Virus record (IMG/VR): IMGVR_UViG_3300014720_000095 | Span: 1-34,632 of that record | From: a virus | Direction: 5' to 3' (one strand) | Length of the DNA: 34,632 nucleotides | Shown here: one piece after another, positions 1-34,632 of the stretch | Position numbering within the stretch: the first letter of the stretch is position 1 | Layout of the letters: every line of letters starts with the position of its first letter | The notes under the pieces: generated by a model | Told to the model about the DNA's origin: nothing | What the model saw: only the letters and a program-made list of their open reading frames with translations | Databases searched by the model: none | Position numbers and translations under genes: made by a program

Positions 1-198
1 AGTTTTGGTTGTCTCTTCCTTTTTAGCCGTGGAGTCTCCTGGTTTTGCTGCTGTTTCTGGCTTAGCAGGATCAGCAGGCTTTTTCTCTGCCCCCGCTGCT
101 TCCTGTTCATTCAAAGATGAATTCAAAGTCTGATATCTTTGAGCCTTTTCAAGAAGCTGATTAAATAGCGGGTTTTGTATAAGATCTTGTTTTCTCAT
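1..198 (-). CDS. Partial hypothetical head-module protein (C-terminal part off the window)
   Basis: The first 66 codons of a minus-strand gene that runs off the left edge. It begins MRKQDLIQNPLFNQLLEKAQ and continues into an Ala/Pro/Lys/Glu-rich, probably disordered stretch. The ATG is at 198, five bases after the stop of the gene at 204-467, so the two are probably co-transcribed. The leader is almost pure A/T with no Shine-Dalgarno sequence. At residues 29-32 there is L-N-E followed by Q, which fits the (L/I)xE cleavage pattern of T4-type prohead proteases, and the gene sits in a series downstream of the capsid gene. I infer a small head or scaffold-associated protein; the family is not recognised. 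Confidence 0.7.
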   Translation of the reverse strand, partial: MRKQDLIQNPLFNQLLEKAQRYQTLNSSLNEQEAAGAEKKPADPAKPETAAKPGDSTAKKEETTKT

Positions 199-203
199 TT
201 TTT

Positions 204-467
204 TTATTTTTTATTTTTTTGTTTTTCCAGGTCCTCCATTTTTTTAACGGCCACAGATTTTTTTTGGAGTGCAGCTACTTTCTTTTGTAGTTCCATAGCT
301 TGTTGACGCAAAGACTCTGATTGGGTTATTTCTTTCTTATTGACTCTGTCTTTAAGATAAGAAACAGCAAGATCGGCTTTAGATATTTCCTTATCTATAT
401 TTTGGATCTCGAGGTCTATCGATGATTCCTCGTTCAGTAAAAAATCATTAATTCTCTTGAGCTGCAT
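204..467 (-). CDS. Small coiled-coil protein, possible head-internal protein
   Basis: An 87-residue, highly charged, almost fully helical protein rich in Lys, Glu and Gln, with a predicted coiled coil over about residues 18-80. The N-terminus MQLKRINDFLLNE followed by E-S-S resembles the T4 capsid-targeting sequence (MKTYQEFIAE in T4 internal proteins): a short amphipathic start, Phe, then L-x-E. It overlaps the end of the upstream gene (448-1287) by 20 bases, which indicates translational coupling. A GATATATA octamer at 495-502, inside the upstream gene, could give it its own late transcript. I do not recognise a family; a small packaged or scaffold-associated protein is inferred from position and the N-terminal motif. 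Confidence 0.65.
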   Translation of the reverse strand: MQLKRINDFLLNEESSIDLEIQNIDKEISKADLAVSYLKDRVNKKEITQSESLRQQAMELQKKVAALQKKSVAVKKMEDLEKQKNKK

Positions 468-1287
468 ACTTTCTTTTACTTACTTTTTCTACCCTATATA
501 TCTTATCCCTAGTATCTTTGTGCTCCTTTCTATATGAGGATTCTATTTCTCTAATCTCCTTCCTAATGACAGATTCAGCATACACATCATCTTCCTTTCT
601 AGCTCTTGTCAATTGTTTTCTAAGGTTTAGAGTTGCATTGTCCATTAGCTTTTGAAGAGACCAGGTGTATTTCTTTAGTGATCTCTCAAGGGAATCTAGT
701 TCCCTGGTGGAGATGCTTTGTATGTGTGATTCAAATTCTCCGGTAGACATAGATAAAACTCTTTCAACCTCAGGATCAACATCTATAGGGGATGAATCAG
801 GTAAGGAGTAAATAGATGAATCATCCTTCATTTTTTTATCCGCTATTGCGGTCATTCTTTCTAGGTCAGATGTCAATTTTCTAAGCGTTTCATCCGATTC
901 ATATCCCTTTGATTTTTTTAGGGTCTCTTCGGCAGCTTCTATTTCTATTTTTGCCAATTTAGATTGGAAGTGACTTAGAAGATCCGATTTGTTTCCTATG
1001 ATTTCATATGCTTCTTTTTTCAGATTCTCCGCCTCTCTATTCTTTGCTAGCTGATAATTACTAAGAGATTTTTTAAGCATCTCCACTTCAAAAGATGATT
1101 CTTCTCCCGATTTGTACAGGTCGAAAATTTCTTTTTTTATCTTACCTGACTCCTTAACAAAATCCATCCTGGATTCTTTAATTTTATTAAGTATAGAGTC
1201 CAATTTTGATTTTTTACCCATAATAGATGAGAACAATCCGCTTAGAATTCCCTCACTTACAAACTCTTCAAATCTGTATATCTTCAT
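448..1287 (-). CDS. Coiled-coil internal head protein candidate with capsid-targeting-like N-terminus
   Basis: A 279-residue protein, very rich in Lys, Glu and Ser and largely helical. It starts MKIYRFEEFVSE followed by G-I-L-S-G-L. This closely resembles the T4 capsid-targeting sequence MKTYQEFIAE|A of internal proteins IPI-IPIII, which directs them into the prohead and is then removed by the gp21 protease after Glu. Here cleavage would be after E12. The next segment (about residues 13-24) is a short hydrophobic helix like the one after the candidate site in the neighbouring 1287-2267 protein. The ATG overlaps the upstream TAA by one base (TAATG), so the two are probably translationally coupled. 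Packaging in the head is inferred from the motif and from the position downstream of the capsid gene; no enzymatic domain is visible. Confidence 0.75.
   Translation of the reverse strand: MKIYRFEEFVSEGILSGLFSSIMGKKSKLDSILNKIKESRMDFVKESGKIKKEIFDLYKSGEESSFEVEMLKKSLSNYQLAKNREAENLKKEAYEIIGNKSDLLSHFQSKLAKIEIEAAEETLKKSKGYESDETLRKLTSDLERMTAIADKKMKDDSSIYSLPDSSPIDVDPEVERVLSMSTGEFESHIQSISTRELDSLERSLKKYTWSLQKLMDNATLNLRKQLTRARKEDDVYAESVIRKEIREIESSYRKEHKDTRDKIYRVEKVSKRKYAAQEN
495..502 (-). promoter_or_regulatory. Possible late promoter GATATATA inside the 448-1287 gene
   Basis: The minus strand reads AAGATATATAGGG, 27 bases before the ATG at 467. The site lies in coding sequence (K-I-Y-R), so it may be a chance match. 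Confidence 0.3.
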
Positions 1288-2267
1288 TATGATACTTTAA
1301 CTTCCGTCATTTTAATTTTACCTCCGTCCTTGGCTTTAAGAAGAAATTTCACTACCTTTTGATTCTCCTCGTTAAGATCTAGAAATTTTTCGACCATATC
1401 TGGTGAATATTCTCCTCCTGATATTTCTTCCACAACTTGCTTGTGTAGGGAGTCCAATTTTTTAACTGCATCTTCTATTTTTCCTCCCGATGTTTTTATC
1501 TGTTGGAATTTTTTAGTGAAAACAGACAACATATCATCACTTATAGGATGTATATTAGCTGCTTCTCTTTGAGCATCTTCCTCTGCTTTTTTAGCGAGCT
1601 CTCTTGATTTATCCACATCTTTACTTATCTTATCAAAATCAACACCAAAGAATTTTTCAAGCTGATCAACATCTTCTTTATACATCTTGCTGAGTTCCTT
1701 TGATTTATTATATCTGTCGATCTGAGTTTCTAAAACATCAGAAGCTCTCTGTACGTTGAAATACTTCTTTTTTCTGTTACTGTCCTTTGTTAGGGATTTA
1801 ACCTTTTCTTCCAATGAATTAAATATGGTATCGTGGGTTTTTACGAGTTCTTTTAGGGTGTTATTTAGCATTCTTCTGGAATCAGTTATTGCCTTTAGCA
1901 TTTCATCTCTCTTTGGATTTGTGCTGTCTTTTTCAAGTGCTTTTTGCTTTTTTATCAACCCGTAAAAATCCTTGAATATAGTGAATTCTTCCTTATTAAA
2001 CTTTAATTCCTGTTCTTTCATCTGGGTTAAGGCTGTCTTTAACTTGCTGATATCCCCACCAATTTTGCTGCTGATAAAATTTATGATGGAATCTTTTAAT
2101 CCCTCATTAATTAAAGATAGCTCAGCTGCAAGGTCATCTGTGTTAGCTGATTCAAATAAAGGCCCCTGGTACTTTCTTAGGACGTTAATTGCAGCTTTGA
2201 TATCACCTTTACTTTCCATAAGGGCTTTTTCTGCTGCTTCAAATTTATCAAAGGAATCGATTATCAT
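1287..2267 (-). CDS. Helical head-associated protein with likely cleaved propeptide
   Basis: A 326-residue, charged, predominantly helical protein with long coiled-coil stretches (about residues 75-130 and 165-245). The sequence S-L-I-N-E|G-L-K-D-S at residues 51-60 matches an (L/I)xE|G prohead-protease site, and L-F-E|S at 37-40 is a second candidate. After E55 comes a hydrophobic helix (DSIINFISSKIGG) similar to the segment after the candidate site in the next gene. The gene begins 17 bases downstream of a GATATATA octamer (2285-2292), which itself follows the capsid-gene terminator, so it heads a new late transcript with the genes down to position 1. The family is not recognised. It could be an internal head protein or a minor scaffold component. 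Confidence 0.75.
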   Translation of the reverse strand: MIIDSFDKFEAAEKALMESKGDIKAAINVLRKYQGPLFESANTDDLAAELSLINEGLKDSIINFISSKIGGDISKLKTALTQMKEQELKFNKEEFTIFKDFYGLIKKQKALEKDSTNPKRDEMLKAITDSRRMLNNTLKELVKTHDTIFNSLEEKVKSLTKDSNRKKKYFNVQRASDVLETQIDRYNKSKELSKMYKEDVDQLEKFFGVDFDKISKDVDKSRELAKKAEEDAQREAANIHPISDDMLSVFTKKFQQIKTSGGKIEDAVKKLDSLHKQVVEEISGGEYSPDMVEKFLDLNEENQKVVKFLLKAKDGGKIKMTEVKVS

Positions 2268-2284
2268 TGTTTTTTTCTTTTATC

Positions 2285-2292
2285 TATATATC
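2285..2292 (-). promoter_or_regulatory. Putative late promoter GATATATA
   Basis: On the minus strand the sequence reads TGGATATATAGATAAAAG, 17 bases before the ATG at 2267 and just past the capsid-gene terminator. It shares the octamer found before other virion genes in this window and resembles the T4 late promoter TATAAATA, recognised by gp55. Confidence 0.6.
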
Positions 2293-2317
2293 CAAAAAAT
2301 GGATAGTAAACCCAACA

Positions 2318-2352
2318 AACAAAAAAGAGCCCTGAAAAATTCAGGGCTCTTT
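2318..2352 (-). terminator. Intrinsic terminator of the major capsid gene
   Basis: A 12-bp perfect stem (2324-2335 pairing with 2341-2352, containing GAGCCCTGA) with a 5-base loop is followed on the minus strand by a run of six T. It lies 22 bases past the end of the capsid gene and before the next promoter. Confidence 0.9.
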
Positions 2353-2373
2353 GATATACCGATTCTAATAAGA

Positions 2374-4095
2374 TTAGACGATACCACCAGTTGGCATTGA
2401 AACGTACAATGTCAAGTACATGGACTGTGGGTGGTGACCAGCCTCTACAAGCGCATATCTTGATTTGACAGCGATTTTTGGAGACATAGTACCTTCTGAG
2501 ATAGTCTGGATAGATTCAGCCATCATGTAAGGCATGAATTTCAATCCTGGCTCATCATCAGCACCTTTTCTACCAACAAGCACTCTAGTGTCGTTGAAGT
2601 TCATGTTTTGATCAACATAAACGGTCATACCAGCAAGAGAACCTACAGGGTACAAAGTACCGTTGTTCTGAGTAAGAGTGTTAGTGAAAGGAGCGAAAGT
2701 GAACTGGCTGATATCTTGCAACGCAGACGCAACTTGTGAGTTGGTAACGATGAAGTTAGCAGGACCTCTTCTTCCTCTGTTAGCTACTACGTTAGCAGCT
2801 GCAAGGACTCTAGAGAACAATCTTCTTTGTAGAGTAGATTGGTTTTCGAAAGAAGTACCTGAAGGACCAGCTGGGATAGCCATTGTGAATCCAGTGTTGT
2901 CTTTTCCGATGTAAGCAGATGTAACAGAAGCACTACCAGACAACTGAAGATTAAGGTTAAGGTTTGTTCCCTCTGTGTTCTTAAACTCGTTGTGGTTTGA
3001 CCAACCAAGTGCAAAAGCTCTTGAAAGGATGTGCTTGTTGATCGCCTGAGAAACCTCGTTAACGAGAGCGTTTTCGATCATAGAAACTACGTCAATACCG
3101 AATTGCTTGTTAAGGTCTTGGATTTGCTCAGTTGTTACAGAAGCAGCAACTTGGAAAGTACCAGCTTCTACGAACTTAGTGAAAGTAGAAAGACCAAGTG
3201 ACTTGTAGTAAGTGCTTTCTCCTATTCCTCTGCTCATTGGATCATAAACCTGAGTTCCGTCTACGTAAGGACCTTGGAAATTAGCGGTATTGTTAACTCC
3301 AGCACCACTAAATCCTTGGATGTGATCTTCTAAGGTTTTAACCAATTGAGCAGCTGCAGATACGAAAGATAATGCTGAACCTGTAGATCCAGAAGAAGCT
3401 GTAGTATCGTTATCCAGCGCGGCTCTAATTTCAGAGTTAGCAGTAACTGCATCAGCAATAGAATCGTTATTTGTTAAAGCTGTAACTTTGAAGATAGGGA
3501 ATCCGTCGATACGAGAATATCCTACGAATGCACCTTTAAGAGTTGGGTCTGTACCTGCGGTTGTTCCTGTTACGAAGATAACATATTGAGTACCAACAGT
3601 TAAAGTACCAAATACCGGAGATGCAGCAGATACTGGAACTTTGATTAAATCTGGGGAGTTCGCAGTGAAAGGTGAAGTTGTATCACTTCCTGTAAGTTTT
3701 CCACCTGCATAAACATAGTCAAGGTAGGAAAGAACTCCAGTTGGACCGCTCATAGGAATAACCGGAACGATGTCAAAACCGATAGTTTTTGCAGCTACCT
3801 GAATAGCTAGAGGAAGAAGGGATGGGAATTTGTCGCCAGATCCAAGACCAGTTCCTGAATATGTTCCACCAGCGTAGAATCCAGCAGGACCTTGTCCAAG
3901 ATTTCCGGCAGCAGTGATTGCGCCCATACCATTGAGTACGCCAAGAGAGTTATACGCTCCGGCAGACTCGTTAAGAGAGTGGAAGTGGCAGTAAGTTGAA
4001 AGCCATTCTACTTTACCTCTCTCAGTGAGACCTGTTTTGCTCTCGATTATCGGAGCCCAGGTTTCATAAATTTCATGTTGATTAATTAGTTGCAT
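2374..4095 (-). CDS. 23: Major capsid protein (T4 gp23-like)
   Basis: A 573-residue protein matching the T4 gp23 plan: a short N-terminal propeptide (T-W-A-P-I-I-E, comparable with K-W-K-P-L-L-E in gp23), a maturation site at L41-N42-E43|S44, and then a Gly/Ala-rich arm containing A-G-A-Y-N-S and M-G-A-I-T-A. The C-terminal part contains R-R-G-P-A-N-F-I-V-T-N and the sequence V-E-A-G-H-H-P-Q-S-M-Y, typical of this fold. In T4 the protein forms the hexamers of the head shell after cleavage by gp21. It follows the protease-scaffold fusion by 12 bases and ends in a strong terminator. More codons end in C (AAC, TTC, TAC) than in the neighbours, consistent with high expression. An inserted region around residues 110-250 with Thr/Ser-rich loops may be surface-exposed. 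Confidence 0.93.
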   Translation of the reverse strand: MQLINQHEIYETWAPIIESKTGLTERGKVEWLSTYCHFHSLNESAGAYNSLGVLNGMGAITAAGNLGQGPAGFYAGGTYSGTGLGSGDKFPSLLPLAIQVAAKTIGFDIVPVIPMSGPTGVLSYLDYVYAGGKLTGSDTTSPFTANSPDLIKVPVSAASPVFGTLTVGTQYVIFVTGTTAGTDPTLKGAFVGYSRIDGFPIFKVTALTNNDSIADAVTANSEIRAALDNDTTASSGSTGSALSFVSAAAQLVKTLEDHIQGFSGAGVNNTANFQGPYVDGTQVYDPMSRGIGESTYYKSLGLSTFTKFVEAGTFQVAASVTTEQIQDLNKQFGIDVVSMIENALVNEVSQAINKHILSRAFALGWSNHNEFKNTEGTNLNLNLQLSGSASVTSAYIGKDNTGFTMAIPAGPSGTSFENQSTLQRRLFSRVLAAANVVANRGRRGPANFIVTNSQVASALQDISQFTFAPFTNTLTQNNGTLYPVGSLAGMTVYVDQNMNFNDTRVLVGRKGADDEPGLKFMPYMMAESIQTISEGTMSPKIAVKSRYALVEAGHHPQSMYLTLYVSMPTGGIV

Positions 4096-4107
4096 GATAT
4101 TTTAGAG

Positions 4108-6108
4108 TTATTTTTTGAATTTCTTTTCCAATTCAGCTGCTATGTTTGTCAGATAATCTGATCCATAACCTTTAGCTGGCTGTGATTGGTTCTGAGATTC
4201 GTCTAATTTTTGAACGTTAGATGATTGGTTTCTAAATCCTCTAGTAGCCCAGAAGTTATTGATCTGATAAGGGGTTTCAAGTTTATAAAACTTGCTTTGA
4301 GCAATAACCGAAGCTTTTTGAGTTTGGTTTAAGCTTTCCCAAATTGGAACGATATCCTTTGGCATCATATCTAGGAATTTTTCGCCAGATTTAACTTGTT
4401 CAGTTAGAGCGGATCCCATAATTTGAATTACATCCGTACCCGAATTGTAATTCTGCTCGTTTAGAGCCTTAACGACCTTGTGTTTTTCGGCCTCGTTGAG
4501 AGATAAAAATCCTTTTTTAGTCTGATCGTCGACCAGTTTTAGGAAAGAATATTTATTCTCATTTATGATCTCATCTGTTTTTTGTTTGTTAACAGATTCT
4601 ATGAGTTGATCTACTTTTTCAGTTAATGAAGAGTAATCTCCAGAAAGTTTTGAGGTTCTTTTTCCTTCTTTAACAGATTCTGAAACCTCTTCAACCAAAG
4701 AATTTTCTTTGGACTTTTTACCTTTATTTAAAGATTCTGCTACATATTCAGTGAATCCTATATTAGTAGAAAGTTTTTCAGCTAAATAGTCAGAATAGGA
4801 AATAGTTCTATCAAGGTTTTCTGCGATATACTCAGAGTATGAAATGTTTTTGTCTAAGTTTTCAGCAAGATACTCAGAGTATGAAATATTCTTATCAAGG
4901 TTTTCTGCGATATACTCAGAGTATGAAATGTTTTTGTCTAAGTTTTCAGCAAGATACTCAGTGTAGGAAATATTTTGGTCTAAACTCTCAGCAAGATACT
5001 CAGAGTATGAAATATTTTTATCCAAGTTCTCAGCAAGGTATTTGCTATAAGAAATATTTTTATCTAAATTTTCTCCCAAATACTCAGAGTAGGAGATGTT
5101 ATTATCTACGTGCTCTGCTATGTACTTAGAATACGAAATTGCCTTATCTAGGTTTTCAGCTAAATACTTGTTATATGATATGGATCCTTCTAGATTCTCA
5201 GCAAGATAATCACCATATTTAATAGCAGTTTCTAAATTTTCAGCAAGATAATCTGCGTATTTTTCTAGCTTCGCCACTCTCGCTGCTAACTTGGAATCTG
5301 TTCCTGCTTGTGAACTTTCGTTTAGTGGAGCAGTTTTTAATTTGGCAACCTGACTTTTGATACCCTCCATTTCTTTTTTCAAAATGAGAGAATATTCATT
5401 AAGCTCTTCGGCTGTAACAAAATTTTGGTCCATATTTTTTGGTTTATTTGAGCTTTCTTTTAGTAGTTTCTCTATCTTTTCTACGTCTTTGATTCTATAT
5501 ATCTGAACGTTTGAATTTTTCTCCAGCCCCATGCTTTCATTGATATTGGAGAGAGACGATATAATAGAAGATTCCATTGATCCTTGAAGAGCCTGCATTC
5601 CTAAGCTTTCATATACTCTTTCAAGTTCAGCTGCTTTTCCAAATCCGCCATCAGCAACAAGATCATAAGTAAAGATCTTTTTAATCTCTACCTTTTTATT
5701 CTCTTGTACTGATCCAGCTGCTCTGGATGAAATAGAGATAGGAATTCCTGCATCAACTAGGCTTTTAGCAATTTTACCAGCAGGGGTATCGAGCAATTTC
5801 ACTCTAATTCTTACTGTTCTGTCACCTTTGTTATATTTAAGATCCTGTACTATGTGTGAGATATTCTTAAGTGAAACATCGAATTCTTTAGGGTGATCCA
5901 ATTCACCAACTAATCTTTTGGAATTAATTTTATCTTGAAGATATTCCATATGAGGAAGGTATTCTTGCTCCTCATATATTCTTCTGTTTTCGTTCTCTTT
6001 CCCAAAAACAGCAGCTACACCTTCAAGGATGTAATCTTTGCCGCTTTTTTTAGCAGTCAAATTAGAGCTTGACTTTTCGAGAATCAGTATGTAATCCTTA
6101 TCTTTCAT
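4108..6108 (-). CDS. 21: Prohead protease-scaffold fusion (gp21 + gp22-like)
   Basis: A 666-residue protein. Residues 1 to about 200 match the T4 gp21 prohead protease: N-R-R-I-Y near residue 42, the catalytic His motif G-E-L-D-H-P (G-E-L-N-H-P in T4), and the catalytic Ser motif S-I-S-S-R-A (V-S-S-R-G in T4). T4 gp21 is only about 212 residues. Here the protein continues into Lys/Glu-rich helices, 13 tandem 14-residue repeats (residues 284-465, Y-S-E-Y-L-A-E-N-L-D-K-N-I-S type), and a C-terminal helical region ending in Lys-rich sequence. The extension looks like a core/scaffold protein (gp22 role). Nearly every repeat contains an (L/I)AE|N site matching the gp21 cleavage consensus. The gene lies directly upstream of the capsid gene, as 21-22-23 do in T4, and has a GATATATA promoter 15 bases before its ATG. 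Confidence 0.9.
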   Translation of the reverse strand: MKDKDYILILEKSSSNLTAKKSGKDYILEGVAAVFGKENENRRIYEEQEYLPHMEYLQDKINSKRLVGELDHPKEFDVSLKNISHIVQDLKYNKGDRTVRIRVKLLDTPAGKIAKSLVDAGIPISISSRAAGSVQENKKVEIKKIFTYDLVADGGFGKAAELERVYESLGMQALQGSMESSIISSLSNINESMGLEKNSNVQIYRIKDVEKIEKLLKESSNKPKNMDQNFVTAEELNEYSLILKKEMEGIKSQVAKLKTAPLNESSQAGTDSKLAARVAKLEKYADYLAENLETAIKYGDYLAENLEGSISYNKYLAENLDKAISYSKYIAEHVDNNISYSEYLGENLDKNISYSKYLAENLDKNISYSEYLAESLDQNISYTEYLAENLDKNISYSEYIAENLDKNISYSEYLAENLDKNISYSEYIAENLDRTISYSDYLAEKLSTNIGFTEYVAESLNKGKKSKENSLVEEVSESVKEGKRTSKLSGDYSSLTEKVDQLIESVNKQKTDEIINENKYSFLKLVDDQTKKGFLSLNEAEKHKVVKALNEQNYNSGTDVIQIMGSALTEQVKSGEKFLDMMPKDIVPIWESLNQTQKASVIAQSKFYKLETPYQINNFWATRGFRNQSSNVQKLDESQNQSQPAKGYGSDYLTNIAAELEKKFKK
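4714..5259 (-). repeat. 13 tandem 42-bp coding repeats (14-residue scaffold repeats)
   Basis: Thirteen consecutive 42-bp units encode Y-x-x-Y-(L/I)-x-E-N-L-D-K-N-I-S. Central copies are nearly identical in protein (Y-S-E-Y-L-A-E-N-L-D-K-N-I-S) and vary mainly at synonymous sites, while the outer copies are more diverged. Fourteen residues equals two heptads, so the array can form a continuous coiled coil. One copy has G-E instead of A-E, and the last copy has V-A-E. Confidence 0.95.
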
Positions 6109-6123
6109 TTTCTGTAATTAGAT

Positions 6124-6131
6124 TATATATC
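6124..6131 (-). promoter_or_regulatory. Putative late promoter GATATATA
   Basis: The minus strand reads AAAGATATATAATC, 15 bases before the ATG of the protease-scaffold gene at 6108. It has the same octamer and spacing as the other virion-gene promoters here. Confidence 0.6.
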
Positions 6132-6162
6132 TTTAGATCTTTGGATTTCTTTCCTTAGATTA

Positions 6163-8310
6163 TTATTCTTCTGTTTCTTCTACTTCTCCGGATACCCCGT
6201 CAGTTAATTCTTCCATGGCCTCCGATAATTTTTCCAGATCTTCTTCCTTAAGATCCTTAATATTTTCTTCTACCTTAGAATTATTTTTATTAAGCATAGC
6301 CAATCCTTGTTTACAAGCATCCAGGGCGTTATCAAAATCTGCTGGACTGCCAGTTAAAGGATCTTTAGTTTTAAATCTAGGAAGAGCGGGAATTTCGTCC
6401 ATGTCTGTTACGATATCTTTGAAGAATCCTGCTATACCTTCTTCGCCAACTATTCCCTGTATACTCGATTCTATCGATTCACCAGCATAGGTTTGAAAAT
6501 TTTTCTTAATCTGACTCCATGCCGAAACTGCCTTACCGTCTCCATTGTCGGTATAAGTACCTCTACAAAGAACTAATGTAGACATTATTGCAAGGAGATC
6601 CTGTGATGATACCGTTCCTTTTAAACTGTTGGATAATCCCCTAGCCATAGCATTAACAGCAATATTTTCAATATAGCCATTAAAGACTAAAACAGTAACC
6701 GGCTGTCTATCTGATCCTACCCATTTAGCTATTGTAGATCCACCTACAGCGCCAGAAGCGAGAGTAATAGCTCCAGCAGTAGTTCCTAAACTACCCGCTG
6801 CTCCAACTGCTCCTGCGAGACCGCTTGCCCCTAGAGAAGATGCTCCGAGTAGGGTTCCTCCAACAGGTATAGCAATGCCAGCAGCTCCAGCAGTGACAAT
6901 TACTGCACCAACTAGAATTCCAGCAACAATTGCTCCTTTAGAGAAATCCCCCCACCATTCACTCCAGCTTTCATCGTAATACACTGTATATGCACCATTT
7001 CTAACTGGCTTATATCCTTTCCAGATTATTTCCTCATTTTTCTTTTCCCCTTCCCCGCCTTCGTCTTTTTTAGCTTTGATACACTCGAGATCTATTTGTT
7101 CAGTTTCTATTGATTTATTCAAACACTCTTCAGGAATTTTATATCCTATAGTTTTGCTTTTATCCTCTTCCGCTACCAGTTTATATGACGGATTTTTTGA
7201 AATAGTTTGCGCAAATGAATCAAATCTTAGCACCGGAACTCCCTCGTTGAACTCAGCTTCAAATATTCTATCTTTTAAATACTTATCAAATCCGATGGAT
7301 TCTTTTGCTGCGCTGTCTATTGTTTTTATCTTTCTTTCGATGTCTTTTTCTTCCAGAGCCATAATGGAATCATATCCGTCTTTGGTTAGATCTCCAACTA
7401 GACTGATGTCTTTGTTTTTATTGAGATATCCAAGAATTATATTTACACATTTGGATGTTCCCTTTCCATATTTACCATCGGCTTTTCCTCTTGATTCTAG
7501 GAAAGTAGCAATTGCAGGAAATAACTCCATTATTTTAGTTTGAAGCTTTTGTACTTCTTCACACTTTGCTGATCCCACTCTAACAGGAAAAGTACATTTA
7601 CCTGTCGGTGTTGGTGTTGGTGTTGGTTTTGTTTCGTCTTTAACTTCCGGTTTTGGAACCACAACAACAGGAATTGGCTGAGGTGTATAAGAGATCTCTG
7701 CTTTAGTTAGCAATAAATCTTTTATTCTTCTGTACTCTTTTTTCTGTCTGATTATTTCGTTAATTAATGAATCAATCTTAACCTTATAATCTTTTCTTTT
7801 ATATTGTGTTCCTCCTGCTGTAACTATCTTAAGTCCTTTCCTGTCTACCAGTTGAAGATTCTTGGCTTGAACTAGTAGATCGTTTGCAGTTTTTTCAAAT
7901 TTCTGAACCTGAGGATCCTCAGCCATTAATTTTGTGTATTTGTCTCTAGTGATTTCACCAGTGAATGCTAATGCAGCATCCATCGCTTCTTTTGATCTAT
8001 CAAAAGCAGGGCCTTCAAATTGACCAGACTCAACATTTGATTCCTCGCCTGTTTTACGATCCTGTTCGAGTATAGATGATTCTTTTATATTTGATATCTT
8101 GGTCTTCTTTAGATCGTTAGCCCTATTTTGAAGGTCAGCCTTAAAATTTCTGACCATTTCACCTATAGTTTGGCTAACTTTAGAAAATGCCTTTTCATCT
8201 TTCAGTATTGGCTCTAGAGGAATTAAATTTGATTCTATGAATTTTACGTTCTGCTCCGCATAATTTTTATCGATCTTTCCTGATACAGCCAAGCTTTTTG
8301 CTGATTGCAT
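6163..8310 (-). CDS. Large putative virion protein with PG-binding-like and hydrophobic Gly/Ala region
   Basis: A 715-residue protein from the first ATG. Residues 1-230 are charged and helical, with candidate (L/I)xE sites. A P-T-P-T linker lies near residue 233. About residues 238-300 resemble a peptidoglycan-binding type 1 domain (E-E-V-Q-K-L-Q followed by A-D-G-K-Y-G-K-G-T-S-K). About residues 455-530 form a long Gly/Ala/Val-rich hydrophobic segment (A-G-I-L-V-G-A-V-I-V and similar) that could insert in membrane. The C-terminus is acidic. The reading frame stays open for 29 sensible codons upstream of this ATG, back to a TAA at 8398-8400, and no ATG, GTG or TTG lies between. The 51-codon gene upstream ends at that same TAA in the same frame, so the real product may be a readthrough fusion. 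The position before the protease and capsid genes suggests a head or ejected protein; the function is not established. Confidence 0.7.
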   Translation of the reverse strand: MQSAKSLAVSGKIDKNYAEQNVKFIESNLIPLEPILKDEKAFSKVSQTIGEMVRNFKADLQNRANDLKKTKISNIKESSILEQDRKTGEESNVESGQFEGPAFDRSKEAMDAALAFTGEITRDKYTKLMAEDPQVQKFEKTANDLLVQAKNLQLVDRKGLKIVTAGGTQYKRKDYKVKIDSLINEIIRQKKEYRRIKDLLLTKAEISYTPQPIPVVVVPKPEVKDETKPTPTPTPTGKCTFPVRVGSAKCEEVQKLQTKIMELFPAIATFLESRGKADGKYGKGTSKCVNIILGYLNKNKDISLVGDLTKDGYDSIMALEEKDIERKIKTIDSAAKESIGFDKYLKDRIFEAEFNEGVPVLRFDSFAQTISKNPSYKLVAEEDKSKTIGYKIPEECLNKSIETEQIDLECIKAKKDEGGEGEKKNEEIIWKGYKPVRNGAYTVYYDESWSEWWGDFSKGAIVAGILVGAVIVTAGAAGIAIPVGGTLLGASSLGASGLAGAVGAAGSLGTTAGAITLASGAVGGSTIAKWVGSDRQPVTVLVFNGYIENIAVNAMARGLSNSLKGTVSSQDLLAIMSTLVLCRGTYTDNGDGKAVSAWSQIKKNFQTYAGESIESSIQGIVGEEGIAGFFKDIVTDMDEIPALPRFKTKDPLTGSPADFDNALDACKQGLAMLNKNNSKVEENIKDLKEEDLEKLSEAMEELTDGVSGEVEETEE

Positions 8311-8397
8311 TACGGAATTTTTAAACGATGCAAAATCCTTGGAAGATACAATTTTACTACCAACAAAAGATTCAAATCCTTCCGGAGTTTTATATGC

Positions 8398-8553
8398 TTA
8401 CTCTTTTGAATCTAATACCATGGTGAATAGAGTACTAAGTGATGCAGTTAAATTCACTGCGGGATCCACTTTAGTGTCCTTCTCATAAAGTTTAGATGTT
8501 TTGAGCATGCTCTCAAATACTGGATTAGCCCCCTTGTAAATGTTTTGATTCAT
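8398..8553 (-). CDS. 51-residue ORF in frame with the downstream 715-residue gene
   Basis: A short ORF starting MNQNIYKGANPVFESMLK and ending D-S-K-E-TAA. The ATG is at 8553, three bases after the stop of the nucleotidyltransferase gene, with an AATATATA promoter-like octamer 11 bases upstream. Its stop codon (8398-8400) is in frame with the 6163-8310 gene, and the codons after it (A-Y-K-T-P-E-G-F-E-S-F-V) read as normal protein. It may therefore be the N-terminus of a larger protein interrupted by one stop, a readthrough leader, or a separate small protein. The N-terminus resembles that of the protein at 1-198 in style (N-P-x-F near the start, then a helix). Confidence 0.6.
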   Translation of the reverse strand: MNQNIYKGANPVFESMLKTSKLYEKDTKVDPAVNLTASLSTLFTMVLDSKE

Positions 8554-8556
8554 GAT

Positions 8557-9318
8557 TTATTCATTATATATTTTCGAATAGGCCTTAGAAATTAGATCTA
8601 TTAGTTTTTCTATATATCCTTCATTCCTTAACTTTTTAAAGGCTAGATTTTCCACTGAAAATTCCCCGCTGTTAGCTAGTCCCTCTTTTCTTGATTTTAA
8701 AATTCTAGACTTTACCCTCTGCGTGTGATCATATAATTCCCTGGCTTCTTCCTCTGAGGATACTGATGTTGAAAGCTTATTTTCCAGTTCGTGTATATCA
8801 TTTACGAAGCCATGAAATTTCACGTCAACGTCTCTGTAGTCTATTTGGGGATCTGTTGGTTTTGGGACTCTGATCCATTCATTACGTAGGAGTGAAAAAA
8901 GTCCAGAAGATGTGTGTGGTTCTTCTATATCCTGCACGTAAAGCTCAACGTCATGAGATCTGATAATCACATCATGCCTTAGATTCCAGATAAACCTCTG
9001 TCCATCTAATCCCTTTTTAACTAGTTCCACATTAGGATCTACCCTAGAAAAATCTATTAGAACGTGAATATCAAGGTCTGAATATTTGGTCCAATTATAG
9101 TTTGCTAATGACCCCGTTAATTGTATATCAGCTATAGGAACATCGACTTTCATATCGCCAAAAAAATCTTTGGCTATTTCCAATAATTTTTTTCTTACCC
9201 CCTGGTCAAATTCGCCATCTTCAGTCCAGAAAGAAGAATTCAATTCTTTTTTATAGAATTCATCCCTGACCTCTTCCTGTTCTATGATCCATGATTCTAA
9301 TTTTGCTATATGTGACAA
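8557..9318 (-). CDS. Nucleotidyltransferase-fold protein (Pol beta superfamily)
   Basis: A 253-residue protein with the nucleotidyltransferase signature G69-S70 followed by S-D81-L-D83-I-H-V, the two metal-binding Asp residues of the Pol beta superfamily. A third acidic position is likely in H-D-V-E-L-Y near residues 122-127. The first ~60 residues and last ~80 residues are helical. Members of this superfamily transfer nucleotides to proteins, RNA or small molecules; the substrate here cannot be told. The start is TTG at 9318: no ATG occurs in frame nearby, and the TTG lies 16 bases after a GATATATA octamer, the usual spacing here. Since it has a late-type promoter, it may be a virion or late-acting protein rather than part of early metabolism. 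Confidence 0.8.
   Translation of the reverse strand: MSHIAKLESWIIEQEEVRDEFYKKELNSSFWTEDGEFDQGVRKKLLEIAKDFFGDMKVDVPIADIQLTGSLANYNWTKYSDLDIHVLIDFSRVDPNVELVKKGLDGQRFIWNLRHDVIIRSHDVELYVQDIEEPHTSSGLFSLLRNEWIRVPKPTDPQIDYRDVDVKFHGFVNDIHELENKLSTSVSSEEEARELYDHTQRVKSRILKSRKEGLANSGEFSVENLAFKKLRNEGYIEKLIDLISKAYSKIYNE
8565..8572 (-). promoter_or_regulatory. Putative late promoter AATATATA
   Basis: The minus strand reads GAAAATATATAATG, 11 bases before the ATG at 8553, inside the last codons of the nucleotidyltransferase gene. A second match, GATATATA, lies at 8611-8618 inside that gene. Confidence 0.45.
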
Positions 9319-9334
9319 TGCTGGAATTTTTTTC

Positions 9335-9342
9335 TATATATC
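9335..9342 (-). promoter_or_regulatory. Putative late promoter GATATATA
   Basis: The minus strand reads TGGATATATAGAAA, 16 bases before the TTG start at 9318 and directly after the terminator at 9366-9388. The context is nearly identical to the promoter at 2285-2292. Confidence 0.6.
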
Positions 9343-9365
9343 CATATTGTCTAACCAAAGGCCGC

Positions 9366-9388
9366 AAAAAAAGCGGCAGAAGCCGCTT
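9366..9388 (-). terminator. Intrinsic terminator after the 3'-5' exonuclease gene
   Basis: The stem AAGCGGC/GCCGCTT (9371-9377 with 9382-9388) with a 4-base loop is followed on the minus strand by seven T in total, five of them beyond the stem. It lies about 20 bases past the end of the gene at 9410. Confidence 0.88.
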
Positions 9389-9409
9389 GATGTGAATACT
9401 GGGTGTAAA

Positions 9410-10108
9410 TTAAAAGCTCATTTTAAGAAAGCATTCCATCGTCACCCTTACGTCTCCCTCGCAGTATTTTTTAATTCCCTCAAAATTCTTATTGTTCCAA
9501 AATTCCCCATGTACCATTGCCCCGTTCATTTCGTCTTTAGGAGAGCTTACTCCTAGAACGCATGACATCAGATCCAGTGATGTGTATGTCTGACCCCAAG
9601 CTCCAAAGGAGAATATTTCTGCAATATCCAGAAATCCAGTTTCCCATGGTTTTTTACTCCAGACTTGAATCAGAGACGATGGCTCTATACTATTAATTAG
9701 CATCCTTTTCCCTAGAGTGGGGATATCAAAGTTTTTGATGGTGTGTCCCCCCAGTCTCCATCCTTTTCCCCGGGAATTCTCTAACACCTTATTGGTCTTA
9801 TTTAGAATATCCGACTCATCGTCAGAACAAAAAGAATTTATTCTAATGTTCATATTTTGATCAAAAGCTCCCATAGAAACACAAACGACCCTTGAGAATT
9901 CCGCATGTAGTGCTGATTTTTTAAGCCAAAATTCGTCATCGGATGAATTTTGATCCTCTGGAGAATTTTTTCTTAGCCATACGCTTCTTTTTAACCAAAG
10001 TTCGTATAGTCTTGGGTCTGATGCTTCTAGATCTCTTAATGTCTGATATGCACCCGTAGTCTCTATGTCAAAAAATAGAGTGGTTTGAAGATGTTGCTTC
10101 GTTATCAT
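9410..10108 (-). CDS. DEDD-family 3'-5' exonuclease (DnaQ/PolB-exo-like)
   Basis: A 232-residue stand-alone exonuclease with all three DEDD motifs: Exo I F-F-D14-I-E16-T-T-G, Exo II G-H-T-I-K-N-F-D-I-P, and Exo III Y-C-E-G-D-V-R-V-T (the YxxxD form). Spacing and the F-D-I-E-T-T-G motif resemble the predicted PolB-like exonuclease family (DNA_pol_B_exo2). Such enzymes remove 3' nucleotides from DNA using two metal ions and act in proofreading, repair or recycling of host DNA. No polymerase domain is attached. The gene ends in a strong terminator and starts only 24 bases from a divergent plus-strand gene, so the short region between holds promoters for both. A correctly oriented GATATATA is not visible for this gene. 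Confidence 0.85.
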   Translation of the reverse strand: MITKQHLQTTLFFDIETTGAYQTLRDLEASDPRLYELWLKRSVWLRKNSPEDQNSSDDEFWLKKSALHAEFSRVVCVSMGAFDQNMNIRINSFCSDDESDILNKTNKVLENSRGKGWRLGGHTIKNFDIPTLGKRMLINSIEPSSLIQVWSKKPWETGFLDIAEIFSFGAWGQTYTSLDLMSCVLGVSSPKDEMNGAMVHGEFWNNKNFEGIKKYCEGDVRVTMECFLKMSF

Positions 10109-10109
10109 T

Positions 10110-10117
10110 GATATATA
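10110..10117 (+). promoter_or_regulatory. Putative late promoter GATATATA for the lone plus-strand gene
   Basis: The plus strand reads TTGATATATAAAAT, 15 bases before the ATG at 10133. Octamer and spacing match the minus-strand late-type promoters, which supports the reality of this small gene. Confidence 0.55.
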
Positions 10118-10132
10118 AAATTAAAAATTACA

Positions 10133-10366
10133 ATGTCTGAATATTCTAAACTTGGATATAAAAACATATCCGCTCAAGATTCTATATCCATGGGAGAGAC
10201 TTTTGTTTCGGATACTCCTTCAGGTGATCAATTAACATATGGAAATTTTGTTAACCTTAAGAAGGTCGGAAACTGGGGAATGCCTGGACAAACTCTACAG
10301 AATATGAAAACAATAGAGGAGTTTTTAAAATCTGGAGAGATTGCGGGAAAGATAGTGGAAAAATAA
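10133..10366 (+). CDS. 77-residue hypothetical protein, only plus-strand gene
   Basis: A small protein beginning MSEYSKLGYKNISAQDSIS, with a Gly/Thr/Ser-rich middle and a Lys/Glu-rich C-terminal helix (T-I-E-E-F-L-K-S-G). It exactly fills the space between two minus-strand genes, diverging from the exonuclease and ending one base from the end of the Fpg-like gene, and no minus-strand gene covers it. It has its own late-type octamer 15 bases upstream. I do not recognise a family. The reversed orientation suggests an insertion or local inversion in an otherwise one-directional region. Confidence 0.7.
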   Translation: MSEYSKLGYKNISAQDSISMGETFVSDTPSGDQLTYGNFVNLKKVGNWGMPGQTLQNMKTIEEFLKSGEIAGKIVEK

Positions 10367-10367
10367 A

Positions 10368-11168
10368 TTATTTTCTCCATTTTTTATCGATCCAAAATCT
10401 TCTTCCTGTCTTATCCACTATCCCAATCGCTCTATCTTTCCTTTGATAGAATTGGACCCAATCCTGGAAAGTATTCCACTTTTCTCCCTGTTGATCCTCG
10501 TAATTATACCAGTCCTTAAATTGCCCGCCTCCTAGAACATAGGCTTCCTGTGGTATTTGTTTACAGAGATGAAAAAGCTCATCTCCATGTTTTTCTATAT
10601 AGACACAAGCAGGCCAAGTGGGATCGCAATCTATTCTTCCCAGAATCTCTGCTCTAAGATAATTTCCTATGCCATTAAACCATTTTTGATTCATGATTAG
10701 TTCTAATATTGGTTTTTTGAAATCCCTATTTGAGATGCTGGATATAATGTTACTGATAAACTCGGGATGTTCTTTAACTGGATCTGGACCTCTATCCTGA
10801 CTCCAAGAATCTGACCATTTCCATCTTGCGAATCTTCTCACATCATGAAGACATAATGTTCCAGCGTTCGAAGAAAAAATTAAATGGGAGTGTTTTGGAT
10901 AGATCTCGCCTGGAGCGACGAATGCCCAATTGGCTGACATTCCCATCATGAAAAACATCGAGAGATTTTTGCCTCCAAAATCAAAGGTCATTCTGAGTTC
11001 TTTTCCTCTGCTGTCAGCTTTAATCTTAAATTGTAAGTTTTCGTTGAGCGGGGAAAGATCTGTATTAGACTTCTTTTCTTCGCTTTTTCTGACAGATCTG
11101 TAATAGATCCCAGAGGATTTGGAGTTGATGAACTCCGACATAATTCTTATCTCTGATAGTTCGGGCAT
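10368..11168 (-). CDS. mutM-like: Formamidopyrimidine-DNA glycosylase/endonuclease VIII-like (Fpg/Nei)
   Basis: A 266-residue base-excision glycosylase of the Fpg/Nei family. It starts M-P-E-L-S-E, where Pro2 (after Met removal) is the nucleophile and Glu3 the acid (most Fpg read M-P-E-L-P-E). The catalytic Lys of the N-terminal sheet is probably in S-R-G-K-E-L-R. The H2TH region is clear: N-Q-K-W-F-N-G-I-G-N-Y-L-R-A-E-I-L. The C-terminal four-Cys zinc finger is absent. Instead the end reads I-V-D-K-T-G-R-R-F-W-I-D, which resembles the zincless finger of NEIL1-type proteins. It would remove oxidised bases from DNA and nick the strand. It lies beside the UvdE-like and exonuclease genes, forming a repair-flavoured group, and lacks the late-type promoter octamer. 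Confidence 0.88.
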   Translation of the reverse strand: MPELSEIRIMSEFINSKSSGIYYRSVRKSEEKKSNTDLSPLNENLQFKIKADSRGKELRMTFDFGGKNLSMFFMMGMSANWAFVAPGEIYPKHSHLIFSSNAGTLCLHDVRRFARWKWSDSWSQDRGPDPVKEHPEFISNIISSISNRDFKKPILELIMNQKWFNGIGNYLRAEILGRIDCDPTWPACVYIEKHGDELFHLCKQIPQEAYVLGGGQFKDWYNYEDQQGEKWNTFQDWVQFYQRKDRAIGIVDKTGRRFWIDKKWRK

Positions 11169-11201
11169 AGTAATTTTTTACCCAAATATAGATTAAAAAA
11201 A

Positions 11202-11981
11202 TTAAATTTTATCAGGATCCGGTAAACTATTATCAAAAATTATATCAAGATTTATCCCATATGGATTCATTTCGTCTCTGGTTAGAGTGGTTCCATGTGG
11301 GAGATAAATGATCATAGGGGAAGTACCCTTTGGCCAGGAAGAAGCCGCTAGAAAGAGAGATTCTTTATATGTCAAGCTTCCCTGGTTTGTTGGAAATGAT
11401 GTGCTGCGAAAAATTATAGGGATTTTATTTGATGCTGTTACACCGGGTAGCAGATCCTTAACTGAAAAAAGACTTGGCTTATCATCATTAATCACGCAGA
11501 TCCTATTCTTCAATGAGTCCGGAAGAAGATAATGGAATTCGCAAAATCTCTCCATAATACCTTTTCTATCACCCTGTGCACTACCAATATGGATTATTAG
11601 GGGCGATACGAAATCGGAAGGAAGCTTAAGTAGATCCATCATTCCACCTATAAGTTTGATCTCGCTAACTGCCTTTTCCTCTGTATTGGTATCAGTGGTT
11701 GAAAAGTAGTTACCTGATTTAATATAGAATCCAATTCTAAATTTTAGATCCTCAATAAAATGATTTATTCTTTCGATTTCAGAATCCGACGGAATGAAAG
11801 ATTTTTCAAAGTCCCAATCAGTGATCTCAAAAATAAAACATGTGTGTCCAGTGGGGATTAGCTCCTTGATCTTATCACAGATCTCTCTGGTGAGATTGAC
11901 GGGTTTAGACCTCGACGGCCTTTCCAGTCTGATAATTATTCCCGTCCTCGTTTTTATTCCGTTATAAATGTTTCCAAGCAT
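11202..11981 (-). CDS. UvdE-like (UV damage endonuclease) fold with missing catalytic residues
   Basis: A 259-residue protein that aligns by eye with the UvdE/Uve1 TIM-barrel nucleases. G-G-M-M-D-L-L-K-L corresponds to the Y-H-A-x-L-L-D-L segment; L-I-I-H-I-G-S-A-Q-G-D-R-K to the v-H-x-G-x-x-g-x-K segment; and R-I-C-V-I-N-D-D-K to the l-E-N-D-D-k segment. Several metal ligands of the family appear lost: Glu of E-N-D-D is Ile, the His pair of the D-x-H-H motif is replaced (I-I-F-R-S-T-S-F), and the early H-P-G-Q motif is not evident. The His in I-I-H-I-G remains. This suggests a non-catalytic relative, perhaps a DNA-binding or structural derivative. The assignment rests on motif order from memory of the family, so it could also be another TIM-barrel protein. 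Confidence 0.55.
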   Translation of the reverse strand: MLGNIYNGIKTRTGIIIRLERPSRSKPVNLTREICDKIKELIPTGHTCFIFEITDWDFEKSFIPSDSEIERINHFIEDLKFRIGFYIKSGNYFSTTDTNTEEKAVSEIKLIGGMMDLLKLPSDFVSPLIIHIGSAQGDRKGIMERFCEFHYLLPDSLKNRICVINDDKPSLFSVKDLLPGVTASNKIPIIFRSTSFPTNQGSLTYKESLFLAASSWPKGTSPMIIYLPHGTTLTRDEMNPYGINLDIIFDNSLPDPDKI

Positions 11982-12029
11982 TATTTTCCCTGTATAATAC
12001 TTTCTATTGGAAAATTAATAAATGTTTCT

Positions 12030-12818
12030 CTAAAACGCTTTAAATTCGTCTATAGACATCTTAGGCCATGATTCAATTGCACTCGATGGAGATAGGTTAG
12101 CTATTTTTATTCCCCTATTACTTAGCTCTCTCCCTAACTGGGCATATTCATCATCAATGAGTTTCGTATTTCTAGATAAAACATGGTTTCCTGTTTTTGA
12201 AAAGAAGTGATTTGGTGTGAAATCAACACCGACCAAACCAATCTTTGATGCCCCCAACTGGTAAGCAACTATCACCGCCATATATGGGGAATTCATGGTG
12301 TAGTCAACTTTGCTTCTGTCATCTAAATTTAATTTTCCTCTGGATCCAAGGTTAATCTTTACTAATGATCTTCTATTGTTTAATACTCCAGGATCTATAT
12401 GACTAAGAATAACCGGGGATTTTGATCTCGTGACCCATTCGAATCTTCCCCTAGAAAATGTTCTTTGGTGATTAACAACAACCAAATAATTTGGCGTTAA
12501 AATTCTTTCAACATCATTAATTCCAACAACCAAAAAATCAGAGAAATCATTAAATTGGTTTAACGACTCCCCACACCCAGCAACTATAAAAGGTTTCCCC
12601 TTTTGCGAGTCTATATAATCTGGGGAAAAATTAGCCCCAATGTAAGTGTTTATGTTTTGTGTTTGTATTCTGCCTTCCAGTGGAACTAATGATTCATTTA
12701 AACCTTCTGTGGGAATTGAATCATTTTGAACTTCATTCTTTCTACCAAACAAGAATGAATTTCCTCTAAATATCTCTTTGGAAATCTGCATTCTTCTTCT
12801 TTTCTCTTCTATATTCAT
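12030..12818 (-). CDS. DUF115/GT42-like putative glycosyltransferase-fold protein
   Basis: A 262-residue protein with an N-terminal basic tail (R-R-R near residue 9) and a Rossmann-like core. P-F-I-V-A-G-C-G-E-S-L-N resembles the v-a-G-x-G-x-S-L nucleotide-sugar loop of MAF/DUF115 and GT42 sialyltransferase-like proteins. The following V-V-G-I-N-D-V matches the segment where these proteins read r-x-N-x. Later, A-Y-Q-L-G-A-S-K-I-G-L-V-G-V-D-F matches the a-x-x-l-G-x-k-e-I-x-l-x-G-x-D segment of the same superfamily. A role in glycosylating virion proteins or host glycans is possible; the Thr-rich collagen fibre encoded upstream would be one candidate substrate. The start overlaps the previous stop by one base. 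Function is inferred only from fold-level motifs. Confidence 0.5.
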   Translation of the reverse strand: MNIEEKRRRMQISKEIFRGNSFLFGRKNEVQNDSIPTEGLNESLVPLEGRIQTQNINTYIGANFSPDYIDSQKGKPFIVAGCGESLNQFNDFSDFLVVGINDVERILTPNYLVVVNHQRTFSRGRFEWVTRSKSPVILSHIDPGVLNNRRSLVKINLGSRGKLNLDDRSKVDYTMNSPYMAVIVAYQLGASKIGLVGVDFTPNHFFSKTGNHVLSRNTKLIDDEYAQLGRELSNRGIKIANLSPSSAIESWPKMSIDEFKAF

Positions 12819-13657
12819 TACTTGAAAAGGCTTAACATATTATAGACTTTTTCTCCGTAAGTATCCTTAGCTTCTCCATAAGAGATGGAGTTTTTTTCTG
12901 GAAATCTAGAGACTAGAATACTATATGCTCCCTTTTCATTTCTATTATGAAGGGTTGCTATCGACATAAGATCCTTAATTAATGGCCCGCATTCATTCAG
13001 ATCTGGATGATTATTAAAGAATGTTTCTATCTCCGTGGCCTTTATATGATCGATTAAATCTTTCCCGTGTGTAGGTTTTGATATGTGTATACAATCCCCC
13101 TTTAATTCGGTTTGGTAATCAGAATCTTCTTCAAGCTTTATGAAATACCCAGTCCCCATAGGACCGACTATTCTACCATTTTGATCCTCGGATAACTCTG
13201 AGTCCCAATCTTTCGATTCCATTGATCCCCAAACTATTTTTCCACCGGAATACTTTGCGTTCTGAGCAACCCTTTCCCCTGCAGTGATATTTGCTTTCAT
13301 CGGGGACTTAATATTCCCAGTGTCCAGGTTAAATTCTATTGTTCCGGGGATTGTTTCGTAAACCTTTTTAGTTTTAACACTCTGAATTGTAACCAGTGAA
13401 TATTTTCCATCCTCAGATATCTTAGCGGAAATAACTTGACCCAAAACTTTATTCTTAAGTCCTTTAACATTAGCTTTCACATAGTCTCCATTTCTAAAAG
13501 CAGAATCTTTTATGTCCTTCGTGGGATCCACCGTGATTTCTGAACTTCTGGAAAGATCCCTATATGGATGATAATTAACCTTGAAAACCCCATTAGAACT
13601 ATTAAATGAGGATCCTGTTAGGGTTTGTGAAAAAAACTCATATAATCTCTTGATCAT
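12818..13657 (-). CDS. Hypothetical protein
   Basis: A 279-residue protein without a recognised family. The N-terminus MIKRLYEFFSQTLTG looks like the short Phe-containing N-termini of the head proteins but lacks the (L/I)xE site. The middle is beta-rich (about residues 55-125, D-Y-V-K-A-N-V-K-G-L-K-N-K-V-L-G-Q-V-I-S-A-K), possibly an SH3- or OB-like barrel. The C-terminal third is helical and contains C-I-H-I-S-K-P-T-H-G-K. It follows the UVR-motif gene by three bases and overlaps the next gene by one base, so the three are probably one transcript with the fibre gene upstream. Confidence 0.65.
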   Translation of the reverse strand: MIKRLYEFFSQTLTGSSFNSSNGVFKVNYHPYRDLSRSSEITVDPTKDIKDSAFRNGDYVKANVKGLKNKVLGQVISAKISEDGKYSLVTIQSVKTKKVYETIPGTIEFNLDTGNIKSPMKANITAGERVAQNAKYSGGKIVWGSMESKDWDSELSEDQNGRIVGPMGTGYFIKLEEDSDYQTELKGDCIHISKPTHGKDLIDHIKATEIETFFNNHPDLNECGPLIKDLMSIATLHNRNEKGAYSILVSRFPEKNSISYGEAKDTYGEKVYNMLSLFK

Positions 13658-13660
13658 TTC

Positions 13661-14197
13661 TTAGTTCTTTTTTTTATATGAATCCATTAGATCCTTAATC
13701 TTTGAGGCCAACTCATAGTTCTCTTCCTTAATGGCTTCTTCCAGCCTCATATTCAAATCCTTCTGACTATCCTGAGGAGATTCATTTTTTCTAATAGGTT
13801 CAACTCTTTCCTGTGAAATTGCTATGATTGGTGAAAATAAAATTTCTAGTACAGAATCATTTATGGGAACGTATATTCTGTCTTCCTCGTGTACATCGTC
13901 ATTTTCAGATTCCTCTGAAATATCAATTTCCCATTCCCCGTTAACCCATATGATGCTCCATGGTCCATAATTTAATTCAGGGAGGTCATTATCTATGGCG
14001 TAATTTATTATGGCCAAAACCTCTTCCTTTATTAATTCACTAGACATTTTCTCTCCTTTGACAATCTTTTTTATTCCCGGAATTTTAGTTGGCTCTACAC
14101 CAACGCTTCTCTTTAGCATTTTATAGATCTTTAGAACTAAGTCCCAATCAATAGAATCTATTACCCTGTCTACTAAAATCTTGTTTTTTGGATTCAT
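13661..14197 (-). CDS. Hypothetical protein with C-terminal UVR motif
   Basis: A 178-residue acidic protein. The last ~32 residues, L-N-M-R-L-E-E-A-I-K-E-E-N-Y-E-L-A-S-K-I and onward, match the UVR motif (L-x-x-x-A-x-x-x-E-x-Y-E-x-A-x-x-x-R/K-D) found at the UvrB C-terminus and in UvrC, ClpC and McsA, a helical hairpin used for protein-protein contact. The N-terminal region (residues 1-110) is of unknown fold, with a W-S-I-I-W-V-N-G-E-W segment. It may dock to a host UVR-containing partner such as UvrB, UvrC or a Clp ATPase; that is inference. The gene starts 12 bases after the fibre gene. Confidence 0.65.
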   Translation of the reverse strand: MNPKNKILVDRVIDSIDWDLVLKIYKMLKRSVGVEPTKIPGIKKIVKGEKMSSELIKEEVLAIINYAIDNDLPELNYGPWSIIWVNGEWEIDISEESENDDVHEEDRIYVPINDSVLEILFSPIIAISQERVEPIRKNESPQDSQKDLNMRLEEAIKEENYELASKIKDLMDSYKKKN

Positions 14198-14209
14198 GCA
14201 ATTGTTTTT

Positions 14210-17200
14210 TTATGCGTCTATATCATCGATCACAAGAGCCTCCGAATCGTCGAAGAATCTTAATCTCAAAGGTTGACCAGTTGAGTAATTCTTTTTATAT
14301 ATGGTACAGGAATAATCCTGATACACGTAGGTAGCTGGGGTGAAATCTATATTGCTAACTTGACATTCCGTAATATTATATTGGAAATTATTTAATATGA
14401 TATTGCCATCTCCAGGAGATCCTGATCCAGCACCAAATAAATGCCTGATTGTGTTATTAGTGAAATTATCTTCTATTGAATTAAGATTAAAAAGCCCTCT
14501 AATTTCATTTTCTAAGAAATCATTTCCAATTGAATTGTGAGCAAAATCATTATCAATATAATTGGACGAAAATCCGCTTCCTATCCTATTATTGTAAAAT
14601 GTCCCATATATTCTGTTATTATAGGCTCCGTCACCTATAATATTAAACTGCATCTCAAATTTAACTGTATTTTCCCCTATTATGCCGAAGGAGTTATTTG
14701 CGGACAAACTTCCGAGATCATTCGAATAAGAAATGTTATAGAACACATTATTGGAGAGGAGAAATGTTCCGGAATTGAGAGCAAAAATTGAGTGGTTACC
14801 AATCTTATTATCCGCTGTTAAATATAGATTATTAAAAGTGGTAAATTCACTATATGATCCCGTGTTGTTGTCATATGAAAGTATATAATCACCAGTGGGA
14901 ACTGCAGCATAATAATTTACCCCTGTTGATGCGTATGAATAATTATTCGACACCAAAGTTGCCGATGTGTTTGTTGTAATTAACGAGATCTTAAAGCTTA
15001 ACCCCCCAACTAAAATTACGTCTCCATTAGAAAGTTCTGTTGTAAAAAGGGTTCCAACCCCAGTCAACGATGTACCCGAAATGGTAACGGTGCCCGTTTT
15101 TACCGAACCTTGTGAGTAATTCTCATATCTTTTAAACTCAACACTTCGGTGATCATAATCCGTTCTGTTGCCAAGATCGTCTATTCTTTCTGTGATCCTG
15201 CCCTTCGCTGGAGCTCCCATAACCTCAGTTGTATTAAAGAATATGTCATATTTTAATTCGTCTGCTGGATAAATTAAAGACCAAGCATTAGGAGCTAATG
15301 TGCTTCCGCTAGTTGCCAGCACACAAATAGGTTCAATCGATGATGTTTTCGTCGTAACTGATCCTTTTGGTGTGTATGTTAAAGAGCCATCGAAAGTAAA
15401 ATCTGGCTGGTCGTAAACTGTCTGATAGTCGCTGATAACATATAACGTTCCCGGAGATAAAGATCCAGGACTGGAAGTTATAGTATTGTATAAAGCGCTG
15501 TATGTGGTGACGATAATTCCTCCTAAGCTTCCTGGACCTGTCATACCTGTGGGTCCAGTGGGTCCGATGTTTCCTTGTAATGTAACTATTGAAATAGAAG
15601 TAGATCCAGATCCCTTAATTTCAATGTTGCTCCCAGATCCCACCGTGTAATCTACTCTAACCCAGAATCTTTCCCCCGCCTGTACATCTAATATTGCATT
15701 AGCTGTTATGACTTCGTCGGGTGTATATGATGCTTCAGACAGAATTGAATTATACCCTCTGAATCCATCAACAGCCAATGGCCCTGATGTATTCTTCATT
15801 AAATCCGTTACGATTTTAGATTCCCCTCCTGTTACAGAATGTGTGACTGTAACCCTATATGAAATTAGGTATCTTCCACTTTGAAGTATTTCCACGTATG
15901 TTCCAGTCTGTCCGGAATTGGTAAAGTTATTATATGAGTAATATGAACCATCTACTATTGGGTATGTGTCCAATAAAACCGGGGATGTTGATCCTGAAGA
16001 TAGTGCAGGCTGAGATCCTAATCTATATCCATTAAATGAATATAAACTTGTGGGAATTCCTATAGGACCTGTGGGACCAATATTCCCGATAGGACCAATA
16101 TCCCCAGTTGGTCCAGAATCACCTGTGGGACCAACACTCCCTGTTGGGCCTGTCTCTCCAGTAGATCCCGATATTCCCGTAGGACCAGTAGCACCAGTAG
16201 TCCCTGTAGGTCCAAATATGGTGTAACCTGCATAAACCCACGAGGATGTTCCAGAATTCCACTGGTAAACTTGTCCGTCGTTACCGTCTATATAAAGATC
16301 CCCGTCTATGCCCGAAAATATAGGCATACCAAATCCTGTGTATATCCCAGGTCCTTTATCTCCGGTTGGGCCTGTCTCTCCGGTGGCACCAAATCCAGTC
16401 ATACCCGTGGGACCTGTTGATCCGGTAAACCCTGTTTGTCCTTGAGCTCCGGTAAACCCTGTTTGTCCTTGAGCTCCGGTAGGTCCAATAGTACCAACAG
16501 ATCCTATTGGTCCTTGTGCTCCTGTTGGACCTGTTGATCCAGTAAAACCAGTAGTTCCTGCAGTTCCTGCTGCTCCGGTTGGTCCAGTTACCCCAGTAGC
16601 TCCAGTTGGCCCGGTTGGCCCAGTTGGCCCGGTTGACCCAGTTGTGCCAGTGTCGCCTGTGGGTCCTCCAGAAGGTCCAGTTGGACCTGTAAGTCCTGTA
16701 GCACCAGTTGATCCATTAGATCCAGTTGTTCCCGATAGAAAAGAAACCCAAGCATCAAATCCGTCTATGCCTCCAGAAAGACTTCCAGACGAGATGTTTG
16801 TTGACACAGTTCCCGTAATCAGTACAGCGTGTGAATTGGCAGATGCTCCTAAACCAGCATTTGCTATGATGGTAACGGTGTTAAGAGAAAATGAGGCAAG
16901 ACAGGGAACTGATAAATTTTGGAGAATATTAGTTACTAAAAGCTCCGCCGTGGTCACATTATCAATAGTCCAGGAAGCTGTTCCTGCTAAAACCGGACCT
17001 CCACCATTATCATAGTAAACCGATATGGTTTGTCCAGATGATCCCCCTGAATTAATATCAAATTGAAAAGTTGCCTTAGTCTCGCCAAAACTTAAATATC
17101 CTTGGTAGTCGTCGCCAGTAAATCTGACCTGTCCGACCAATCCAGGCTGAAGAGTTGGAAGAGGAGCAGTCCTATCCTCTATGAGTCTAAGTCTTCCCCC

Positions 17201-17536
17201 TGAATTTTTATTTCCAACCACGGCATGCCTGCCTATGAATATATCATTAATAAGGTTAATTCCCGATGCGAGAATTTCGCCATTATCTCCTTTAATCTCT
17301 ATAGATGGATTTCCCGAGACCGGCAAATTAATAAGGTTTGCCTTAATAATGTTAGTGTTAAGCCTGCCCGTGGGAAAATTCAAGGATTTATCCTGAATGC
17401 TTATTCCAAAAGCTTTATTTAGAATAGCAAATCCTTGTCTTAATTGATCAAAATTACTATTTGAAACCTGGTTATTAGCTCCAACTGTATTTGTGGCTAA
17501 CAGCTGTCTAATTGTAATATCGCTAAGTTCGTTCAT
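14210..17536 (-). CDS. Collagen-like/beta-helix fibre protein
   Basis: An 1108-residue virion-type fibre. After an N-terminal beta-rich region (residues 1-265) come Gly-X-Y collagen triplets in three blocks: about 268-399, 440-495 and a short one near 655-668, dominated by G-P-T and G-A-T. Between blocks two and three lies a beta-rich domain (about 500-650) resembling a C1q/TNF-like jelly roll. Next is a module with [12 protein letters not shown] and [19 protein letters not shown], a pattern I associate with tail-fibre proteins of Bacteroidota phages. The region around 900-1040 is an Asn/Ile/Gly-rich series (N-N-R-I-G, N-S-I-G-N-D-F) typical of a right-handed beta-helix. It is probably a trimeric adhesion fibre. 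It has a GATATATA promoter 19 bases before the ATG. Confidence 0.88.
16346..16732 (-). repeat. Main collagen-like Gly-X-Y block of the fibre gene
   Basis: Low-complexity DNA encoding Gly-X-Y triplets, mostly G-P-T, G-A-T, G-F-T and G-S-T. It includes a near-perfect 27-bp direct duplication (about 16425-16480) encoding G-A-Q-G-Q-T-G-F-T twice. The length is likely variable between relatives through slippage or recombination. Confidence 0.85.
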
Positions 17537-17555
17537 TTAACGGGCATATTTTGTT

Positions 17556-17563
17556 TATATATC
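17556..17563 (-). promoter_or_regulatory. Putative late promoter GATATATA within an inverted repeat
   Basis: The minus strand reads CGGGATATATAAAC, 19 bases before the fibre ATG. The octamer lies inside a 6-bp inverted repeat AACGGG/CCCGTT (17539-17544 with 17563-17568), so the leader could fold into a hairpin or the site could bind a dimeric regulator. Confidence 0.55.
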
Positions 17564-17583
17564 CCGTTTAGATAACTTAGGAT

Positions 17584-17979
17584 CTAAAAATATACCTCTT
17601 TTATCTCTTTTACCCAAGAAGCAAACTTTTCGGGATAAAATTCTTGGATTTCCCTTATTTCTCGAGATGAAATATTATATTTTTCTTTGATAAAGAGGAG
17701 AACATCCTCTGACACTGGATCTTTTTCTTTTTTATCTCTTTTTATGGTTGACGTAAATATCCACTTTGGAGAGTTTTTATAGATTCTAGAGATATTATCT
17801 TTCCACCAATCTATAGTTCTATCCGGCTGAATCTTTATATGATTAAACATTCCAGCTTGAAGTGGATATTCGATAGACATGATCCTGTTGATCATGAAGA
17901 AATTTCGAGATTTATCTCTGTCTTTTATTTTATTCCAGTTTTTACCATGGAATGATTTTATTATATCAAATGGACTCAT
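17584..17979 (-). CDS. Possible clamp-loader small subunit (gp62-like)
   Basis: A 131-residue basic protein starting M-S-P-F-D-I-I-K-S-F. The segment F-F-M-I-N-R-I-M-S with a later N-H-I-K and P-K-W-I-F resembles, in order and spacing, the conserved F-M-v-N-x-x-L-S ... N core of gp62-like sliding-clamp-loader small subunits in T4-type phages. T4 gp62 is longer (187 residues). It lies directly downstream of the flap nuclease (2-base gap) in the same cluster as the gp44-like ATPase, the natural partner of gp62. A small replication accessory protein is the best guess; the similarity is weak and judged by eye. Confidence 0.45.
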   Translation of the reverse strand: MSPFDIIKSFHGKNWNKIKDRDKSRNFFMINRIMSIEYPLQAGMFNHIKIQPDRTIDWWKDNISRIYKNSPKWIFTSTIKRDKKEKDPVSEDVLLFIKEKYNISSREIREIQEFYPEKFASWVKEIKEVYF

Positions 17980-17981
17980 AG

Positions 17982-19118
17982 TTAAAATAAATCAAATGGA
18001 TCAAATTGTTTAGGAGTAGCTGAGACATCTCCCCATGGGGAATTCCCTATCATAGTCTTTTTATTTAAAAGAGGCGTCTTGGTTTCGTTGATCTGGTTGG
18101 AGGATATTATATTCATCCTGGTTATCAGATCCATAGGTATAACTTCAGAGTTAAGCCAAACTAATTTTGCATTCTCGAAATAATTTTGCCTTGCAATTTC
18201 TCTCTTTTCTGTTGTGTCGCTTTCCCCGACTGATCTTAGAATAAATCCAGAAATCCACTCCAGAAACTCAGGATCTTTCCAGATCAATTCCAATCTGCGC
18301 CCAGACCATTTTCCCTGAGTAAAAGCTGCCCATATTTTATCCGCCTTAGAATCTGTTAATCTCGTAACATTTCCCTTGGAGTTCAAAAATTCATAAACGG
18401 ACGGAACATCATCTTTCTTATCGCCTATTAGAACTTTCTTGAAGATAAATTCATGTGGATCTATTTCTTCAATTATACACATCTTTAGGAAAGAATCCAG
18501 TTGCTGTCCCTCATCAGTACTAGTTGGAGTAACATCAAAGATTGACATTTCTCTTTCCTCAGATTTGATAGCATCAAGCCATCCTTTTGAGCAGACTATC
18601 TTATTATTTTTTGAATTTGCGTTCCATACTATGGTCCAGTTCTCTCCATCATGTTCAACAAGCTGGTGCATGTCCTTATCTCCTGTAAAAATTAAAACGC
18701 TTCTACCAGATTCCCTGAATTTTTTATTCCAGTGCCACAATAGATCGTCACCTTCTGACCCCTGTACTTTTGAGTAATGAAATCCACTGTTTTCAAGAAA
18801 AGATCCAAACTCTTCCATTAGCTGAAAGAACGATGACCAATCAACTCCCTCTTCTTTGACCCTGCTTTCCTTATAAACGCTTCGTGATATTTTAAAATCT
18901 TTTCTCCATGACCTAGAGTCCTTACAAAATACCACTTGATCTATTCCCGGGATAAGATTAAGCGAGTAGCATAGATCAGTCATAATTTTTTTCATTAGCA
19001 TTGATCTATCCCCCGGGGAACTAAGAAAGTCACCAGGATTCTTGTCACCATATCCAGAAATCACTCCGAATGTTTTATGAAATAGGTAATTTCCGTCAAC
19101 TAGTACATTTATTCCCAT
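17982..19118 (-). CDS. rnh: Flap/5'-3' exonuclease (T4 RNase H-like, PIN/FEN family)
   Basis: A 378-residue FEN-family nuclease. Acidic metal ligands are placed as in T4 RNase H: D8 in V-L-V-D-G-N-Y-L-F-H, D67 in F-C-K-D-S-R-S-W-R, the E122/D124/D125 cluster in Q-G-S-E-G-D-D-L-L, D147 and D149 in F-T-G-D-K-D-M-H-Q-L, and the helix-hairpin region I-G-D-K-K-D-D-V-P-S-V. It would remove RNA primers and 5' flaps from lagging-strand fragments. The extreme C-terminus Q-F-D-P-F-D-L-F resembles clamp-binding tails (T4 gp43 polymerase ends in a similar F-D-x-F-D-F type peptide), suggesting tethering to the sliding clamp. It stands in a replication cluster with the gp44-like ATPase and lacks a late-type promoter. 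Confidence 0.9.
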   Translation of the reverse strand: MGINVLVDGNYLFHKTFGVISGYGDKNPGDFLSSPGDRSMLMKKIMTDLCYSLNLIPGIDQVVFCKDSRSWRKDFKISRSVYKESRVKEEGVDWSSFFQLMEEFGSFLENSGFHYSKVQGSEGDDLLWHWNKKFRESGRSVLIFTGDKDMHQLVEHDGENWTIVWNANSKNNKIVCSKGWLDAIKSEEREMSIFDVTPTSTDEGQQLDSFLKMCIIEEIDPHEFIFKKVLIGDKKDDVPSVYEFLNSKGNVTRLTDSKADKIWAAFTQGKWSGRRLELIWKDPEFLEWISGFILRSVGESDTTEKREIARQNYFENAKLVWLNSEVIPMDLITRMNIISSNQINETKTPLLNKKTMIGNSPWGDVSATPKQFDPFDLF

Positions 19119-19143
19119 CTTTAATTTTTATTTTTCTTGTGAT

Positions 19144-19614
19144 TTAAAAATCCTCATTTTTTATTTGCACATCAAATATATCAAAATTTTCAAAATCCAT
19201 CCTATCAGCACTAATTCTTCTCTCTGTTGAATCAGCATCTTTTCTTAGATTCATCCTTTTTCTCCTTATTTCCTCTGAAGGATTTATATAGATTATGAAA
19301 GAATTTTCTATGACATCCTTTGGAAGATTATTAACCCCTCCCGGAGTTATAACGAAAACATCGCTCTTTAAAAATTCTGCGTGTGTGGTTCCATAGTACC
19401 ATCCATTAAATTTCTCTAACTCGATGAATTTTTCCGGATTCTCAAGAAAAAAAGAATCCTCTTTAAAGTGATAATCTACACCATCCATTTCTCCCTCCCT
19501 CATCGGTCTGGAAGTACATGAAACCGAATGTCTGAACCCCTTCTTTTCTAATCTCTTTCTTAATACGTCCTTGCCTGACCCTCCAGGACCAACAATGATT
19601 AATCTTTTGCTCAC
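19144..19614 (-). CDS. gmk-like: Guanylate kinase-like nucleotide kinase
   Basis: A 156-residue P-loop kinase: G-P-G-G-S-G-K-D at residues 9-16 binds ATP, and S-C-T-S-R-P-M-R-E-G-E-M-D-G-V-D-Y-H-F is the GMP-binding signature of guanylate kinases (family: S-x-T-T-R-x-P-R-x-x-E-x-x-G-x-x-Y-x-F). The lid Arg residues appear as R-R-K-R-M. It is shorter than cellular enzymes (about 200 residues), with a reduced C-terminus. It probably phosphorylates (d)GMP for phage DNA synthesis. The start is GTG at 19614, overlapping the gp44-like stop codon by four bases (GTGA), so the two are translationally coupled. Confidence 0.87.
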   Translation of the reverse strand: MSKRLIIVGPGGSGKDVLRKRLEKKGFRHSVSCTSRPMREGEMDGVDYHFKEDSFFLENPEKFIELEKFNGWYYGTTHAEFLKSDVFVITPGGVNNLPKDVIENSFIIYINPSEEIRRKRMNLRKDADSTERRISADRMDFENFDIFDVQIKNEDF

Positions 19615-20555
19615 GGTAATAATTTCTGTATGGAAAAGAATAGGCCAAGAAGAGAAACAACCGGATCTATCACGAGATTTCTTTCCGCCTGATATTTTGC
19701 TGTTAAAATTAATATCTGCGGGATATACTGTATTAGGTTTGATTTATTCTCCTTAATCCACAGAATAAAATCATTAGAGAGTGAGTTCATCACCTCATCA
19801 ACTCTACCTGAGTACTGACCAACAATCAATTGGTAATTTTTAATCGGATCCTTATCCTCTGTTAACATAATAAAAAGTTCTTCAAAACTCCAAAAATTCT
19901 CATGAATTTTCTTATCGGAAATCTCGCTGATGCCTTCTATCATCCACCTTTGAATGGTGTTCAGAGCAGATCTCATATCAGGAAAATATTTATTTGAAAA
20001 ATCGGATAAAGCTTTTTCTGATATTTCTATTTCCATCTTTTCCAGAATAAGCTTAACCCTTTTATTCCATTCTTCCTGAATTTCTCTTTCTTCCTCCTTA
20101 TCAATGGGGTCAAAATCAAAGATCTCGAATCTGCTCTTTATTGGATCTGGGAGCTTATTTAGATAATTGCATGTAGCGATGAATCTAGTTCCTTTAGCGA
20201 ACTTTTCGATTGTTCCCCTTAGTGCTTTATAGAATTGGTCCGAAGCTCCATCAAACTCATCTAAAACGACTATTTTGATGGCGTTCTTACCATCCATAAT
20301 AGAAACCGTCGAACAGAAGTCTGTAATTTTTGATCTTACTGTGTCAACAGAGCTTTCATCTGACACGTTAATGAATAAATGCGGATGATCCTTCATTAGG
20401 ATTTTAGCCATAGAAGATTTCCCACATCCGGGGGATCCCGATAGCAGCACATTTTGCTGGATTCCCTGTGAGAAAACGTTTCTGATTCTTTTAGGCAGAA
20501 TCATGTGCTCTATCTTTTTTGGACGGAGCTTCTCGGTAAGTAATTCTTGAACCAT
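19611..20555 (-). CDS. 44: Sliding-clamp loader ATPase (T4 gp44-like)
   Basis: A 314-residue AAA+ protein. The N-terminal T-E-K-L-R-P-K-K-I-E motif matches E-Q-K-Y-R-P-x-x-I-D of gp44. Walker A is G-S-P-G-C-G-K-S-S (40-48), Walker B V-V-L-D-E-F-D (D99-E-F-D, as in T4 I-D-E-F-D), sensor 1 A-T-C-N130, and S-R142-F occupies the arginine-finger (SRC) position. The C-terminal collar domain is helical. It forms the clamp-loader pentamer with gp62 and loads the sliding clamp. The length matches T4 gp44 (319). The 96-base leader upstream contains no GATATATA octamer, consistent with early or middle expression. Confidence 0.92.
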   Translation of the reverse strand: MVQELLTEKLRPKKIEHMILPKRIRNVFSQGIQQNVLLSGSPGCGKSSMAKILMKDHPHLFINVSDESSVDTVRSKITDFCSTVSIMDGKNAIKIVVLDEFDGASDQFYKALRGTIEKFAKGTRFIATCNYLNKLPDPIKSRFEIFDFDPIDKEEEREIQEEWNKRVKLILEKMEIEISEKALSDFSNKYFPDMRSALNTIQRWMIEGISEISDKKIHENFWSFEELFIMLTEDKDPIKNYQLIVGQYSGRVDEVMNSLSNDFILWIKENKSNLIQYIPQILILTAKYQAERNLVIDPVVSLLGLFFSIQKLLP

Positions 20556-20651
20556 AGTAATAGTTTAAATTGATTAATGATTCCAATCTTATCGATTGTA
20601 TTTAACTATTATATGGGTGGATAGAAATTAAAATTCGAAAATTTCTGGATT

Positions 20652-20912
20652 TTATCTCCCTAAATTTATCCCGCACGATTTACACGGATCGTCTATCTCT
20701 GAATTTAACAATTTACACCATCCTATTTTATAGTCGGGAAATTCAAGATCTATTTCGTCCTGATACTCTTCCGGCTTTTCGGATGCCTTTATGTATTTGA
20801 ATTGTGGACATGATTTTATGTGATAGATCCCAGTCTCTATATCGAAACTAATTCCGGTGTAGCAATAAATCCCTTCGGGAATTTGTTTTTTAACCTTTCT
20901 TGGTACTTTCAT
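20652..20912 (-). CDS. Small Cys-containing hypothetical protein
   Basis: An 86-residue protein with Cys in Y-C-Y-T-G, S-C-P-Q-F, W-C-K-L-L and a final C-K-S-C-G, possibly a structural zinc or disulfide site. It begins M-K-V-P-R-K-V-K-K-Q. It lies eight bases after the second portal gene and about 100 bases before the clamp loader. The family is not recognised. The paired C-x-x-C at the end and the upstream C residues would fit a small zinc-ribbon-like fold. Confidence 0.7.
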   Translation of the reverse strand: MKVPRKVKKQIPEGIYCYTGISFDIETGIYHIKSCPQFKYIKASEKPEEYQDEIDLEFPDYKIGWCKLLNSEIDDPCKSCGINLGR

Positions 20913-20920
20913 CTAATATA

Positions 20921-22552
20921 CTATTCTCCCTCAGCCGGGGTCTCTTCTGATGCAGGGGTTTCTGCTGCTGGAGCTTCTTCACCCTCTACAGGTTTGGATT
21001 CTTCCCCTGCTTCTTTCTCCTTGTCTAGATAAATATTATTCATTTTTCGGTCTTCGTTATTCAGTCCCAAATATTTGTCTATTAAAAAGTCCTGATCGAA
21101 GAAAGGAACCTCTTCCTCTCCTTTTTTCTCCTTGATTTCTGAAGCTGCGGCAATAAAGTCTATTGTTTTAATTAGCTGTTCTATTTCTCTGGATTCACCA
21201 AAAATATTATCACTTTCAAATTTTATACCCAATTGGCTTCTGAATAGTGCATCCTCCTTCAGTTCAGGAAAATCCAGGGCCATCTGAATCCAAAGGGGTT
21301 TGATAATAATTTCCTGAAATATAGATCTTATTCTAGTTACGAACTTGCCGTATCTTACCTCGTCTCTTTCCGCTCCCTCTGCTGCTATCTTAAACATTCC
21401 AGCTTGACCTCCGCTTCTCGCAGCGAATCTGTTATATGGGATTTTTGAATCCATTTTTAGCTTGTTAGAAAAATATACCACGGCATCCATTACGTTCATA
21501 TTTGGACCCTGAGGATTAATGGTTTCAACCTTAGGTGTTTCCCCTCCCATCTGCGGAAACAAATAGTTTTTATAGAACTGAAGGTTTGGCCTCCCGTTAA
21601 TACTTAAAGATCCTGAAGTGGTATCCAGTTTAATATCCTCTTTATATACGGACATAAGTTCGCCCAAGGTTTCTTTAGCTTTCTGTGGTGATTTACTACC
21701 AACCGGAATAGTCATTTTTATTCGATACTGGGAATTCATGACGTTCCATATAATCCTGGTGTGTTCCATTATCCTTAAAAGATTATAGGACCTGACTAAT
21801 CTTTCACAATATGATGTCCTTGTTACTTGACTTCCTTTTGCGTATGATATGTAGATCAGCTGCCCGTCATACAATTTTCTCTGTCTAACAGAATCCCCAT
21901 AATATTGGTACCAGATCTGAACGTGTGATCCATCGGGCTGTTTTTCCACTGACGGGGTTAAAGAAACTGGGTCAAGCTCTTTAAATCCAACGATTTTCTT
22001 TGCGTCTGATGAATATATTATTTCAAAAGATAAAAATCCATCTACTAAGAGCTGTCTGAAATATTGCCACCCAGTCAGAGCATTAACCATTCCATGAAGA
22101 ACGTATATTCTTCTGAAATTTTCTCTAATAGCACTGATTACTTCAGGCTTAAGATCTAAATTTAATAGGGAAGGATGACAGAAAAAGTTTTTTTCGTCAT
22201 AGACTATACCATCGTCACACAAAGTATCCAGAATATATTCTATTTCGGAGTTCATCGCGAACTTCCTTAAGAAATCTATTTTAAAAGGAACCTCCTTATC
22301 TAAACTAGCAATATACTTCCTATTTGAAGTGTCTTGAGACGCTATAGAATAAATAAAGTCCTCGTCCTCCTGGGCAAACCCAAATCTTTCTCTCATAGAA
22401 AGCTCTGCAGCCCCCATAGCCTGTGAGTTTTTAATCACTAGGTCCTTATACTCCATCCCGAAATTACCCAATTTTCTAGCAGTTTCTGCTATTCTTGAGA
22501 AAATACCTGATGAGTTTGATGATCCTCCTAAATTATCTAAAAATCCAGCCAT
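20921..22552 (-). CDS. 20: Portal protein paralogue B (T4 gp20-like)
   Basis: A 543-residue gp20-type portal protein. Family landmarks: E-Y-I-L-D-T-L-C-D-D-G-I-V-Y-D-E (T4 has v-S-E-I-V-S-D-A-I-V-Y-E), L-L-R-I-M-E-H-T-R-I-I-W (T4 L-L-E-D-A-V-V-I-Y-R), the P-Q-K-A-K-E-T-L region, and Y-F-S-N-K-L-K-M-D-S-K-I-P-Y-N-R-F leading to D-E-V-R-Y-G-K-F-V-T-R. The C-terminal tail is Glu/Pro/Ala-rich. It follows portal paralogue A by three bases and shares long identical blocks with it, so it is a tandem duplicate. T4 portals are homododecamers at the packaging vertex; whether both copies enter one ring is unknown. The E-x-x-A insert (A-A-S-E-I-K-E-K) and the N-terminus differ between the copies. Confidence 0.9.
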   Translation of the reverse strand: MAGFLDNLGGSSNSSGIFSRIAETARKLGNFGMEYKDLVIKNSQAMGAAELSMRERFGFAQEDEDFIYSIASQDTSNRKYIASLDKEVPFKIDFLRKFAMNSEIEYILDTLCDDGIVYDEKNFFCHPSLLNLDLKPEVISAIRENFRRIYVLHGMVNALTGWQYFRQLLVDGFLSFEIIYSSDAKKIVGFKELDPVSLTPSVEKQPDGSHVQIWYQYYGDSVRQRKLYDGQLIYISYAKGSQVTRTSYCERLVRSYNLLRIMEHTRIIWNVMNSQYRIKMTIPVGSKSPQKAKETLGELMSVYKEDIKLDTTSGSLSINGRPNLQFYKNYLFPQMGGETPKVETINPQGPNMNVMDAVVYFSNKLKMDSKIPYNRFAARSGGQAGMFKIAAEGAERDEVRYGKFVTRIRSIFQEIIIKPLWIQMALDFPELKEDALFRSQLGIKFESDNIFGESREIEQLIKTIDFIAAASEIKEKKGEEEVPFFDQDFLIDKYLGLNNEDRKMNNIYLDKEKEAGEESKPVEGEEAPAAETPASEETPAEGE

Positions 22553-22555
22553 TTT

Positions 22556-24148
22556 TTATAGTTTAACTTCTTCGGTTTCCCCGCCTCCTTCTTTCGGCTC
22601 TTCATCAGGTTTTTCCTCTTCCTTTTTCTCTTCCGCCCTTTTCTTATACCTTTCGTTTGCTAATCTGTCCTGATCATTCATACCCCAATACCTATCTAGA
22701 ACATATTTCATACTGAAATAATTTGTTCCGTCCGCTTTTTTAAGACCCGCAATTTTAATAACTTGGTCCTTTCTCGCAGTCAGAAGCTCTATCTCTTTTT
22801 GCTTAGTGAATTGATTCTCTTTGACGTAATCAAGTCCAAACTCGCTTTTCAGAAGATAGTCTGATTTTAGCTCCGGATGATCCAAACAAAACTGAACCCA
22901 AACTGGCTTTACCAAAATGTCCTGAAATATGGATCTCAACCTATTTATGAATTTGCCGAATCTTATTTCTTCCTGATCTAATCCATCAGCACCTGAACTA
23001 AATGTTCCCATGCTATTCTGCTCGTTCTGATTAAATCTAGAGAATGGAATTTTAGAATCTAGTTTCAATTTATCCGAAAAATATTGAAGTGCTTTGGTGT
23101 CAGTAAAAGCAGTGGCATCACCAGATCCACCTAGGGGTTGTATATCCGGAGTTCCGTTCTGACTTGATGGCATCAGGTAATTTTTAAAAAACTGAATGTT
23201 TGGTCTACCATTCACAAATAATTCCCCAGAATCTGAATCCAATCTAATATCCTCCTTATAGATTGACATTAGCTCTCCAAGAGTCTGCTTAGCCTTCTGT
23301 GGTGATTTGGTTCCTATCGGAACCGTCATTGTCATTCTATATGATGAATTCATCACATTCCATATTACCCTCGTATGCTCCATTATTCTAAGAAGATTGA
23401 ATGATCTAATCAATCTCTCAATATAACTTATACGAAGAGATGTTCCACTCCCTTTAGCGTAGCTTATATAGATTATTTGGGAATCATATAATTTTCGGCT
23501 CATTGATGGATTATCAGGAAATTGGATCCATGTTTCAACATAAGATCCGTCTTCTTGTCTCTCGGTTCCCTGCACCAGAGTAGACGGGTCTAATTCTTTG
23601 AATCCTATAATTTTTTTACCCTTAGAGTCAAAAATTATTTCAAATGATAGAATTCCCTCAATTAAAAATTTTCTGAATATGTGCCATGCAAAGATATCCT
23701 GATTAAATCCAAAAAGATTATAAATCTCTTTATATCTGTCGTTTATTTCCTCGCATATTTCATCCTTAAGGTCCTTGTGTTGCATGAAAGAAAAATAGGA
23801 CCAGAAGTTTTTTTCATCATAAACTATGGATTCGTCGCAAATAGTATCCAGAATAAATTCTATCTCCGGGTTTGCTGCAAATCCCTGACAGTATGCTCTT
23901 TTTGATTTGAAATCTTTATCAAAATAAGCAATATATTGCTTGGAGGTTGAATCTGCCCTTCTTATTGTGTATAAAAATCCCTGGTCGGTTATTCCACCAC
24001 CTTTAAGAAATTGGGCTTCAGTAACACCTACCGCCTGTGAATTTTTAACAACAAGATCTCCATAAGCCATTCCAAAAGAGCCTATCTTTTTGACGCTATT
24101 CATAATGGAGTTTATAAAATTACCTCTCTGATCTGTAAATCCTGCCAT
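22556..24148 (-). CDS. 20: Portal protein paralogue A (T4 gp20-like)
   Basis: A 530-residue gp20-type portal protein, about the length of T4 gp20 (524). It contains E-F-I-L-D-T-I-C-D-E-S-I-V-Y-D-E, G-F-K-E-L-D-P, L-L-R-I-M-E-H-T-R-V-I-W, Y-F-S-D-K-L-K-L-D-S-K-I-P-F-S-R-F, and E-E-I-R-F-G-K-F-I-N-R-L-R-S-I-F-Q-D, all placed as in gp20. The C-terminus is Glu/Lys-rich. It is the first of two tandem portal-like genes and has a GATATATA promoter 22 bases before its ATG, inside the end of the previous gene. Both copies keep the core motifs, so neither looks like a pseudogene. It forms the DNA entry ring, docks the terminase and starts head assembly. Confidence 0.92.
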   Translation of the reverse strand: MAGFTDQRGNFINSIMNSVKKIGSFGMAYGDLVVKNSQAVGVTEAQFLKGGGITDQGFLYTIRRADSTSKQYIAYFDKDFKSKRAYCQGFAANPEIEFILDTICDESIVYDEKNFWSYFSFMQHKDLKDEICEEINDRYKEIYNLFGFNQDIFAWHIFRKFLIEGILSFEIIFDSKGKKIIGFKELDPSTLVQGTERQEDGSYVETWIQFPDNPSMSRKLYDSQIIYISYAKGSGTSLRISYIERLIRSFNLLRIMEHTRVIWNVMNSSYRMTMTVPIGTKSPQKAKQTLGELMSIYKEDIRLDSDSGELFVNGRPNIQFFKNYLMPSSQNGTPDIQPLGGSGDATAFTDTKALQYFSDKLKLDSKIPFSRFNQNEQNSMGTFSSGADGLDQEEIRFGKFINRLRSIFQDILVKPVWVQFCLDHPELKSDYLLKSEFGLDYVKENQFTKQKEIELLTARKDQVIKIAGLKKADGTNYFSMKYVLDRYWGMNDQDRLANERYKKRAEEKKEEEKPDEEPKEGGGETEEVKL

Positions 24149-24150
24149 GC

Positions 24151-24735
24151 TTAGATCTTATACATTTTCTTATATATCTCCTCTAGTGTAGACCCGGATA
24201 TAGATCTTGTATTAAGGTATACCATTTTGTGCCATTCTTGATACGGAACCTCATGAACGTTCCTTATTTTTTCTATTGAATATTTAGAATATGACTTCTT
24301 ATAGTTTATCCCTGTCATTAAAGCCTCTAGATTTTTATACTCTATTTTTAATTGATCCTGTGATTTTATACCCTCTTTCTCTTTCTGTAAATTTCCCTCT
24401 ATTATAGAATTAAAAGATGAAAAAATTCTTAGGAAAAAATTTAAGCGGTCTAACGGGGGCATTAGAATAATATCTAATCCTTCTATAGTGGGTTTGGAAC
24501 TGGCCTTATCTCTACCTAAGAAAAAAACTAGTGGTCTTTTATTAACGAACTTCCCCTTTTCTGGATCTGAATCATAATAAAATGTATATAGCTTCCCAGT
24601 CAGAAAAAGGCTGGGATTAAACTGGGATGGAGCTAAATATTTTTCTCCATATTCAAAAAAAGAATTTTCTGCCATTCCTGCAGGGGATTTCATTTGAATC
24701 CTGTATTTTTCGAAATCCTCTCTGAAATTGATCAT
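24151..24735 (-). CDS. Conserved-looking hypothetical protein between gp4 and portal genes
   Basis: A 194-residue protein. The N-terminal part is extended/beta with G-K-L-Y-T-F-Y-Y-D and R-P-L-V-F-F-L-G; the middle has G-L-D-I-I-L-M-P-P-L-D-R-L; the C-terminal half is helical and ends near S-I-S-G-S-T-L-E-E-I-Y-K-K-M. Many T4-type phages carry a small structural or neck protein with a similar G-K-x-Y-x-F-x-Y ... P-L-V ... L-x-P-P-x-x-R pattern, but I cannot name it. It overlaps the gp4 gene by four bases and precedes the portal genes by two, so it belongs to the head-assembly transcript. Confidence 0.7.
   Translation of the reverse strand: MINFREDFEKYRIQMKSPAGMAENSFFEYGEKYLAPSQFNPSLFLTGKLYTFYYDSDPEKGKFVNKRPLVFFLGRDKASSKPTIEGLDIILMPPLDRLNFFLRIFSSFNSIIEGNLQKEKEGIKSQDQLKIEYKNLEALMTGINYKKSYSKYSIEKIRNVHEVPYQEWHKMVYLNTRSISGSTLEEIYKKMYKI
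24171..24178 (-). promoter_or_regulatory. Putative late promoter GATATATA for portal genes
   Basis: The minus strand reads GGAGATATATAAGA, 22 bases before the ATG at 24148, inside the last codons of the upstream gene. This suggests an internal late promoter boosting portal expression. Confidence 0.5.
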
Positions 24736-25217
24736 CCGAATAAGAAATTTTCATCAACAGCTCCGAATTTGTATCCTATAGATTCCGCATATCTCTTAGC
24801 AGCTTCCATTTTTGCCCTGTTAGTTATCCATACTTTCATTCTCTCGTTATATGCTCGGACCTTTTTTTCCGTAAGTGGACCTTTTATCTCCTCGGGTCTC
24901 TTATCTAAGGCATATTGATTCTCGGGTTTTATTTCTATAAACCAGTCTTCTTGTAAGTCGCCTTTTTGAACCTTAATATAAAAGTCTATATGATAGTCGT
25001 GTTCCTTTTTATCTATTGGATTCCAATATTTAACCGAGGCTGGCTCAGAGCTCCATTTTAGAATTTCTGTCTTCAAATCGCAATATTGACAGAATTTTCT
25101 TTCCCAAGAGGATCGATAAATTATATTATTGATATCACCGATATATTTTTCGGGATTGACTGGAGAGTATTTTCCGGATTTCCATTCACCAGAGGGCTTA
25201 AGCTTTTTAATGTCCAT
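24732..25217 (-). CDS. 4: Head completion protein (T4 gp4-like, nuclease fold)
   Basis: A 161-residue protein closely matching T4 gp4: K-Y-S-P-V-N-P-E-K-Y-I-G-D near the start (T4 Y-K-P-K-N-x-x-K-Y-I-G-D), I-I-Y-R-S-S-W-E-R-K-F-C (I-x-Y-R-S-x-W-E-R), I-L-K-W-S-S-E, Y-H-I-D-F-Y-I-K, and F-I-E-I-K-P (the D...ExK triad of a restriction-enzyme-like fold). The late part has K-V-W-I-T-N-R-A-K-M-E-A-A. gp4 is needed to finish heads after DNA packaging so that tails can join. The start overlaps the end of the gp55-like gene at base 25217, and its own end overlaps the next gene. Confidence 0.93.
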   Translation of the reverse strand: MDIKKLKPSGEWKSGKYSPVNPEKYIGDINNIIYRSSWERKFCQYCDLKTEILKWSSEPASVKYWNPIDKKEHDYHIDFYIKVQKGDLQEDWFIEIKPENQYALDKRPEEIKGPLTEKKVRAYNERMKVWITNRAKMEAAKRYAESIGYKFGAVDENFLFG

Positions 25218-25573
25218 TATACGTTCATGTTAGAATCTTCTTCTCTCATGATTCTGGAAAAAGGAACTGCCTTTATCGATCTAGTGGAGTGTATTTTTTT
25301 CCATCCTTTTTGCATTCCATTTTTTGCTATCTGAGAAATAAAAGCGAATGAATTATCAGAAACTTCTGGATTATATCTATTCCAATATTTCAGGAGATCC
25401 TCCATACCAAAGGATATGCAGTCTTCTCTATCTTCAGGATATTTATAAGATCTTGTCTTAGCCATGCCATCCACGATTAACATGAACATTTTAATAGTTT
25501 CTGGTGTTAGTTCGCCTTTTTCTTTGCTCTCCTTTAGAGCTCTTTTAAGGTCTTTGTTTTTTACATATTCCAT
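25217..25573 (-). CDS. 55: Late-promoter sigma factor (T4 gp55-like, short form)
   Basis: A 118-residue protein aligning with the core of T4 gp55: Y-V-K-N-K-D-L (Y-V-N-N-K-E-L), I-K-M-F-M-L-I-V-D-G-M-A-K (I-G-L-A-I-M-L-I-A-E-G-L-S-K), R-E-D-C-I-S-F-G-M-E-D-L-L-K-Y, N-P-E-V-S-D-N-S-F-A-F-I-S-Q-I (the K-N-P-H-A-Y-I-T-Q region), then a basic helix. gp55 is a minimal sigma that directs host RNA polymerase to late promoters. T4 gp55 has 185 residues; this one lacks the C-terminal third, including the hydrophobic clamp-binding peptide. The gene follows a terminator and has no GATATATA octamer upstream, as expected if it must be made before late transcription begins. Confidence 0.88.
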   Translation of the reverse strand: MEYVKNKDLKRALKESKEKGELTPETIKMFMLIVDGMAKTRSYKYPEDREDCISFGMEDLLKYWNRYNPEVSDNSFAFISQIAKNGMQKGWKKIHSTRSIKAVPFSRIMREEDSNMNV

Positions 25574-25707
25574 TAAGTGTCTGGGAATTATTTTTGGGAA
25601 TTCTTATCCCCGGTTCTATATTTTCCCTAATAAATCATAATCTTTTTACCACTAGAATCATAGAAGTTTCCAAAATCTTAAAAATATCAATTTATATTGG
25701 AATTAAT
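25574..25707 (-). promoter_or_regulatory. Leader of the gp55-like gene, non-late promoter region
   Basis: A 134-base non-coding stretch between the terminator of the 25774 gene and the gp55-like ATG. It has no GATATATA. AT-rich candidate elements are present (minus strand CCAATATAAATTG near 25690-25703, and AAAATATAG closer to the gene), but none is compelling. It must contain the promoter for gp55 and gp4 unless transcription reads through the terminator. Confidence 0.4.
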
Positions 25708-25749
25708 TTAAAAAACAAATCCGCCTCTGAGACAGTCTCAGAAGCGGAT
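25708..25749 (-). terminator. Strong intrinsic terminator after the 769-residue gene
   Basis: A 14-position stem with one mismatch (25719-25732 with 25736-25749, containing CCGC and TCTGAGA) and a 3-base loop is followed on the minus strand by TTTGTTTTTT. It lies about 25 bases past the stop at 25774 and isolates the gp55-like gene from upstream late transcription. Confidence 0.9.
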
Positions 25750-25773
25750 CTAATAATTTGGACGACTGGTATT

Positions 25774-28083
25774 TTACTTTGAATTTTTCTTACCCGGAGC
25801 AGAAGATAGATTAGCTCTTTTTAGGTCCTCTGTGAATTTCTTCCCATTTTTCTTGGAATTTCCATGAGCTCCTGATAAATTAGCATTTTTTTCGTTCTCT
25901 ATGTGTTTTTTTGGATCCTTTATACCTTTAGCTGCTGGAGCTTTTTCGATTGACTTGTTTTTTTGTCCTTCTGTTAAGGCTAAATTATGATCTTTTAAAT
26001 CATCTATAAATTTTGAAGCAGATTTGATGCTGCTTTCTGGTGCTTTAGCTAATCCATGAATTCCAAGATCCTGTACAAATTTTGAACCGGCTTTACCTCC
26101 TGTTTTAGAAGGTGCCTGTGACAAATTTTGGTTTCCCAATCCTTTAGTTACCCCAATTTTACCTGTTTTTTTAACATAAGAAGCATTTGCAAGATTATGA
26201 TTTTTTTCGTTGTCAGCAAATACCGGAGAAGCGGAAGCGCTTGTTCCTGGGGCTTTAGCCATCATTTTCTTGGAGTTTTTTTCGGTTTTTGTGTCCTTTT
26301 TACCTTTAAGACCTTTCCCCATAGGAGCAACTGCCATTTGAGTTAATCCTTCTGATGTTGCTTCCCCTTCTAAATCTGTATTAGAAACCTCATCGATTGC
26401 ATTTTCTACGTCTCCGAAGAAATACTCACTAGTTGTTCCATTCTCCATCATTACAGTGTATGTCCTTGAATTCCCATCAACACCTATTATTTTTCCCTTA
26501 GCTCCGTTTCTTAAAACCCTAACTTCAGTTTCTAAAGGATATCCTATATTTTCATTTACATCCTCTGAGATCTCATTTTTAGATTTTTCAAATTTTTTGA
26601 TCTCAAAGTTAATTTGGTTCCATCTTTGCTTTAGAGTTTCTGTTTCTTGTTCTATTGATTCTCTGATTGATGCTAGCTCAACTGAATTTTTAAGAAGCGG
26701 GTTTTTCTGAATAGCGTTATCAATTTTTGCCATTTCTGCCTCTAGGACCTGTATATTATTAGAGATCTGAGTTCTGTCATTATACATTACGCTTCTGATT
26801 GCATCTTCTCTATCCAAAAATTCAGTTAGTGATTCTGAAATATCAAATCTGATAAATTCTTTTATAATGCTTGTAGCCTGTGTTGCATTTCCTTCATAAA
26901 CCTTATTCAGTTTCATTGAAGGATTGCATGTTTGAACATATATTTTACCGCTAACCTTGAATATGTTAGCTTCAACACCTTCGTAAATTTTCGAAGCTAT
27001 TTTCTTTCCAAAATCTATATCCATCAATTCTTCCGCTATTTTGGAGATCCCACTAATTTTATTAATGATTTGATTTGATCCCTCAAAAATTGTGTGCAGA
27101 TTAAGACTTAAAGCCTTAGGAAGATCTGCCTCTTTTATGGAATTACCATTAAATAATACTTTTTTGTCATCTCCCTCAAAAATAAAATCCACTCTGTTTT
27201 TTCCCGTAAAGCAAGATACCTTATTTTCTGATACTTTTACCATGGGATCATTGATAAGTTCTACTTTATTTAGAAATTCTGCTGGCAAAAGAGAAGCTTC
27301 TTTTTCAGATAAAACCCCCATTTCACTTTCAGTAACATAGAAGAATTTTCCTGATGTATGGAAAATACTTCTAGATTCTTCCACTAAGAGAGGAGAGTAT
27401 ATGTTTAGAATCTCTGACTGTGAATTATCAGATTTAACTTGCAATGAATTTTTTGATCTCGACTCATGTTCTCCAAGGAAATTAACCAAATTTCTTACTA
27501 TCGGATTGAATCCCCATTTTTTAAGTCCGGAAGCTAAAACCATTGAGTCTCTATTCTCTGTAACTAACCACTTAGACATAGATTCTGTTGCATCGCTGAA
27601 AAGCTCTCTTCCTGGAGCATTTTTAATGGCCTCATATGATTTAACAACCTCTATTTCTCTTCTTCTGTGCTCATATATTTTATTCAAATTTGCAAGTGCT
27701 GATTTGGCTGAATTCTCCCATTCAAACCCTTTAAGTTCTACTAAAACATTTTCGATTAAAAAAGCTTCCGAAATTCCCTTGTTAACTAAAAGGTTCTCGA
27801 ATTTTTCAAGAATAATTCTAGCTGATGGTATTTCATAAAGAGAAGAATTCTTAAGAGCTAGCACTGTGCTGAGAACCCCAAAAGAATACACTTTCTTGTT
27901 GCTTTTTGGTTTTAATGACCCCGTGTTTACGGATTCGTTTATTTTTTTGTCTTCTATGTAAGATCCGCTATTGGTAGATCTGTGGGAATTTGATCCTCCC
28001 CATTGCTGAGCTAATTTAGCAGCTGCAGCTTTTGATGCCTCCAATTGTATTTGCGAGATGTTGTTCGAAAAGTTTTGTTCCAT
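25774..28083 (-). CDS. Large putative head protein with KOW-like domain and basic repeat tail
   Basis: A 769-residue protein of unknown family. The N-terminus is Ala/Gln-rich with a candidate cleavage site K-I-N-E50|S-V. Residues about 60-450 form a mixed alpha/beta core. Residues 450-505 are coiled coil. About 514-560 resemble a KOW/SH3-like barrel (E-V-R-V-L-R-N-G-A-K-G-K-I-I-G-V). Residues from about 612 to the end are Lys-rich with six degenerate copies of F-x-D-D-L-K-x-x-N-L-x-x-A-P. The tail is strongly basic and could contact DNA or the inner shell. A GATATATA octamer lies 17 bases before the ATG and a strong terminator follows the stop, so it is a one-gene late transcript. An internal or structural head protein is my best guess. 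Confidence 0.75.
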   Translation of the reverse strand: MEQNFSNNISQIQLEASKAAAAKLAQQWGGSNSHRSTNSGSYIEDKKINESVNTGSLKPKSNKKVYSFGVLSTVLALKNSSLYEIPSARIILEKFENLLVNKGISEAFLIENVLVELKGFEWENSAKSALANLNKIYEHRRREIEVVKSYEAIKNAPGRELFSDATESMSKWLVTENRDSMVLASGLKKWGFNPIVRNLVNFLGEHESRSKNSLQVKSDNSQSEILNIYSPLLVEESRSIFHTSGKFFYVTESEMGVLSEKEASLLPAEFLNKVELINDPMVKVSENKVSCFTGKNRVDFIFEGDDKKVLFNGNSIKEADLPKALSLNLHTIFEGSNQIINKISGISKIAEELMDIDFGKKIASKIYEGVEANIFKVSGKIYVQTCNPSMKLNKVYEGNATQATSIIKEFIRFDISESLTEFLDREDAIRSVMYNDRTQISNNIQVLEAEMAKIDNAIQKNPLLKNSVELASIRESIEQETETLKQRWNQINFEIKKFEKSKNEISEDVNENIGYPLETEVRVLRNGAKGKIIGVDGNSRTYTVMMENGTTSEYFFGDVENAIDEVSNTDLEGEATSEGLTQMAVAPMGKGLKGKKDTKTEKNSKKMMAKAPGTSASASPVFADNEKNHNLANASYVKKTGKIGVTKGLGNQNLSQAPSKTGGKAGSKFVQDLGIHGLAKAPESSIKSASKFIDDLKDHNLALTEGQKNKSIEKAPAAKGIKDPKKHIENEKNANLSGAHGNSKKNGKKFTEDLKRANLSSAPGKKNSK
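25780..26260 (-). repeat. Degenerate repeats encoding a basic tail (six units)
   Basis: Six imperfect coding units of F/H-x-D/E-D/N-x-K-x-x-N-L-x-x-A-P/S separated by Lys/Gly/Ser linkers: N-H-N-L-A-N-A-S, N-Q-N-L-S-Q-A-P, I-H-G-L-A-K-A-P, D-H-N-L-A-L-T-E, N-A-N-L-S-G-A-H, and R-A-N-L-S-S-A-P. Spacing varies from about 23 to 30 residues. Confidence 0.8.
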
Positions 28084-28100
28084 TTTTTCGGATTTTTTAA

Positions 28101-28108
28101 TATATATC
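28101..28108 (-). promoter_or_regulatory. Putative late promoter GATATATA
   Basis: The minus strand reads TTAGATATATATTA, 17 bases before the ATG at 28083, with the same octamer and spacing as at 2285 and 6124. Confidence 0.58.
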
Positions 28109-28186
28109 TAAGATCTGTAAAGATTCCCATCATGCATTATGGAAATACATTCAATAGATCTTTTATTTTTATAATTAGTCTAGCTT

Positions 28187-29416
28187 CTACCATGTATCCC
28201 CCGACCATTGGATACGCTTCCAGATTTGTTTTGGTGGATCATCATCTGTTAAAGTCCAAACAAATCCGTTGCTAATATTCATCACAGTGTTGGAAAACCC
28301 TAAATCATATCTATCTCCTCCTAGAGGAGTAACGCTAGTAATAGTAAGAGGACCTATAGAACCGGGAGGATCATTTTGTGGACCGCTTATAGTCCAGCCG
28401 ATTTCTGGAACTCTTTCAGTACTAGAGAACGGTATTGAGGTTAATCCACCAGCAATTCCTCCCCAAGCTCCTCCACTGTCTATTGTTATAGTACTATCAT
28501 GCGAAACATAGTTTTCCGTGCAATAGTATATGTACCCGCTTGCTATAACGATCGTACCTTCTACATCACCCGGAGCTCCTACACTTGAAACTGGAACCGA
28601 GTTTCCATATTTCATTGATCCTCCGTCAGGAAAGATTAGAAAACCATCTGTGCTGAATATGAAATTGTTATTATTGCTTGCAATAGTTACCGGCGGATTT
28701 GAGCCTTCTCCAATTTTAACATGACTATTTTCTCCGCCCAAGAACAATACAGCATTAGAGTCATCTTGAGTTCCCCCTGCACGGATATGAATGTGGGGAG
28801 GTTCCCCAATCGTTGGGTCTATAATGATATACTGATCGTTATTCTTTAATGAAGAATCAGGCACTAGTTCGATAGTACCGTTTTCGCTGCCGTCTCCACT
28901 TCCAGTACCGCCTCCAATAATAGAAATTCCATCGAATGTTATATCTCCTGTGTTTGCTCCTCCCCCCAATACTGAATTACCTTCACTATCTAAAATATCT
29001 CCGTTTGCTGGAAGAGTTAAATTACCATCCCTATCAAAAGACCATAATTTATCATTACTTTGTAAATTTACCGATCCGCTGGCATCTATTAATATTTCAT
29101 CGCTTTCATCGTTTTCCACATTTATATGAAGAACCATCTGTTCACCTTCAACAGGATAATATTTAATGCTAGCTGTATCTCCGCTTCCTCCGTTAGGATC
29201 CTTCGGAAATACGATTCCATTTGTACCAGTTCCAGATGTAGGATAAATCACTCTAGGAGCTGTTCCGGATCCTCCAACAGTAAATTGTTTTCCGCCTTCA
29301 GTTACACCATCACCAATCTTTAATTCATTCGTTGGTGTAAGAAATAATGTTCCTTCAGAAAAAATGGTATTCGAATCTCCGGAAATTTCACTGATATTTA
29401 ATTTTCTAAATTTCAT
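28187..29416 (-). CDS. Fibre-like virion protein
   Basis: A 409-residue, Gly/Ser/Asp-rich, beta-structured protein. The N-terminus M-K-F-R-K-L-N-I-S-E with L-K-I-G-D-G-V-T-E-G-G-K-Q-F is a pattern common at the base of phage tail-fibre and receptor-binding proteins. Later segments (W-S-F-D-R-D-G-N-L-T-L-P; F-S-T-D-G-F-L-I-F-P-D-G-G) are repeated beta-hairpin units typical of elongated fibres. The C-terminus is Trp-rich (I-W-K-R-I-Q-W). It follows the collagen-like fibre gene by 38 bases and is probably co-transcribed. There is no enzymatic motif, so a structural or adhesion role is inferred. Confidence 0.75.
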   Translation of the reverse strand: MKFRKLNISEISGDSNTIFSEGTLFLTPTNELKIGDGVTEGGKQFTVGGSGTAPRVIYPTSGTGTNGIVFPKDPNGGSGDTASIKYYPVEGEQMVLHINVENDESDEILIDASGSVNLQSNDKLWSFDRDGNLTLPANGDILDSEGNSVLGGGANTGDITFDGISIIGGGTGSGDGSENGTIELVPDSSLKNNDQYIIIDPTIGEPPHIHIRAGGTQDDSNAVLFLGGENSHVKIGEGSNPPVTIASNNNNFIFSTDGFLIFPDGGSMKYGNSVPVSSVGAPGDVEGTIVIASGYIYYCTENYVSHDSTITIDSGGAWGGIAGGLTSIPFSSTERVPEIGWTISGPQNDPPGSIGPLTITSVTPLGGDRYDLGFSNTVMNISNGFVWTLTDDDPPKQIWKRIQWSGDTW

Positions 29417-29454
29417 ATTTGTTTATCTTTTATTATTTAACCTATGGCACACCG

Positions 29455-31725
29455 CTAAGCGGGGCGACTTCCTGTTTCTTGTCCATAGAACATGGTTGCT
29501 TTCCATTGAACCTTAATTAGATCCTCATAACCATCGATTCTCCATGCGGCTAGTTGACCTTCTCTCGGATCGTCTGGATTTCTATAAGATTCCCAAAGAA
29601 TAACAGAAGATGTATCGCTGCTTCCGGAAGTTGATTCAGAATGCGTGACGTTGAAATCTTCACCATCATTAGAAACGATGATATTTCCTACTATCGTTCC
29701 AGAATTCTCACTATACGCATGATAATCAATAACTGCCCCTCTGAAATTTCCAAATCCTCCAGGACTATCATCCGGGTTAAACCAAACCTGTGGATCACCT
29801 CCTCTAGTGTATCTTATGGTTAAAGGATCTCCTTGAGTTATATCTAATACATTGGCTCCTTCGCCTGTCCGTACTTGAACATACCATCCTCCGGAATCCC
29901 CATAACCTGCAGCTCTCACCCCATTCCAACTATCTCCGGAATCCGAGCTAATAAATATATTTCTAACTCCGGGTTGATTGAATTCGGTAGCTTCTGTTTC
30001 ATTATCTACTTCGAAATAAGCATAGGGCCCATCAGAATCGAATTTGGCGGTGGATCCTATTTCATAATTTACAGATCGAGTCACTAAAACTTCTTTGTAA
30101 CCATACCATTCTTCGATTCTTCTATGAAAAGGTCCTTTGAATTTTATATGATTATTAGCGGAAGTTTTTTGAAGAGTTCCATCAGCAAATCGTATTCCTT
30201 CATTTATTTTAGTTAAATCAATTTCAGTTCGTATGTAACTGAAAGCTCCACCTCCATCTCTTTGCCAATTTGTGAATTTAATTGTATAGTATTTACTAGT
30301 TGAAGGTACTTTCATTACTGCTTCGGCTCCATCTATCTTATTTCCAATTCCCCAATATCCTTGAGCAGCGAAGAAATTCGTATATTCTCGAGATTCAATA
30401 TCACTAAGATCTTCATTTCCTTCGAAATTCCAAAGAGTTCCTCCAGGACTCACGTCCTCATCCCAAGAACCTTCGTCATAGGGGTTGTAAATTGCTTTTG
30501 AAGAATCTCTGGTTATAGCAATTACTCCAGGTTCGATTTCGTCTATTTCGCTTCCGTCAGTTGTGTGAACAAACATAATATCCGGATCGATTTGTTGTCT
30601 GGTATAATTGAATCCTCCTCCATTTCCTTGTCCGGTCCATTGGTTAAATTTAATAGCCCAATATTTGTCGTTGATTTCATCGTACATGACCCATTCAGTG
30701 CCTACTATGTATTGACCAACGTTCCCAACAAAAGCCTCAACCCAATTTTTGTAGATTCTGCTCTTTATATTTGTTAGATCTGCCCAACCATCGATATTCC
30801 ATTTAGTTCCTTTAGGGCTTAAATATCCACTAACTGGTAAATTATCATTCCATCCCGCTTCCAGTTCAGTATTAAATATTCCTTGATTTGAACCTCGGCT
30901 GATGCTTAGACCTGCATCTATCACATCATTCACGAAGAAAGGATCGGAATAACCCGGTTTTGTAAAAGTAACTAACTCTCCGATATCTTCTCCTGTAACT
31001 CCATCTACTTGTTGTCGAGTATAAGCAAAAGGAGCACCAGAATTAGCATTACCCCATTGAGTGAAATCTATTTTGTAGTATTTGTTGTTAGCTTCATCTT
31101 TCATAATGAAGTTTGGCGCAAGAACATTATTTCCTAAAGATCCCCCGACTGCATCGTAAAATGTTTCGTACTCTCTAGCATTAAGATTTGTTAGATCTCC
31201 CCATCCTTCTGTATTCCATCCTGTATTTTTTGGGCTCTTATGAAGTTCAAAATCATTATCGTTACCATCCCATTCAGGCTCTAATTCTGGATTGTATATT
31301 CCTTGATTTTCGCCTCTAGTGATAGAAATATCCGTATCAATCGAATCAACTTCATCTCCGTAATTTGTTTTGGTGAAATTGACAGGCTCTCCTATGAAAA
31401 AATTGATGGTTGTGGCATCGTTGGTAAGTTCAAGGTTTGTTATCGTTGTAGATCCTTCTCCTCCAGATCCGGTAGGTCCTTGTGGACCGGTAGCTCCTAG
31501 ATCCCCTTGTGGACCGGTAGCTCCTAGATCCCCTTGTGGACCGGTAGCTCCTAGATCACCTTGTGGACCCGTTGATCCTTGTGGACCTGTTGGACCAGAA
31601 GAAATTTCCGTTATAAATAGATTCCCGGGAAATTTTTTGGTGATCCCCTCCTGTGATCCTAAAATGTAATCCCCCGGTCCTAAAGTTGATGCTGGGGGAA
31701 ATTCCGTTATTTTTCTTTTTGCCAT
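29455..31725 (-). CDS. Collagen-like fibre protein with three copies of a ~125-residue domain
   Basis: A 756-residue virion-type protein. Residues 1-43 form an N-terminal attachment region (I-T-E-F-P-P-A-S-T-L-G-P-G-D-Y-I). Residues 44-88 are collagen-like Gly-X-Y triplets (G-P-Q-G-D-L-G-A-T repeats). Residues about 117-243, 253-380 and 384-503 are three homologous domains, each with I-T-R-G-x-x-Q-G-I-Y-N, a W-N-x-x-G-W-x-D-L-T-N core, and an F-x-Q-W ... F-x-Y-T-R-Q-x-I-D end. The third is the most diverged. Residues 510-756 form a C-terminal tip. It is likely a trimeric fibre or spike. A weaker T-A-T-A-T-A-G element lies upstream inside the neighbour gene, but no clean octamer, so co-transcription with the upstream pair is likely. 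Confidence 0.85.
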   Translation of the reverse strand: MAKRKITEFPPASTLGPGDYILGSQEGITKKFPGNLFITEISSGPTGPQGSTGPQGDLGATGPQGDLGATGPQGDLGATGPQGPTGSGGEGSTTITNLELTNDATTINFFIGEPVNFTKTNYGDEVDSIDTDISITRGENQGIYNPELEPEWDGNDNDFELHKSPKNTGWNTEGWGDLTNLNAREYETFYDAVGGSLGNNVLAPNFIMKDEANNKYYKIDFTQWGNANSGAPFAYTRQQVDGVTGEDIGELVTFTKPGYSDPFFVNDVIDAGLSISRGSNQGIFNTELEAGWNDNLPVSGYLSPKGTKWNIDGWADLTNIKSRIYKNWVEAFVGNVGQYIVGTEWVMYDEINDKYWAIKFNQWTGQGNGGGFNYTRQQIDPDIMFVHTTDGSEIDEIEPGVIAITRDSSKAIYNPYDEGSWDEDVSPGGTLWNFEGNEDLSDIESREYTNFFAAQGYWGIGNKIDGAEAVMKVPSTSKYYTIKFTNWQRDGGGAFSYIRTEIDLTKINEGIRFADGTLQKTSANNHIKFKGPFHRRIEEWYGYKEVLVTRSVNYEIGSTAKFDSDGPYAYFEVDNETEATEFNQPGVRNIFISSDSGDSWNGVRAAGYGDSGGWYVQVRTGEGANVLDITQGDPLTIRYTRGGDPQVWFNPDDSPGGFGNFRGAVIDYHAYSENSGTIVGNIIVSNDGEDFNVTHSESTSGSSDTSSVILWESYRNPDDPREGQLAAWRIDGYEDLIKVQWKATMFYGQETGSRPA
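31479..31559 (-). repeat. 27-bp tandem repeat, three copies, in collagen region
   Basis: Three adjacent 27-bp units, identical except for one base in the last, encode G-P-Q-G-D-L-G-A-T. Near-identity at synonymous positions points to recent expansion by slippage or recombination. Confidence 0.92.
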
Positions 31726-31735
31726 TTTTTTAATT

Positions 31736-32326
31736 TTATTCGAAATCTATATAGTATCCATTTTCCGATGTAATAAAATAGCCATCCTCTGAAGTGATAT
31801 AGTCACTGTTAGATGGAGTTACCGTGTTTGGAGGATTGGATCCTATTATAACTTGTATATTTATCCTTACCGTTTGGGGATTATATAGAAGCATTCCGCC
31901 CTGTTCAAAATAAGGAGAGGATATGCCACTTCCGTCCGGAGATATGTCCCACCCCCTGCCCGGAGCATCAGAAGCTGGATTTCCTGTTAATACCATAATA
32001 TCACCCATGGGAAGCGTTCTCCCCTGGTTTATAAAATTAATAAACCTTAGAGACGGATCTAATGATGTGGGATATGATGCCTTTATTATTATGAGCTTTA
32101 CTTCTCCGTTTATATCTATTCCCTCCGGATTTAAAAGAAATGATAGTCCAGGTTCAAGGCAAGTGCTAAAGGCTGAAAAATCATCTATCGAAATTCCAAA
32201 ATCGCAAAGACTAAACGTGGATTTTACTGTTGTTCCCTCGAGCATTTTAATCTCGCACCTGTCCATGACTATTCCCTGGAAGGTATTATAAACACTCGAA
32301 GAGCAAACTAGTGGAGGAGTAGCCAT
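31736..32326 (-). CDS. Virion-type protein, paralogue of the next upstream gene
   Basis: A 196-residue beta-rich protein. It shares with the 32326-32898 protein the order C-x-x-x-x-L-x-E-G-x-x-V-x-S-x-x-S-L-C-D, V-K-L-I-I-I-K-A-S-Y-P-T-S-L, M-V-L-T-G and G-W-D. The C-terminus S-D-Y-I-T-S-E-D-G-Y-F-I-T-S-E-N-G-Y-Y is a repeated Ser/Glu/Gly/Tyr motif often seen at the ends of phage structural proteins. The start overlaps the previous stop by one base. It sits directly before the collagen-like fibre, so a baseplate, fibre-connector or decoration role is plausible. I cannot name a family. Confidence 0.7.
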   Translation of the reverse strand: MATPPLVCSSSVYNTFQGIVMDRCEIKMLEGTTVKSTFSLCDFGISIDDFSAFSTCLEPGLSFLLNPEGIDINGEVKLIIIKASYPTSLDPSLRFINFINQGRTLPMGDIMVLTGNPASDAPGRGWDISPDGSGISSPYFEQGGMLLYNPQTVRINIQVIIGSNPPNTVTPSNSDYITSEDGYFITSENGYYIDFE

Positions 32327-32898
32327 TAATTAAAAATCATTATTTCAACCTGAACGGCCGCTATGTTTGGATTACTTAATAAAAATCCACCGAAAGATAT
32401 ACTTGGAGATGCTGGTGTTGGTTGTATAGAAGGTGAAAAAGGAGGAACGGGATTGTTTCCTGAATAATTAGTCATGTCCCATCCATTATATAATGCTCTT
32501 CCAGATAAAACCATGAGAGTTTCTATCGGTCCCACCCATCCATTATATTCAAAAGTAATGTATCTATCGGCACCGACCAAGGAACTTGGATATTTAACCT
32601 TAAATATTATCATTTGAACTTGCCCGGTACTTCCCACTATCTCCGGTGCTGTAATGATTTGATTTCCATTAGCAGCAAGAACTATGGATTTTTTTATGAA
32701 ACCCCCGCATCCATCAAATCCTGGGAAAGCATCAGCTTTATTTAGACTAAGATCGCAAAGACTTACCGATGATAAAACACTTGAACCTTCACTAAGAGTT
32801 AATTCGCACCCTTGAAAAGATACCACCCTTTGTTTGGTTGGTGAGCAGTTTAGATATTTAATATATCTTTGATCTGTTGAGTTAATACTTCCTATCAT
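32326..32898 (-). CDS. Virion-type protein, paralogue of the next downstream gene
   Basis: A 190-residue protein related to the one at 31736-32326: G-C-E-L-T-L-S-E-G-S-S-V-L-S-S-V-S-L-C-D, V-Q-M-I-I-F-K-V-K-Y-P-S-S-L, M-V-L-S-G and N-G-W-D-M. It lacks the Tyr-rich C-terminal extension of its paralogue and ends M-I-F-N. The two genes overlap by one base and probably arose by duplication. An AATATATA element lies 26 bases upstream of the ATG. Position before the fibre genes suggests a structural component; the function is not recognised. Confidence 0.7.
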   Translation of the reverse strand: MIGSINSTDQRYIKYLNCSPTKQRVVSFQGCELTLSEGSSVLSSVSLCDLSLNKADAFPGFDGCGGFIKKSIVLAANGNQIITAPEIVGSTGQVQMIIFKVKYPSSLVGADRYITFEYNGWVGPIETLMVLSGRALYNGWDMTNYSGNNPVPPFSPSIQPTPASPSISFGGFLLSNPNIAAVQVEIMIFN

Positions 32899-32924
32899 TC
32901 TGAATATAACTTGGCCTTGTCTTG

Positions 32925-32932
32925 TATATATT
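32925..32932 (-). promoter_or_regulatory. Putative late promoter AATATATA
   Basis: The minus strand reads TGAATATATACAAG, 26 bases before the ATG at 32898. It is a slightly weaker match, with A in place of the leading G. Confidence 0.42.
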
Positions 32933-32950
32933 CATATTCTGTAGAAGTTA

Positions 32951-34114
32951 CTATCTAAGTTTGGTTGGATCAACAGCTTGTTTAGGGGCAATAATTTTAT
33001 CCTGCTTGTATCCAAGAAATTTTCCATTTCTTGTTGATGTTACCACGGTTAAATCCTCTTTAATCTCTGGACTTGATATCACATGAGATTTGTCCATTTC
33101 ATCTGGATCTAAAATTATATTTTCCATATTGGAATTTTCAATTAAATCCCCTTGGATATGATATTCTGTGCTTTCGCTTTGATCTAAGAATTCATTTGAA
33201 TCTGATATCTCATGGTTAATTGCTTTTTCTTTATTATCTGCAGATGAAATTTCTAAATCTGATACATTTTTCTCTGATTTATCCTCCTCGTTAACTTCTT
33301 CCTTATTTTTGGATGGTTCTGAATTCTTCGAAAACGCAAAATTGGCTGCAATTACTAAGGCAATTGCTAGTGGATCAAACACTAACATTAAAGCAATTAT
33401 ATACCAATTAACAACGGTTGATAGGGATTTTCCTGTTATCCCTGCTATATACTTTATTGGCCCAATTTCTTGAGCTATATCTTTATTAGAGTTTATCTTC
33501 ATAATCTCTACATCCTTAGAAGCTATCTGTCTATTCTTTGATGATAGAGAATCATTAAGTACCTTAAGCTCAGAATCCAAAGTCTTTATATTAGACTCTA
33601 CACCAGCAATTTGTGATGTGATTGATCTTGTGGACTTGTTGGCGTTAATTAAATTGTCTTGTGTTCCTTGCTGTTTGGTCCTTATTTCAGATAGAGATCC
33701 TATTCTTTTATTTTTATCATTTATCTGCCTTGTTATGTTTTCTATTTCACTTTGCAATATCTTCTTGTCCCCCTCTATTAGTTCTATTTCTTGTTTACTG
33801 TTCTCTAATTTAAAAGCGGTCTCCTGATATGCAGAGGATAAAAATCCATAGATCCCTGCCGATGTGATCCCTATAAGTATTAAAACAGAGATCATAAAAT
33901 ATATTCTCAGCAGCTTATTAATAGATCCCCAGTACTGATGTAGAAGAGATGCTATGACTATTTTGGCAAACTCCAAGCTTCCAGCCATTATCATAACCTG
34001 AAGAGATGCGCCTGCAAACATTTTCCCTATCCCGTAAACGGAATAGAATGCCGCAGAACCAGAAACTAGAAAAGCAGACAAAGCTATTAAATATGGAAAG
34101 ATTTTTTGCTTCAT
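32951..34114 (-). CDS. Membrane protein with large coiled-coil domain
   Basis: A 387-residue protein. I place the start at the ATG at 34114 (M-K-Q-K-I-F-P-Y-L), because the longer frame from 34162 begins inside the loop of a terminator hairpin and upstream of the late-type promoter. Three membrane helices lie at about residues 6-26, 34-58 and 68-92 (G-S-A-A-F-Y-S-V-Y-G-I-G-K-M-F-A-G-A-S; G-I-T-S-A-G-I-Y-G-F-L-S-S-A-Y-Q). A ~110-residue coiled coil follows, then a fourth hydrophobic segment (about 225-252, V-V-N-W-Y-I-I-A-L-M-L-V-F-D-P-L-A). The C-terminal ~120 residues are acidic and soluble. Proteins of this layout occur in other large T4-type phages, without known function. A role in remodelling or remaining in the host membrane is possible. 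Confidence 0.8.
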   Translation of the reverse strand: MKQKIFPYLIALSAFLVSGSAAFYSVYGIGKMFAGASLQVMIMAGSLEFAKIVIASLLHQYWGSINKLLRIYFMISVLILIGITSAGIYGFLSSAYQETAFKLENSKQEIELIEGDKKILQSEIENITRQINDKNKRIGSLSEIRTKQQGTQDNLINANKSTRSITSQIAGVESNIKTLDSELKVLNDSLSSKNRQIASKDVEIMKINSNKDIAQEIGPIKYIAGITGKSLSTVVNWYIIALMLVFDPLAIALVIAANFAFSKNSEPSKNKEEVNEEDKSEKNVSDLEISSADNKEKAINHEISDSNEFLDQSESTEYHIQGDLIENSNMENIILDPDEMDKSHVISSPEIKEDLTVVTSTRNGKFLGYKQDKIIAPKQAVDPTKLR

Positions 34115-34134
34115 AATTATCCAAATTCTTTTTG

Positions 34135-34142
34135 TATATATC
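34135..34142 (-). promoter_or_regulatory. Putative late promoter GATATATA
   Basis: The minus strand reads CCGATATATACAAA, 20 bases before the ATG at 34114 and immediately after the terminator at 34143-34173. This is the third terminator-then-promoter junction in the window. Confidence 0.57.
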
Positions 34143-34173
34143 GGAAAATAAAAAGGCCCCATGAAAGGGCCTT
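34143..34173 (-). terminator. Intrinsic terminator after the edge gene
   Basis: A 7-bp stem AAGGCCC/GGGCCTT (34153-34159 with 34167-34173) with a 7-base loop, then TTTTTATTTT-like sequence on the minus strand, 26 bases past the stop of the gene at 34199. Confidence 0.85.
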
Positions 34174-34198
34174 AATTTTAGATCTAAATTTTTATGAT

Positions 34199-34632
34199 TT
34201 AAGCAGTTTCAAGACCCTGCTGTGCAGCTGCTAATTCAGCTTCTAAATCCTTAATTTCCTTGTTATCCGGAGCCAATGAGTATAAAGCTTCTTCCATATT
34301 TTTTAAAATTGCAATGTGAGAAATAGCTTGCACCGATCCTTTTCCTTTATGAGAGTTCAGAAAGAAATGCGATGCTTCTATTTCTAGGTTTCTCAAATAG
34401 ATCACATTGTCTTTTATCCCATTTTTTTCAATCTCCGATATTCTTTTGTTTATCTCAACTACGCCTAATGACTGTTTACCAATCCATTCAACATCATTTT
34501 CAAAGAATGTTTTATACGATTCAAAATCGGTTTTTCCCATTTTTACCGCATACAACTTGGTAGAAATCTCCTTTCTCTTCTTCTCGAGTTTATTTGTGAG
34601 GTCTTTGACCTTTTTTTCGTCGATTTTTGGTG
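34199..34632 (-). CDS. Partial coiled-coil hypothetical protein (N-terminus off the window)
   Basis: The minus-strand frame is open from the right edge to the TAA at 34199, giving at least 144 residues. The edge portion reads P-K-I-D-E-K-K-V-K-D-L-T-N-K-L-E-K-K-R-K-E-I-S-style Lys/Glu helix, continuing into Y-A-V-K-M-G-K-T-D-F. A TTG at 34555 could be read as a start, but the open coding-like sequence upstream argues that the gene begins outside the window. The visible part contains W-I-G-K-Q-S-L-G-V-V-E-I-N-K-R-I and a C-terminal A-A-A-Q-Q helix, consistent with an all-helical protein. The family is not recognised. It ends in a clear terminator. Confidence 0.75.
   Translation of the reverse strand, partial: PKIDEKKVKDLTNKLEKKRKEISTKLYAVKMGKTDFESYKTFFENDVEWIGKQSLGVVEINKRISEIEKNGIKDNVIYLRNLEIEASHFFLNSHKGKGSVQAISHIAILKNMEEALYSLAPDNKEIKDLEAELAAAQQGLETA

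Follow-up and report, generated by a model that had tools for sequence, protein, structure and literature searches.

A phage gene that probably joins a gp21-type protease to a scaffold dense in predicted protease sites, with a proposed nested scaffold product

How could a T4-type head obtain both its protease and its internal scaffold from one gene? The question is raised by a 666-aa open reading frame (ORF) in the window analyzed here, i.e., the whole 34,632-nucleotide stretch of the IMG/VR virus record IMGVR_UViG_3300014720_000095. A sequence-only reading of this DNA had described a gp21-like protease continuous with a scaffold-like extension made of tandem 14-residue repeats. The two parts are indeed continuous, since a single ORF on the minus strand encodes both of them. 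Our main reading, to which we give a probability of about 0.6, is that this gene supplies a gp21-type protease together with the site-saturated internal scaffold of a T4-type head, and that it also yields a nested scaffold product. The ORF, its parts, and its neighbor are as follows:

4108..6108 (-): protease-scaffold fusion ORF, 666 aa, one polypeptide
5620..6108 (-): protease domain of gp21 type, roughly residues 1-163 (Pfam, PHROG, profile, and Foldseek matches)
5893-5895 (-): codon of His72, likely catalytic, paired with Ser127
5728-5730 (-): codon of Ser127, likely catalytic, paired with His72
4714..5259 (-): array of 13 14-residue repeats with [LIV]xE, residues 284-465 (repeat and motif counts)
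4111..4647 (-): helical C-terminal part of the scaffold, residues 488-666, in which more [LI]xE sites occur (model and enrichment)
2374..4095 (-): major capsid protein, Gp23 family (Pfam Gp23, E 9.5e-41)

The gp21-like character of the protease was borne out by matches to Pfam Peptidase_S77 (E 3.5e-9; 36.9 bits versus a curated cut-off of 27), to PHROG207 (E 6.2e-33, residues 16-197), and to the T4 gp21 structure 5jbl, both by profile (E 8.3e-49) and by Foldseek (E 4.4e-9). Herpesvirus proteases ranked next in the Foldseek search, as weak matches (E about 0.1). The likely catalytic His72 and Ser127 are invariant in a 12-sequence alignment that includes T4 gp21 and in a 49-sequence alignment. 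The 5jbl chain has alanine at both places where T4 gp21 has His and Ser, and we read this chain as a catalytic mutant. T4 gp21 resembles the fusion protease in its fold, in the likely catalytic His/Ser, in the position of its gene immediately ahead of that for the capsid protein, and in having an N-terminal I-x-E site and a C-terminal [LI]xE site; however, it is a 212-aa protein separate from the scaffold. In the window, the Gp23-type capsid gene lies directly downstream of the fusion ORF. The 715-aa ORF that adjoins the protease gene (6163-8310, minus strand) has neither a Pfam nor a PHROG match and shows no [LI]xE excess (10 vs 9.7). Elsewhere in the window, two adjacent minus-strand genes (20921-22552 and 22556-24148) both match the PHROG213 portal family (E 5e-56 and 4e-58) and form a tandem portal-like pair, and two tail-fibre-like genes (14210-17536 and 29455-31725, minus strand) contain tandem repeats with periods of 9, 18, 27, or 54 nt and a collagen-like look.

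The array had been described as 13 tandem 14-residue repeats, twelve with [LIV]AE and one with LGE, which proved exact on recount. Across the 13 contiguous units, LAE occurs in 8, IAE in 3, VAE in 1, and LGE in 1 (unit 5, residues 340-353), so that 12 of the 13 have the strict (L/I)xE form. The motif was said to be followed mostly by N, as is the case in 9 of the 13 units (S in 2, H in 1, and K in 1), and it does fit the L/I-X-E specificity published for T4 gp21 in the accessible text of PMC9026906. Shuffles of the same residues gave a mean of 4.2 [LI]xE compared to the 12 observed, and none of 500 shuffles was as high. At the DNA level, the array repeats with a period of 42 and 74-80% matches. 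Such a tandem 42-nt period is what might be seen in a recent slippage product without function, but synonymous sites are nearly saturated between units (pS 0.78) while pN is low (0.24, or 0.17 for units 4-12), and 88 relatives also have arrays, of about 8 to 15 units each. The unit-to-unit differences indicate an old array under selection at the protein level. A recent slippage origin is refuted by these values together with the arrays of the relatives, and its probability is practically nil. Structure prediction with AlphaFold2 (49 sequences) made the array helical, at residues 272-376 and 384-462, in line with the earlier expectation, but at low confidence: pLDDT is about 38-68 over the array, and the whole protein is poorly folded (mean pLDDT 61.7). 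By hand count, the hydrophobic positions are 1, 4, 5, 9, and 13 of 14, which does not appear to be the canonical a/d heptad pattern. Pfam matches to the array (LTI65_PGEED, FERM_F2, and PSCyt2) were set aside as repeat artefacts.

Relatives of the fusion were collected from phage records and from IMG/VR. A tblastn search of phage records returned 764 with a match, only 6 of them covering 80% of the query; these six are unannotated records 462-735 kb long, two are of equal length with the match at the same place, and L001-L005 were taken from five. The IMG/VR scan gave 37 loci with the whole protein as the query, including a 100% match of the ORF to IMGVR_UViG_3300013132_005385 (L024), its own contig. 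With the protease domain as the query, the best 80 of 589 confirmed relatives were kept, and the survey thus leans to close relatives. A protease ORF was present at 119 of 126 loci, and 101 of these ORFs were distinct; 88 were surveyed, leaving out L006, L007, and L009, which have other scaffold types, and ten proteins of 420 aa or less. All 88 surveyed relatives, those from the 462-735 kb phage records among them, carry the protease and a scaffold of 14-residue period in one ORF. Since the survey rows share ancestry, naive p-values are too small. The comparison of repeat number proposed with the sequence-only reading gave about 8 to 15 recognized units in relatives, except that the array of L005 is degenerate. 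In L099, L112, L119, and L120, a second repeat with a period of 6, 13, or 31 residues lies between the array and the tail, and the [LIV]xE sites of L119 are a median of 7 residues apart.

Outside the 88, protease and scaffold are also fused in Lak-A1 (L006), without the 14-residue period, and in Flavobacterium MaF61 (L009), whose 1404-aa protein is built differently. The "prohead core scaffolding protein and protease" of Tenacibaculum phage PTm1 (L007) is likewise fused, with an alignable C-terminal domain and tandem repeats that carry LSE or similar, but its repeat period is 16/32 instead of 14. In this fusion (L007:4420-6186), the same design may have arisen independently. The protease and scaffold genes are separate in the T4, cyanophage, Pelagibacter, Klebsiella, Dickeya, Vibrio K490, PA5oct, and C48C1 records. 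Judging from these sequences, the fusion is a feature of a lineage, and perhaps of one made up of phages of Bacteroidota, as suggested by the hosts of L006, L007, and L009 and by the accessible part of PMC9723584. A crude motif applied to small ORFs found no bS21 gene of the kind described in that part of PMC9723584. One scan of genome contigs found no cellular relatives of the fusion protein, and no title or abstract in the open PMC literature (subscription papers and preprints lying outside it) concerned the array or a nested start in a gp21-type gene.

The distribution of the repeat motif is that expected of a protease site in several respects. In the repeats of the clade to which the window belongs (16 proteins), E7 is present in 111 of 113 distinct units, and in those of the huge-phage clade (9 proteins) it is present in 58 of 59. 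E7 has the lowest entropy of the 14 positions in both clade sets, and position 14, one heptad from E7, has the highest. In the C-terminal tails of 80 of the 88 proteins, those not cut at the 3′ end, E follows [LI] at +2 at 2.16 times the expected frequency, and all other offsets from -10 to +10 remain at or below 1.24 times. Fifteen representative tails, a set that also omits L110 owing to an unneeded filter, gave 2.07 times at +2, with the next best offset at 1.40 times. In the linkers, +2 reaches 1.78 times, yet +5 reaches 1.53 times, making the linker signal weaker. The same +2 measure was applied to 141 T4 ORFs, from 112 kb of the 169 kb, with gp67 missed by the ORF rule and Alt lying outside. 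In this control, gp22 ranked 1st, gp21 2nd, gp68 6th, and gp23 8th, and the 133 unmarked ORFs stood at 1.15 times; gp21 substrates cut only at a propeptide ranked low (gp24 50th, IPII 81st, IPIII 87th, and IPI 95th). T4 gp22 and two other scaffolds gave 2.35 times at +2. T4 gp22 contains 16 [LI]xE in 269 residues, or one per 17 aa, with LAEN, LAES, IAEK, and IAEQ among them. The fused scaffold is very probably dense with protease sites. The earlier proposal of a self-shredding scaffold stands to the extent that the motif is under selection in the fused scaffold, but the density of sites that it emphasized is already ordinary in T4 gp22. Because gp22 is nearly as site-dense, what is new here is the regularity and the fusion. 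Another protein of the window, a 769-aa product without a family match (25774-28083, minus strand), contains 22 [LI]xE where 10.8 are expected and shows 2.05 times at +2, but also 1.78 times at -6; it is a candidate for a core protein that the protease cuts.

Four individual sites are predicted outside the repeats (↓, predicted cut):

6076..6078 (-): Glu11 of I-L-E, where activation cleavage at the N terminus is predicted (hydrophobic-x-E in 48 of 49 rows)
5608..5610 (-): Glu167 of V-Y-E↓S, predicted release site (alignment)
5536..5538 (-): Glu191 of I-N-E↓S, predicted release site (alignment)
3967-3969 (-): codon of the E of LNE43↓S, predicted cleavage site of the capsid propeptide (conserved among fused relatives)

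T4 gp21 cleaves nine residues from its own N terminus, according to the accessible text of PMC9958956, and the Glu11 site corresponds to this self-cut. Glu167 is invariant in the 12-sequence alignment, T4 gp21 included, and is kept in 30 of the 49 rows, 18 rows being gapped at this position. Glu191 is E in all 49 rows, and the next residue is S in 42 of them, N in 5, and A in 2. Among fused relatives, the capsid site near residue 43 reads LNE↓S, INE↓N, MNE↓N, IHE↓N, or LYE↓N. Together with the +2 enrichment, this conserved [LIM]xE↓[SN] site is indirect evidence that the protease may cut after L/I-x-E.

It could be argued that the array is only a structural rod, with YLAE serving in helix packing; the protease would then cut outside it, at sites of the LNE↓S type, and the rod would leave the head or stay in it whole. 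Consistent with this explanation, the model makes the array helical, and Y1, Y4, L5, and A6 are conserved to the degree expected of a packing motif. In 36 divergent proteins with 266 distinct units, E7 is absent from 56 (some of these being leading units outside the array proper) and A6, retained in 196, comes close to it in conservation, so that part of the repeat motif is structural. Divergent arrays hold the 14-residue period yet lose some E7, as in L005, from a 462 kb phage record, where E is found in only 6 of 10 units. Sites outside the array also carry other flanks, with N in 30% at P2 and S in 34% at P1′ (often LNE↓S), versus A in 70% at P2 and N in 50% or K in 17% at P1′ for array sites (mostly LAE↓N). 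Nonetheless, E7, which a heptad reading places outside the core, varies least of all positions among close relatives, and where unit cores are degenerate (at least 7 differences), 45 of 50 units tend to the same end by retaining both L5 and E7, although these relatives are not independent. Moreover, T4 gp22, which is known to be degraded, holds LAEN, LAES, and IAEK, here as sequence forms rather than mapped cuts. Taken together, a purely structural array is unlikely.

We thus favor an array that serves as protease substrate, with the qualification that its sites may be cut more slowly, or that some of them may stay uncut. The uniform 14-residue peptides foreseen in the sequence-only reading agree with the regular motif but less so with the differing flanks and the missing E of divergent units. 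Units without the motif at positions 5-7 contain another [LIV]xE in 24 of 52 cases versus 74 of 620 (all array units). For the divergent proteins, a substitute in the same unit was found in 22 of 46 versus 57 of 216 (naive p 0.007), and for 14 representatives in 10 of 24 versus 24 of 103 (p 0.08). These counts are suggestive of compensation by another [LIV]xE in motif-less units, with a weak effect in the representatives, which are divergent ones.

In T4, there are about 580 gp22 to 55 gp21, as given in the accessible text of PMC9958956. A fusion alone would tie scaffold to protease at 1:1, which a second start would correct. The sequence-only reading had overlooked a conserved internal Met that could provide it:

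5431..5433 (-): Met226, proposed internal start of a scaffold-only product (conservation)
5434..5451 (-): A-rich, G-poor leader before the Met226 codon (base composition)

An equivalent of Met226 is present between protease and scaffold in all 88 survey proteins, where it was picked as the Met nearest ahead of a scaffold motif, at a distance of up to 14 or 16 residues, and set by hand in L086, L087, and L089. In the 49-sequence alignment, which is independent of the picking rule, Met226 is the sole invariant column between E191 and Y239. From this residue onward, the sequence resembles a protein start (MAEFVK, MENNEFVT, or MANEFVT). The 18 nt upstream of Met226 contain 60.8% A and 5.6% G, compared to 59.2% A and 9.3% G upstream of gene starts and 39.3% A and 19.1% G upstream of 594 other internal Met codons. 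Relative to what the encoded residues need, leader codons carry an excess of 0.68 A and a deficit of 0.30 G per 18 nt, the corresponding values being about 0 in similar stretches elsewhere. For 21 group representatives, the A fraction of the leader (0.60) was compared with residue-matched windows (0.455) and with other Met codons (0.418), and in each case 0 of 5000 draws were as high. In the 29 of 85 proteins that were folded, a median of 88% of the windows of the gene are more structured than its Met226 site. No Shine-Dalgarno sequence is evident at Met226, and none is evident at gene starts either.

These observations suggest a nested scaffold-only product from Met226. Alternatively, Met226 might be no more than a remnant of a scaffold gene that was once separate, or it might belong to the fold, with all of the protein made as full-length fusion. 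The linker is rich in N, K, T, E, and Q, with A-rich codons, and the residue-matched A excess is modest, both of which suit this alternative. Yet Met226 is invariant inside an otherwise variable linker, and the A content of the leader exceeds that of residue-matched windows of the same genes in every draw, which makes a mere relic somewhat unlikely. The linker of PTm1 differs in having no Met between residues 146 and 288, and a nested start would therefore not be universal among fusions. A scaffold-only product would have to be cut in trans. Cutting in cis, as first proposed for this array, is also weakened by T4 gp21, a pentamer whose digestion of the core follows assembly (accessible text of PMC9958956).

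How the fused scaffold relates to known scaffolds was examined by profile and fold comparison. No homology to T4 gp22 was found in three hhalign comparisons (probability 0.4, 0.4, and 0.8%), and a search of BFVD with the tail fold reached gp22 (ACG-2014d) only at E 1.9. The tail model, which is helical with a mean pLDDT of 68.2, matched two uncharacterised or protease entries in BFVD at E about 1e-7 and, weakly, PTm1 at E 0.19. The best weak alignment of the scaffold with gp22 pairs an L-x-E-x-x-K stretch in both. T4 gp22 and its cyanophage relatives are like the fused scaffold in being helical and in lying between the protease and capsid genes, and gp22 is also dense in [LI]xE; however, gp22 shares no detectable homology with it, and its sites are irregular rather than set in 14-residue repeats.

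Scaffold and protease are joined in other viruses as well. In phage lambda C/Nu3, the scaffold is nested in frame at the end of the protease gene, and the C protease belongs to a family unrelated to the gp21 type. To our knowledge, no repeat array occurs in lambda C/Nu3 or in herpesvirus UL26/UL26.5. According to the accessible text of PMC4498786, herpesvirus UL26 encodes protease and scaffold in one ORF, and UL26.5 is a shorter in-frame scaffold. As in the window, the protease is N-terminal and the scaffold C-terminal, with a release site between them, whereas the cleavage motif is another one and the Foldseek match is the weak one mentioned above; the in-frame scaffold product is known in UL26/UL26.5 and proposed here. 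With these two precedents, a protease-scaffold fusion as such is not new.

In the scheme that we infer for cleavage, its timing, the peptide sizes, and internal initiation, a helical rod of 14-residue repeats would assemble with the capsid protein. Once the shell had closed, the protease would activate by cutting its own N terminus, free itself through the release sites of the linker (V-Y-E↓S and I-N-E↓S), and remove the propeptide of the capsid protein at LNE↓S. The scaffold would be chopped to small peptides, whose exit would make room for DNA. A second start at Met226 would give scaffold without protease, so that scaffold would outnumber protease, as with UL26.5 and UL26. In a stricter form of this scheme, the full-length product would bring the protease, the Met226 product would provide surplus scaffold, and nearly every unit of the periodic rod would be cut to near-uniform 14-mers; we consider this form plausible, at somewhat less than even odds. 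If the scheme is true, the regular spacing would ensure complete clearance in very large heads. The scaffold of this family can be recognized by sequence in phages with genomes of up to 735 kb, and the family yields predictions, namely, peptide masses in one-repeat steps, the release sites, and a scaffold-only product. The herpesvirus arrangement, in which a scaffold is nested in a protease-scaffold fusion, would now be placed in the gp21 family as well.
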